Shown here piece by piece: positions 1 through 64,000 of a DNA stretch of 64,000 bases. Position 1 is the stretch's first letter. Each line of letters opens with the position of its first letter. The stretch is from Moritella sp. (GTDB taxonomy: Bacteria > Pseudomonadota > Gammaproteobacteria > Enterobacterales > Moritellaceae). A program made the translations under genes and the position numbers. The stretch covers positions 62,001-126,000 of the forward strand of contig NZ_JABSQR010000009.1 of the NCBI RefSeq assembly GCF_013215705.1, given 5' to 3'. The notes below the pieces were generated by a model. That model saw nothing but the letters and a program-made list of their open reading frames with translations, made no database searches and was not told where the DNA came from.

Positions 1-1140
1 CTGCGCTAAGGTATAACCTTTGCTTGAAGCTGCGACGTCTGCAGGTAAACGGAATACCGTTGAATCATCTAGACCTAGTGCTGTACGCGCACGCGTCGTT
101 AAACCACGACCGATAATCAGTGGGATACGACCACCAGCACGCACTTCATCAAGAATCACATCAGTTTTGATCTTGAACTCAGTGATAACTGCGCCAGTTT
201 CGTGAGTTTTAACAACACCTTCATATGGGAATATATCGATAACGTCGCCCGTATTTAAGCTAGTTACATCAAATTCGAGTGGTAGTGCACCTGAATCTTC
301 CATGGTATTGAAGAAAATTGGCGCGATTTTAGAACCAATACAAATACCACCACCACGTTTGTTCGGTACGAATGGGATATCATCACCCATGCACCATAAC
401 ACCGAGTTAGTTGCTGATTTACGCGAAGAACCCGTACCAACAACATCACCAACGTAAGCAACTTGATGACCTTTTTCTTTTAGTTTTTCAATTTCTTGCA
501 ATGGATTTGCAGAAACACCTTCACGCTCATTTTTAAGCATTGCCAGTGCATGCAGTGGAATATCAGGACGAGACCATGCATCGGGTGCAGGTGATAAGTC
601 ATCAGTATTGGTTTCGCCAGGTACTTTAAATACGGTCACCGTCAGTTTTTTCGCCACTTCAGGTTTACTTAAGAACCATTCTGCATCAGCCCAAGATTGC
701 ATCACTTGCTGTGCGAATTTATTACCTGCTTTGGCTTTTTCTTCAACCGTATAGAAAGCATCGAACATTAATAGTGTGTGTGACAAACCTTTTGCAGCAA
801 TCGGAGCCAGCGCATCAACATCCAGTAATTCAACTAATGTTTCGATGTTGTAACCACCTTGCATCGTGCCAAGTAGTTCAGTCGCACGTTCTGCAGATAA
901 GATCGGCGATGTCGTCTCACCTTTAACGATCGCAGTTAAAAAGCCCGCTTTGACATAAGCGGCTTCATCCACACCTGGTGGTACGCGATTGGTTAAAAGA
1001 TCTAACATAAATTCTTCTTCGCCAGCGATTGGTGCTTTCAGCAATTCAACTAGACCAGCAACTTGTTCAGCATCAAGAGGTTTAGGCACAACCCCATCAG
1101 CGGCACGTTCTTCGACATGTTTACGATAAGCTTCTAACAC
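1..1140 (-). CDS. acnB: Aconitate hydratase B, N-terminal part (runs off left edge)
   Basis: Bifunctional aconitase/2-methylisocitrate dehydratase of the TCA cycle, cytosolic. The visible 380 codons read LEAYRKHVEERAADG at the N terminus, then PLDAEQVAGLVELLKAP, very close to E. coli AcnB. They cover the HEAT-like and swivel domains; the Fe-S catalytic part lies outside the window. The start is GTG at 1140: AGAGGA lies seven bases upstream and the GTG frame gives the conserved family start. A nearby ATG at 1147 is in another frame. Transcription enters from the 1141-1510 gap. In E. coli acnB lies next to lpdA; here about 26 kb separates them. Confidence 0.96.
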   Translation of the reverse strand, partial: MLEAYRKHVEERAADGVVPKPLDAEQVAGLVELLKAPIAGEEEFMLDLLTNRVPPGVDEAAYVKAGFLTAIVKGETTSPILSAERATELLGTMQGGYNIETLVELLDVDALAPIAAKGLSHTLLMFDAFYTVEEKAKAGNKFAQQVMQSWADAEWFLSKPEVAKKLTVTVFKVPGETNTDDLSPAPDAWSRPDIPLHALAMLKNEREGVSANPLQEIEKLKEKGHQVAYVGDVVGTGSSRKSATNSVLWCMGDDIPFVPNKRGGGICIGSKIAPIFFNTMEDSGALPLEFDVTSLNTGDVIDIFPYEGVVKTHETGAVITEFKIKTDVILDEVRAGGRIPLIIGRGLTTRARTALGLDDSTVFRLPADVAASSKGYTLAQ

Positions 1141-1510
1141 GACTCATTCCTCTTAGTTTATGCCACTCATGGTGGACATCCTTGTTATATATATACCCAA
1201 GTTACTTCAGGATGCACAATCAGTATCTTGAAGTAACTTGGGTATTACCCTAACTTACCAATTTTATTAGTGAATCCAACGGTTATTAATGTGAATCCAA
1301 CAATAATAAAGTTAAAGCCTCTTGCAGAGTGTTCACAAATATAACATTTTTAACCTAAAATTAAAATTAAAGCAGCATGTGCAGAAGGCTTTTTACATAA
1401 ATACTCAACATTCATCAAACTTATGGGGACAAAAACATAACTAATTTATATGAATAGTTATAACTCGTATTTAGCAATTAGGAGTAATGAAGAGGAAGAT
1501 AAATAAAAGC
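1141..1510. promoter_or_regulatory. acnB upstream region
   Basis: A 370-base gap between acnB and the VpsP-like gene. It holds the acnB ribosome binding site, the palindromic repeat at 1193-1245, and an 11-base direct repeat GTGAATCCAAC at 1270-1280 and 1291-1301, exactly 21 bases apart. The rest is AT-rich. I cannot assign a promoter with confidence. Confidence 0.4.
1193..1245. repeat. Palindromic intergenic repeat, copy 1 (MITE-like)
   Basis: Two 21-base arms (1193-1213 and 1225-1245) pair with one mismatch around an 11-base loop. The arm begins ATACCCAAGTTACTTC. A shortened copy lies at 41516-41558. Similar ATACCCAAG palindromes are, from memory, common between genes in Vibrio and relatives. 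It sits in the acnB leader/promoter region and could fold in RNA. Confidence 0.8.
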
Positions 1511-2242
1511 TTATTTACAGTATCGAGTATAAGCTGAAGTGGATTTTACCGCGCGGTATGCTGGGTTGAACTTCAATTGCACACACAACAACTTTTGTTT
1601 ATCAATCGAGGTCGCGTAAGTTAAAATATCGATTAGCAACGCCTGCTGCTTTACCGACTTACCAAATTGATCAAACACTAGCTGTTTATCTTGGCCCGTT
1701 AACTCAGACCAATTTGATAATAATATGCGCACCGAACCAGCAATAACCGCGTTGATATAAGGGCCAGTTGCCATCGCCTTTGCAAGGTATTGCTGGGTAT
1801 CCGCATTGTAACCATTAAGATAATTATTGATGGTGGCGAGATCAAGCCATACATCAGGCCACATTGGTCGGCGTGCCACCGCAGCTAAATAGAGAGATCT
1901 TACCGTCGTGTATTTAGCCTCGCCTTCAAAACCACTGATAATACCCCAATGCAGGATACGGCCATTAATATGAGCATAATGCGGATAACTCGGATCAAGC
2001 GCATGGGCTTTATTAATCGCTGCCAACGCCGAGTCATATTCACTCCGGCTGGTTACCTTGCCTTGTTTAGCCCAAGCATTGATAGCAAACTCAGCTTGGT
2101 AGTACCAAGCATTGGCATATCCTTTATAAAAGGCCGTATAACCCGCATATAGGCAACCAAATAACAACAGCAAAGCAAGCATCGTTCGCGGTACAGCTGT
2201 GTGCTTTACAGTGACTGCTATTTGTTGGCTGCGCGCTATCAT
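1511..2242 (-). CDS. VpsP-like polysaccharide biosynthesis protein
   Basis: A 243-residue protein with one N-terminal membrane segment (about residues 19-38). The remainder is probably a periplasmic helical domain with TPR-like character (SALAAINKAHALDPSYPHYA). It is last in the export operon, overlaps the wzc-like gene by 4 bases, and matches in position and type the VpsP family that follows VpsO in Vibrio vps clusters. No enzymatic motif is visible. It probably assists assembly or export of the polymer. The family call rests on context plus recalled similarity, so the exact role is unknown. Confidence 0.75.
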   Translation of the reverse strand: MIARSQQIAVTVKHTAVPRTMLALLLLFGCLYAGYTAFYKGYANAWYYQAEFAINAWAKQGKVTSRSEYDSALAAINKAHALDPSYPHYAHINGRILHWGIISGFEGEAKYTTVRSLYLAAVARRPMWPDVWLDLATINNYLNGYNADTQQYLAKAMATGPYINAVIAGSVRILLSNWSELTGQDKQLVFDQFGKSVKQQALLIDILTYATSIDKQKLLCVQLKFNPAYRAVKSTSAYTRYCK

Positions 2243-4521
2243 GATGACAATTGCAGCTTATCCTCGGGATCAGCTTTGTCGGTAAGGATATCATTACTCG
2301 CCGATGTGTTAGTCTTAACAGCGCTGCCATAGGCTTTATCACTGTAATAACCGTAATAATAATCACTATTTGCACTTGCTCTGATATCCACCTTATTTAG
2401 CACAATACCGGCAATTTTGATGTTGGCATCAACCAAACGACCAACACCGTTTCTCACCACTCCAGTGCGGGTATCATCACTTTTAACTACATACATTAAT
2501 GAATCGGCCTGCTTGGCAATGATCAGCGCATCACTGACGGCGTTAATCGGTGGTGTATCAATAATAATGTAATCATAACTCTCTTTTAGCTGAGTGATAA
2601 GCTGCTCAAAATGCTTAGACGCTAACAATTCTTGTGGATTACTCGGTAAATTCCCACACGGCATCACGGTAATATTTGATTGGTCATCGTGATATAAACA
2701 GTCGTCCAATACTTCAGTCTGGGCGATCATATTGGATAAACCCGCATGATAGTTTGGAATAGAAAAACGTTTACAAATACTCGGTTTACGCATATCACCA
2801 TCAATCAACAATACCTTACCCATTTGACCTAATGAGAATGCTAAATTAACCGATGTCGTTGACTTGCCTTCACCAGGTACCGATGATGTGATGGCAATGA
2901 CTTTATCGTCTTCATGATGCGTTAAAATATAGCTGGTACGTAAGGTGCGCACCGATTCAGCAAAGCGACGACCGGTATCAGTAAAGAAGTGATGCAGTCC
3001 CAGGTCTTGGTGTTTTTTAAGCTCAACTAACGGCAGTAATCCCAACATGCGGAAAGACAATTTATCTTCAATGTCTTTCGCCGATTTAAAGTTATCGTTT
3101 AGCGATTCAAACACAAACGCTGCCACAATACCTAAACCAAACGTAGCCACAAATGCCAACAACACGATCAATGCTTTTTTCGGTTTAATTGGACGTTCCG
3201 GGGCGAAGGCGCGATCAGTAAAACGCGCAACCGCCGAGTTAAAGTCACTGGTGACTTCCGTTTCCTTGGAGCGCGATAAGAAAGTATCAAAGATCTTACG
3301 GTTGGTATTCACTTCACGTCGAAGCTTACGGTAAATATTCTCCTTGCTGAGCACACGGTGATATTTGGCTTTAATACTCGCAAGATCTCTTTCTAACGCT
3401 TTAATGTTGCGCTTTTTCGTGGTTAAACTTTTATCCAGTCCTGAAACGATCTTCAGGATCCGCGATTTCATGCGTTTTGTTACTGTGTTCCACTCTGATT
3501 GTGCCGACTTGAACGTCGGATGTTTAGGTCCATACACTTTAGAGAGATCGGAAATTTTCAACTCAACTTCAATTTGATTATCTCGCAATGACACAATCGC
3601 CGGGTGCGAGCTAATTTCAGGCATGGATTCTAACAACGCTAAATCTTTCGTCCCTTGTTCTTTCACTAACGCAACAATACTACGCAATTGATTATACTCA
3701 TTGCGGGCCTGCGTTAATTGCTGAGAGGTTTGATCAAGTTCTTTGGAAATTAATGCAGAGACACCTTCGCCACTTTGGCTAATCAGATTTTCTTTATTAC
3801 TGTATGCTTGCAGTTTGGCTTCTGACTTATCCAAAGTCACCCGTAAATCTGACAAGCGTGAGTGCAACCAACCTGACGCACTTTCATTCACCGAAATTTT
3901 ATCAAACAAGTCTTGCTGTATATATACATCACCGACGGCATTCGCTACTTTAGCGGCTAGCCTTGGGTCCTGACTGTCAAACGAGATAGACACTAATTGT
4001 GTTTTACGGATCGGTTGGATGGTTAACTGCTCACTAAACTGCCTAATTAAAGCTCGTAATTTACGCTCTTCAAGCTCTTGCTCTGTTAATACTTCAGCGA
4101 CGTCCGTTGGTAAGAAAGGTAGCACGTCACGCAACATGTCCATCACCGACTCACCCTGTTGCGGCTGGAATTCAGCTTCATCCTGCAAGTTAAGCTGAGT
4201 AATAACGGCACCTGCAATGGTGTTCGACTTTAAAATTTCAAATTGGGTTAAATAATATTCTTTACGATTAGAGTCTAAGCCCATCACCTCTTCGAAGGAT
4301 ACCGCTTTGGCTTGATTCGCTTCAATCAACAAGGTTGAGGTGGCTTGGAATGTCGGCGTGATATTTTTAACAATAATGAGTGTTAAAATGGCCACTGCGG
4401 TAGCCAGAAAAAAGATCCGCCATTTAAACTGATTAATTATTTTAAAATAATGACTGAGATTGATAACCTCTTCCACCGGCTGTTTTTTTATCATGCTATT
4501 ACTACTCGTCATGTCAGTCAT
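2239..4521 (-). CDS. Polysaccharide co-polymerase / BY-kinase (Wzc/VpsO-like)
   Basis: Inner-membrane regulator of EPS chain length and export. The 760-residue protein has an N-terminal Wzz domain with a membrane segment near residues 35-55 and a long periplasmic coiled-coil region. A second membrane segment near 445-465 is followed by a cytoplasmic BY-kinase. Walker A is PGEGKSTT near residue 548, Walker A' is LLIDGDMRKPS, and Walker B is YIIIDTPP near 652. The C terminus has a tyrosine cluster (DYYYGYYSDKAY), the expected autophosphorylation tail. No partner low-molecular-weight phosphatase (Wzb) is in the window. It abuts the OPX gene, sharing base 4521. Confidence 0.93.
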   Translation of the reverse strand: MTDMTSSNSMIKKQPVEEVINLSHYFKIINQFKWRIFFLATAVAILTLIIVKNITPTFQATSTLLIEANQAKAVSFEEVMGLDSNRKEYYLTQFEILKSNTIAGAVITQLNLQDEAEFQPQQGESVMDMLRDVLPFLPTDVAEVLTEQELEERKLRALIRQFSEQLTIQPIRKTQLVSISFDSQDPRLAAKVANAVGDVYIQQDLFDKISVNESASGWLHSRLSDLRVTLDKSEAKLQAYSNKENLISQSGEGVSALISKELDQTSQQLTQARNEYNQLRSIVALVKEQGTKDLALLESMPEISSHPAIVSLRDNQIEVELKISDLSKVYGPKHPTFKSAQSEWNTVTKRMKSRILKIVSGLDKSLTTKKRNIKALERDLASIKAKYHRVLSKENIYRKLRREVNTNRKIFDTFLSRSKETEVTSDFNSAVARFTDRAFAPERPIKPKKALIVLLAFVATFGLGIVAAFVFESLNDNFKSAKDIEDKLSFRMLGLLPLVELKKHQDLGLHHFFTDTGRRFAESVRTLRTSYILTHHEDDKVIAITSSVPGEGKSTTSVNLAFSLGQMGKVLLIDGDMRKPSICKRFSIPNYHAGLSNMIAQTEVLDDCLYHDDQSNITVMPCGNLPSNPQELLASKHFEQLITQLKESYDYIIIDTPPINAVSDALIIAKQADSLMYVVKSDDTRTGVVRNGVGRLVDANIKIAGIVLNKVDIRASANSDYYYGYYSDKAYGSAVKTNTSASNDILTDKADPEDKLQLSS

Positions 4522-5042
4522 TAGAAGAACCTTTGTTCAATAGTAATGGTATCACCCGCATTTACCTGGTAAGTCAGGCTGGCGTTAACTTGTTTATCCT
4601 TATCACTTTCTTTATAAATAAACACTTTTTCTTCTGATGCTCGGTCGGTCAACCCACCTGCTAACGCAATCGCTTGGTTCACCGTCATACCGGGTTGATA
4701 AGAATAACCACCCGGTTTGTTCACTTCACCGTGAATATAAAAAGGACGGTATTGAGTCACATGCACATATACGTTTGGTTCAATCAGATAATCCCCCACC
4801 AAACCACGATAAATCAGTTGTTCCACTTTTTTAACGGATAAACCAGTCACTTTGATTTGCCCCAAAAAAGGGTAATTAATTAAACCACTATTACTTAACA
4901 GCGTATTTACCGTGAGATCATCTTGACCATACACTTTAAATTCAATTTGATCGCCAGGGCCTAACACATACGCATCTTCCGCCTGCACGGTCGAAAATAA
5001 AATGCCAGCGAATAAAACAAGACATAAGTACAACTTTTTCAT
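4521..5042 (-). CDS. Short polysaccharide export (OPX) protein, Wza/VpsN-like
   Basis: Periplasmic/outer-membrane export channel component. It is 173 residues, far shorter than E. coli Wza (about 380). A Sec signal peptide probably ends after VQA near residue 21, with no lipobox cysteine. Next come a Poly_export domain (YVLGPGDQIEFKVYGQDDL) and one SLBB domain (YIHGEVNKPGGYSYQPGMTV). There is no C-terminal helix able to cross the outer membrane, so it should need a separate barrel, and one is encoded directly upstream at 5195-6418. The size and context match OPX proteins that work with a porin partner. Confidence 0.9.
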   Translation of the reverse strand: MKKLYLCLVLFAGILFSTVQAEDAYVLGPGDQIEFKVYGQDDLTVNTLLSNSGLINYPFLGQIKVTGLSVKKVEQLIYRGLVGDYLIEPNVYVHVTQYRPFYIHGEVNKPGGYSYQPGMTVNQAIALAGGLTDRASEEKVFIYKESDKDKQVNASLTYQVNAGDTITIEQRFF

Positions 5043-5194
5043 AATGACTCTTTAATGTGGTTATATTAATGGCGTGAGGGCAGTTACAAGGACAGCACCT
5101 ATCAGCGCAATCCTTGTGTCGGTAACAACCTGTGTATTAAACACAGCGGTGGCGCAATAATAATCATGTCATGATCACTATCGCGCAGAACATG

Positions 5195-6418
5195 TTATAG
5201 GGTAAATGTAAGGTTTAAACCGGTGACAAATTTGTCATAAGAAATGTTTTGCTGGTTAGAATCGTTATTGATCATTTCAGCATACAGCGACGCGTCTAAC
5301 CATTGCGTAAATGAGTAATCAACAGCCGCGGTATATTTCAAGTATTCATCTAAACGGTTATTCGCTTCATTTTCATATTCGTCTTGTTGATAAGTCACAG
5401 CCAGTGAGGTATCAACTTTTGAACTCCAGGCGTGAACCCAAGATAGATCAACATCACGCTCTACTAAGTAAGAGCCATCTGCAGAATCAGGGTCTTGTGA
5501 AGCCTGTGTCGTTGACAGATAGAAAGAGGTATAACGTAGCGGTTGCCACTTAGCACCGATATCCCAAGTTAAGCCATCAAAATCGTCAATCGCAGTGTTC
5601 TCAAATTGTTTAAATTCAAAACCTAACTTACCATCGAGAGTAATGACTGACGAACTCTGCCACTTCAAACCCAGCAGCGCATTATAAACATCAGAATCTT
5701 TTAGTGATGCGGTATCATAACGAATGTAATCACCGTTTAGGGTCAGCGATACTTCGGTAAATGCGTTGGTATTGTAATAAAAAGTGGTACCCAATAAGTT
5801 GTTTGATACGTTGCTGTCGGCGGTAGCAAACACATTGTTGTTGTTATAATCGATGGTACCTGCTTCAGTGGTAAATGCGATACGCGCCTGCGTGCTGCGC
5901 ATACCATATTCATAGGTTGCGGTTAACAACAGGTCTGAATAACGGATCAAGTCCGCATTCGGATCAAAAGCACCTTCACTTAATCCCGAACCACGTTGCT
6001 CAGAAATACTCGCTATCGACGCAGAAAAATCAAAACGGTGTGATTTACCATTTTCAATATGCACAGCGACACCCAAGTCACCATCAACATAGTTATCATC
6101 CGCATTTTCTGCATAAGTGCCAGCGTTCAGGCCAACATCAAACGAGAGGGTGTTAATACCATTATCAATTTTAAAACTAATCGCAGGTGCTACAATTAAT
6201 ACCGCACTACTTGTTTCATTATTCGTTTGGTTATAAATGTTATCATCGTATTTAGCGTCTATACTTAGTGACGGCGTGACTTGAGTACCAGATTTAGTCG
6301 TGTATGTGTCAGTGCTGCTGTCAGGTGCTGCAATAGTTGGCAGGCTAAATATTGCAAGCAACGCCGTCGCTAAGACACTTTTTTTAGCGCTTAGCGTGCT
6401 GTGATTGAACTTAGTCAT
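5195..6418 (-). CDS. Outer-membrane beta-barrel protein of EPS export (VpsM-like)
   Basis: A 407-residue protein with a signal peptide ending near residue 30 (LPTIAA). The rest is alternating amphipathic strands ending in an aromatic/hydrophobic residue (LNLTFTL), typical of outer-membrane barrels. It is first in the four-gene export operon, 152 bases upstream of the short OPX gene. This placement matches VpsM before VpsN in Vibrio. I infer it forms the outer-membrane pore for the polymer. The barrel assignment comes from sequence texture; the pore role comes from context. Confidence 0.82.
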   Translation of the reverse strand: MTKFNHSTLSAKKSVLATALLAIFSLPTIAAPDSSTDTYTTKSGTQVTPSLSIDAKYDDNIYNQTNNETSSAVLIVAPAISFKIDNGINTLSFDVGLNAGTYAENADDNYVDGDLGVAVHIENGKSHRFDFSASIASISEQRGSGLSEGAFDPNADLIRYSDLLLTATYEYGMRSTQARIAFTTEAGTIDYNNNNVFATADSNVSNNLLGTTFYYNTNAFTEVSLTLNGDYIRYDTASLKDSDVYNALLGLKWQSSSVITLDGKLGFEFKQFENTAIDDFDGLTWDIGAKWQPLRYTSFYLSTTQASQDPDSADGSYLVERDVDLSWVHAWSSKVDTSLAVTYQQDEYENEANNRLDEYLKYTAAVDYSFTQWLDASLYAEMINNDSNQQNISYDKFVTGLNLTFTL

Positions 6419-6985
6419 AATTAATTTTAATCCCTTAATTGTGAGTTTAAATGCTACTGATAAATAAAATTCATTAACGATGAATGAGAAAAAAAGTAAT
6501 TACATCCTTTAATTAACAACAACTATTTCTTAATGTTAAACAACAAAGCAACACGGTTAATTATACTAATCAGATAATATTTAAATGGTATTTAGTATGC
6601 TAATACTGCATACCCAACTTGTTTACATTATTTTTAGACACAGTTTAACCCTACCATAGCGGGTATTGAGTACATATGAAGTGTGAGTGAAATCAACATA
6701 TTAAGGTACGGATTAATGAAGTGGATAAGAGTTATCTAATGCTTTAGTTTGAAGTGGTATTAGTGAAATAAAGTGAGATCTAAGTAGTGTGTACAAATGT
6801 TTATTCGTTCATCATTATGATGATTTCCTTTCTTTGGACCGATTTTTTAAATAGCCCCCTCCATTTCCGATAACTTTCAATTTCCAGCAATAGTAACGCA
6901 ACTGTGATTATGTAAAATTAAATAAAGCTGAAATGGTTTATCTTTGCCTGTTATTTTCGCCTTGAAAAAGACAACATCAATAAAA
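6419..6985. promoter_or_regulatory. AT-rich gap upstream of the EPS export operon
   Basis: 567 bases without a convincing gene, between the glycosyltransferase operon (ends 6986) and the first export gene (starts 6418). The export-operon promoter must lie here, probably with regulatory sites given its length. I found no ops element, no GEMM riboswitch core and no clear terminator for the upstream operon. Confidence 0.45.
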
Positions 6986-7471
6986 TCACCCTAATATTTT
7001 TTCAAGATTGTTTATCAATCTGATATATTCATCCGAATCATTAAGCCCACCAGAGACCAACTCATCTTTTCTATTCAATAAATCAAATAATTCGTCTTTC
7101 GATTTTGCGACATATACACCTTCTACATTAGCAAACGATTCTGATGTAGCTAGTTGGTGATCATTGCGGTGTTCATTCAGTGATGCTTTTCGAGGGAAAA
7201 TAATAATAGGTTTCTTTACTCTTAAAGCGGTTAAAATAGAACCCATTCCAGCATGCGATACTAGAACATTACATTGAGAAATATATTTTTCAAACTGTTC
7301 TGGTTCTACAGACTGAAACACTGTCATATTATCAGATTTAAATTTTGACTTACCAACTTGAGCTACAATTTGACGAACCTGATGAACCTGATTAACCGAT
7401 TGAACCCATTCATCAACACTCTCCGCTAAACGATCAAAAGGAATTTGAGTTCCGACAGTAACTAATATCAT
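6986..7471 (-). CDS. PssE/Alg13-like glycosyltransferase subunit
   Basis: A 161-residue catalytic half of a split GT-B (GT28-like) glycosyltransferase. It begins MILVTVGTQIPFDRLAESVD and carries the donor-binding stretch VSHAGMGSILTALRVKKPII followed by FPRKASLNEHRNDHQ, all typical of PssE/EpsF and Alg13. It is last in the galU operon and overlaps the PssD-like gene by 4 bases, so the two are translationally coupled. Expected to work at the inner face of the cytoplasmic membrane. The sugar transferred is not readable. Confidence 0.9.
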   Translation of the reverse strand: MILVTVGTQIPFDRLAESVDEWVQSVNQVHQVRQIVAQVGKSKFKSDNMTVFQSVEPEQFEKYISQCNVLVSHAGMGSILTALRVKKPIIIFPRKASLNEHRNDHQLATSESFANVEGVYVAKSKDELFDLLNRKDELVSGGLNDSDEYIRLINNLEKILG

Positions 7472-7917
7472 ATAACTCTTCCTATATATTGAGTACGTTT
7501 ATTCGCAAGGTGTTCCCACTGCGTAAAACTATTATGAGCGAAATACGACGCAACAAATCCTGATAATGATATTTTTTCGGAGTTCGCGATACTGTCTAAC
7601 CAAATGGTTTTTGAACCAAGTAGTCTTGCGATAATAATTGTAATTAAACCGGGTAATGCCCCCGTTGTTATAACATGTGTTGGTTTTTCTTTTCTTAATA
7701 TACTTAATAAGCCAGACACAACATTAAATAGTCGAGATATTGTATCTCGGCTGATATCACCAATAACATAGTAATTATCACTGTCAGATAACTCAGTTGG
7801 TTTTTCATAAGTGCACGCATACACCACATTATTTGATGCAAAAAGTGGTAATAAACGGCACAGTTGAACCCAGTGACCACCAGGTGAGGATATAGCTAAT
7901 ATTTTATTTTTGTTCAT
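7468..7917 (-). CDS. PssD/Alg14-like glycosyltransferase membrane partner
   Basis: A 149-residue partner of the PssE-like subunit. The N terminus has KILAISSPGGHWVQLCRLLP, the Alg14/PssD signature, and the middle has THVITTGALPGLITIIIARLLG. Alg14-type proteins recruit the catalytic subunit to the membrane and supply the acceptor side. The start overlaps the end of the GT4 gene by 14 bases, and the 3' end overlaps the PssE-like gene by 4, so all three are tightly coupled. Confidence 0.88.
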   Translation of the reverse strand: MNKNKILAISSPGGHWVQLCRLLPLFASNNVVYACTYEKPTELSDSDNYYVIGDISRDTISRLFNVVSGLLSILRKEKPTHVITTGALPGLITIIIARLLGSKTIWLDSIANSEKISLSGFVASYFAHNSFTQWEHLANKRTQYIGRVI

Positions 7918-8959
7918 TTGACAAACCCAAAAGTGATTCTTTATTTAAAAGGCTAAAATATAAGCATTCCCATTTAGGTAATACTATTTTAGACGAAAAA
8001 TGTGCTAAATAGTATTCTTTTGCTTTCCTAGTAACTTGGCAGTCACTCTCAAAGACATAGTTAAGCTTGTTTGTAATAGCGTCAATATCACCAGGCTCGA
8101 TCAAGTAACCAGTTTCACCTTCGATAATGACCTCTGGAATGCCCCCAACAGGCGTTGAAATAATAGGTATTTCGCAAGCCATAGCTTCGATGATCACCAT
8201 AGGTAATCCCTCATTATACGACGGCAAAATAAATACACTACACTCACTTAATAGTTGTGTTTTTTGTTCTATATTTACCCATCCATGATTGGTTATAGAG
8301 GCATTCATATTTAATTTATCAATAAGCTCTTGAACATATTCGTTTTCACCTGATCCACAAATATGCAAATGACAATCGTCAGGTAATTTACTAACCGCTT
8401 TGATTAGATCATATATGCCTTTTCGTGGAATAAAAGCACCTAAAAATAATATGTGATTCGTTTTACGTTTAAGGTCTTTCTTTTCAATATCAACATAGTT
8501 ATTTATCACCAATGTTTTTCTACTTGATATCGATAAAATAAATCTTTGCCAGCTATCCGATAAAACCACAAATTCATCAATCGACTTGATAAGCCAAAGA
8601 ATAAGTTTTTTACGTAAACGACCACTACTTGCATAATAATCTTTGAATTCAGAACCGTGCAGATGAACAATTGATTTGTGGTTAAATACTTTAGCAATCG
8701 CAATAAAAAGTAATTTTCTGAAAAAACTGCCTTTATACGACATATGACAGTGTAATATGAGGTCTTTTTCTTTTATACAAAAATAGAGTAATTTGAAAGT
8801 AGCGGATATAAACAGATATAAATCATGCCATTTACTTTTACCCTCGTGTGATCCTATTCGGGTATGTTTTTTGTTGTCGAATAAACCATTATCAATATAG
8901 CCCTGTATTACAGAATCTATACCACCTTTTTGAACTGTACCTAGAGTTAAAATATGCAT
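7904..8959 (-). CDS. Glycosyltransferase family 4 (GT-B)
   Basis: A 351-residue retaining GT-B enzyme of EPS repeat-unit assembly. The N-terminal domain contains SIVHLHGSEF. The C-terminal domain contains FLGAFIPRKGIYDLIKAV and the GT4 E-x7-E region (SYNEGLPMVIIEAMACE) followed by STPVGGIPEVI. The donor and acceptor sugars cannot be told. Its start is directly adjacent to the acetyltransferase stop (8960). It lies in the most AT-rich part of the locus. Confidence 0.9.
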   Translation of the reverse strand: MHILTLGTVQKGGIDSVIQGYIDNGLFDNKKHTRIGSHEGKSKWHDLYLFISATFKLLYFCIKEKDLILHCHMSYKGSFFRKLLFIAIAKVFNHKSIVHLHGSEFKDYYASSGRLRKKLILWLIKSIDEFVVLSDSWQRFILSISSRKTLVINNYVDIEKKDLKRKTNHILFLGAFIPRKGIYDLIKAVSKLPDDCHLHICGSGENEYVQELIDKLNMNASITNHGWVNIEQKTQLLSECSVFILPSYNEGLPMVIIEAMACEIPIISTPVGGIPEVIIEGETGYLIEPGDIDAITNKLNYVFESDCQVTRKAKEYYLAHFSSKIVLPKWECLYFSLLNKESLLGLSNEQK

Positions 8960-9517
8960 TTAAATATCTTCATTTAATATGTATGGGTTTTCAATTATTG
9001 AAGAGGACCCCTTATACGATATAATTTTACTTGGGTTACCCACAACCACAGCATTATCAGGCACATCTTTAGTCACAACAGCATTAGCACCAATAATTAC
9101 ATTGTTACCTATAGTTATGCCACCTAAAACACAGCATCCGGTGCCAAGATATACGTTATCGCCGATTACTGGATACTTACCTGATTTACCTGCAATTGTT
9201 ACGTTATGCACAATAGTAAAATTGCTACCAATTATTACATTAGCCCCAAAAGTTGTAGAAAATACATGGCGTATACAAAATGCTGGGCCAATATTAGCTC
9301 GATATTGAATATCAGAAACTAATACCCTTTTATAGTATATAAACATCAACTTAGGGATAAGCTGCAGTAGTTTATTGTATTCTAAATATTTAGCTAAACG
9401 CATCCAAAAACTGAATTTAAAACCTTTAACAAAAAAAATACTTTTAAGAAAAAGTAAAAAATTCACTCGGCCATGGTAACGATATAAATCAGACTTAATT
9501 AACTTAAAAACACTCAT
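8960..9517 (-). CDS. Serine acetyltransferase-like hexapeptide acyltransferase
   Basis: 185 residues with a left-handed beta-helix of hexapeptide repeats (about 75-170), including VIGDNVYLGTGCCVLGGITIGNNVIIGANAVV and DVPDNAVVVGNPSKI, characteristic of CysE/WcaF-type acetyltransferases. In this operon it most likely acetylates a sugar of the repeat unit rather than serine. The N-terminal 70 residues are basic and hydrophobic (FLLFLKSIFFVKGFKF), as in EPS-associated members. Confidence 0.85.
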   Translation of the reverse strand: MSVFKLIKSDLYRYHGRVNFLLFLKSIFFVKGFKFSFWMRLAKYLEYNKLLQLIPKLMFIYYKRVLVSDIQYRANIGPAFCIRHVFSTTFGANVIIGSNFTIVHNVTIAGKSGKYPVIGDNVYLGTGCCVLGGITIGNNVIIGANAVVTKDVPDNAVVVGNPSKIISYKGSSSIIENPYILNEDI

Positions 9518-9559
9518 AAATCATCCTTGAAATAAACATGTGAAATTGCTATGCCTCAA

Positions 9560-10561
9560 TTAAAAAACCTTACCTTGTATCGTCAAATTGGGTTTACCAA
9601 CACGCATAAATAAAGAAAGCAACAGCGTGATAAAACCTACATGCCAGGTTAATAAGGTATTAGCTGCACTTTTCATATTTTTTTTCCGCACTGAAAACAT
9701 AATAAAAATAGCAAACCAACTAGCAATAAATATCAATATCGAGCCACTAACACTAATCAGTGTAAAATAATTAACAGTGGCCAAACCAGCTAAAATTAAA
9801 GCATTGAGAATTAGCGGCATAAATAAATACCATAAATGTTTTACACATAGACTAAACCAAGGTTTACCTAAGGCACTTTTTAATAACGCACCATTGGCAA
9901 ATAGTCGGCCATTACGCCACAAACGACATATTCGCTGTAAATTTCCTTCTCTATGCCCAGTATGCATGACCGAATTTACTGGCAAACGTTTTAACAACCA
10001 ATTTTGACTCAATAACCTAACCCCTAACTCAAATTCTTCTCGTGCAAGCAGTGCCGAATGAGAGAAGTAGCCAACGCTATCAATAGCCTTTTTACGATAA
10101 AAACCACCGCCGCCTAAGTGCTTTTCATTTTTAATCAATGACATTTCTCCGTAAACGGCAGCTCGCCTTCTGTCTTCGTCTGACATATATTGGGTATCAA
10201 CCAACTTTCCTGCAACTCCCGCAACTTGTGAATTTTCACGCAAGTATTTCATTGCTTCAACAAGAAATCCCTCACAGAGTTCCATATCGCCATCAAGTAA
10301 ATACAAGTATTCACCTGAAGCATGTTGATAACCTAGTTGGGGTGCAGCACCACAACCAACATCAGCTTGATTTTCAAACTGAACAATTTTCACTGGATAT
10401 TGTTTGGCTATTTCAATGGTTTTATCTGTTGATAATGAATCAACCAAGATAATTTCACTGGCATAGGATTTAGCTTCTCCTATACACGACTCAATACACG
10501 CCGCAATATTACGCTCTTCATTTAATGCTTTAATAATAAAAGTTATTTCTATATCTTTCAT
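9560..10561 (-). CDS. Glycosyltransferase family 2 with C-terminal membrane segments
   Basis: 333 residues. The GT-A domain starts ITFIIKALNEERNIAACIESC, with VDSLSTDKTIEIA and a DxD-like YLLDGDMEL near residue 93. HTGHREGNLQRICRLWRNGR follows the catalytic domain. Two to three hydrophobic segments (about 245-315) should anchor it in the inner membrane. It is expected to add a sugar to the lipid-linked EPS intermediate; specificity is unknown. It lies in the galU operon, 32 bases downstream of the pyruvyltransferase-like gene. Confidence 0.9.
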   Translation of the reverse strand: MKDIEITFIIKALNEERNIAACIESCIGEAKSYASEIILVDSLSTDKTIEIAKQYPVKIVQFENQADVGCGAAPQLGYQHASGEYLYLLDGDMELCEGFLVEAMKYLRENSQVAGVAGKLVDTQYMSDEDRRRAAVYGEMSLIKNEKHLGGGGFYRKKAIDSVGYFSHSALLAREEFELGVRLLSQNWLLKRLPVNSVMHTGHREGNLQRICRLWRNGRLFANGALLKSALGKPWFSLCVKHLWYLFMPLILNALILAGLATVNYFTLISVSGSILIFIASWFAIFIMFSVRKKNMKSAANTLLTWHVGFITLLLSLFMRVGKPNLTIQGKVF

Positions 10562-10593
10562 CGGTGTATCCAGTTTTGTCTAAAGTCGTAAAA

Positions 10594-11703
10594 TTACGCT
10601 AATGCGTCAGCCAAAAATGTAGCTGACGAGCCTCTAAGCTCGGCCAGTTTTGTATTTACCTGTGCATAATCAATTTTCATTAACTCTTGAGTTAACTCAA
10701 CAGGGTCAACATCACCACGATAAATATGATGCGTTAGCTCTAATAACGAAAGTAAACTTTCTAGACGAGTTAAGCCTCTATTATCGTTAGGGTAATATAT
10801 AAATGGAACTTCAAACAAAATAGCAAAACAAACACAATGAAATGAATCGGTAATAACCAATTTACTTTCTTTAATATTTCGTAACCAGCTATCAACGGGC
10901 CTGTAATAATGTGAACGCCCTTTTGACGAATAATATATATTCTTCTCGGTAAAGTTTAATATTGCAGCAGCATTGTTAATAAACGCCTCAAAATCACTGT
11001 CAACATCTAATTTGTAGTAAACAAGATCGGCTGTATAATCTTCTGATTTATCACCGATAATGTCATCAAAAAAGGCACGACCAACTAATAAGGTTGGATC
11101 TAATACATGCTCAGCATTTACCATGAAGGTATTTTTACAAATATCGACACCAGATTTTTCTCTTACAGAAATAGCATCAAAAGATTGAATTTCGGTGGCA
11201 ATTTTAGCCGTATCTTCTTTATTCAATTCCCAAAAATCATTACCAAAACTTGCCGCATAAGAAATTTTTTTAACCCCCGCATCTAAAAATGCTAAAAAAT
11301 AAACTAAAGAAGAGTTACCTGTATATGACGGACGCCATACTTGATCACTACCAACAATGGCATGGCTATAACTTAAATCTGCTTGGCTAAGTTCATCAAA
11401 AGTGTGAAACGTTTTAGCACTTGTCGGCAGCCACTTATCTCTAAATTCTTGAAATATTTCAGGGTTAACAAATAAGTCATGTGTTATTTTTTGTTCTTTT
11501 AGGCCTAAATCCATCAAAATAGCTTTGATATGGCTTTTTAATTTAGCCTTCCACTTAACCTTAGCCCTTTTAGGCATAAAGTTAATATGTTCAGATTGAT
11601 AACCTAATTCATTTGTCACATAACAATGTAAAGCCGCCGCCTGTAACACTGCACCATAGTTATGGTTTGAGTAATGATAATTAACAATGCCAATTTTTTT
11701 CAT
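10594..11703 (-). CDS. Polysaccharide pyruvyl transferase family protein
   Basis: 369 residues matching the PS_pyruv_trans fold: IGIVNYHYSNHNYGAVLQA at the N terminus, AIVGSDQVWRPSYTG, KISYAASFG, and LVITDSFHCVCFAILF near the C terminus. Family members put ketal-linked pyruvate from phosphoenolpyruvate on sugars, adding negative charge. The gene follows the nitroreductase-family gene by 48 bases. The exact substrate is not visible, and some relatives in the family are not proven pyruvyltransferases. Confidence 0.88.
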   Translation of the reverse strand: MKKIGIVNYHYSNHNYGAVLQAAALHCYVTNELGYQSEHINFMPKRAKVKWKAKLKSHIKAILMDLGLKEQKITHDLFVNPEIFQEFRDKWLPTSAKTFHTFDELSQADLSYSHAIVGSDQVWRPSYTGNSSLVYFLAFLDAGVKKISYAASFGNDFWELNKEDTAKIATEIQSFDAISVREKSGVDICKNTFMVNAEHVLDPTLLVGRAFFDDIIGDKSEDYTADLVYYKLDVDSDFEAFINNAAAILNFTEKNIYYSSKGRSHYYRPVDSWLRNIKESKLVITDSFHCVCFAILFEVPFIYYPNDNRGLTRLESLLSLLELTHHIYRGDVDPVELTQELMKIDYAQVNTKLAELRGSSATFLADALA

Positions 11704-11751
11704 ATAGCCCTCTAAAGTAATTCCTTTATAAATAACCGTTTCACTCTTTAT

Positions 11752-12792
11752 TTAAATAACACGTAAAACATCGTCTAAATCACGACGGGGTGATCTAGGT
11801 ACTAGCGTTTCATCTGGTGCATAACCGATAGCAATGAGCATAATAATTCGTAACGAAGGATCTAACGCTAAAAGTTTATGGGCGGCTTTATCTGCTTTAG
11901 GTTTTACACACCAGTTCAAACAGCAAGAACTTATATTGTGTGACTTCAAGGCTAAAATAAAACTCATTGAAAATAAGCCACCATCAACATAGGGCTCATG
12001 TCGCTCTGTTGCGCCAAAAAAACAACTTGCATCAGTCAATATTACCGCGATATGTGGCGCTAAGTGACCAAAGCCAACATTACCATTTTGATGGGATAAC
12101 AATTTTTGTTTTAATACAGGATCACTGACGATGGTTACCTTTACCGGCTGTCTGTTACATGCAGAAGGTGATAATTGACTTATACGCACAACATTTTCAA
12201 GCAACTCACTAGCGACTGGCTCAGCTGAAAATGCTCTGACACTTCTACGTGCATTCATTAATAATGAAAATTGCTCACTGTAATTTATTTCATCTACATC
12301 GAGTTGTGTTATTTCACAAGGGGTGTTGTATGCGCTTCGTTCACAACTATAAGTTGTTAAAAAGGTTTCTAGCTCGTTTGTAATAACATTATTAGCATCT
12401 AGCTTGTAATCAACAATTCGATCGTAATAACTTTGCAGCGTGCCAATGGCACCACGGTAAATAGAATCTTTTTCATCAACAACTTCGGTGCGTTGCCACT
12501 TACTAATCAGTACCATTGTCGCCCGTGCTGGCGCTAAGCCAAAAAGCCTTTTAGGCCCAGGCATTACTAAGCCTTTTTCTAATTTATGATATTGAAATAA
12601 CAGCTCTGAGCTAATAATTGATCTTTTTGCATTAGCCACAGTCCAATGCATGGCTTTATAGTCTTGAGAGATATCATACAAATAGTAGCGTAGCTTAACG
12701 ACTCTCAACATTTCAGTTTTTGTACGATAATATACGCCCCATATTAAAGGAGATTTTTGTAAAATCTGTTTCAAATTACTTTTTAATGACAA
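11752..12792 (-). CDS. Nitroreductase-family flavoprotein of the EPS operon
   Basis: 346 residues. A roughly 170-residue N-terminal extension contains FQYHKLEKGLVMPGPKRLFG. The nitroreductase domain follows: NARRSVRAFSAEPV, ISQLSPSACNRQPVKVTIV (FMN-binding), YVDGGLFSMSFILALKSH and LIAIGYAPDE. Such genes often sit beside pyruvyltransferase-family genes in polysaccharide clusters, but the reaction is, to my knowledge, not established. It is probably FMN-dependent and cytosolic. The sequence supports the fold but not a substrate. Confidence 0.85.
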   Translation of the reverse strand: MSLKSNLKQILQKSPLIWGVYYRTKTEMLRVVKLRYYLYDISQDYKAMHWTVANAKRSIISSELLFQYHKLEKGLVMPGPKRLFGLAPARATMVLISKWQRTEVVDEKDSIYRGAIGTLQSYYDRIVDYKLDANNVITNELETFLTTYSCERSAYNTPCEITQLDVDEINYSEQFSLLMNARRSVRAFSAEPVASELLENVVRISQLSPSACNRQPVKVTIVSDPVLKQKLLSHQNGNVGFGHLAPHIAVILTDASCFFGATERHEPYVDGGLFSMSFILALKSHNISSCCLNWCVKPKADKAAHKLLALDPSLRIIMLIAIGYAPDETLVPRSPRRDLDDVLRVI

Positions 12793-12823
12793 AATTTAAC
12801 TCCTATAAATTTACAATTAAAAT

Positions 12824-12853
12824 AACTGTTCAGATATTATTTTCTGAACAGTT
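12824..12853 (-). other. Inverted repeat at the wzx stop codon
   Basis: Perfect 10-base arms AACTGTTCAG (12824-12833) and CTGAACAGTT (12844-12853) around a 10-base loop that contains the wzx stop. On the minus strand the stem is followed by ATTTTAATT. It may be a weak terminator or attenuator between wzx and the nitroreductase-family gene. Confidence 0.45.
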
Positions 12854-14303
12854 TTAGTTTTTTAAAACCACCAATAATCAGAAACCATGAAATAGCGAGT
12901 ACAGCAATTAAAGAGTAAGTTAGAAGAATACTATCAAAAGAAGATATAACGATTGCAGCAACTACATGAAACAAAATTAGCGGCATTATATTAATGGTAA
13001 GTACAGATAGCAGTGATTGTACTTGTTGCACACACCTTAATAATAATCCCATAGCGACAACGTTCATAAACGTAGAGGCTATGGCATATATAAGCACTGT
13101 TTTAGCTAAATCGTAATCTAGGTAAATACACAGAAGTAACGTGCCAATTCGAACGAAAAAGTTACCAACATGAAAGATTAAACGCGTATGTTGTTTATTC
13201 ATCACATCGAATAAACCACCAAATGCTTGTACCAACAGTGTCGACATAGCAAAGTACGATAAAAAGCTGGCTAAGACTCCGGCATCCCCCCACTTGTCGC
13301 CTAAAACAATAACAAATAAAGAATCACCGACAACCGATAACACGGAAAAAGGGATCAATAAAAAAGCAAATAGTACCGTAAAAAAAACATTGGTATTTTT
13401 CTTGATTTTATCTATATCATCATTAGCTTTATCTTCTGAAATTTTTTGCATAAATGTTTTTGATATGGCACTACCAAGCGCTGTAACCGGTATATTAACC
13501 AAGCGATTAGCGATGGCAAACAACCCTGCGGCTACGGAAGAAAAGTAAGCGGCAACAATTATAACCGGTAGCTGTAACATGCTATTAATTAACAGCATTG
13601 AAGGAGTATTGTATTGCAGATAACGCTTATATTTAGTAACAATAAAACCATTGGATATAGTTGTATTTTTCTGACCTTGATAACGCTTTAATGTTGGTAG
13701 TAAATAGAAAATAGCGAACACACTTGCAATCACTCTCGCTAAGATCAAATTACCAACAAAGGCATAACCACTAAAGCCACTTAAAATAGCAATACCTCTA
13801 TCAGATATCCCCTCGACTACTTTCGAGGTGCTAACCTTACCAAAAACCTTAACTCGAACGCCCAAATAAGTAATAGTGACATAAATACTTTGTAATAAAA
13901 CTAACAGTGGAATCGAATATACAATTAAAGGATTAGATTTAATCTTTAACAAAGAGACTACATCTTCATTAAAAAAATAGAGCGCTATACTGATAAACAA
14001 ACAAAAAACGTAAGTAAGAGATAAAGACAACCTAAATATCTTAATAGCTTCGTCTTCGCTTTTTGGAATTAAAATAGCTAAGTGCAGACTAAGCGTAGAG
14101 AGCGTCGCCAAAATAAGGCTTATCGCAAGTAAAGATGAAAACTCACCGTAGGCTTCTACGCTATATAGACGGGTAATAATTGGGATCGCAATAATTCCAA
14201 TTATTTGACCAATAGTATTTCCAACTAAAAGTTTACTTGTGTTTTTAATAAAATTTGAAGGCATATGTGTCATTCCTAATCTATCACTGAATATCTGGAT
14301 CAT
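12837..14303 (-). CDS. Wzx-type oligosaccharide flippase
   Basis: A 488-residue polytopic membrane protein with about 12-14 hydrophobic segments. Near the N terminus it has FIKNTSKLLVGNTIGQIIGIIAIPIITRLYSVEAYGEFS, typical of the MOP/PST flippase family. It moves undecaprenyl-linked repeat units across the inner membrane. The first Met may not be the true start; the Met at residue 14 (MPSNFIKNTS) is a good alternative. The 5' end overlaps wzy by 20 bases. Confidence 0.92.
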   Translation of the reverse strand: MIQIFSDRLGMTHMPSNFIKNTSKLLVGNTIGQIIGIIAIPIITRLYSVEAYGEFSSLLAISLILATLSTLSLHLAILIPKSEDEAIKIFRLSLSLTYVFCLFISIALYFFNEDVVSLLKIKSNPLIVYSIPLLVLLQSIYVTITYLGVRVKVFGKVSTSKVVEGISDRGIAILSGFSGYAFVGNLILARVIASVFAIFYLLPTLKRYQGQKNTTISNGFIVTKYKRYLQYNTPSMLLINSMLQLPVIIVAAYFSSVAAGLFAIANRLVNIPVTALGSAISKTFMQKISEDKANDDIDKIKKNTNVFFTVLFAFLLIPFSVLSVVGDSLFVIVLGDKWGDAGVLASFLSYFAMSTLLVQAFGGLFDVMNKQHTRLIFHVGNFFVRIGTLLLCIYLDYDLAKTVLIYAIASTFMNVVAMGLLLRCVQQVQSLLSVLTINIMPLILFHVVAAIVISSFDSILLTYSLIAVLAISWFLIIGGFKKLKLFRK

Positions 14304-15579
14304 TCATCATTTCAGTTCGAAATAACCACATGAAATAAAGTAATACGCCACCAATACTGATACACCAGGAAGCAGTAAAAAAGCTAATTGGTAATAACGA
14401 TAATGTAAATGACATTAAAAAAGCATATGTTGCAGCGGAGTATGGATCTGTATTATCGGTTTTTCTGTAGTATTGAAAATATGTTTTCATAGACTGAAAA
14501 GTAAACACTATCCATATTATAAATCCAAAAGGCCCAAACTGAAATAAGGACGAATAAGCACCCGCATCTACAATATTGTTATGATCTTCTGAATTTAATA
14601 TATTGTTTATTGAACCATTAGAAGACATAGAACCTATACCCAACCCTCCACTTTGAATATATGTATCATAGAAATGTGACACTGTTTCAAAACGAACATA
14701 GATATTACTTTCTGAATCATGCAGTGACATATTTGATAAACCTTCGATATGTTCAGAAAAAACAATTGGAAATACGAATGCAACAGCTAAAAAAACCATC
14801 ACATATAATCTAAATGATTTCTTTGTCAGCCCTTTAATATACATAAGTGTAAGAGTTGCAACGCCCATAGCAAGAAACCCCATGCGACTCTCCATAATAA
14901 ATGCTTGAACTAAAAATAATAATCCAGCGGTTATCAATAAAATTTGGTTTTCTTTTTTAGTTCTGCTCCCTGTTATCAAAAGGGCTACTACAGCAACAAA
15001 ACCAAAGATCACCTCATTTTTAAGAAGAACAATTCGTCTTACATCGAGTGAAAAAAAAGCGGAACGCCTTTGATATTCATCTAGGAAGGCCAAGTTACTG
15101 ATTCGATCTATTATCAGTAAAGTAGATATTAATATTGCAACCCATATAAACGACCAAATAATTTCTTTACTCGTATATTTAAAAAAATACATAAAATAAA
15201 AAACAAATATTGGAGAAAAAACATAAAGAGAGGGAAGCCAATCCTTCATAGGTTTCACAAATACGAAATTAGCAGATATAAAAGACACAACAAAAAAAAC
15301 AAAAAAGGCCAAAATCGGATAGTAAAAACTCTTAATTTCACAAAAATCTTTATCTCTAGCTAATCTAAATACAGATAAAAATAAAAAACAGATCATCGAA
15401 AAAGCGAATAGCCAAGCGCCTAACACCGTATCAAAGCCAATTAACTTTGTAATAAGACCATCACTTTCAAAAACAATTAAGCACATCAAAGTCACTTTGA
15501 AATAAGAAATTTTATTTTCTTTAATAGAATTAAATAAATTGTTTTCTGGTTTATCAATACGCTTTAAATCAGTCATCAT
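14284..15579 (-). CDS. Wzy-type polysaccharide polymerase (O-antigen polymerase/ligase family)
   Basis: A 431-residue polytopic membrane protein with about 10-12 hydrophobic segments and a large loop before the last helices (GGLGIGSMSSNGSINNILNSEDHNNIVDAGAYS). MESRMGFLAMG matches the conserved R-containing segment of Wzy_C proteins. It polymerises repeat units in the periplasm. It lies between the ugd remnant and wzx, overlapping each slightly. A second family member is at 21737-23041. Confidence 0.85.
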   Translation of the reverse strand: MMTDLKRIDKPENNLFNSIKENKISYFKVTLMCLIVFESDGLITKLIGFDTVLGAWLFAFSMICFLFLSVFRLARDKDFCEIKSFYYPILAFFVFFVVSFISANFVFVKPMKDWLPSLYVFSPIFVFYFMYFFKYTSKEIIWSFIWVAILISTLLIIDRISNLAFLDEYQRRSAFFSLDVRRIVLLKNEVIFGFVAVVALLITGSRTKKENQILLITAGLLFLVQAFIMESRMGFLAMGVATLTLMYIKGLTKKSFRLYVMVFLAVAFVFPIVFSEHIEGLSNMSLHDSESNIYVRFETVSHFYDTYIQSGGLGIGSMSSNGSINNILNSEDHNNIVDAGAYSSLFQFGPFGFIIWIVFTFQSMKTYFQYYRKTDNTDPYSAATYAFLMSFTLSLLPISFFTASWCISIGGVLLYFMWLFRTEMMNDPDIQ

Positions 15580-16253
15580 TAATCACTACCAAACAAATCA
15601 CGCGTACAAACCTTATCAACCACGTCTTGCAGCGCTGTTTCCATACGGTTCGATACAATCACATCTGACATGGCTTTAAACGCGTTAAGATCAGTAATCA
15701 CTTGAGAGTTAAAGAAGGAATCTTCATTTAACACCGGTTCATAAATAATCACTTCAATGCCTTTCGCTTTAATCCGTTTCATCACGCCTTGAATAGACGA
15801 TGCGCGGAAATTATCCGAGCCAGTTTTCATGATCAGGCGATAAATACCCACCACTTTGGGCTGCTTATTGATAATAGAAAAAGCGATGTGGTCTTTAGGT
15901 AAGCAATAACCACCATAACCAAATGAGGGGTTGTTGTAGTGATTACCGATACGTGGGTCGAGTCCAACCGCTTCTACTGATGAAGTATCAAAATAATTAT
16001 TATCTGTCGGCGTCGCAATAATGACATAATCCGCATTTTCGTAAGCGTCATATTTATTGGTCGTCGCGGTTAAGTTTAAGGCTTTATTGGCGAGGAAGTC
16101 TTCTATTTCGGCATCCGCAATCGGTGATTTTCGGTCGTTAATTAATACGACTTTATCGGCAATAATATCAAACGCTATCACGTTATTATGCTGGGCTAAT
16201 AACACCGCATTCGACAGATCAACGTAGCCAGTCCCTGCTATCGTAATATTCAT
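15579..16253 (-). pseudogene. ugd: UDP-glucose 6-dehydrogenase remnant with in-frame internal deletions
   Basis: Only 224 codons against about 388 in intact Ugd. Residues 1-96 match the Rossmann domain; the reading then jumps at about 15965 straight to the GLDPRIGNHYNNPSFGYGGY catalytic segment, losing roughly 160 residues. A second gap near 15890, just after YCLPKD, removes about 25 more, and a few residues are missing near PTDNNYFDTSS. The catalytic Cys is kept, but the dinucleotide motif GTGYVGL reads GTGYVDL (Gly to Asp). The frame stays open to a normal C terminus (TRDLFGSD). It cannot fold as a full dehydrogenase, so I call it a pseudogene. An assembly artefact is unlikely to give several in-frame gaps but is not excluded. 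Confidence 0.9.
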
Positions 16254-16274
16254 AAACGTCCCTGATGTATAAAG

Positions 16275-16325
16275 ATGACAGACTCCGCTGTCATTTATTG
16301 CCAGTAGTTTTGTCTAAAACTACTG
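16275..16325 (-). other. Two consecutive hairpins in the galU-ugd gap
   Basis: CAGTAGTTTT (16302-16311) pairs perfectly with AAAACTACTG (16316-16325) around a 4-base loop. ATGACAG (16275-16281) pairs with CTGTCAT (16288-16294) around a 6-base loop. Neither has a good U-tract on the minus strand. They may stabilise the galU message 3' end or attenuate downstream transcription. Confidence 0.5.
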
Positions 16326-16341
16326 TGTCTAACCTAAATTA

Positions 16342-17211
16342 TTATGATTGCTTTTCGGTTTTCTTTTTACCTAATTCTGCTTTAGAATCTTGCAGATATA
16401 CGTTTTCGTAGCAGTAGTTGATCGCATCGATGTAGCCCTCTACTGAGCCACAGTCAAACCGCTTACCTTTAAATTTGTATGCAATGACACACCCTTCTTG
16501 CGCTTGTTTTAATAATGCGTCGGTGATTTGGATCTCTCCCCCTTTACCGGGTTGGGTATTCTCAATGTACTCAAAGATATCTGGCGTCAGAATATAACGG
16601 CCAATAATCGCAAGGTTGCTTGGTTCAGTACCTTTCGCGGGTTTTTCTACCATGTCAGTAACACGGTAGAGATCGTCACGAATTTGGTCACCGGCAATAA
16701 CACCATACTTATGAATATCATCAGCAGGTACCTCTTCCACGGCAATAATCGAACAACGGAATTGCTTGTACAGTGCCACCATTTGTTCGAGCACGCCTTT
16801 GCCTTCATTGACACAAAGGTCATCGGCAAGTACCACCGCAAACGGTTCGTCACCCACAAGTTCCCGTCCCGTTAAAATGGCATGACCTAAACCTTTCATT
16901 TCACTTTGACGAATGTAAGTAAAGTGCGCCGATTCGATAATTTCACGAATATCATCAAGTAACTCTTCTTTGTTGGTACCCTTGATTTGATCTTCTAACT
17001 CGTAGTTTTTATCAAAATGGTCCATTAATGAATGTTTGCCGCGACCCGTCACAATACACATGCCGTTCATACCCGCTTCAATCGCTTCATCAACGCCGTA
17101 TTCAATTAACGGCTTATTGACGACAGGCATCATTTCTTTTGGCATTGATTTGGTGGCGGGTAAAAAACGTGTGCCGTAACCAGCTGCAGGGAATAAACAT
17201 TTTTTGATCAT
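16342..17211 (-). CDS. galU: UTP--glucose-1-phosphate uridylyltransferase
   Basis: Makes UDP-glucose from UTP and glucose-1-phosphate for EPS and other glycans. 289 residues, normal length. The nucleotidyltransferase signature is FPAAGYGTRFLPATKSMPKEMMPVVNKPLIEYGVDEA, followed by GLGHAILTGRELVGDEPFAVVLADDLC and GKGGEIQITDALL. It is first in the minus-strand EPS operon, with an ops element 55-70 bases upstream of its start. The downstream ugd is broken, so UDP-glucuronate supply from this locus is doubtful. Confidence 0.96.
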   Translation of the reverse strand: MIKKCLFPAAGYGTRFLPATKSMPKEMMPVVNKPLIEYGVDEAIEAGMNGMCIVTGRGKHSLMDHFDKNYELEDQIKGTNKEELLDDIREIIESAHFTYIRQSEMKGLGHAILTGRELVGDEPFAVVLADDLCVNEGKGVLEQMVALYKQFRCSIIAVEEVPADDIHKYGVIAGDQIRDDLYRVTDMVEKPAKGTEPSNLAIIGRYILTPDIFEYIENTQPGKGGEIQITDALLKQAQEGCVIAYKFKGKRFDCGSVEGYIDAINYCYENVYLQDSKAELGKKKTEKQS

Positions 17212-17765
17212 GATATGTACTCTCTAGTAAGGTTAAGACATGACTCTAGGTAAAGTTAAACATTCGGCCACGCTACCGCTATTATTTGTAATTTTACAAA
17301 ACCGCTAAAACAAACGTTTACGCTGCATATTTAATACATACGTTATTATATAAAACAGAAACGCATTTACTCGCTCATAAACAGAGCCTTTAACAACAAC
17401 TAAATTCATCAACTAAGACTCTCTAAATTGTCTATTAACGTGACAAAGATAAATCACCAGCGCCATAAATACGTTACAGCACACGCATCAAACTGTCTAT
17501 AGTTCAAAGACATATATAGCGACAGGTATGTTACAGAAAGATTAAAACACCCAATTACTTAACGTCATAACCCAACATCACCAGCGCATTAGTTGACATT
17601 TCTAAATTAATTTTCAATTAATCATCACGTCTGCCAAATACGGAATAATCGCCTGATATAGTATTAGATAAGTTTGAGTGTTTGGGATGATTTACTAATA
17701 TGCTATGCTTTTTCTACTATTATTTTAGCTATGATTTGAGCTGACAGAATGGATCTTTATAATTC
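17212..17765. promoter_or_regulatory. Divergent control region between galU and lapG-like genes
   Basis: 554 bases without a gene. On the minus side it holds the ops element (17266-17280), preceded by a small palindrome TTGTAA-AA-TTACAA, and must hold the galU operon promoter. On the plus side a TTGACA at 17593-17598 is a possible -35 with no good -10 at standard spacing. AT-rich throughout. I saw no riboswitch core. Confidence 0.45.
17266..17280 (-). promoter_or_regulatory. ops element (RfaH recruitment site) in the galU leader
   Basis: The minus strand reads AGCGGTAGCGTGGCC. This contains GCGGTAGCGTG, 11 of the 12 bases of the enterobacterial ops consensus GGCGGTAGCGTG. It lies in the 5' leader of a long polysaccharide operon, exactly where RfaH-dependent ops elements are found. 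RNA polymerase should pause here and load RfaH, which suppresses termination over the roughly 10-kb operon. Confidence 0.8.
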
Positions 17766-18422
17766 ATGATTTCTAAACACCTGTATTTACCCTGGTTGAT
17801 TATCGCGTTAAGCACTTCTCCAGCCACCGCATATATCAGCCAATCTTTTAGTTATGATTTTTATCACCAATTAGCATTGGAATATGGTGATGATGCCACT
17901 GCAAGAGCTAAACGCTGGCAGTCACTGCTCGAATCATCAAAATTAAGCTCGGAGTGGGATAAAGTGAATAAAATAAATAATTTTTTTAATCGTGAAATTA
18001 TTTACAAAACCGATAGGGAATTATGGAAAAAACATGACTATTGGGCTTCACCAGCCGAAACCATTGGTCAAGGCATGGGAGATTGTGAAGATTTTGTGAT
18101 TGCTAAATTCTTTAGCTTGATCGCGTTAGGCATCCCTGAAGACAAACTACGCTTAATGTACGTTCGCCATCTCAAGGTTAATCAGCCGCACATGGTATTG
18201 TTATATACCGAGAACAAAACAGCAAAAACGGTGGTATTAGACAATTTTAATCCACAGATATTACCGACCAGTTTGCGTCGAGATTTAAAACCGATTTACA
18301 GCTTTAACGGCCAAGGTCTATGGACAGCAAAGGCAAAAAGCCGAGGGAAAAAAGTAACCAATAGTCGCGGCGTATCGGCATGGCGAGATCTTGTGACAAA
18401 AATTGAAAAAAATAATATTTAA
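17766..18422 (+). CDS. LapG-like periplasmic cysteine protease (BTLCP family)
   Basis: 218 residues with a signal peptide ending near residue 22 (PATA). Bacterial transglutaminase-like Cys protease with catalytic Cys107 (GQGMGDCEDF), His142 (QPHMVLL) and Asp159 (VVLDNF). In Pseudomonas, LapG cuts the N-terminal anchor of the giant adhesin LapA and is held inactive by LapD when c-di-GMP is high. The LapD-like gene follows after 106 bases. No LapA-like adhesin or its type I exporter is in the window, so the substrate is unknown. Confidence 0.92.
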   Translation: MISKHLYLPWLIIALSTSPATAYISQSFSYDFYHQLALEYGDDATARAKRWQSLLESSKLSSEWDKVNKINNFFNREIIYKTDRELWKKHDYWASPAETIGQGMGDCEDFVIAKFFSLIALGIPEDKLRLMYVRHLKVNQPHMVLLYTENKTAKTVVLDNFNPQILPTSLRRDLKPIYSFNGQGLWTAKAKSRGKKVTNSRGVSAWRDLVTKIEKNNI

Positions 18423-18528
18423 TATTAACCGGGTAACGCTTTATGCAAATTCATTCATGATTATATTAGCTAAGCCACTATTTTAACTTATATCTGATAC
18501 TCTGCTAGCATCACGCCTCAATTATAAA

Positions 18529-27211: not shown

Positions 27212-28645
27212 TTATTTTTTCTTCTTCATCGCTTTAGCATTAGGAAGGTCAGTAATAGAACCTTCATAAATTTCTGCAGCCATACCAACTGATTCGTGTA
27301 ACGTTGGGTGCGCATGAATTGTTAATGCGATATCTTCTGCATCACAACCCATTTCAATTGCTAGACAAACTTCACCTAGCAATTCACCAGCGTTAGTACC
27401 AACCATAGCACCACCGATAATACGGTTAGTGTCTTTGTTGAATAATAACTTAGTCATACCGTTAGATGCGTCAGAAGCGATCGCACGACCTGATGCAGCC
27501 CAAGGGAATACAGCAGCTTCGTAGTTTACGCCTTGCTCTTTCGCTTCTTTTTCAGTTAGACCAGCCCACGCCATTTCTGGCTCAGTGTAAGCAATTGATG
27601 GAATAACTTTAGGATCGAAGAAGTGTTTCTTGCCAGCAATGTTTTCTGCAGCAACGTGACCTTCATGCACACCTTTATGCGCCAACATAGGTTGACCAAC
27701 GATATCGCCGATTGCATAAATGTGTGGAACGTTCGTGCTCATGGTTTTATTTGTTTCAATAAAACCACGTTCAGTTACAGTAATACCTGCTTTTTCAGCA
27801 TTCAAGCCAAGACCGTTTGGTACACGACCAACAGCAACAAGAACAGCGTCATAACGTACTGGTTCAGCAGGCGCTTTCTTGCCTTCAAACGTAACATATA
27901 GACCGTCTTCTTTCGCTTCAACAGCAGTTACTTTTGTGCTTAGCATTACGTTAAATTTGTTTTTAACTGCTTTAGCATAAATTTTAACGATGTCTTTATC
28001 CGCTGCAGGTACTAATTGATCTGCAAACTCAACAACGTCAATATCAGAACCTAGTGCAGAGTACACAGTACCCATTTCTAGACCGATAATACCACCACCA
28101 AGCACAAGCAATTTACCAGGAACTTCTTTCAGTTCTAGTGCATCAGTTGAATCCCAAACGCGTGGATCTTCATGCGGGATGAATGGTAGTTTAACTGGGC
28201 GTGAACCTGCTGCAATGATTGCATTATCAAAGGTAACAGTTGTAACGTTGCCGTTAGCGTCTGTTGCTTCGATAGTGTTAGCGCCAGTAAATTGTGCTAA
28301 ACCTTCAACCACTTTAACATTACGCATCTTAGCCATACCGCCAAGACCACCTGTTAATTGACCAACAACTTTTTCTTTCCATGAACGGATTTTGTTGATG
28401 TCAGTTTTTGGTTCGCCGAACACGATACCGTGATCTGCTAATGATTTTGCTTCTTCAATTACTTTCGCTACGTGTAGTAACGCTTTTGAAGGGATACAAC
28501 CAACGTTAAGACAAACACCACCTAGGGTGTGGTAACGTTCGATGATTACAGTTTCTAAACCTAGATCTGCCGCACGGAATGCAGCAGAATAACCTGCAGG
28601 ACCAGCACCTAGTACTACTACCTGAGTTTTAACTTCATTACTCAT
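27212..28645 (-). CDS. lpdA: Dihydrolipoyl dehydrogenase (E3)
   Basis: FAD-dependent E3 shared by the pyruvate and 2-oxoglutarate dehydrogenase complexes and usually the glycine cleavage system. 477 residues. FAD site VVLGAGPAGYSAAFRAADLG; redox disulfide in GGVCLNVGCIPSK; NAD site VLGGGIIGLEMGTVYSALG; catalytic His in HAHPTLHESV. GAGG-type ribosome site just before the ATG at 28645. Last in the pdh operon but separated from aceF by 245 bases with a long inverted repeat, so it may also be controlled separately. Confidence 0.98.
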   Translation of the reverse strand: MSNEVKTQVVVLGAGPAGYSAAFRAADLGLETVIIERYHTLGGVCLNVGCIPSKALLHVAKVIEEAKSLADHGIVFGEPKTDINKIRSWKEKVVGQLTGGLGGMAKMRNVKVVEGLAQFTGANTIEATDANGNVTTVTFDNAIIAAGSRPVKLPFIPHEDPRVWDSTDALELKEVPGKLLVLGGGIIGLEMGTVYSALGSDIDVVEFADQLVPAADKDIVKIYAKAVKNKFNVMLSTKVTAVEAKEDGLYVTFEGKKAPAEPVRYDAVLVAVGRVPNGLGLNAEKAGITVTERGFIETNKTMSTNVPHIYAIGDIVGQPMLAHKGVHEGHVAAENIAGKKHFFDPKVIPSIAYTEPEMAWAGLTEKEAKEQGVNYEAAVFPWAASGRAIASDASNGMTKLLFNKDTNRIIGGAMVGTNAGELLGEVCLAIEMGCDAEDIALTIHAHPTLHESVGMAAEIYEGSITDLPNAKAMKKKK

Positions 28646-28664
28646 TATGACCTCGTTGTCATTT

Positions 28665-28744
28665 AATTATCTGGAATAGCGGATTACCTCACTCAGAGGC
28701 ACAATTTAAAGCTTCTGAGTAATGATGTTCAATTCCAGATAATT
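28665..28744 (-). other. Long nested inverted repeat in the lpdA leader
   Basis: Perfect 13-base outer arms AATTATCTGGAAT (28665-28677) and ATTCCAGATAATT (28732-28744) enclose an inner perfect pair ACTCAGA (28691-28697) and TCTGAGT (28714-28720). The element ends 20 bases before the lpdA start. It could be a processing site, an attenuator or a protein-binding palindrome. It is not a classic terminator because no T-run follows. Confidence 0.6.
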
Positions 28745-28848
28745 TTACATATATGTTAAATAAATGAGAAGCAAAAAGAGTTAAAACATTACAAAAATGC
28801 GATAACTCTTCTTATTAAGGACTTAAACTTCTCTTTAATTAAATACTA

Positions 28849-28892
28849 AAACTATTACTTAATTAAAATTAAACTATTGTTCAATTAAAATT
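28849..28892. repeat. 22-base tandem repeat at the aceF 3' end
   Basis: Two AT-rich 22-base units (28849-28870 and 28871-28892) agree at 19 positions, both starting AAACTATT and ending AATTAAAATT. The second unit runs into the aceF stop codon. Probably slippage; a binding role cannot be excluded. Confidence 0.7.
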
Positions 28893-30474
28893 ACAGTACT
28901 AGTTGACGAAGATCTGAAAGATATCCGTTTAATGCTGTAACAAAACGAGCACCGTCAGCACCATCGATCACACGGTGATCATATGAAAGTGCCAGTGGTA
29001 ACATAAGACGAGGAGCAAAGTCTTTGCCATCCCACTTAGGTTTAATTTCAGAACGTGATACGCCTAAAATTGCAACTTCTGGTGCATTAACGATTGGTGT
29101 GAACTGCGTACCACCGATACCGCCAAGGCTAGAAATTGTGAAACAACCGCCTTGCATGTCAGAAGACGTCAGTTTACCTGCACGTGCTTTCTTAGAGATC
29201 ACTGCAAGATCTTGGCTAAGCTCGTAGATACCTTTCTGGTCAACGTTACGGATAACCGGAACAACTAGACCGTTTGGCGTATCAACAGCAACACCAACGT
29301 TGATGTATTTCTTCTGAATGATAGTTGCGCCATCTTCGCCGATTGAAGTATTGAACTTCGGATAATCAGCTAACGCTTTAGCTACTGCTTTCACGATGAA
29401 GATAAGTGGAGAAATCTTGAAGCCTTTATCTTGCTTAACAAGTTTGTTGTTCTCAATTTTACGGAACGCTTCTAGTTCAGTGATGTCTGCTTCGTCGAAC
29501 TGTGTAACGTGTGGGATTTTAACCCAGTTACGGTGCAGGTTCGGACCAGAAATCTTCTGGATGCGAGTCATCTTAACAACTTCGATTTCACCAAATTTAG
29601 CAAAATCAACTTTCGGCCATGCTAGTACGTCCATACCAGAACCGTTGCCGCCAGTCGCGCCAGATTCTAAACGTTTAACTGCATTTTTAACGTAAGTTTG
29701 TACGTCTTCTTTCGCGATACGACCTTTACGACCTGTTGCGCCAACTTTATCTAAGTTAACACCGAATTCGCGTGCTAGACGACGAACTACAGGTGATGCA
29801 TGGTGGTAAGCGTCATTTTCAACGAAACCAGTAGCTTCAGGTGCTTTTGCAGCAACAGGAGCAGCAGCTTTCGGAGCTTCAACTTTTGCAGCAGGTGCCG
29901 GAGCAGCCGCTTCAGCTACAACAGGTGCCGCGCCAGCAACTTCAAACGTCATGATGAAAGAACCAGTTGTCACTTTATCGCCAACAGCTGCTTTAATTTC
30001 TTTCACAACACCAGCGAATGGTGCTGGTACTTCCATTGACGCTTTATCGCCTTCAACAGCCATTAAGGTGTCTTCTTCAGCAACAGTATCGCCAACTTTA
30101 ACTGAAATCTCAGTTACTTCCACTTCATCGTCGCCGATGTCTGGAATGTGAACTTCTAATACTTGTACTGCCGCTGGAGCAGCAGGAGCCGCTTCAACTG
30201 CAACAGCAGTTGCGTCAGCTACAACAGGAGCTTCTGCGCTTGCTGCATCAGCAAAGATAAAGATTAATGAACCAGTTTTAACAGTGTCACCAATATTTAC
30301 ACGGATTTCTTGTACTACACCCGCTTGTGGTGCAGGAACTTCCATAGACGCTTTGTCACCCTCAACAGCAAGCAAAGTATCTTCTTCTGCAACGGTATCG
30401 CCGATTTGAACGGAGATCTCAGTTACTTCTACTTCATCATCACCAATGTCTGGAACGAAAATTTCAATACTCAT
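28891..30474 (-). CDS. aceF: Pyruvate dehydrogenase E2, dihydrolipoamide acetyltransferase
   Basis: Core of the pyruvate dehydrogenase complex; moves acetyl groups from lipoyl-lysine to CoA. 527 residues: two lipoyl domains with lipoylated Lys41 and Lys144 (both [10 protein letters not shown]), Ala/Pro-rich linkers, an E1/E3-binding domain (about 226-264, [18 protein letters not shown]), then the catalytic domain ending with the active-site [11 protein letters not shown]. coli has three lipoyl domains; two is normal in many relatives. It starts 10 bases after aceE. Confidence 0.98.
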
Positions 30475-30484
30475 TTTTTATACC

Positions 30485-33142
30485 TTATGCGTATAGAGGG
30501 TTTAATTTATCAGCGTCGATGTTATATTTTGCAATTGCATCAACAACAACTTGATTTTCTAGATCGCCTTTCTTCACTAATTCAGATAATGCAGCAACAA
30601 CTACGTATTGCGCGTTAACTTCGAAATGACGACGTAAGTTTGCACGGCTGTCTGAACGACCAAAACCGTCTGTACCAAGCACTTTGTATGAAGTCGGCAC
30701 GTATGCACGCGCTTGTTCTGCATAGTTTTTGATATAATCTGTCGCGGCAATAGCTGGTGCATCACTCATTAGTGTAGTGATGTACGGTATTTTTTGCTCT
30801 GCTTCAGGGTGTAGCATGTTGTAACGTTCAACGTCTTGACCATCACGTGCAATTTCATTGAATGAAGTTACCGAGAATACGTCAGAACCGATACCATAGT
30901 CTTCACTTAGGATACGAGCCGCTTCGCGCACTTGCATCATGATAGTACCTGAACTTAATAATTGTACTTTTGCTTTGTCGCCAGTATAAGTTTCTAACTT
31001 ATACATACCTTTACGGATGCCAGCTTCAGCACCTTCAGGCATTGCATGGTGAGCATAGTTTTCATTCATCAAGGTGATGTAGTAGAAAACGTTCTCTTGT
31101 TCGCCATACATACGACGTAAACCGTCTTGTAATACAACAGCAACTTCATAAGCGAATGTTGGGTCATAAGACACGCAGTTAGGAATAAGGCCTGCTTGTA
31201 CTAAGCTGTGACCATCTTCGTGTTGTAGACCTTCACCGTTTAACGTTGTACGACCAGCTGTAGCACCTAATAGGAAGCCACGAGCCATTTGATCGCCAGC
31301 CATCCATGCAGAGTCACCAATACGTTGGAAACCAAACATTGAATAGTAGATGTACAGTGGGATCATAGGTACGTCATTGGTACTGTATGATGTAGCAGCT
31401 GCAACCCAAGAAGACATAGCACCTAGCTCATTAATACCTTCTTGCAGTACTTGACCATTGGTCGTTTCTTTATAGTAAGAAACAATTTCGCGATCTTGAG
31501 GTGTATATGCTTGACCTTTCGGGTTGTAAATACCAACCTGACGGAATAGACCTTCCATACCAAATGTACGCGCTTCATCGGCGATAATTGGTACGATGTT
31601 TTTGCCAATACCTTTATGCTTAAGCAGCACATTTAGGGCACGAACATAAGCCATCGTTGTCGAGATTTCACGTTTTTGCTCACCAAGTAGCACGCCAAAA
31701 TCTTCAACTGTAGGGATGTCTAATTTACCAGAGAATTCTTTCTGGCGTTGTGGTAAATAACCGTTTAACTCTTTACGACGTGCGTGTAAGTACTCGTGTT
31801 CAGGCGAACCTTCTTCAAGCTTAACGTACGGTAATGATAGTAGGTCTTCATCAGAAACAGGTACATCGAAACGATCACGGAATTGCTTAAGCGTATCCGA
31901 TTTCATTTTTTTCACGCCGTGCGCGATGTTTTTACCTTCAGCCGCTTCACCCATGCCATAACCTTTTACAGTTTTAGCTAGGATCACAGTTGGTAGACCT
32001 ACTGTTGCTTTTGCTTTTGCATAAGCAGCGTATAGTTTACTGGTAGAATGACCACCACGTTTCAGTTCCCAAATTTGCTCATCAGTCATATCTTTAACTA
32101 ATTCAGCAGTTTCAGGGTAACGACCAAAGAAGTGCTCACGTACATAAGCGCCGCCTTTAGCTTTCAACGTTTGGTAATCACCATCCACAGTTTCATTCAT
32201 TAACTGTAGCAGTTTACCTGACGTGTCTTTAGCAAGAAGTTCATCCCACTCTTCACCCCAGATAACTTTAAGCACATTCCAACCAGCACCTTTAAATAGG
32301 CTTTCTAGTTCTTGAATGATCTTGCCGTTACCCATTACTGGGCCATCTAGACGTTGTAAGTTACAGTTAACAACAAATACTAAGTTGTCTAAACCTTCAC
32401 GAGCAGCGAATGATAATGCGCCACGTGATTCAGGCTCATCCATCTCGCCGTCACCTAGGAAAGCGTATACAGTTTGATCTTCAGTTTGCTTTAGACCACG
32501 GCCAGCTAGGTATTTCAAGAAACGTGCTTGATAGATAGCAGAGAATGGACCAAGACCCATAGATACTGTAGGGAACTGCCAGTATTCAGGCATCAACTTA
32601 GGATGTGGGTATGACGGGATACCTTTACCATCAACTTCTTGACGGAAGTTGTTTAGTTGCTCTTCAGTTAAACGACCTTCAACAAATGAACGCGCGTAAA
32701 TACCAGGAGAAATATGACCTTGGTAATAAACTAAATCGCCACCGTCTTTTTCCGTTGGTGCACGGAAGAAGTGGTTGAAACATACATCGTAAAGTGCAGC
32801 AGAAGACTGGAAAGAAGCCATGTGGCCACCTAACTCTAAGTCTTTCTTTGATGCACGTAGTACGATCATTAAAGCATTCCAGCGGATAATCGAACGAATA
32901 CGACGTTCTAGTTTCTCGTCACCTGGGTATGCAGGTTGGTCTTCAGTACGGATAGTATTAATATAATCCGTAGTGATGCCGCCTTTGCCTAGTTTAACGC
33001 CGTCTTGATGTGCTTTTGCAATTACTTTTTCTAATAGATACTGCGCACGTTCAAGACCTTCTTCACGAATTACTGATTCGATTGATTCTAGCCATTCGGT
33101 AGTTTCGATTGGGTCTACATCATGCTTTAAGATGTCGGACAT
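30485..33142 (-). CDS. aceE: Pyruvate dehydrogenase E1 component (homodimeric type)
   Basis: Thiamine-diphosphate enzyme that decarboxylates pyruvate and acetylates the E2 lipoyl groups. 885 residues, matching the family length. The thiamine-diphosphate/Mg motif is visible as FLGDGEMDEPESRG followed by NLVFVVNCNLQRLDGPV. The N terminus (WLESIESVIREEGLERAQYLL) is the E2-binding part. It follows pdhR by 85 bases; that gap holds a perfect inverted repeat. Expression is expected to be controlled by PdhR and pyruvate. Confidence 0.98.
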   Translation of the reverse strand: MSDILKHDVDPIETTEWLESIESVIREEGLERAQYLLEKVIAKAHQDGVKLGKGGITTDYINTIRTEDQPAYPGDEKLERRIRSIIRWNALMIVLRASKKDLELGGHMASFQSSAALYDVCFNHFFRAPTEKDGGDLVYYQGHISPGIYARSFVEGRLTEEQLNNFRQEVDGKGIPSYPHPKLMPEYWQFPTVSMGLGPFSAIYQARFLKYLAGRGLKQTEDQTVYAFLGDGEMDEPESRGALSFAAREGLDNLVFVVNCNLQRLDGPVMGNGKIIQELESLFKGAGWNVLKVIWGEEWDELLAKDTSGKLLQLMNETVDGDYQTLKAKGGAYVREHFFGRYPETAELVKDMTDEQIWELKRGGHSTSKLYAAYAKAKATVGLPTVILAKTVKGYGMGEAAEGKNIAHGVKKMKSDTLKQFRDRFDVPVSDEDLLSLPYVKLEEGSPEHEYLHARRKELNGYLPQRQKEFSGKLDIPTVEDFGVLLGEQKREISTTMAYVRALNVLLKHKGIGKNIVPIIADEARTFGMEGLFRQVGIYNPKGQAYTPQDREIVSYYKETTNGQVLQEGINELGAMSSWVAAATSYSTNDVPMIPLYIYYSMFGFQRIGDSAWMAGDQMARGFLLGATAGRTTLNGEGLQHEDGHSLVQAGLIPNCVSYDPTFAYEVAVVLQDGLRRMYGEQENVFYYITLMNENYAHHAMPEGAEAGIRKGMYKLETYTGDKAKVQLLSSGTIMMQVREAARILSEDYGIGSDVFSVTSFNEIARDGQDVERYNMLHPEAEQKIPYITTLMSDAPAIAATDYIKNYAEQARAYVPTSYKVLGTDGFGRSDSRANLRRHFEVNAQYVVVAALSELVKKGDLENQVVVDAIAKYNIDADKLNPLYA

Positions 33143-33182
33143 ATGAGATTCCTTACTAATTAGATCTCTGCAATATTAAAGA

Positions 33183-33216
33183 AATATTCTTAACCATAGG
33201 AATGTTTAAGAATATT
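33183..33216 (-). other. Perfect inverted repeat between pdhR and aceE
   Basis: AATATTCTTAA (33183-33193) and TTAAGAATATT (33206-33216) are perfect 11-base arms around a 12-base loop. In the message this would be a weak AU-rich stem about 40 bases before the aceE start. It may be an RNA processing/stability element or a protein site. Confidence 0.6.
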
Positions 33217-33227
33217 CATTAGTAACA

Positions 33228-33989
33228 CTATTTAGCCTGTTGTATACGGCGTGACGCACGATTAATGCGGCTATCTTCACGCCCAATATCCAGCAATGCT
33301 TGCTCGATATAAGCCAGATGGGCATGACATGCTTCTCTGGCTGTTTCTGGCTGTCGGTTAAGAATTGCAGTGAGCATATCACCGCGATGTTGGCTAATTT
33401 GTTCAACCACACCTTGACGCTTTTCCAACAACCTAAAATTTTGGCAAATGTTATCTTCTAACAATGGGTTCAACCCACGTAGAAGATGTAACAACACAAT
33501 ATTGTGTGAGGCGGCGGTGACCGCAATATTAAACGCACTCACTGCTTGTGCTTGTAACAGCGGATCATGTGCTAATTCCGATGCACTAATGGCATCGAGC
33601 GCAACGCGTAATTGCTGAAAGTCGGTTTCAGTACCACGTAACGCCGCGTAATACGCTGAAATACCTTCCAACGCATGACGAAATTCTAATAGGTCTAATT
33701 GCGCTTCTGGGTGTGTCGTCAATAGTTGAAATAATGGTTCCATCAACGTTTGGTCCATGACCTTCTTCACCCAGGTACCACGTCCTTGACGACGTTCCAA
33801 TAAACCTTTGCTTTCCAACCGTAAGATTGCATCGCGTACAGTCGGGCGAGAAACCTCAAACTGCAGGGCTAAATCACGCTCTGAAGGTAAGCGCTGGCCA
33901 GACTCTAAGCTACCTTCCAAAATCATTTGCTCTAGTTGCTCTGCAATCGCATCGGACAACTTTGGCGGCTGAATTTTTCGATAGACCAT
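33228..33989 (-). CDS. pdhR: Pyruvate dehydrogenase complex repressor PdhR
   Basis: GntR/FadR-family repressor that leaves DNA when pyruvate binds. From the ATG at 33989 it is 253 residues, starting MVYRKIQPPKLSDAIAEQLEQMI as in E. coli PdhR. An upstream in-frame start at 34064 would add 25 residues across the operator and is rejected. Winged helix with SERDLALQFEVSRPTVRDAILRLESKGLLERRQGRGTWV; FCD effector domain with LLEFRHALEGISAYYAALR and ASHNIVLLHLLRGLNPLL. First gene of the operon, probably autoregulated through the palindrome at 34014-34032. Confidence 0.96.
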   Translation of the reverse strand: MVYRKIQPPKLSDAIAEQLEQMILEGSLESGQRLPSERDLALQFEVSRPTVRDAILRLESKGLLERRQGRGTWVKKVMDQTLMEPLFQLLTTHPEAQLDLLEFRHALEGISAYYAALRGTETDFQQLRVALDAISASELAHDPLLQAQAVSAFNIAVTAASHNIVLLHLLRGLNPLLEDNICQNFRLLEKRQGVVEQISQHRGDMLTAILNRQPETAREACHAHLAYIEQALLDIGREDSRINRASRRIQQAK

Positions 33990-34013
33990 GTGAACCTCAA
34001 AATGACCAGTGGT

Positions 34014-34032
34014 AAATTGGTCAGACCAATTT
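34014..34032. promoter_or_regulatory. PdhR operator upstream of pdhR
   Basis: AAATTGGTCAGACCAATTT is a perfect palindrome (9-base arms, one central base). It contains ATTGGT-N3-ACCAAT, the known PdhR recognition pattern. It sits 25-43 bases before the pdhR start, placed to block the operon promoter. Confidence 0.92.
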
Positions 34033-34260
34033 AATGTTAAGTCATAACAATTTACCAAAACCACGCTCGATTGTCATTAAAAATAGACATTTTTGTTCGT
34101 ATTTATAGCGTCTACATCAAAATAGTCAGTATAAATCAGTCTGAAAAATCCGAAAAACAAAGCATGGAAGTGGGGTGTTTACTATTTCATCCAGTTTAAA
34201 TGACTGATACGTTAAAATAAACCAGCAATAGGCTACCTCTAAAGTGATACCTTCGATGCA

Positions 34261-34273
34261 TTGGTCTTACCAC
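34261..34273. promoter_or_regulatory. Possible second PdhR half-matching operator
   Basis: TTGGTCTTACCAC keeps TTGGT-N3-ACCA with the same 3-base spacing as the main operator, 229 bases further upstream. One outer base is lost. It could support looping, or be chance. Confidence 0.4.
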
Positions 34274-34578
34274 TGAATATGATGGCTTAAACACAAATGA
34301 GCAGCACAGCGAAGCCTAAAGGTAAAATAAAAAATAATTAAATAACAAGCGTTAACCGTCATAGAACCTGCTTGGTAAACAGTCTGACCACTAAATATAT
34401 ACCCCCGTTATGGCAAGATGACATATCAGAGACTAGCTGGAATGTCAGCACAAGGCATAATTTGAATGTAAGGAAGAAAAGCGCTGGAACCGAGGTTATT
34501 AACGAGCCCGTCAAATCTAAGACTCGTTAATCTACTTGGTAAAATAATCGTTAATTATACTGTTCGTTATATTGTTGA

Positions 34579-35427
34579 CTAAATGATAGTACCGTTAATG
34601 GTAAGCAGAGCAATGACAGTCACAAAGAAGATTATATTACGCTTAGCCAGTTGCACCAAATAACAGGTATAGTCATAACATTTATCGGTTTCAACGTTGG
34701 CTTTACTCGCGAGGTATACCACCTTGCCTAATAAATCAAATTCAGGCGTGGATAGATCACGCCAGCTACGTAAACTCTGTGGTAACGCCGCCTGCTCTTC
34801 CGCCACCAGCGCATAGCCAAACATAGTTAATCGCGCCGGTAACCAATCAACAATACGCATAACCCGGTGAATGCCACTGCGGTTGAATTGTTTGCTATGA
34901 TTCTGAATAACATATTTATGGTAACTACGCGCCACCACGTATAGGGTTAAACCAACCGGCCCTGCAACCACAAAATAAAAGATCACCGCAAAATAAAAAC
35001 GATAATTAATCCATACCAATTGCTGTGCTACCGCTTGGGTGAGTAATGTAGAGCAGTAACGTTCGCTGTTGACATCTAAACAACCGGCATACATGCCTTT
35101 GGCTGCTAAATCATTACGACTTAATGCTTTAAGGTATTGACGATAATCACGACGATAGTCACTACCACCGAAGCTCATCAATAATAATAGCAGCCAAGTT
35201 ACTAGCGTAAAAATGCCATAATAAAGGCCTGTTAATGCATCGAGCAAGCTGTACATCAGCATTGCTGGTAACGCAATAATCACCAGCGTGCCAAATAAAC
35301 CACCATTAATAAAAGAGGGTAATAACGGAAAAAAATAACGTTGCAATACGTTATCGAGCTGAAGTTTAGCACTCAAATGCACCACGCGTTCAATCAGTAA
35401 TGCCAACAGCAAAGCGATTAATGCCAT
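34579..35427 (-). CDS. ampE: AmpE-like inner membrane protein
   Basis: 282 residues, polytopic. It starts MALIALLLALLIERVVHLSAKLQLD, typical of AmpE/CobD-related proteins, with hydrophobic segments near 1-20, 45-90, 145-170 and a C-terminal helix (260-280). LPARLTMFGYALV is the conserved motif. The biochemical role is not settled; it accompanies ampD in many gammaproteobacteria. The ampD stop and ampE start are one base apart. Confidence 0.93.
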   Translation of the reverse strand: MALIALLLALLIERVVHLSAKLQLDNVLQRYFFPLLPSFINGGLFGTLVIIALPAMLMYSLLDALTGLYYGIFTLVTWLLLLLMSFGGSDYRRDYRQYLKALSRNDLAAKGMYAGCLDVNSERYCSTLLTQAVAQQLVWINYRFYFAVIFYFVVAGPVGLTLYVVARSYHKYVIQNHSKQFNRSGIHRVMRIVDWLPARLTMFGYALVAEEQAALPQSLRSWRDLSTPEFDLLGKVVYLASKANVETDKCYDYTCYLVQLAKRNIIFFVTVIALLTINGTII

Positions 35428-35428
35428 A

Positions 35429-35992
35429 TTAATTGTCCTTCCGATCTAAGCACGAAAAATAATGTGACCAGTCGAAATGGGGTCCCGGATCATCTTTGCG
35501 AACAGGAGCTATATCACTGTGACCGGTAATACGCTCTCGGGTAATTAAAGGGTAACGTTGCTGGATGTCCGCAGTAACAGTCGCTAAGCATTGATACTGC
35601 ATGGATGTATATGCATGATTAACATCCCCTTCCAGTTCGATACCAATAGAAAAGTCATTACAACGAGATTGACCAGCAAATTCTGACAGTCCAGCATGCC
35701 AGGCGCGTTTAGCCAAAGGCACAAACTGGAGCAGTTGACCGCCACGTTTAATGTATATATGTGCAGATACCCGCACCGAGGTTAACTGCTGAAAATAAGG
35801 GTGCAGACTGCAATCGAGTTTACCCATAAAAAAATCTTCGACATAGTCAGCCCCATATTGCTCAGGTGGTAAACTGATACAATGGATCACTAATAAATCA
35901 ATATCAGCGTCCGTCGGACGATCATCAAAATGTGGCGATGCCAAAAACTGTGCATTTGCCAATAAATCTGACCTTGATTGTCTATTTATCAC
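35429..35992 (-). CDS. ampD: 1,6-anhydro-N-acetylmuramyl-L-alanine amidase AmpD
   Basis: Cytosolic zinc amidase of muropeptide recycling, whose loss derepresses AmpC-type beta-lactamase in species with AmpR. 187 residues, the usual length. Amidase_2 domain with zinc ligand region IDLLVIHCISLPP, RAWHAGLSEFAGQSRCNDFSIGIELEG, and GHSDIAPVRKDDPGPHFDW (second His and Asp). Transcribed with ampE. Confidence 0.96.
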   Translation of the reverse strand: MINRQSRSDLLANAQFLASPHFDDRPTDADIDLLVIHCISLPPEQYGADYVEDFFMGKLDCSLHPYFQQLTSVRVSAHIYIKRGGQLLQFVPLAKRAWHAGLSEFAGQSRCNDFSIGIELEGDVNHAYTSMQYQCLATVTADIQQRYPLITRERITGHSDIAPVRKDDPGPHFDWSHYFSCLDRKDN

Positions 35993-36094
35993 GGTATTTA
36001 TACCTTCTGACTATAATCGAGTTTGATGCTGTGCAAGACTTCCACTCACCATTGCTTCATTTTACAATGATATCGTTAGCAATAACATAGTTCC

Positions 36095-36157
36095 GTCCGT
36101 AAAATACAAAACGAAGCCAGTAAAATATAGCCCTGAGTCGGTAAAATGCCAAGCCAA
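36095..36157. repeat. Three degenerate 21-base repeats
   Basis: GTAAAAT recurs at 36099, 36120 and 36141, exactly 21 bases (two helical turns) apart, within loosely similar units at 36095-36115, 36116-36136 and 36137-36157. It lies between the divergent ampD and protease genes. It could be a phased binding array or an old tandem duplication. The units differ in their second halves. Confidence 0.5.
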
Positions 36158-36234
36158 TAAATTAGCACCCTTTATCCTCAAGCTAATTCAAGACGTTATA
36201 TCAGAGATTGGCAGGAATAGTATGGAGAAAGACA

Positions 36235-36741
36235 ATGGATGGAAATCAAAAAATCGCCAAAGCCATGACTTACATCGCCTGGATCAGTGGGTTAATTGTC
36301 ATGTCCTTATTCTTTAATGATTATTTATCGAAACAAGAAAATCCAAATACCCGGCCTGAAAGTTATCGACAAAATGGCAATGCCGTGGTTATTTTGCAAC
36401 AAAATCGCGTCGGACACTATGTTACTAATGGTTATATAAACGGTTATCAGGTAAAATTTTTACTCGATACCGGCGCAACACAGGTGTCGATACCAGCAAG
36501 TATCGCCGCCAAAATTGGCCTCAAGGCTGGTTATAGTCAATCAGTGAATACTGCCAATGGTGTGATCGACGTTTTTTCAACACGCCTCGATAATTTAGCC
36601 ATTGGTGAACTGATCTTCTACGACCTGAGTGCGAATATCAATCCCTACATGCAAGGTGATACTATTCTGCTTGGTATGAATGCATTAAAACAAGTTAAAT
36701 TAGTCCAGCAAGGCAAAACCCTCACCTTAAGTGAGTATTAG
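36235..36741 (+). CDS. Membrane-anchored retropepsin-like aspartic protease (clan AA)
   Basis: 168 residues from the ATG at 36235, preceded by GGAGA at six bases. A TTG at 36208 would add nine residues with no ribosome site. One N-terminal membrane segment (about 10-27), then a single aspartic protease domain with the active-site FLLDTGATQVSIPASIA (Asp about residue 78) and the GDTILLGMNAL flap-side motif. Matches the TIGR02281-type family of small bacterial retropepsins, whose targets are mostly unknown. It should act as a dimer on the periplasmic side. nadC follows after 24 bases. Confidence 0.87.
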   Translation: MDGNQKIAKAMTYIAWISGLIVMSLFFNDYLSKQENPNTRPESYRQNGNAVVILQQNRVGHYVTNGYINGYQVKFLLDTGATQVSIPASIAAKIGLKAGYSQSVNTANGVIDVFSTRLDNLAIGELIFYDLSANINPYMQGDTILLGMNALKQVKLVQQGKTLTLSEY

Positions 36742-37608
<867 letters not shown>

Positions 37609-37670
37609 CCGTTATTACATAATAATCACTAAATAATAGAATTAATAACAAAGTTCCAGTTAAACCTCTA

Positions 37671-37701
37671 AGCACTATCCCATTGGGTAGTGCTTTTTTA
37701 T
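37671..37701 (+). terminator. Rho-independent terminator after nadC
   Basis: AGCACTATCCC pairs with GGGTAGTGCT (37671-37694, one bulged T, 3-base loop), followed by TTTTTTA. Separates nadC from the pil operon. Confidence 0.9.
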
Positions 37702-37870
37702 TTTCTAGTACTGCACGTCGAATAAAATTAATCACTGCATAATAACCCTCATTTTAGTTATTCATCTATAAATAGCGTTCAAATTACTTAATTTCGACTC
37801 CAAACCCCTTAGTACAAGATAATTATATATCAACAAATCAATGGGTTATTTCGAAACATTGTCTTATAAC

Positions 37871-37900
37871 TTGACCTTGATCGTTAAATTTATGTATACA
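37871..37900 (+). promoter_or_regulatory. Candidate sigma70 promoter for pilA
   Basis: TTGACC (37871-37876), 18 bases, TATACA (37895-37900), about 97 bases before the pilA start. I found no good sigma54 (TGGCAC-N5-TTGC) site, which pilA has in some species. The remainder of the 388-base nadC-pilA gap is AT-rich and otherwise unassigned. Confidence 0.4.
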
Positions 37901-37996
37901 TAATGTTAAATAAGGGTTTAAATAAATTAACTCATCGGATATCTCATACCATTTGATGACTAAAGGACTATTCGCTAATTTATAAGGATATAAAAA

Positions 37997-38410
37997 ATGA
38001 AGAAACAACAACAAGGTTTTACGTTAATTGAATTGATGATCGTCGTCGCGATCGTGGCTATTTTGGCGGGCGTGGGTATGCCTGCTTATCAAAATTATAC
38101 AAAAAAAGCACAATTCTCAGAAGTTATTGGTGCAACAGCCGCTTATAAAACCGGCGTTGAAATATGTCTAAATTTAGCGGCAAAAACAACTTGTGATGCA
38201 GGAAATAATTCAATACCAACGGCAGTAAGCGGAGCATCCAATACCGCGATTGTTAAAACTGTTGATGTAGTTGATGGAGTTATTACAGCTACAACAGGAA
38301 CGACTAGCGTATTTGCTGCCGCTGAGACTTATATTTTAACACCCGGTTCTAGCGCGGGATTAATAAGCTGGACGGTATCTGGTACTTGTACTGGTAAAGA
38401 TTTGTGCTAA
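37997..38410 (+). CDS. pilA: Type IV major pilin
   Basis: 137 residues. Short basic leader MKKQQQG with prepilin peptidase cleavage before FTLIELMIVVAIVAILAGVGMPAYQNY; the mature protein has N-methyl-Phe1 and Glu5. Four cysteines: CLNLAAKTTC early, and a C-terminal CTGKDLC that makes the usual disulfide-closed D-region, with a small loop. Good ribosome site (AAGGA) 11 bases before the ATG. Clustered with pilB, pilC and pilD. Confidence 0.95.
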   Translation: MKKQQQGFTLIELMIVVAIVAILAGVGMPAYQNYTKKAQFSEVIGATAAYKTGVEICLNLAAKTTCDAGNNSIPTAVSGASNTAIVKTVDVVDGVITATTGTTSVFAAAETYILTPGSSAGLISWTVSGTCTGKDLC

Positions 38411-38423
38411 TTAGACAAATATA

Positions 38424-40127
38424 ATGCCACACCAGCATAATGCTAGCGGCCTGGCACATAGCCTGGTCGCTCATTCATACTTCGCTGTAGAAGAGATCCC
38501 ACAACTTCTGCAAAGCGCCAAACAGGAGGGTAAAGCCTTCACGACTTATATCGTCGACAATAACATCATCGACAGTCAAGTATTAGCGCAATTACTAGAA
38601 CGTGAATACGGCGTGCCGCTGCTCGATTTAGATACCTTTAATCTCGAAGAAATTCCCGATAATCTGCTCAATGAAAAACTCATTGACAAACACCATGCGC
38701 TGCCTATCTACGTGCAGGGGCAAACCTTATATCTGGCGATGTCAGATCCCACTAATGTTACCGCATTAGAAGAATTTGCTTTTAGCTTCAGTCTGCATAC
38801 CGAAGTATTACTGGTTGATGAGCTACAATTACAGAAAGCCTTAGAGAGAGTACTCGAAAGTGATATTGATGCGCTAGGCGATCTGAACGATGCCGACATC
38901 GGTGACTTGGAAGTGGATAATAGCGAGTCACGTTTAGAGCAAGAAAGTAAAGATAGCGCTGATGACGCGCCAATCGTTAAATTTGTGAATAAAATTCTAC
39001 TCGATGCGATTAAAAAAGGCGCTTCTGATATTCATTTCGAACCGTATGAGTTTAAATATCGCGTGCGTTTTCGTATTGACGGTATCTTACATGAAATGGT
39101 ATCGCCACCGGTTAACTTAGCCATGCGCTTTTCTGCGCGTTTGAAAGTCATGGCCAAATTAGATATTGCCGAGCGCAGGGTGCCACAAGATGGCCGGATC
39201 AAACTAAAATTATCCAAGAATAAGTCCATTGATCTACGTGTCAGTACCCTACCCACCATGTGGGGTGAAAAAGTGGTGATGCGGATCTTAGATTCTAACC
39301 AAGCCAGTCTCAATATTGATATACTCGGTTATGACGAAAAACAGAAAGCGCTCTATCTTAAAGCACTAACCAAGCCGCAAGGCATGATCCTGGTCACCGG
39401 ACCAACAGGTAGTGGTAAAACCGTGTCTTTGTACAGCGGGTTAAATATTCTTAATACCGTGGAACGTAACATATCCACAGCCGAGGATCCTATCGAGATC
39501 AATCTCAGCGGCATTAATCAGGTGCAGATCAACCTCAAAGCAGGACTTACTTTTCCCGTCGCATTACGTTCATTCTTGCGTCAAGATCCAGATGTGGTGA
39601 TGGTCGGTGAGATCCGCGATATAGAAACGGCAGAGATTGCCATCAAAGCCGCGCAAACCGGTCACTTAGTGTTATCGACATTGCATACCAACTCCGCCGC
39701 AGAAACCCTGACCCGTTTATCCAATATGGGGGTGCCGGCTTATAATATTGGTTCATCCGTCAGTTTGATCATCGCCCAGCGTCTTGGTCGTCGGCTTTGT
39801 AATGCATGTAAACAACCAGAAGACATTCCGGTAACGGAATTAGCCAAACTTGGTTTCGCCCTAGACCAAATTAACCAGGGGATCACCCCATTTAAAGCCG
39901 TTGGTTGTAACCAGTGCACCAAGGGATATAAAGGTCGTGTGGGGATCTACGAAGTCATGCCCATGTCTGATAAGATCTCACGGATGATCTTAACCGGCAG
40001 CAACTCCATGGAACTCCACGATCAAGCTCAGCAGGAAGGCATGGATACCTTACGCCAATCCGCATTACAAAAAGTGATCGACGGTGTCACCAGTTTGCTT
40101 GAGGTTGAACGTATCACCAGTCATTAA
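38424..40127 (+). CDS. pilB: Type IV pilus assembly ATPase
   Basis: Hexameric ATPase that powers pilin polymerisation at the inner face of the membrane. 567 residues: N-terminal MshEN/T2SSE-N domain (about 1-150), then the ATPase with [21 protein letters not shown], Walker A GPTGSGKT (about 326-333), Asp box ([17 protein letters not shown]), His box ([15 protein letters not shown]). The zinc-binding tetracysteine is CNACKQ...[13 protein letters not shown]. 13 bases after pilA. Confidence 0.96.
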
Positions 40128-40199
40128 CAGACAATACTAACGAAGTAGAACTCTATTTAACAAGGATCTTATCGTCCACCATTCGCTAAGGATAGCACC

Positions 40200-41456
40200 A
40201 TGGTCGCAGTAACCAAAACAACCAATACTCGTCGCAAACCATCAGCAGTAAAAAAACGCTATCCGTATCACTGGCAAGGCGTTAATCGTAAAGGTAAAAA
40301 AGTAAGTGGTGAAATACAAGCGGAGAGTATTAGTAACCTTAAAGTTGAACTTCGCCGTCAGGGTATCAATGTTTTAAAAGCCAAGCGCAAATCAACGGGT
40401 TTGTTCTCTGTAGGCATAAAAAAAATTAAAGCGATGGACATTGCCCTCATATCACGACAAATTGCCACCATGCTGAATGCCGGTGTGCCCTTAGTGCAAA
40501 GTTTAGAAATTATAGCCCGCAGTAATGACAACCCCGCCATGCGGTCGCTAATCGGCGAGGTGGCAGCAGAAGTCTCTACCGGTACATCGCTTTCTGATAC
40601 CTTGCGCAAGCATCCCATTTATTTTGATGATTTGTATTGTGATTTGATCAGCGCAGGCGAACAATCAGGTTCATTGGACACTATGTATGATCGTATCGCC
40701 ACCTATAAAGAAAAGGCCGAAGCACTCAAATCTAAGATTAAAAAAGCCATGCTTTACCCGGCGATGGTCGTCGCAGTTGCAACTATCGTCACGCTTATTT
40801 TATTGCTGTATGTGATACCGCAGTTCAAAGACATCTTCGCTGGTTTTGGCGCAGAACTGCCGCCTTTCACCTTGTTTGTGCTGTCGATTTCTGACTTTGT
40901 CAGTCAATTTTGGTATTTAGTGATTGGCATATTATTTGGGATACCGATTATTTACCTTAAAGCGAATCAACGCTCAATAAAAGTCAAACATATCACCGAA
41001 CGCACTATCCTCAAGATCCCTGCAATTGGACCAATTATGCATAAAGGCGCGTTGGCACGTTTCGCCAGAACGCTATCAACCACATTTGCAGCCGGTATTC
41101 CACTGGTAGACTCGCTAACCTCGGCGGCAGGCGCATCGGGCAATATTGTTTATAAAAATGCGGTAATGGAAATGCGTAATGAAGTGATCGCCGGATTACC
41201 AATGCACATCGCCATGCGCTCAACCAATTTATTCCCTGACATGGTGACGCAAATGGTGATGATCGGTGAAGAGTCTGGGTCACTCGATGATATGTTAGCC
41301 AAAGTTGCGCATATTTATGAGCAACAAGTTGATGATGCCGTCGATGGCTTAACCAGTTTAATCGAACCCATGATCATGGTGGTACTGGGTGTCATCATTG
41401 GCGGTCTGGTGATTGCGATGTATTTACCTATCTTTAAAATGGGTAGCATCATGTAA
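40200..41456 (+). CDS. pilC: Type IV pilus inner-membrane platform protein
   Basis: 418 residues, T2SSF family. Basic N-terminal part, then two cytoplasmic T2SSF domains (about 80-205 and 285-405) with three membrane segments (near 178-200, 230-250 and 390-410). LISRQIATMLNAGVPLVQSLEII and ARFARTLSTTFAAGIPLVDSL are the paired family motifs. Works with PilB to add pilin at the base of the fibre. Follows pilB by 72 bases. Confidence 0.96.
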   Translation: MVAVTKTTNTRRKPSAVKKRYPYHWQGVNRKGKKVSGEIQAESISNLKVELRRQGINVLKAKRKSTGLFSVGIKKIKAMDIALISRQIATMLNAGVPLVQSLEIIARSNDNPAMRSLIGEVAAEVSTGTSLSDTLRKHPIYFDDLYCDLISAGEQSGSLDTMYDRIATYKEKAEALKSKIKKAMLYPAMVVAVATIVTLILLLYVIPQFKDIFAGFGAELPPFTLFVLSISDFVSQFWYLVIGILFGIPIIYLKANQRSIKVKHITERTILKIPAIGPIMHKGALARFARTLSTTFAAGIPLVDSLTSAAGASGNIVYKNAVMEMRNEVIAGLPMHIAMRSTNLFPDMVTQMVMIGEESGSLDDMLAKVAHIYEQQVDDAVDGLTSLIEPMIMVVLGVIIGGLVIAMYLPIFKMGSIM

Positions 41457-41515
41457 GCTTTAACAGCTTTTCTGTAGTGGGTTTGCTATCATCTTATTTC
41501 AGTTAACATTTATCC

Positions 41516-41558
41516 ATACCCAAGCGACTTCAAAATGCACAATCAGTAACTTGGGTAT
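41516..41558. repeat. Palindromic intergenic repeat, copy 2 (shortened)
   Basis: Matches the 1193-1245 element from ATACCCAAG through ATGCACAATCAGTA to ACTTGGGTAT. It lacks 10 bases (TCTTGAAGTA) of the right arm, a deletion between short AGTA repeats. It has a few substitutions in the left arm. Lies between pilC and pilD, 28 bases before pilD. Confidence 0.8.
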
Positions 41559-41586
41559 ATCAATTTAATTCGTACAGGTAATTTTA

Positions 41587-42474
41587 ATGCAAGACTTAGC
41601 GCTTCTTTTTCAACTCACCCCTTGGCTATTATGGTTATCCGTTGCCCTTCTCGGTCTGTTAGTCGGTAGTTTCTTAAATGTGGTGATTTACCGCTTACCC
41701 ATCATGATGGAGCGCGAGTGGAAACAAGAGTGCACGGTTTATTTTAGTGATGAATGCAAAACCGCTGAAACAAGATCTGAAACCACTAAATTTAACTTAT
41801 TGTTACCCCGCTCTGCTTGCCCTAAATGTGATCATCAAATTACGGCATTAGAAAATATCCCCGTAATCAGCTGGCTAGTATTAAGGGGGAAATGTAGCAA
41901 TTGTGCCAATCCTATTTCAGCACGTTATCCAAGCATTGAGCTATTAACCGGGTTATTATCACTCGTGGTCGCCGTGTATATCCCGTACGGCATTCAATTA
42001 GCCGGGGCACTCATCTTAACCTGGACCTTAGTCGCACTGACCTTTATCGACATTGATAAAATGTTATTACCCGATCAAATAACGCTACCATTATTGTGGT
42101 TAGGTCTATTTCTTAACGTTAATTATGCTTGGGTAACACCATCCGATGCCATCATCGGCGCTATCGTTGGTTACTTATCACTGTGGTCTGTGTATTGGGG
42201 TTTCAAATTACTCACCGGCAAAGAAGGCATGGGTTATGGGGATTTCAAACTCTTAGCTGCGTTTGGTGCTTGGTTCGGCTGGCAATCAATTTTAGCCATT
42301 GTGCTGTTATCTTCTTTTGCAGGTGCCATTATTGGTATTACCCAAATAGCATTAAAAAAACATACTAAAGGCAACCCTATTCCATTTGGTCCTTATCTGG
42401 CCATTGCGGGTTGGTTATACCTTATCTGGGGCGACCAATTAGTTGATTTTTATTTAATTAACTTTGTTTATTAA
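41587..42474 (+). CDS. pilD: Prepilin leader peptidase / N-methyltransferase
   Basis: Inner-membrane aspartyl protease that cuts and N-methylates type IV pilins and type II secretion pseudopilins. 295 residues. N-terminal domain with GLLVGSFLNVVIYRLPIMME and the zinc CPKC...CSNC pairs; catalytic aspartates in TFIDIDKMLLPDQIT and GKEGMGYGDFKLLAAFGAW. About seven to eight membrane segments. coaE follows after 30 bases. Confidence 0.97.
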   Translation: MQDLALLFQLTPWLLWLSVALLGLLVGSFLNVVIYRLPIMMEREWKQECTVYFSDECKTAETRSETTKFNLLLPRSACPKCDHQITALENIPVISWLVLRGKCSNCANPISARYPSIELLTGLLSLVVAVYIPYGIQLAGALILTWTLVALTFIDIDKMLLPDQITLPLLWLGLFLNVNYAWVTPSDAIIGAIVGYLSLWSVYWGFKLLTGKEGMGYGDFKLLAAFGAWFGWQSILAIVLLSSFAGAIIGITQIALKKHTKGNPIPFGPYLAIAGWLYLIWGDQLVDFYLINFVY

Positions 42475-42504
42475 CACTCTATTAAACTTGTTAAGGTAAG
42501 CGCT

Positions 42505-43110
42505 ATGTATGTTGTTGGATTAACAGGTGGGATCGCATCAGGTAAAACCACGGTCGCCGATCTTATTGCAGCTCAAGGTATTAATTTAGTCGATGCTGAT
42601 ATTGTCGCCAGAGAAGTGGTGGCAATAGACAGTGATGGATTAAAACAGATAAGCGCGCATTTTGGTGAACAGATATTGCAAGATGACGGCAGCTTAAATC
42701 GCGCGTTATTACGTGAAAAAATATTTTCAAATGATGTTAATAAACAGTGGTTAAATAATTTATTACACCCGATGATACGTGCTGAATTATTAGCCCAATT
42801 AGCCGCCAGTAATTCTCCTTATACCTTGTTAGTGGTGCCATTGTTAGTTGAGAACAAGCTCACCACCCTATGCGATCATGTACTGGTTGTTGATGTCGAA
42901 GAACAAGTACAGATAACACGGACTATCGCCCGCGATAACGTCTCTGTAGAACAAGTCGAGGCGATATTACAATCACAAGCAACGCGTGAACAACGCCTTG
43001 CTGCTGCAGACTCAGTGGTGGTCAATAATGACCGTCAACAGCTTACGAGCGATGTTGCCGTTTTACATCAGAAATTTCTTGAGTTAGCAACGGCAGGCAT
43101 GGCAGACTAG
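42505..43110 (+). CDS. coaE: Dephospho-CoA kinase
   Basis: Last step of coenzyme A synthesis, phosphorylating dephospho-CoA. 201 residues. P-loop GLTGGIASGKTTVADLIA at the N terminus, DADIVAREVV, HPMIRAELLAQL and VVPLLVENKL match the family. The pilD-coaE-yacG order is conserved in gammaproteobacteria. Confidence 0.96.
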   Translation: MYVVGLTGGIASGKTTVADLIAAQGINLVDADIVAREVVAIDSDGLKQISAHFGEQILQDDGSLNRALLREKIFSNDVNKQWLNNLLHPMIRAELLAQLAASNSPYTLLVVPLLVENKLTTLCDHVLVVDVEEQVQITRTIARDNVSVEQVEAILQSQATREQRLAAADSVVVNNDRQQLTSDVAVLHQKFLELATAGMAD

Positions 43111-43144
43111 CCACTTTCAAGTACAGTTTATTTAGGAAATAATC

Positions 43145-43330
43145 ATGCAAGTAAATTGCCCAACCTGTCAAAAGCCTGTTGAATGGGTTGCCACTAGCGA
43201 ATTCCGCCCGTTTTGTTGTGAACGCTGCAAACTGATTGATCTTGGCGAATGGGCAAGTGGAGAACGCGCCATCCCAGGTGAAGAAGTATCACCACAAGAA
43301 TTACAGCCTAAAGGTTACGAGTTCGATTAA
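43145..43330 (+). CDS. yacG: DNA gyrase inhibitor / zinc-binding protein YacG
   Basis: 61 residues with four cysteines in CPTCQKPV and [17 protein letters not shown], binding one zinc. E. coli YacG binds the GyrB C-terminal region and inhibits gyrase. Lies 34 bases after coaE, the usual partner. Short but highly characteristic. Confidence 0.94.
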
Positions 43331-43352
43331 GTCGTGGCCTTACCGTAATGGC

Positions 43353-43745
43353 TCAAGAAAACTGAGCCATTAACATCTCAACAATCACTTGATTCGCCGC
43401 AGGAAAATTGTAATCGTCTAATTCACTCATATTTACCCAAGCCGTTTGTTGCCCTTCAAGTCCCCTGCCAACACCGTCAAACTTATCGACCAGATAGAAA
43501 TCTAATTGCACGATTTTGTCGCCATAATCAAATTCTAACTGATGAAATGCCTGCGCATTGATCACATCAAGGTCAACTTCTTCTTTCAGCTCTCTGGTTA
43601 ACGCCTCAAGCACAGATTCGCCAGACTCTACCTTACCACCCGGAAACTCCCATTTATCACCTTGGTGCTGCGCTGAGCTACGTTTACTGATAAAGACTTG
43701 CTGATCACGAACGATAATACCGGCAGCAACATGAACGACTTTCAT
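43353..43745 (-). CDS. mutT: 8-oxo-dGTP diphosphatase
   Basis: Cleans 8-oxo-dGTP from the nucleotide pool. 130 residues, as E. coli MutT. Nudix box GGKVESGESVLEALTRELKEEV is intact except Asp for Gly at the end (EEVDLD). The N terminus VVHVAAGIIVRDQQVFISKR matches MutT. Convergent with yacG (22-base gap); downstream of the secA terminator. Confidence 0.93.
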   Translation of the reverse strand: MKVVHVAAGIIVRDQQVFISKRSSAQHQGDKWEFPGGKVESGESVLEALTRELKEEVDLDVINAQAFHQLEFDYGDKIVQLDFYLVDKFDGVGRGLEGQQTAWVNMSELDDYNFPAANQVIVEMLMAQFS

Positions 43746-43799
43746 TATGAGTTCTCTTATTGGATAGTTGTATTAAATTAAATTAAATTTAATTAACAA

Positions 43800-43831
43800 A
43801 AAGCGCTAAAACATTACTGTTTTAGCGCTTT
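43800..43831 (-). terminator. Strong bidirectional-type terminator after secA
   Basis: Perfect 14-base arms AAAGCGCTAAAACA (43800-43813) and TGTTTTAGCGCTTT (43818-43831), 4-base loop. On the minus strand the stem is followed by TTTTTGTTAATT. It ends the secA/dcw-side transcription before mutT. Confidence 0.93.
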
Positions 43832-43898
43832 CGATTTTAACTTTAACCTCTATTAGCTAGCGCCAATAATGACGATGACTGATAGCGAGTTATCGTTA

Positions 43899-46616
43899 TT
43901 ACTTTAATTTACCGTGACACTGTTTAAACTTAGCACCAGAACCACAAGGACAAGGATCATTACGACCGACTTTCTGACCTTGACGCACAAATGTTTCTGC
44001 TTCAGCCGTTGCCGATTTATCTGCTAGCTGATTTTCAGCTGTTGCGTGACTCATGTTCTGTGGTAATGACTCGCCACGGCGACGGTGTGCTTCCACGGCG
44101 TCTACGTCTTCCGGCGCTTGCACTTGCACTTTAGAAACCACACCAACCACATCTGATTTCAAGTTTTCTAACATTTCAGTAAACAGTTCAAACGACTCAC
44201 GCTTGTATTCTTGTTTCGGGTTTTTCTGGGCATAACCACGTAAATGGATACCTTGACGTAAATGGTCCATTGCCGCTAAATGCTCTTTCCATAAACCATC
44301 AAGTGTTTGTAACATCACTGCTTTTTCAAACTGACGGATCACTTGTGCACCCACAGCATCTTCTTTGGCTACGTAAGCTTCATTAGCCGCCGTCATGATA
44401 CGTTCACGGATCTTTTCTTCGTATAACTTAGTATCGTCATCGAGCCACTGTTGAATAGGTAACTCCAGCATGAAATCAGCACGTAAACGTTGTTCTAGAC
44501 CTGAGATATCCCACATTTCATGCAATGATTGTGGTGGAATGTAAGCATCCATTACCGCATTGATCACGTCTTCACGGATCGCGACCATGGTTTCGCTGAT
44601 GTCTTCCGCTTCCATTAATTCGTTACGTTGCTCATAAACCACTTTACGTTGGTCATTGGCTACGTCATCAAATTCAAGTAACGATTTACGAATATCAAAG
44701 TTACGCCCTTCAACTTTACGTTGTGCGTTTTCGATCGCGCGCGTTACCCACTTATGCTCAATCGCTTCGCCTTCTTCCATACCCAGTTTCTTCATCATGC
44801 CAGTAATACGGTCTGATGTGAAAATACGCATGAGCGGATCAGTCATCGATAAGTAAAAACGTGTTGAACCGGCATCACCTTGACGACCAGAACGACCACG
44901 TAACTGGTTATCAATACGGCGTGATTCATGACGTTCGGTGCCGATAATGTGTAAACCACCGGCCACAAGAACTGCATCGTGACGAACTTGCCATTTGGCT
45001 TTAATATGCTCAATTTGTGCTGCGGTTGGATTCTTCAGCGCATCAATTTCGGTTTGCCAGTTACCACCCAACACAATATCAGTACCACGACCGGCCATAT
45101 TGGTTGCAATAGTCACAGCGCCTGAACGACCCGCATCGGCAACAATTTCAGCTTCACGTTCGTGGAACTTGGCGTTCAATACGTTATGTTTGATCTTGTC
45201 TTTTTTCAGTAGATTAGAAAGTAGTTCAGAGCTCTCAATTGATACTGTACCCACAAGCACTGGTTGCTGTCTTGCTACACAATCTTTGATATCTTCAATG
45301 ATCGCAACATGCTTCTCAGCAGCGGTCAGATAAACCAGATCACCAAAATCTTTACGCGTCATTGGTTTATTGGTTGGCACTACCACTGTTTCGAGGTTAT
45401 AGATAGATTGGAATTCGAAGGCTTCAGTATCTGCGGTACCTGTCATACCTGACAATTTCTCATACATACGGAAGTAATTCTGGAATGTAATCGATGCTAA
45501 TGTTTGGTTTTCATTTTGAATCTTCACACCTTCACGCGCTTCTACCGCTTGGTGTAGACCTTCAGACCAACGACGACCCGGCATAGTACGACCCGTGTGT
45601 TCATCGACAATAACAATCTCGCCTTCATCACTCACGATATAATCCACGTCTTTTTCAAACAACGTATGCGCACGTAATGCCGCATTGATGTGGTGTAGTA
45701 ATGAAATATTCGCCGCAGAGAATAAATTGTCCTCTTCGCTTAATAAGCCACGCTCTTTAAGCATTTCTTCAACTGTGATTTGACCATTTTCAGTCAGTAA
45801 TACTTGCTTGTTTTTTTCATCGACCGTGAAGTGACCATCACCAGTATATTCTTCGGTATCTTCTTTTTCTTGCTGTTCTAGCAATGGAATAATGGTATTG
45901 ATCTTAGTGTATAGCTCAGAGCTATCGTCAGCAGGACCAGAAATAATAAGCGGGGTACGAGCTTCATCGATTAAGATGGAATCCACTTCATCGATTACTG
46001 CATAGTATAACGGACGCATAACACGCTGTTGCGGTTCAAACGCCATATTGTCACGCAGGTAATCAAAACCAAATTCATTATTGGTACCGTAAGTAACATC
46101 GGCAGCATAAGCGTCACGTTTGGCCATGTTATCCATGCCAGAAACGTTTAAACCAACGGTTAACCCTAAAAATTCAAATAGTTCACGATTCCATTCCGCA
46201 TCACGTGCAGCAAGGTAATCATTCACGGTAATAATATGTACGCCTTTACCTGTTAAGGCATTTAAATAGGCTGGTAATGTTGCGGTGAGAGTTTTACCTT
46301 CACCGGTACGCATTTCGGCAATCTGGTTATTATTTAAAACCATACCACCCAGTAACTGTACGTCGAAGTGGCGCATGCCAAATACACGTTTAGAGCCTTC
46401 CCGAACAACCGCGAATGCTTCAGCTAAAATGCTATCAAGTGACTCACCAGCAGCTAAACGTTGTTGAAAGTCAACTGTTTTTGCTTTTAGTTCTGCATCT
46501 GATAATGCTTCGAAATCTGCTTCTAATTGATTAACTTGTTGTACAACTTTGTGCAATTTTTTTAAAATGCGGTCATTGCGGCTACCGACTATTTTTGTAA
46601 TTATATTAGTTAACAT
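43899..46616 (-). CDS. secA: Preprotein translocase ATPase SecA
   Basis: Motor of Sec-dependent protein export at SecYEG. 905 residues, family length. Walker A in [21 protein letters not shown] box [60 protein letters not shown]. The C-terminal zinc/SecB-binding tail [19 protein letters not shown] is intact. No secM precedes it; an M23 peptidase gene does. Confidence 0.98.
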
Positions 46617-46662
46617 TTTATGACCAAAAGTTATTGTGAATCTATTTGAAATTTAAAGCATT

Positions 46663-47577
46663 TTAGCGATAAACATAGCGTTTAGGATCGACTTGTCGTC
46701 CCGATTTTAGCACTTCGTAGTGCACATGAGGTCCAGTAGATCGTCCTGAACTCCCCATAATAGCAATAGTTTGCCCTTTACCAACCACATCACCTTCTGT
46801 TACCAGCAATTCTTTAGAGTGGCCATAACGTGACGACAAACCATTCCCGTGGTTAATTTCGATTAATAAGCCATAACCCGAACGTTTTCCAGACCAGGTA
46901 ACAACACCAGCGCCAGTAGCAATAATGTCCATGCCATTATCACCTGCAAAATCAATGCCTTTGTGCATAGTAGCACGCCCTGTGAAAGGGTCTTTACGCA
47001 CCCCATAAGGAGATGATAACCAAGAACCACGTTGAATAACTGGGCGTCCAGATAATACCGCCTCATCAGTTATATTGTGATTCAATAGCATAGTTTCAAG
47101 TAGTGACAGCTGATGTGTGCGATTATTTACTTCCAATGACAGTAAATCCATCTCTTCAAGCAAGGTTTGTAAATCAACAGCATAGCTTGAATCAGCATCA
47201 ATCGGACCGCCAATTGCAGCTTTTCCTATAAAATCAAATTCACCACGCGTTAAGTTAGCATTCTTAGCCAACTCATCACTCAGTAAACTCAAACGGTTAA
47301 CTTCAGCTTGCAGCATGCCAACTTTACTCGCAAACACCGCAATTTTCAAATCAGTTTCTTGACGTAAAGACAGAACTTGCTCGGCTTGTTGCTGATATTT
47401 TTGCTGTGCTTTGGCAATCTTAAGTTGAATGGCTTGAGAAGAGTAGTTTGAATAGAGAAACCAAGAAGACGCGATCGACAAAGCAATAACAGCAATGAAT
47501 GCAAATATTAACAAGTAGAGATTAAATAATTTAGAATAGGTATGTTTACTATTCGAGTAAGTAACTGTAACGCTCAT
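46663..47577 (-). CDS. M23-family peptidase with N-terminal membrane anchor and coiled coil
   Basis: 304 residues: one membrane segment (about 22-44), a coiled coil (about 50-150), then a LytM/M23 domain. The zinc motifs are TMHKGIDFAG (His near 205) and GPHVHYEVL (near 285), with GNGLSSRYGHSKEL between. All catalytic residues are present, so it may be an active endopeptidase rather than an EnvC-like regulator. Sits between lpxC and secA, where E. coli has secM; the SecM arrest motif is absent. Related proteins occur here in Vibrio and Shewanella (recalled). Confidence 0.9.
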   Translation of the reverse strand: MSVTVTYSNSKHTYSKLFNLYLLIFAFIAVIALSIASSWFLYSNYSSQAIQLKIAKAQQKYQQQAEQVLSLRQETDLKIAVFASKVGMLQAEVNRLSLLSDELAKNANLTRGEFDFIGKAAIGGPIDADSSYAVDLQTLLEEMDLLSLEVNNRTHQLSLLETMLLNHNITDEAVLSGRPVIQRGSWLSSPYGVRKDPFTGRATMHKGIDFAGDNGMDIIATGAGVVTWSGKRSGYGLLIEINHGNGLSSRYGHSKELLVTEGDVVGKGQTIAIMGSSGRSTGPHVHYEVLKSGRQVDPKRYVYR

Positions 47578-47703
47578 AATCTTTTATTAACTAATGAATT
47601 TATAACACTAAATATAAACAATTTGGTGTTAAAATTCTATCTGTATTTATCTCGAACCTGATTAACTCATGTCAGTTCGAGATACAACACAGGTTTGGTT
47701 AGA

Positions 47704-48627
47704 TTATAACGCCAGTTCTAAATTTGGTTCTAACCAACGAATTGGCGAATCTTGCGTTTCATCAACAGTGGTGAATTCCCACGCTTCTTGATTTGCAAGT
47801 AATGCTCTTAACAATAAATTATTCATGCCATGGCCAGTTTTGAATGCTCTAAACTCACCTAAGATTGAATGGCCTGATAAGTACAGATCACCGACAGCAT
47901 CAAGTACTTTATGCTTCACAAACTCATCGTCATAACGTAATCCGTCATCATTAAGAATACGGAATTCATCAATCACAATGGCATTATCTAAGCTACCGCC
48001 GAGTGCCAAATTCTGTGATTGTAAGTATTCAATATCTTTCATGAAACCAAAAGTACGTGCACGACTAATTTCTTGATGGAACCAATCACCTGAAAATTCT
48101 GCGCGAATATGCTGGTTTAGGCCTTCAAATACTGGATGATCAAACTCAATCCGTAAATCCATGATAAAACCATGGTTCGACGGTAAAAATTCAGCCCATT
48201 TATCGCCATCTTCAACGCGGATCGGTTGTTTGATTTTAATAAATTGCTTCGCACAGTTAAGTTCTTCAATTCCCGCACTTTGCAGTAAGAAAATAAAAGG
48301 ACTAGCACTGCCATCCATAATTGGAATTTCAGCTGCGTCTACTTCAATAACAATATTATCAATGCCTAGACCCGCTAATGCTGCATTAATATGTTCGACG
48401 GTAGAAATACGGTGACCATCTTCGCTAATGAGACAAGTACACAACATGGTATCTTTGACCATCTCTGCTGATGCTTTAAAATCAACAACCGGATCGAGAT
48501 CGATACGACGATAAATAATACCCGTATTGGCTGCTGCTGGACGAAGATTTAGGGTAACCTTGTTGCCAGAATGCAGACCGATGCCGGTGCCACGTACCGC
48601 TTGTTTTAATGTTCTTTGTTTAATCAT
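47704..48627 (-). CDS. lpxC: UDP-3-O-acyl-N-acetylglucosamine deacetylase
   Basis: First committed step of lipid A synthesis, zinc-dependent. 307 residues from the ATG at 48627 ([21 protein letters not shown]), which aligns exactly with E. coli and has AGGGTG just upstream. An upstream in-frame Met at 48654 is rejected. [57 protein letters not shown] and KTGHGMNN carry the zinc and catalytic residues. Confidence 0.97.
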
Positions 48628-48796
48628 TAATGTCACCCTATTTAAATCCCACACTCCAGCGCGAGGCCGAGCAATTTACCACAGCCCTACTGGAAATGCA
48701 AAACCACCAATCCACACACAGCTTACATAATTCAGTCTTTAGGCTAAAAATAATCCGTAAGACTGAATCATATTCTAGCGACAATACAATAAAGTA

Positions 48797-49990
48797 TTAG
48801 TCTGCTTGGCGACGTAAGAACGCGGGAATATCAAGATAGTCCGGTTCACTTTTGGTTACCGTGTTGGTATTACTTTCACCAACCGCAACTTGCTGTGCAA
48901 CATTTTTCACATCAACTTGGTTATCGGCTGGTACGACTGTCGCTTTAGCTGTTTCTTCAACTTTCGTTGGTTCAACGTTGGCTTCTTCAACTTTCTTCAC
49001 TGGTGTTGGCACTAAGGTAATATCAGGTTTATTTTCCGCACCGATACCCGTAACAACCACAGTTACACGTAGTTCATCGGTCATTTCAGGGTCAATGACC
49101 GCACCCACAACAACGATTGCATTATCAGATGCAAAGGCTTTAATTGAGTTACCAACAGTTTCGAATTCTTCGATGTTGATATCTAAACCCGCTGTAATGT
49201 TAACCAGAATACCGCGTGCACCCGCTAAATCGACATCGTCAAGTAATGGGCTTGAAATTGCCGCTTCAGCCGCTTCTTCAGCGCGATCTTCTCCAGAAGC
49301 CACACCCGTACCCATCATCGCGGTGCCCATTTCGCTCATTACGGTACGCACATCGGCGAAATCCACGTTGATAAGACCTGGACGGGTAATTAACTCGGCA
49401 ATACCTTGCACAGCACCAAGTAATACATTATTTGCGGCTTTAAAGGCGTCTAATAAACTCACACCACGACCCAATACTTTCAGTAGTTTGTCGTTAGGAA
49501 TTGTAATTAAAGAATCAACATGTTCACTTAATGCATCAATACCCGCTTGTGCGTAATTAAGACGACGTTTACCTTCAAACGAAAAAGGTTTAGTCACAAC
49601 AGCGACGGTTAAAATGCCTAATTCTTTAGCAATTTCGGCAACCACAGGCGCAGCACCAGTACCAGTACCACCACCCATACCGGCGGCAATAAAGATCATA
49701 TCAGAGCCTTGTAGGTGCTCACGGATTGTATCGCGATCTTCCATTGCAGACTCACGACCTACCTGAGGGTTTGCACCCGCACCTAAGCCTTTCGTTATTG
49801 TGTTACCGATTTGAATAACAGTTCCAGCGGCTGAATTACGTAATGCTTGCGCATCCGTATTAATCACAATAAATTCAACACCTTCAATTGTCTCATTGAC
49901 CATATGATCAACAGCATTACCGCCGCCACCACCAACACCAATGACTTTAATGACAGCTTCATCGTGACTATCATCTAGTAGTTCAAACAT
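48797..49990 (-). CDS. ftsZ: Cell division GTPase FtsZ
   Basis: Tubulin-like GTPase forming the Z ring. 397 residues. GTP-binding GGGTGTG at 106-112, NADFADV-type T7 loop (NVDFADVRTVM), and the C-terminal peptide DYLDIPAFLRRQAD, which binds FtsA and ZipA. The linker (about 320-380) is variable and Val/Glu-rich. Starts 27 bases after ftsA; lpxC follows after 169 bases. Confidence 0.98.
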   Translation of the reverse strand: MFELLDDSHDEAVIKVIGVGGGGGNAVDHMVNETIEGVEFIVINTDAQALRNSAAGTVIQIGNTITKGLGAGANPQVGRESAMEDRDTIREHLQGSDMIFIAAGMGGGTGTGAAPVVAEIAKELGILTVAVVTKPFSFEGKRRLNYAQAGIDALSEHVDSLITIPNDKLLKVLGRGVSLLDAFKAANNVLLGAVQGIAELITRPGLINVDFADVRTVMSEMGTAMMGTGVASGEDRAEEAAEAAISSPLLDDVDLAGARGILVNITAGLDINIEEFETVGNSIKAFASDNAIVVVGAVIDPEMTDELRVTVVVTGIGAENKPDITLVPTPVKKVEEANVEPTKVEETAKATVVPADNQVDVKNVAQQVAVGESNTNTVTKSEPDYLDIPAFLRRQAD

Positions 49991-50017
49991 GGTAATTCTC
50001 CAAAATCTTATTGGGGT

Positions 50018-51271
50018 TTAAAACCCGCCTTTGAACCAGCTCGTTATTTTCTTAAGTAGCTGATTACAACTATTCTTTTCTACGACTACTTCTGTTGTTG
50101 GCTCAAACTGTTGTTCTTTACCAAACTGAAGTAAGCCAACCGCTGTTGAATACACTGGCGTATTCACATATTCAGTTAGCCCATTAATATTCAAGGGGCT
50201 ACCTATTCTAACTTGGGAGTTAAATACGCCTTCGGCGCATTCAACCAAACCTTCAATTTGTGCAGCACCACCAGTGAGGACAATCCCCGCTGCCAATTTC
50301 TCCAGTTTTAATGAGGCCAAAACAGTTTTCAATTCATCTTCAACCATCCCGAACAGTTCAGAATATCGAGGTTCTATCACTTCTGCAAGTGTTTGTCGTT
50401 GTAAAGTGCGCGACGGCCGGCCGCCAACACTCGCCACTTCGATGGTATCATCACGTTGTAATAAATTCGCGTGTGCACAGCCAAAGTTAACTTTAATGTT
50501 TTCGGCATCTGCAGGGGGGGTACCAAATGCATACGCAATATCACTAGTAACTGCATTGCCTGCATAAGAAAATACCGATGTATGACGTAACGAACCGTCA
50601 TAAAAAACAGCGATATCAATCGTGCCACCACCGATATCGACAACACAAACACCCAGTTCTTTTTCATCATCAGTGACCACAGCGTAGCTTGATGCAAGTG
50701 CAGAAAAAATTAATTTATCAACTTGCAATTGACAACGTTCGGCACATTTTACAATATTTTTTGCCATATCATTGTGACACGTGATCAAATGTACCTTGGC
50801 TTTCATGCGCACGCCTGATAAACCAACAGGATTTTTAATGCGTTCTTGATAATCAATAGCATATTCCTGAGGTATTACATGCAAAATTCGATGCTCGTCA
50901 CGAATTCGCACAGACCTTGCTGTATAGATCACATTATCGACATCATCTTGTGTGACTTCATCTTCAGAAATAGCCACCATACCAATTTCATCTTGGCTGC
51001 TGATATGTTTACCAGAAATACTCAGATAGACAGATGATATTTTCATATCAGCCATCATTTCAGCTTCTTGTAATGCACGTTGTACGGCTTTAACCACAGA
51101 TTCAAGGTCGTTCACACCACCTTTGTCCATGCCTCTCGACACACTTTCACCTAACCCGATGATGTTGAGTTCGCCGTCAGGTAGCAACTCACCAACGACA
51201 ACGGCAATTTTTGAGGTACCGATATCCAAACCTACAATTAATTTTCGTTCCATCGACTTAGTCATTATCAT
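50018..51271 (-). CDS. ftsA: Cell division protein FtsA
   Basis: Actin-like membrane tether of FtsZ. 417 residues: VGLDIGTSKIAVVVGE (phosphate 1), the 1C domain with SGKHISSQDEIGMV, VVDIGGGTIDIAVFYDG (phosphate 2), GIVLTGGAAQIEGL (adenosine), and a C-terminal amphipathic helix KKITSWFKGGF. The ATG at 51271 overlaps the ftsQ stop as TAATG; the Met at residue 3 is an equally possible start. Confidence 0.97.
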   Translation of the reverse strand: MIMTKSMERKLIVGLDIGTSKIAVVVGELLPDGELNIIGLGESVSRGMDKGGVNDLESVVKAVQRALQEAEMMADMKISSVYLSISGKHISSQDEIGMVAISEDEVTQDDVDNVIYTARSVRIRDEHRILHVIPQEYAIDYQERIKNPVGLSGVRMKAKVHLITCHNDMAKNIVKCAERCQLQVDKLIFSALASSYAVVTDDEKELGVCVVDIGGGTIDIAVFYDGSLRHTSVFSYAGNAVTSDIAYAFGTPPADAENIKVNFGCAHANLLQRDDTIEVASVGGRPSRTLQRQTLAEVIEPRYSELFGMVEDELKTVLASLKLEKLAAGIVLTGGAAQIEGLVECAEGVFNSQVRIGSPLNINGLTEYVNTPVYSTAVGLLQFGKEQQFEPTTEVVVEKNSCNQLLKKITSWFKGGF

Positions 51272-52092
51272 TACTCTTTATTGTCATTTTTCCAGCCAAC
51301 TGAGAAACCTGTATCGTAACGTAAATCTATATAGGCTATTTTGTCTTTATCTAGTACTGCAACGTAGTCGATATAGCGCTGGATCCGAGATATCGCATCT
51401 TCACGGCCTAAGCGCAACATAATACCATTACTTAATACAACCGTTATTGCATTTCGTAAATTAAGTGTCATTGTAACGATTTTATACTCATTAAGCTGCA
51501 GTAGCCCATTGAATTGATTGTATTTAGATAATGTCTGTTCGATTCTATCACCGGGACTATAAAGTTTCACTAATGATTTCGGCGCACTGTTAATCTGAGC
51601 ATCAAAAACAATACCGTCTGCATTCAATAACTGGGTATCATTCCACACTGCAACAACGGGCTGTTCTTGAATATATACCCGTAATAAGTCAGGCCAACTT
51701 TTACGCACCGAGGCATGATAAACCCAAGGTAATGATTCTATTTTTCGTTGAATATCATCAACGTTTACTGAAAAATAATTTTCTATTGCCGGTTTATTCA
51801 ACAATACACCGCGAATATCATCATCACTGACATAATGACGCTCACCTTGAATAATCAACGCGGACATTGGCATCTTACTGGCATCAGTTAGATAGTTTTC
51901 CATACTGCCAAACATCCAGCTAAAAAAGACTATCACCATAAAGAAGAAAAACAGACCTAAACCACGTTGTAACCGTGACGACACTAATTCTTCAACGCAG
52001 GACTCATCCGCTTGAATTTCAAGTTCGGTGAGCGCATAGATATTATCATCAAGCGTGTCAGGTAACGGCGTAACAGTCGCGGTGGTCATCAT
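51271..52092 (-). CDS. ftsQ: Cell division protein FtsQ
   Basis: Bitopic divisome protein that links FtsA/FtsZ to FtsBL. 273 residues: cytoplasmic tail (1-45), one membrane segment (about 47-66), POTRA domain (MSALIIQGERHYVSDDDIRGVLL), then the beta domain ending WKNDNKE. ALPWVYHASVRKSWPDLLRVYIQEQPVVAVW is the family motif. Four bases separate it from ddl. Confidence 0.95.
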   Translation of the reverse strand: MMTTATVTPLPDTLDDNIYALTELEIQADESCVEELVSSRLQRGLGLFFFFMVIVFFSWMFGSMENYLTDASKMPMSALIIQGERHYVSDDDIRGVLLNKPAIENYFSVNVDDIQRKIESLPWVYHASVRKSWPDLLRVYIQEQPVVAVWNDTQLLNADGIVFDAQINSAPKSLVKLYSPGDRIEQTLSKYNQFNGLLQLNEYKIVTMTLNLRNAITVVLSNGIMLRLGREDAISRIQRYIDYVAVLDKDKIAYIDLRYDTGFSVGWKNDNKE

Positions 52093-52095
52093 CGA

Positions 52096-53019
52096 TTAAT
52101 GCGCGAGCGCTAATACCTTAGACACTAAGGTATCAAAGTTATAACCCGCGGCGTTAGCAGCCATTGGCACTAAACTTTTTTCGGTCATACCAGGCACCGT
52201 ATTCACCTCCAGTAATTGGAACTGACCTTGCGCATCTAACATGGCATCAACACGCCCCCAGCCTTCGGCGGCTACCGCATGAAATGCTTTTAATGCATAG
52301 GCTTGTAATTGCTGACGTTGCTCATCGGTAATGGGTGCCGGACACAAGTATTCAGTGGTATTAGATTGATACTTAGCTTGGTAATCATAAAATGTATTTG
52401 GCGTTTTAAGTTGAATAACCGGTAATACTTCGTCACCGAGAATAGCAACGGTAAACTCTGGACCTTCAATCCATTGTTCAACTAGGATCTCGTTATCATA
52501 GGCAAATGCAGCCGTCACCGCCACTTCTAACTCCGCCACGTTATGCACTTTTGCCATGCCAATACTTGACCCTTCTTTCGCCGGTTTAATGATAACTGGC
52601 GAACCAAGTTCTGCGATGATATCGCTAGCGATTGTCGTATTAAAATTAATAGGTGTCACAATACGGTAAAGTGCAGTTGGTAAACCTTGCGATTGCCAAA
52701 TTTGCTTAGTACGGATCTTGTCCATCGCTAATGCAGCACCTAACACCCGGCTGCCAGTATACGGAATACCCAGTTGTTCTAATGCACCTTGCATCACGCC
52801 ATCTTCTCCACCACGACCATGCAAGGCAATAAACGCATGGGTAAAGCCATCACGACCAAGCTGATGCACATCGTACTCAGCGGTATCTAATGCATGCGCA
52901 TCGACACCAGCACGCAGTAACCCTGCAGTCACCGCTGCACCCGATTTTAGTGATACCTCACGTTCGGCAGAATGTCCGCCAAATAATACCGCTACTTTTT
53001 TTGTGCTTGTTGCGCTCAT
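52096..53019 (-). CDS. ddl: D-alanine--D-alanine ligase
   Basis: ATP-grasp enzyme making D-Ala-D-Ala for the peptidoglycan stem. 307 residues from the ATG at 53019 (SATSTKKVAVLFGGHSAEREVSLKSG), which has GGAAG upstream and leaves two bases after murC; the earlier Met at 53034 would overlap murC. ALHGRGGEDGVMQG, KPAKEGSSIGMAKV and LLEVNTVPGMTEKSLVPMAA are characteristic. DdlB type by its place in the dcw cluster. Confidence 0.96.
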   Translation of the reverse strand: MSATSTKKVAVLFGGHSAEREVSLKSGAAVTAGLLRAGVDAHALDTAEYDVHQLGRDGFTHAFIALHGRGGEDGVMQGALEQLGIPYTGSRVLGAALAMDKIRTKQIWQSQGLPTALYRIVTPINFNTTIASDIIAELGSPVIIKPAKEGSSIGMAKVHNVAELEVAVTAAFAYDNEILVEQWIEGPEFTVAILGDEVLPVIQLKTPNTFYDYQAKYQSNTTEYLCPAPITDEQRQQLQAYALKAFHAVAAEGWGRVDAMLDAQGQFQLLEVNTVPGMTEKSLVPMAANAAGYNFDTLVSKVLALAH

Positions 53020-53021
53020 GA

Positions 53022-54479
53022 TTACTTCTTCCATTGTTTCATCGTATCCACATTCATTTTCATGGTAGCGAGATCTTTCGCTAGTGACCCCACATTACCA
53101 GCACCTTGGGTCAATACCAAATCACCGTCTTGTAAATGCTCAGCTAAAATAGCCGGTAATTCATCAGGACTTGATACAAAAATTGGCTCAATAGTACCGC
53201 GCTGTCGAATGCTACGACATAATGAGCGGCTATCTGCGCCCGGTATTGGCTCTTCGCCTGCTGGATATACTTCTAATAAGAATAACAAATCAACCTTGGA
53301 TAACACGTTGGCAAAGTCTTCATACAAATCACGGGTTCGGGTATATCGGTGTGGTTGGAATACAGATACTAAACGTTTTTCAGGCCAGCCTGCACGAGCA
53401 GCAGTAATGGTAACATCAACCTCGGTCGGGTGATGACCATAATCGTCTACCAACATCACATTACCGGCACCTGAATCAAACTCACCCAGCTGATCAAAGC
53501 GTCGACCAGTACCCGCAAAATTAGCTAATGCGGTAACAATCGCACTATCATCAATGCCATCTTCAGTGGCAACAGCAACCGCAGCAGTGGCATTTAAGGC
53601 ATTATGTTGACCCGGTAAGTTTAAACTAACACGCAAATCATCACGATCTTTACGACAAATAGTAAAGTGACTTTTATGGCCTTTTTGCACATAATCAATA
53701 ATACGTACATCGGCATTTTCAGCAAAACCATAAGTCACCACCTGACGACCAACATCAGGAATAAGTTTTTCAATCACCGCATCATCGGCACACATCACCG
53801 CTAAACCGTAAAATGGTAAATTGTGCAGAAAATCAATAAAGGTTTTTTCTAATTTAGCGAAGTCACCACCATAAGTATCCATATGGTCAGCTTCGATATT
53901 GGTGACCACGGCAACCATTGGCTGTAATAATAAGAATGACGCATCACTCTCATCCGCTTCAGCAATCAAATAACGGCTAGTGCCTAAACCCGCGTTAGTG
54001 CCAGTACTTTTTACTAATCCGCCATTAACGAATGTAGGATCTAAGCCTGCTTCATGGTAAATACCGGTCACCAGCGCTGTAGTCGATGTTTTACCGTGGG
54101 TACCAGCAATCGCAATACCATGACGAAAACGCATTAACTCAGCTAACATTTCAGCACGTTTAATCACCGGAATACGGTTTTCATGGGCGGCAACAATTTC
54201 AGGGTTCGTTAAATCGATAGCCGTTGATACGACCACGACACTCGCATTTCGCACATTTTCGGCAGTATGTTCAAAATTAATTTTTGCACCTAATTTTACG
54301 AGGCGTTCAGTCACTGGATTCGACGCGAGGTCAGAACCCGTGATCTGGTAACCTTCATTGGCTAATACTTCTGCGATCCCACCCATGCCAGCACCACCGA
54401 TGCCAACGAAATGGATAGTTTTCACACGGCGCATCTCTGGCACTATTGTTCTTAATTGTGCGATCTTTTGTTCAGGCAT
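53022..54479 (-). CDS. murC: UDP-N-acetylmuramate--L-alanine ligase
   Basis: Adds L-Ala to UDP-MurNAc. 485 residues. [23 protein letters not shown] (UDP site), [17 protein letters not shown] (ATP), [14 protein letters not shown], and [14 protein letters not shown] in the C-terminal domain. In the usual place between murG and ddl; 3 bases after murG. Confidence 0.98.
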
Positions 54480-54482
54480 TAT

Positions 54483-55565
54483 CTATCTCTCTTCACTTAA
54501 CGCTGAACAGGCAGCTGCGACCTGCTCAGTGGCATCTAGAATGGCAGCACTTTTGGCTGCATTTGACATAGTCACAAGGTGTGCTTCATCATCAATCCAT
54601 TGCTGTAATAATTTGGCTAAATCTACGGCATTTAATTGGCGTTGAGGTATCAATACCGCGCCACCTGCTTGTACCAATGATTGCGCATTTTTAGTCTGAT
54701 GATCATCCACTGCATGTGGTAATGGAATAAAAATAGCTGGGAGCCCAGCAACCGCGACTTCTGACACAGTTAATGCACCGGCGCGGCACACTACCACATC
54801 AGCTTGACCATAAGCTTGCGCCATGTCATCAATAAAATCAGTTACCTCAATGTCAGCTGTCACACCAGCAGCTTGATAAGCACTAATCACCTTGGTAGCA
54901 TTATTTTTACCTACCTGATGCCGTACACAAATATGCTCTTGCGGTAATAATGCCAGTGCAGCAGGTAACGTATCGTTTAATATTTTTGCACCTAAGCTAC
55001 CACCAACCACTAATACTGTCAGTTTGTCTTTCTGCATTCGCACTTGCTGATGCAAAGCCAAAACGTCTTTACGCACAGGATTGCCGACTAACTGACCATG
55101 CGCAAACGCACCCGGAAAGGCCATTAATACCCGTTTGGCAATTTTAGCCAATAACCGATTGGTTAAACCTGCCGCCGCATTCTGTTCGTGTAATACTACG
55201 GGAATACCTTGTAGCCATGCAGCGACTCCACCAGGTCCACTGGCAAAACCGCCCATCCCCAATACCACATCAGGCTGAAAATCTTGCATCACTTTACGCG
55301 CCTGCAACACCGATTTTAAAATTCGAAAAGGTGCCGCACATAAACGCTTAAAGCCGTTACCACGTACGCCGGAGATATCAATAAATGAAATATCAAACCC
55401 ATGCTGCGGTACTAAATCGGCTTCCATGCGATCGGCAGTGCCAATCCAATGGATAGTCCAGCCCTGCTGTTGTAAATATGTTGCCACAGCAATACCGGGA
55501 AACACGTGACCGCCAGTACCACCAGCCATCACCAATAAACGTTTTGTCATCATATTATCTTTCAT
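54483..55565 (-). CDS. murG: Lipid II synthase MurG (UDP-GlcNAc transferase)
   Basis: Adds GlcNAc to lipid I at the inner face of the membrane. 360 residues, GT28. The N-terminal glycine loop is [17 protein letters not shown]; the second is [18 protein letters not shown], then [33 protein letters not shown]. The exact start could be the Met at residue 5 or 6. 38 bases after ftsW. Confidence 0.97.
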
Positions 55566-55603
55566 TTGTTATGAGATTGATTTCATTATTGCAGTGAGTA
55601 TGG

Positions 55604-56800
55604 TCATTCATGCGCGACTGCGTTGGACGAGGCATTATTTGCCATCGGCACTTTTCGTGCCCGATGTTCATAATCGATCCGCAATAATACCGCCACGGCA
55701 CAGCTCATCACTAACAAACTAGAACCACCATAACTCACTAACGGTAAGGTTAAGCCTTTGGTCGGTAATAACCCCGATGCTGCACCGACATTAACCAAGG
55801 TTTGAAAACAAAACCAAACACCAACACTGATCGCCAAGAAACCCGCAAAAGATTGATCAGCTTCTAAGCTACGACGGCCAATCTGCAGTGCTTTAAATAC
55901 CAGTAGCATTTGCAACATCAATACAATACATACACCGATAAAACCTAACTCTTCGGCAAGGATCGCAAATACAAAGTCTGTATGCGCTTCTGGTAAATAC
56001 TCCAATTTTTGAATTGAATTACCCAGTCCTTCACCGCTAAAGCTGCCACGACCAAATGCCATTAACGACTGCGTTAGCTGATAACCACTACCAAATGGGT
56101 CATCCCAAGGGTCGAGAAAAGAGGTAATCCGGCGCATTCGATACGGCGATAATATCACCGCTAACACCCCCAGTAAAATAGCCACAACACATAATGCCAT
56201 GAAGTGGACTAACTTTGCACCACCGATAAATAACAGCGCCACACTGGTGGTTAAAATAACCATGACAGAGCCGAAATCGGGCTGAAAAAGCAGCAATGCA
56301 GAGATAACGGCAATGACTAATAAGCCATTCACAAAACCTTTATAACTTTCTTGTAATAAATTCTTTTGACGAACCAAGTAACCAGAAAAATAGGTAAACA
56401 ACGCAAATTTAGCAAATTCAGCGGGTTGCATATTCAACGGACCCAATGAGATCCAACGAGTACTACCATTCACCGTACGACCAATCACTAATACCAGCAC
56501 CAATAATCCAATCGCCACAAATAAAAACCGCACACTATTTCGTTCAAAAAAAGCAATAGGTACATTCAATACACACGTTGCCGCACACAGAGATACAGCT
56601 AAAAAGATCACGTGCTTTTTCACGAACATAAACGGATCGTTGCCCAAGGCGATACCTTCTGGCAACGAGGCTGATGCCACCATCACTAAACCGACCATCA
56701 TCAACACGATGGCCAGTAATAATAATTGTCGATCATACACAGCACTTTGCTGTGCTTCAGCGCCGAGTAAATAGTGTTTCGTGCGGATTAAAAATTCCAT
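55604..56800 (-). CDS. ftsW: SEDS glycosyltransferase FtsW
   Basis: Septal peptidoglycan polymerase that works with FtsI. 398 residues, ten membrane segments. RWISLGPLNMQPAEFAKFALF, GSGYQLTQSLMAFGRGSFSGEGLGNSIQKLEYLPEAHTDFVFAILAEELGF and LPLVSYGGSSLLVM are the SEDS signatures. The start shares one base with the murD stop. Confidence 0.97.
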   Translation of the reverse strand: MEFLIRTKHYLLGAEAQQSAVYDRQLLLLAIVLMMVGLVMVASASLPEGIALGNDPFMFVKKHVIFLAVSLCAATCVLNVPIAFFERNSVRFLFVAIGLLVLVLVIGRTVNGSTRWISLGPLNMQPAEFAKFALFTYFSGYLVRQKNLLQESYKGFVNGLLVIAVISALLLFQPDFGSVMVILTTSVALLFIGGAKLVHFMALCVVAILLGVLAVILSPYRMRRITSFLDPWDDPFGSGYQLTQSLMAFGRGSFSGEGLGNSIQKLEYLPEAHTDFVFAILAEELGFIGVCIVLMLQMLLVFKALQIGRRSLEADQSFAGFLAISVGVWFCFQTLVNVGAASGLLPTKGLTLPLVSYGGSSLLVMSCAVAVLLRIDYEHRARKVPMANNASSNAVAHE

Positions 56801-58140
56801 TACAATGCCTTAACTAGCGCTCTAAAATGATCGCCTCGCGCCATAAAATTCACGTACATATCAATACTGGCGCAGGCTGGTGATAACAATACCCAATCAC
56901 CCGGTTGTACCAACTGACTAATTTCTGCAATCGCGGTATCTAAATCAGCAACCAATTTAGTATTCTCGGCTAAGCCAGCAAAACGTGCACCGTCTTTACC
57001 AAAGCAATAAGTCAACGCAATGTTATCACGTAATGCCGGTACTAAAGGGCCAAAGTCAGCGCCTTTACCATCACCACCGGCAATCAGGTATAAGCGTCCT
57101 TTGACGCAACTTTTCAGACCATCAAGTGCCGCCAGCGTGGCGCCAACATTGGTGGCCTTGGTATCATTTATCCACATAACATCATTCAATTTACGGATGA
57201 ATTCGCAGCGATGTGCAAGTCCCGTAAACTGTTTTAAACCCGGTAAGGTTTTAGTTCGATCCACACCTGCAGCATCAAGCAGCGCTATGGCTGACAACGC
57301 ATTCATCAGGTTATGTACACCCGTGATCTGCAAATCATCAGCACTGATAATACCGTTACCTTGATAGGCTAACCAAGTACAGCCTCGTTGTTGGATCAGA
57401 CCATAGTCAGCATCATCCTCACCAAAGCTACACTGCACCGCACCGCGCGTATTATCTTGTTCAGGACAAGCCGTTAATACATCATCACGATTTGTCACCA
57501 CGGTTTTAGCATGTTGGTAAATAGACAATTTAGCCTGGCGATAGGCGTCAAAATCAGGATAACGATCAAGATGATCATCTGTTACATTAAGTACGGTAGC
57601 TGCGACAGCCTTCAGACTATGCGTGGTTTCTAATTGAAAACTGGAAAGTTCGAGCACATAGAGTTGATAAGGTTCGGCAACATCCAATAGATCTAATGCC
57701 GGAATACCTATATTGCCACCGATTGCGGTTTTCACCCCCGCCGCATTGGCCATCTCGCCGACCAGTGTCGTCACCGTCGATTTACCGTTTGAACCTGTGA
57801 TGGCGATAATTGGCGCTGTTGCCGCTCTGACAAACAGTTCAATATCACCAATCACTTCCACACCCTGTTGCCGTGCCGCCGCAATTTCAGGGGTCGCAAT
57901 GGCAATACCTGGACTAACAACTAATTGTTTAGCCTGTAATAAAATCTCTGGGTGTAAGCCACCCTTGTATAACCTTACCTGAGCTGGCAATTCATCTTGT
58001 CCCGGCGGTGCATCACGACTATCAACCACAACAGGCACTATGCCTTGTTTTAGAAAATAACGCACACAAGACAGACCGGTTTGGCCTAAACCAATAATAA
58101 CAATAGAAGCGGCCATATTTCGCTCAGATAAGTGTGTCAT
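56800..58140 (-). CDS. murD: UDP-N-acetylmuramoylalanine--D-glutamate ligase
   Basis: Adds D-Glu to UDP-MurNAc-L-Ala. 446 residues from the ATG at 58140, which overlaps the mraY stop as TAATG. An in-frame Met at 58197 would lie inside mraY and is rejected; the Met at residue 9 (MAASIVIIGLG) is another candidate. IIGLGQTGLSCVRYFLKQG, AITGSNGKSTVTTLVGEM, HRCEFIRKLNDVMWINDTKATN and LLSPACASIDMYVNF match the family. Confidence 0.96.
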   Translation of the reverse strand: MTHLSERNMAASIVIIGLGQTGLSCVRYFLKQGIVPVVVDSRDAPPGQDELPAQVRLYKGGLHPEILLQAKQLVVSPGIAIATPEIAAARQQGVEVIGDIELFVRAATAPIIAITGSNGKSTVTTLVGEMANAAGVKTAIGGNIGIPALDLLDVAEPYQLYVLELSSFQLETTHSLKAVAATVLNVTDDHLDRYPDFDAYRQAKLSIYQHAKTVVTNRDDVLTACPEQDNTRGAVQCSFGEDDADYGLIQQRGCTWLAYQGNGIISADDLQITGVHNLMNALSAIALLDAAGVDRTKTLPGLKQFTGLAHRCEFIRKLNDVMWINDTKATNVGATLAALDGLKSCVKGRLYLIAGGDGKGADFGPLVPALRDNIALTYCFGKDGARFAGLAENTKLVADLDTAIAEISQLVQPGDWVLLSPACASIDMYVNFMARGDHFRALVKAL

Positions 58141-59222
58141 TAGCGTACCTTCAATGTAGCTAAGCCAATGAGTACTAATATAATAGTGATGATCCAAAAA
58201 CGCACAATCACACGCGGTTCAGGCCAGCCTTTTAATTCATAATGGTGATGAATTGGTGCCATTCTGAAGATACGTTGACCACGTAATTTATAAGAACCTA
58301 CCTGCAAGATAACCGATACCGTTTCCATAACAAACACACCACCCATGATCAGCAGCATAAACTCTTGGCGAACTAATACCGCTAGTGTACCTAAACCCGC
58401 ACCTAAGGCTAATGAACCAACATCGCCCATGAATACTTGTGCAGGGTAAGTATTGAACCAGAGGAAACCGAGTCCAGCACCAACCATTGCCGCACAGACA
58501 ATCACTAATTCACTGGCTTGTGGGATGTAAGGGATAAACAGGTATTCCGCAAATTTAACGTTACCAGTTAAGTAAGCTACGAGCATAAATGCACCCGCCA
58601 CTAACACTGTAGGTAAGATAGCTAAACCATCTAAACCATCGGTTAAGTTAACCGCATTACTACTCCCTACAATCACAAAGTAGGTTAATACAATGAATAA
58701 CAGTCCCAATTCTGGCATGTACTCTTTAAAGAAAGGCACCACTAATGTTGTCTCTGCCGCCGTACCTGCCGTGACATAAAGATAAACAGCAATGCCAATT
58801 GCAATCGCGGATTGCCAGAAGTACTTCCAACGCGCGATCAGGCCATCCGTGTCTTTACGGATCACTTTGCGATAATCATCAACAAAACCAATCGCACCAA
58901 AAGCGACAAACACAAACATCATGATCCAAACATAAGCATTATCCAATCTCGCCCATAATAGCGTCGAGATTAAAATTGCAGCCAGGATCATCACACCACC
59001 CATTGTTGGCGTACCACGTTTACTAAAATGCGATTCCGGACCATCATCACGCACGACTTGACCAATCTGCATATCTTGCAAATAACGGATAAGTTTAGGC
59101 CCCATCCATAAAGTCAGTAATAACGAGGTGATTATCGTGATAATTGCACGAAAAGTGAGATACGAAAAAACTCTAAATAGCGAGAAATGCTCACTTAACG
59201 ATTCGAACAACCAAACTAACAT
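58140..59222 (-). CDS. mraY: Phospho-N-acetylmuramoyl-pentapeptide transferase
   Basis: Makes lipid I from UDP-MurNAc-pentapeptide and undecaprenyl phosphate. 360 residues, ten membrane segments, the standard length. [20 protein letters not shown] (aspartate pair), [29 protein letters not shown] and [24 protein letters not shown] are all present. Overlaps the murF stop by 7 bases. Confidence 0.98.
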
Positions 59223-60652
59223 TTTCTTTCCTTTACTGTATTTTCAACTAACGTTGTATTTTCGATTAATATAGCAGTGTGCTCAGCGAGCTTAGTGGTT
59301 AACAAACTGATTGCTTGTTCCATTTTTGCGCTGCGAGAACCTTTAAATAATAAGGTAAACATCTGCGTGTCTGGCGCCGTTGTCACTAATTCCACCAGTG
59401 CATCAACTAATGCACTTTGGGCTAAAAAAGCACGTCCGCTTTCGCCTGCTGTGAGTGCAGCTTCACGGCTAACCGCCCCGCAAGTATAAACATGATCGAC
59501 CTGTTGCTGTTGCGCATAGTGTCCAACCTGCTGATGCATATCAGCGGTACTGGTACCAAGCTCACCCATATCCCCCATCACCAATACATTGGTTGATGGA
59601 AAATGGGTTAATACATTGATGGCCGCTTTTACCGACGCAATGTTGGCATTATAACTGTCATCAATAATACGAATACGCGGAGTTAACTGCGATATTTTCA
59701 ATCGCCCCTGCACATTAACCATAGATTCAAGACCGAGCTTAATGGTGTGAATATCAATACCAAAACAGCTCGCTATAGCAGCAGCAGCCAATGCATTAGC
59801 GACATTATGACGCCCAGCAACAGCCAAGTTTATCGTGCAATCGCCATCTGACGTACATAATTTAAACGTTGGATTACCCGCATCATCAAATTCAATATCA
59901 GCGGCAAAATAATCGGCGTTGTCATCGACAACCGAAAAGCTAACCTGTCGCTGCGCATCCACCTTACGTAACCAGTATGGATAAAACTTATCATCACGAT
60001 TGAGTACGGCTATGCCTTGCTGCTTAACACCGAATAATATTTCACTTTTGGCAGCCGCAACACCTTGTAAATCACCAAAGCCTTCTAAATGTGCGGCATC
60101 CACATTATTGATTAACACCACATCTGGCAATACCAACCCAGTGGTATAAGCAATTTCTTTCTTGTGATTAGCACCAAGCTCCATCACCGCAAATTGGTGT
60201 TGTTGCTGTAAACGTAATAAGGTCAGGGGAACACCGATATCATTATTAAAGTTACCAGCCGTCGCCAATGTGGGTGCGACTAATTTTAAAATAGCCGCCA
60301 ACATCTCTTTGGTGGTGGTTTTGCCATTACTGCCAGTAAGCGCTGCGACTTTAGGAGCAACATGTTCACGCACCATTTGGCCTAACAGACCTAAAGCGAT
60401 ACGACTATCTTTGACAATGATTTGCGGGATATCCACCGCTTGCTTTTTTGTCACAATCGCAGCGATGGCCCCTTGTGCTGCTGCTGTCGCCACAAAACCA
60501 TTAGCATCAAAGTTATCACCACTTAAAGCAATAAATAAATCACCCGCTTTGATCGTGCGGGTATCTGTTGACACAGCAGTGATAACAACATCATCACCCT
60601 GCCACTTACTATTAAGCTGTGCAGCAATGGCACTTAACGCTAAATTAATCAT
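59216..60652 (-). CDS. murF: UDP-MurNAc-tripeptide D-alanyl-D-alanine ligase
   Basis: Adds D-Ala-D-Ala to the tripeptide. 478 residues. [28 protein letters not shown] at the N terminus, [19 protein letters not shown] for [37 protein letters not shown] and [15 protein letters not shown] in the C-terminal domain. ATGA-type 4-base overlap with murE. Confidence 0.97.
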
Positions 60653-62127
60653 TGTTGGATATCCAGCATTTCGGTGATCGTTTCACGATCACTATAATGG
60701 TGTTTCTCGACACCGATAATTTGATAGTCCTCATGGCCTTTACCCGCCACTAAGATAATATCGTCAGCACTGCTTTGCGCCATCGCCCACTGAATGGCAC
60801 GACGGCGATCGTGAATAACGTGCGCAGCATCAGGCTTAGTAAGACCGCTAAGCATACCAGTTACAATCGCAGCGGCAGACTCAGTACGCGGATTATCATC
60901 AGTAATGACAGCTATATCTGCAAATTGTTCAGCAACTTGTGCCATTAATGGTCGTTTACCTGTATCTCGGTCGCCACCGCAACCATAAATGCACCAAAGT
61001 TTGCCTTCACAATGCACACGTAATGCCTGTAATGCCTTTTCCAATGCATCCGGTGTATGAGCATAATCAACCACACAAGCGGCTTGTCCTGCTTGTTTGA
61101 ATAATTCCATACGGCCACATACGGCGGTTAATTTTGGTGCTACCTGTAATAAATCATCCAGATCATAACCGAGCGCTAATAAACTCGCGCAAGCGGCCAC
61201 TACATTAGAGGCATTAAATTCGCCGATTAAGCCGCATTGCAGGGTACCGTCACCCCAGCTGGTTTTTAACTCACAGCAAAAACCGCCAGTATCAAAACTT
61301 AACTCGTTGCAATAAAGAAAAGCACCGTGATGTGCAGATAAATCTTGTTGTACCGAAAATTGGATAGCATCAGGCCATTGCTGAGCCCACATTTTACCGT
61401 AAGCATCATCAACATTGAGGATCTTATGCTTTACCGCCCCTTGAAATAAGATTTTTTTAGCATCAGCATAAGCATCCATGTCCCCATGATAATCAAGATG
61501 ATCACGGGTTAAATTGGTAAATAATGCCACATCAAAATCCAGTGCATTGACGCGGCCTTGGATCAAACCATGTGAAGATACTTCCATGGCGCATAATTCG
61601 GCACCTTGCTGTAATTGATTGGCTATTTCAGCTTGTACATCTAAACCACTACCCGTGGTATTTTCTGCTTGGGTTAACTGCGCAAATAAACCATTACCTA
61701 TGGTGCCCATTACCCCTGCTTTACCTGCTAATAAAGTTACCCAATTAGCAATGATCTGAGTAATGGTACTTTTACCGTTGGTACCAGTAACACCGATCAA
61801 CTTTAATTGTTGTGAAGGCGATTGATAAAAGTTATCTGCTAATGCGGATAGGGCCTGATTAAGACCAAAGAAAGAGATAATAGGGCGCTGGTCGATATAG
61901 TCGATATGACCATGTTCAGTCTGGTTATCGGCATCTTTGAGTACCGCCGTTGCACCACTTTTTAATGCTTTACTGATAAAGCGACGACCATCAAGTGCAT
62001 GACCATTGATCGCGACAAAACAATCGCCGGCTTGCACTTTCCGACTATCAATGATCAACGCATTAACCGCTAATTCAAGATCAATATTCCACGCTTGCAG
62101 AGATAATACTCGATATGACGAATTCAT
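60649..62127 (-). CDS. murE: UDP-MurNAc-L-Ala-D-Glu--meso-diaminopimelate ligase
   Basis: Adds meso-DAP to the stem peptide; the DNPR motif (TDDNPRTESAA) shows DAP rather than lysine specificity. 492 residues from the ATG at 62127; an upstream Met at 62160 adds 11 unconserved residues. GVTGTNGKSTITQII, NTTGSGLDVQAE, CAMEVSSHGLIQGRV, VVDYAHTPDALEKAL, and GKGHEDYQIIG match the family. Confidence 0.97.
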   Translation of the reverse strand: MNSSYRVLSLQAWNIDLELAVNALIIDSRKVQAGDCFVAINGHALDGRRFISKALKSGATAVLKDADNQTEHGHIDYIDQRPIISFFGLNQALSALADNFYQSPSQQLKLIGVTGTNGKSTITQIIANWVTLLAGKAGVMGTIGNGLFAQLTQAENTTGSGLDVQAEIANQLQQGAELCAMEVSSHGLIQGRVNALDFDVALFTNLTRDHLDYHGDMDAYADAKKILFQGAVKHKILNVDDAYGKMWAQQWPDAIQFSVQQDLSAHHGAFLYCNELSFDTGGFCCELKTSWGDGTLQCGLIGEFNASNVVAACASLLALGYDLDDLLQVAPKLTAVCGRMELFKQAGQAACVVDYAHTPDALEKALQALRVHCEGKLWCIYGCGGDRDTGKRPLMAQVAEQFADIAVITDDNPRTESAAAIVTGMLSGLTKPDAAHVIHDRRRAIQWAMAQSSADDIILVAGKGHEDYQIIGVEKHHYSDRETITEMLDIQQ

Positions 62128-62212
62128 TTCCAAACCCTTAATATTTAAAGCCCTTGGCATTTAACAATTCTCAACACCAAACAATCTTTAACGCCTGAGC
62201 GCCCGTTGATTT

Positions 62213-63940
62213 TTAAGCGTCTTTTGCTGTTATCGTTAATGATTGTTTTTTATCTGGTGTGACATTCAACATTTGTAATGTTCTTTCCATGACTTCGGCA
62301 AATACTGGCGCCGCGATCACACCGCCGTAATAACGATCACCACTTGGTGAGTCAATCACCACCACTAATGCAAAGCGTGGATTAGACACTGGCGCGACAC
62401 CGGCAAATAACGCAACATAATCATCGCCATAACCACCCGAAATCGCCTTTCTAGAAGTACCGGTTTTACCTGCAACGCGGTATCCATCGATGCGCGCTTT
62501 ATCACCCGTACCGCCTTTTTCCACCACACTTTCCATCATCAGTAATAGCTCTTGCGCGTGCTGTTCAGATAACACCCGCTCTGACAATGGCGTGGTGTCT
62601 TGTTTTATGATCGTCAATGGGCGATATAAACCACCTGAACCGATCGTGGCATAAGCATGAGCAAGCTGTAATGTCGTCGCCTGCATACCATAACCAAAGG
62701 ATAATGTCGCATTCTCAAACTCTGACCAACGCGAACGGCGTGGCATATAGCCTCTACTTTCACCGTTTAAGATCAAGCTACTTTCATTACCAAAGCCAAA
62801 TTGATAGTAAGTATCGAGCAAACGTTGATGGCCTAATTTCAACGCAATTTTACTCACTCCCATGTTCGACGAATAACGCAGAATATTGCCCAGTGAAATT
62901 TCACCACGGTTGCGAGTATCTTGTACTAAACGCCCGCCTAAACGCATACGGCCAGGATTGGTATCAATGATAGAATCAGCAGCAATAATGCCATGATCCA
63001 AGCCACTCGCAACAACCAGTGGTTTAATCGTCGAACCTGGTTCGTAACTATCGGTGATCGCGCGATTCTTTAACTTATAACTGTCATATTTACTGCGATT
63101 ATTGGGATTAAACGACGGGCTATTTACCATCGCTAATATTTCCCCGGTTTTCACATCAATCATCACTAAGGAACCCGACACAGCACCATTATATTGCACC
63201 GCTTTTTTCAACCGTTGATAAGCTAATGATTGAATACGCTGATCGATACTGAGTTGGATATTGTTGGCTTGTTCACTTTGCTGAATGACAGAGATATCTT
63301 CAATGACATTACCTAAGCGATCTTTACGGACAATGCGTTTACCAGGAGTGCCCGTAAGGAAATCATTATAAGCCCTTTCAACACCTTCAATACCGATGTC
63401 ATCAATGTTGGTCATGCCGACAAGTTGGGCACTTACTTCACCCGTAGGATAGAAGCGACGCGACTCTGGAGCCTGACTCACACCGACTAATTTTAATTCA
63501 TCAACATACTTAGCGACCGCAGGACTAATTTGGCGCTTGATATACATAAAACGACCATTAGATGCCAAGATCTTGGCTTGCAGTTCAGCAAGATTTAGAT
63601 CTAAGATCTCGGCAAAAGCCTGCCATGCGCGTTTGTTATCAAAGCTATTTTTATTCTTAATAGTACGAGGATCAACATGAATGGCCATCACCGGAACACT
63701 CACCGCCAATTCAACACCATGACGATCGGTAATAATACCGCGTTGCACTTGCTGTGATGTCACCCGCAGAGAACGCATATCCGCTTGTTTACGCAGATGT
63801 TCAGGATTGATCACTTGGATGTAAGCAGTACGGGCGAGTAAGCTTAAAAAGATAATAACGACCGTGGCCACAACTAAGTGATAACGCCATAGGATAAAAT
63901 TGGCGGGTTCTACGCTGGCAATATTTCGACGATTTGTCAC
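62213..63940 (-). CDS. ftsI: Penicillin-binding protein 3 (FtsI), septal transpeptidase
   Basis: Class B PBP for septal cross-linking. 575 residues: short cytoplasmic tail, membrane segment (about 20-40), pedestal domain, transpeptidase with EPGSTIKP (Ser near 305), SSN (YSSNMGVSK, near 358) and KTG (GKTGTSRK, near 495). The start is GTG at 63940, overlapping the ftsL stop as GTGA. An 85-base gap separates it from murE. Confidence 0.97.
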   Translation of the reverse strand: MTNRRNIASVEPANFILWRYHLVVATVVIIFLSLLARTAYIQVINPEHLRKQADMRSLRVTSQQVQRGIITDRHGVELAVSVPVMAIHVDPRTIKNKNSFDNKRAWQAFAEILDLNLAELQAKILASNGRFMYIKRQISPAVAKYVDELKLVGVSQAPESRRFYPTGEVSAQLVGMTNIDDIGIEGVERAYNDFLTGTPGKRIVRKDRLGNVIEDISVIQQSEQANNIQLSIDQRIQSLAYQRLKKAVQYNGAVSGSLVMIDVKTGEILAMVNSPSFNPNNRSKYDSYKLKNRAITDSYEPGSTIKPLVVASGLDHGIIAADSIIDTNPGRMRLGGRLVQDTRNRGEISLGNILRYSSNMGVSKIALKLGHQRLLDTYYQFGFGNESSLILNGESRGYMPRRSRWSEFENATLSFGYGMQATTLQLAHAYATIGSGGLYRPLTIIKQDTTPLSERVLSEQHAQELLLMMESVVEKGGTGDKARIDGYRVAGKTGTSRKAISGGYGDDYVALFAGVAPVSNPRFALVVVIDSPSGDRYYGGVIAAPVFAEVMERTLQMLNVTPDKKQSLTITAKDA

Positions 63941-64000
63941 TGCTGTATCACCAATTTTTCTTCTGCGGTACTTGGGCGATACATACCGAGTTTGTGTTTT
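63937..64000 (-). CDS. ftsL: Cell division protein FtsL, C-terminal end (runs off right edge)
   Basis: The last 20 codons in the frame that ends at TGA 63939-63937 read HKLGMYRPSTAEEKLVIQQ before the stop, resembling the FtsL C terminus (E. coli ends with ENIVVQK). The place directly before ftsI is the usual one. Only the tail is visible, so the call rests mostly on context. Confidence 0.85.
   Translation of the reverse strand, partial: KHKLGMYRPSTAEEKLVIQQ

Follow-up and report, generated by a model that had tools for sequence, protein, structure and literature searches.

A reduced ugd gene with an open reading frame, beside a polysaccharide cassette in Moritella sp., is very probably the decaying remnant of one of three paralogues

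The window (the whole stretch of Moritella sp. DNA that was analysed, 64,000 nucleotides) carries a galU gene, a shortened ugd gene and a polysaccharide cassette on its minus strand, with the following features:

16342..17211, minus strand: galU, intact (TIGR01099, 405.5 bits against a cut-off of 326.8)
15579..16253, minus strand: reduced ugd, an open frame of 224 amino acids, recognized by its ORF, by library matches and by alignment to the sister orthologues
14284..15579, minus strand: wzy-like gene (Pfam Wzy_C, 29.1 bits, just missing the cut-off of 31.7)
6764..15579, minus strand: polysaccharide cassette absent from the sister genomes G003 and G010; collinearity ends at the ugd stop codon and near 6764
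6986..7917, minus strand: split pair of PssE-like and PssD-like glycosyltransferase genes, below the NCBIfam cut-offs

The reduced ugd consists of 224 codons and a stop codon, uninterrupted. An earlier note on this DNA had described it as cut by in-frame internal deletions yet still open, which both the ORF and the alignment to the sister genes bear out. The intact reference, at the galU-ugd place of G003 and G010, has 388 codons, of which 164 are gone from the window gene (42% of its length, much of the catalytic core included). Relative to both sisters, 12 nt (4 codons), 396 nt (132 codons) and 84 nt (28 codons) are missing, each length being a multiple of three, and the alignment of the window protein with the best solved Ugd chain falls into three parts (residues 1-99, 91-122, and 120-224). 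Alignment to intact Ugd proteins, which the earlier note had proposed, confirms the three losses and revises their sizes: the note listed the two large gaps and overlooked the 4-codon gap after TPTD; its estimate of about 160 residues for the first gap fits the sum of all three rather than that gap, and the gap that it placed after YCLPKD is real, at 28 codons instead of about 25. The junctions are as follows:

16001..16002, minus strand: junction of the 12-nt deletion, with no exact repeat
15966..15969, minus strand: junction of the 396-nt deletion, with an exact repeat of 2 bases only
15891..15897, minus strand: junction of the 84-nt deletion, with a 7-base direct repeat in G003 (6 bases in G010), of which one copy is left

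Two copies of this last repeat flank the 84-nt stretch in the sister sequences, and its loss is consistent with replication slippage between them. The BLAST pieces overlap by 8 and 7 bases at the two large junctions, which had suggested repeats at both; the exact check gave 2 and 7, and slippage is therefore proposed for one junction only. The gaps are indeed in frame, as the earlier note stated, but its view of independent, stepwise losses does not follow from a single genome, as a single complex event also fits. In addition to the deletions, the third glycine of the dinucleotide motif (Gly12) is changed to Asp. All 20 of the genus's other ugd copies have the glycine, as do 79 of 80 sequences from other genera (the remaining row has a gap), so that the substitution previously read in GTGYVGL is upheld.

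A comparison with relatives, also proposed in the earlier note, was run on the sister genomes G003 and G010, both of which have an intact ugd of 388 codons. The order of galU and ugd is shared by the window and both sisters, as are the neighbouring genes: wcaJ, a ligase-like gene, a repeat protein, a GGDEF/EAL-like gene and a protease-like gene (the names galU and wcaJ were checked against libraries, the others were given by reading of the sequence). The aligned pieces of the shared stretch are 89-96% identical with G003 and 85.5-94.5% with G010; those that hold the retained ugd, the longest of which includes galU, have 95-96% (G003) and 86-89% (G010) DNA identity. In a tree of 21 ugd copies the window gene groups with the G003 and G010 copies at 100/100, and the protein branch is 0.034 for the window ugd and 0.0027 for its G003 sister. 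Both other genomes that carry the clade of the window ugd have the orthologue intact, with collinear flanks. The setting was called otherwise normal in the earlier note, in keeping with the intact galU next to the reduced gene. The largest other coding indels measure 12 nt (G003) and 21 nt (G010), in a count that covers the inside of the aligned pieces and leaves out the gaps between them. No other gene in the stretch shared with the sisters has a comparable loss, the repeat protein (20785-21660) excepted, which exceeds the window version by 57 codons in G003 and by 26 in G010, presumably from a difference in repeat number. A tandem repeat of approximately 19 residues occurs in this protein (plus strand, 291 aa) as well as in its counterparts in the two sister genomes, at loci L037 (4172-5218, minus strand, 348 aa) and L038 (3592-4545, minus strand, 317 aa).

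A published alignment of nucleotide-sugar dehydrogenases names, in the available part of the paper, 18 invariant residues (PMC4794789). When these are mapped by numbering onto the window ugd, 8 are kept, 1 is changed (Gly12) and 9 are lost, Glu201, Lys204, and Asn208 among them; the same part of that paper reports that an E201D change in pneumococcus leads to loss of the capsule, and describes a helix making intersubunit contacts, which falls in the deleted part of the window protein. The catalytic cysteine is still present, and one Lys-Asp after it survives through the 7-base repeat; the equivalent of Asp264 is counted as kept for this reason, although the aligner used for conserved columns scores that column as lost. 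Among 136 columns conserved at ≥98% in 100 other sequences, the window ugd is deleted at 62 and changed at 1.

Against TIGR03026 (cut-off 189.8) the window ugd reaches 143.7 bits in three pieces, below the cut-off, and the two full-length copies of the same genome score 332.9 and 334.3 bits, above it. The equivalog NF011631 (cut-off 757) gives 309.7 bits for the window ugd, and 675.9 and 673.7 bits for the full-length copies; as these also miss the cut-off, it does not separate them from the window gene. The matched profile positions are 1-101 of 187 for PF03721, 39-77 of 94 for PF00984 and 1-78 of 103 for PF03720, and in the full-length copies 1-181, 2-93, and 1-76 or 1-79, respectively. About half of the NAD-domain and central-domain profiles is therefore unmatched, and the third domain is as complete as in the full-length copies. 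An AlphaFold2 model of the 224-aa protein (alignment of 30, mean pLDDT 74.7, pTM 0.49) has high local confidence at residues 1-80 and most of 121-219, and pLDDT below 50 at 53 of 224 residues, with longer stretches at 82-119 (the cysteine loop), 142-151 and 220-224. It shows no sign of a formed active site, and a model of such a deletion form is weak evidence. Judged from the sequence, it is very unlikely that this gene encodes a working UDP-glucose dehydrogenase. As in a pseudogene or gene remnant, essential residues are gone while the orthologues are intact; the frame, open over 224 codons, is not interrupted.

Substitutions in the retained codons were assigned to branches. Codon changes on the window branch number 5 nonsynonymous and 11 synonymous, or 10 if the stop codon is left aside; the G003 branch has 1 and 3, and 2 and 2 are unassigned. 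The 5:10 ratio on the window branch departs from the neutral expectation of 523 to 149 sites (p = 0.0003), and matches that of the intact sisters over the same codons (16:37; Fisher p = 1.0). It lies above galU (0:11) and within the range of the four other neighbouring control genes on the same branch, wcaJ (6:21), ligase-like (5:31), protease-like (1:7) and GGDEF/EAL-like (11:13). Two of the five nonsynonymous changes affect sites that are fixed in the genus, Gly12 and Tyr380; at the latter, 73 of 80 sequences from outside the genus have Tyr and 7 have Phe. Between G003 and G010, the part that is deleted in the window is more conserved (3:46) than the part that was kept (16:37). As the ratio resembles that of the intact sisters and the controls, the substitutions do not demonstrate relaxed selection; the decay may be recent, or some constraint may be left.

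Two further ugd genes are located on contig C9 of the same genome, found by the genome-wide search that the earlier note had suggested. Each has full length (388 aa) and is followed by an NAD-dependent-epimerase-like gene (below all NCBIfam cut-offs); past one of them there is a second galU. The suggestion that another copy may supply the activity is thus backed by two full-length candidates. The 11 genomes of the genus contain 21 ugd genes, 20 of which encode 388 aa and one 224 aa; the reduced form therefore occurs in 1 of 11 genomes, and the family-wide search took in the same 11. A 450-aa match in G005 with 33% identity was left out of the ugd count. One ugd clade is common to all 11 genomes; beyond it, 8 of the 10 other genomes have one more copy, from differing clades, and 2 have none. 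Only the window genome has three copies, two of them beyond the shared clade and the reduced gene one of these two, the other 10 holding one or two each. Near a full-length ugd (locus L036, 10055-10949), a pair of short ORFs that overlap each other lies between glycan genes and, from its sequence, looks like pieces of one transposase.

Taken together, the window ugd is very probably what is left of one of three paralogues, no longer catalytic, in decay and dispensable through redundancy. The two full-length genes elsewhere in the genome would have made this copy dispensable, after which it would have lost its 164 codons by three deletions, one of them possibly by slippage at the 7-base repeat. 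That the loss is seen in the only genome with two copies beyond the common clade fits redundancy as the reason why it was tolerated, this being one case. All deletions keep the frame; selection against polar effects on wzy plausibly accounts for this, as does chance.

A refinement that is compatible with this reading holds that the frame stays open only for the downstream wzy, the expression of which would need translation through ugd. We regard this as a real, if tentative, possibility. The wzy start codon and the ugd stop codon share one base, and promoter-like sites are no commoner than in shuffled sequence in the region 14000-17900 (11, against a mean of 15.6). This makes polar effects plausible, but one such site on the coding strand lies within ugd itself (16027-15999, 9/12). 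Every ugd deletion is in frame as this refinement predicts, yet random, independent lengths would all keep the frame in 1 case in 27, and so small a number of events does not set selection apart from chance. In-frame indels are in any case usual in translated genes (of the coding indels in the aligned pieces, 8 of 10 and 13 of 13 keep the frame, the 12-nt ugd gap counted). The earlier note had proposed that translational coupling to wzy was kept; the overlap is present in the window, but neither sister shows it: the ORF listed next abuts ugd in G003 and starts 100 nt further on in G010.

A second explanation, which we consider unlikely, is that uronic acid disappeared from the polymer and left ugd to decay unused. 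In its favour, the cassette beside ugd is unlike those of G003 and G010. As the cassette breakpoint coincides with the ugd stop codon, galU-ugd seems, from the sequence comparison, to form the constant border of a polysaccharide locus that can be exchanged, its inner cassette varying from species to species. A WcaJ-type protein is the initiating transferase (552.6 bits, cut-off 410.75). At 10594-12792, a polysaccharide pyruvyl transferase adjoins a nitroreductase-like protein (346 aa, TTG start). What speaks against loss of the uronic acid is that two full-length ugd genes are still in the genome, and that the cassette includes the PssE-like (91.8 bits, cut-off 120) and PssD-like (85.9 bits, cut-off 110) pair, each of which also matches the beta-1,4-glucuronosyltransferase WelK, all below the cut-offs. 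The NCBIfam names of the PssD/PssE-like families also carry Cps14F/G, which we take to be a galactosyltransferase. In Rhizobium, PssDE transfers glucuronate to glucose, according to the available part of the source (PMC7589315). The earlier suggestion that the polymer may have lost a uronic acid is consequently unsupported, as the C9 copies remain and the gene pair, though below the cut-offs, hints at the opposite; glucuronate may still be used in the polymer, with the C9 copies supplying the UDP-GlcA.

A third explanation is that the shortened protein has been retained for a role other than catalysis; it might bind NAD or a nucleotide sugar, join Ugd oligomers or act as a scaffold for the polysaccharide machinery. 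The open frame, three out of three deletions being in frame, the low nonsynonymous to synonymous ratio and the confident modelling of residues 1-80 and most of 121-219 (142-151 being below 50) are all compatible with it. We nevertheless consider it distinctly improbable, since the form is present in 1 of 11 genomes only, the matches to the NAD and central domain profiles leave about half of each uncovered, Asp replaces the third glycine of the dinucleotide motif, the helix described as making intersubunit contacts in the available part of PMC4794789 is deleted, and substitutions that predate the deletions also explain the low ratio. In the stronger version, a maintained "mini-Ugd" would bind NAD or a nucleotide sugar and modulate the full-length Ugd or the Wzy machinery, the deletions having been selected for it; this is very improbable. 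An assembly artefact, in which a full-length ugd collapsed at short repeats, is scarcely credible: the draft genome has 58 contigs and one junction has a 7-base repeat, but exact repeats of 0, 2, and 7 bases would be too short for assembly collapse, the copy has substitutions of its own (5 nonsynonymous and 11 synonymous, the stop codon counted), and it lies at C6:77582-78253, away from the edge of a contig that runs to at least position 126000.

The window ugd belongs to the family of the enterobacterial/streptococcal type UDP-glucose 6-dehydrogenases (PRK15057/NF011631; 3PHL, presumably a Klebsiella-type chain, and 1DLI, presumably a streptococcal-type chain), with which all three retained pieces align. 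What sets it apart from these is the loss of the latter half of the NAD domain, of the helix at the dimer contact and of half the central domain. A known parallel is the pneumococcal cps3 locus, in which, according to the available part of the report, pgm is truncated, galU is dispensable, and a homologue elsewhere supplies the precursor (PMC3182177). The likeness, as far as that part goes, is that a sugar-precursor gene of the cluster is damaged or dispensable with a homologue elsewhere; the cps3 pgm is hurt by truncation or a stop codon, whereas the window ugd is shortened internally and remains open, and dispensability was established by mutants for cps3, whereas for the window ugd it would follow from the paralogues. 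A search of literature titles and abstract openings, with most subscription journals outside its reach, found no reduced ugd of this form.

Decay of a redundant paralogue is of an ordinary kind here, in one of 11 genomes. It offers a clean, small case of how the presence of further copies can let a sugar-precursor gene bordering an exchangeable locus decay. It also cautions that an open frame matching Ugd need not mean an enzyme. If it is true that coupling to wzy caused the in-frame bias, the locus would be a natural test of how polarity shapes the decay of pseudogenes within operons.
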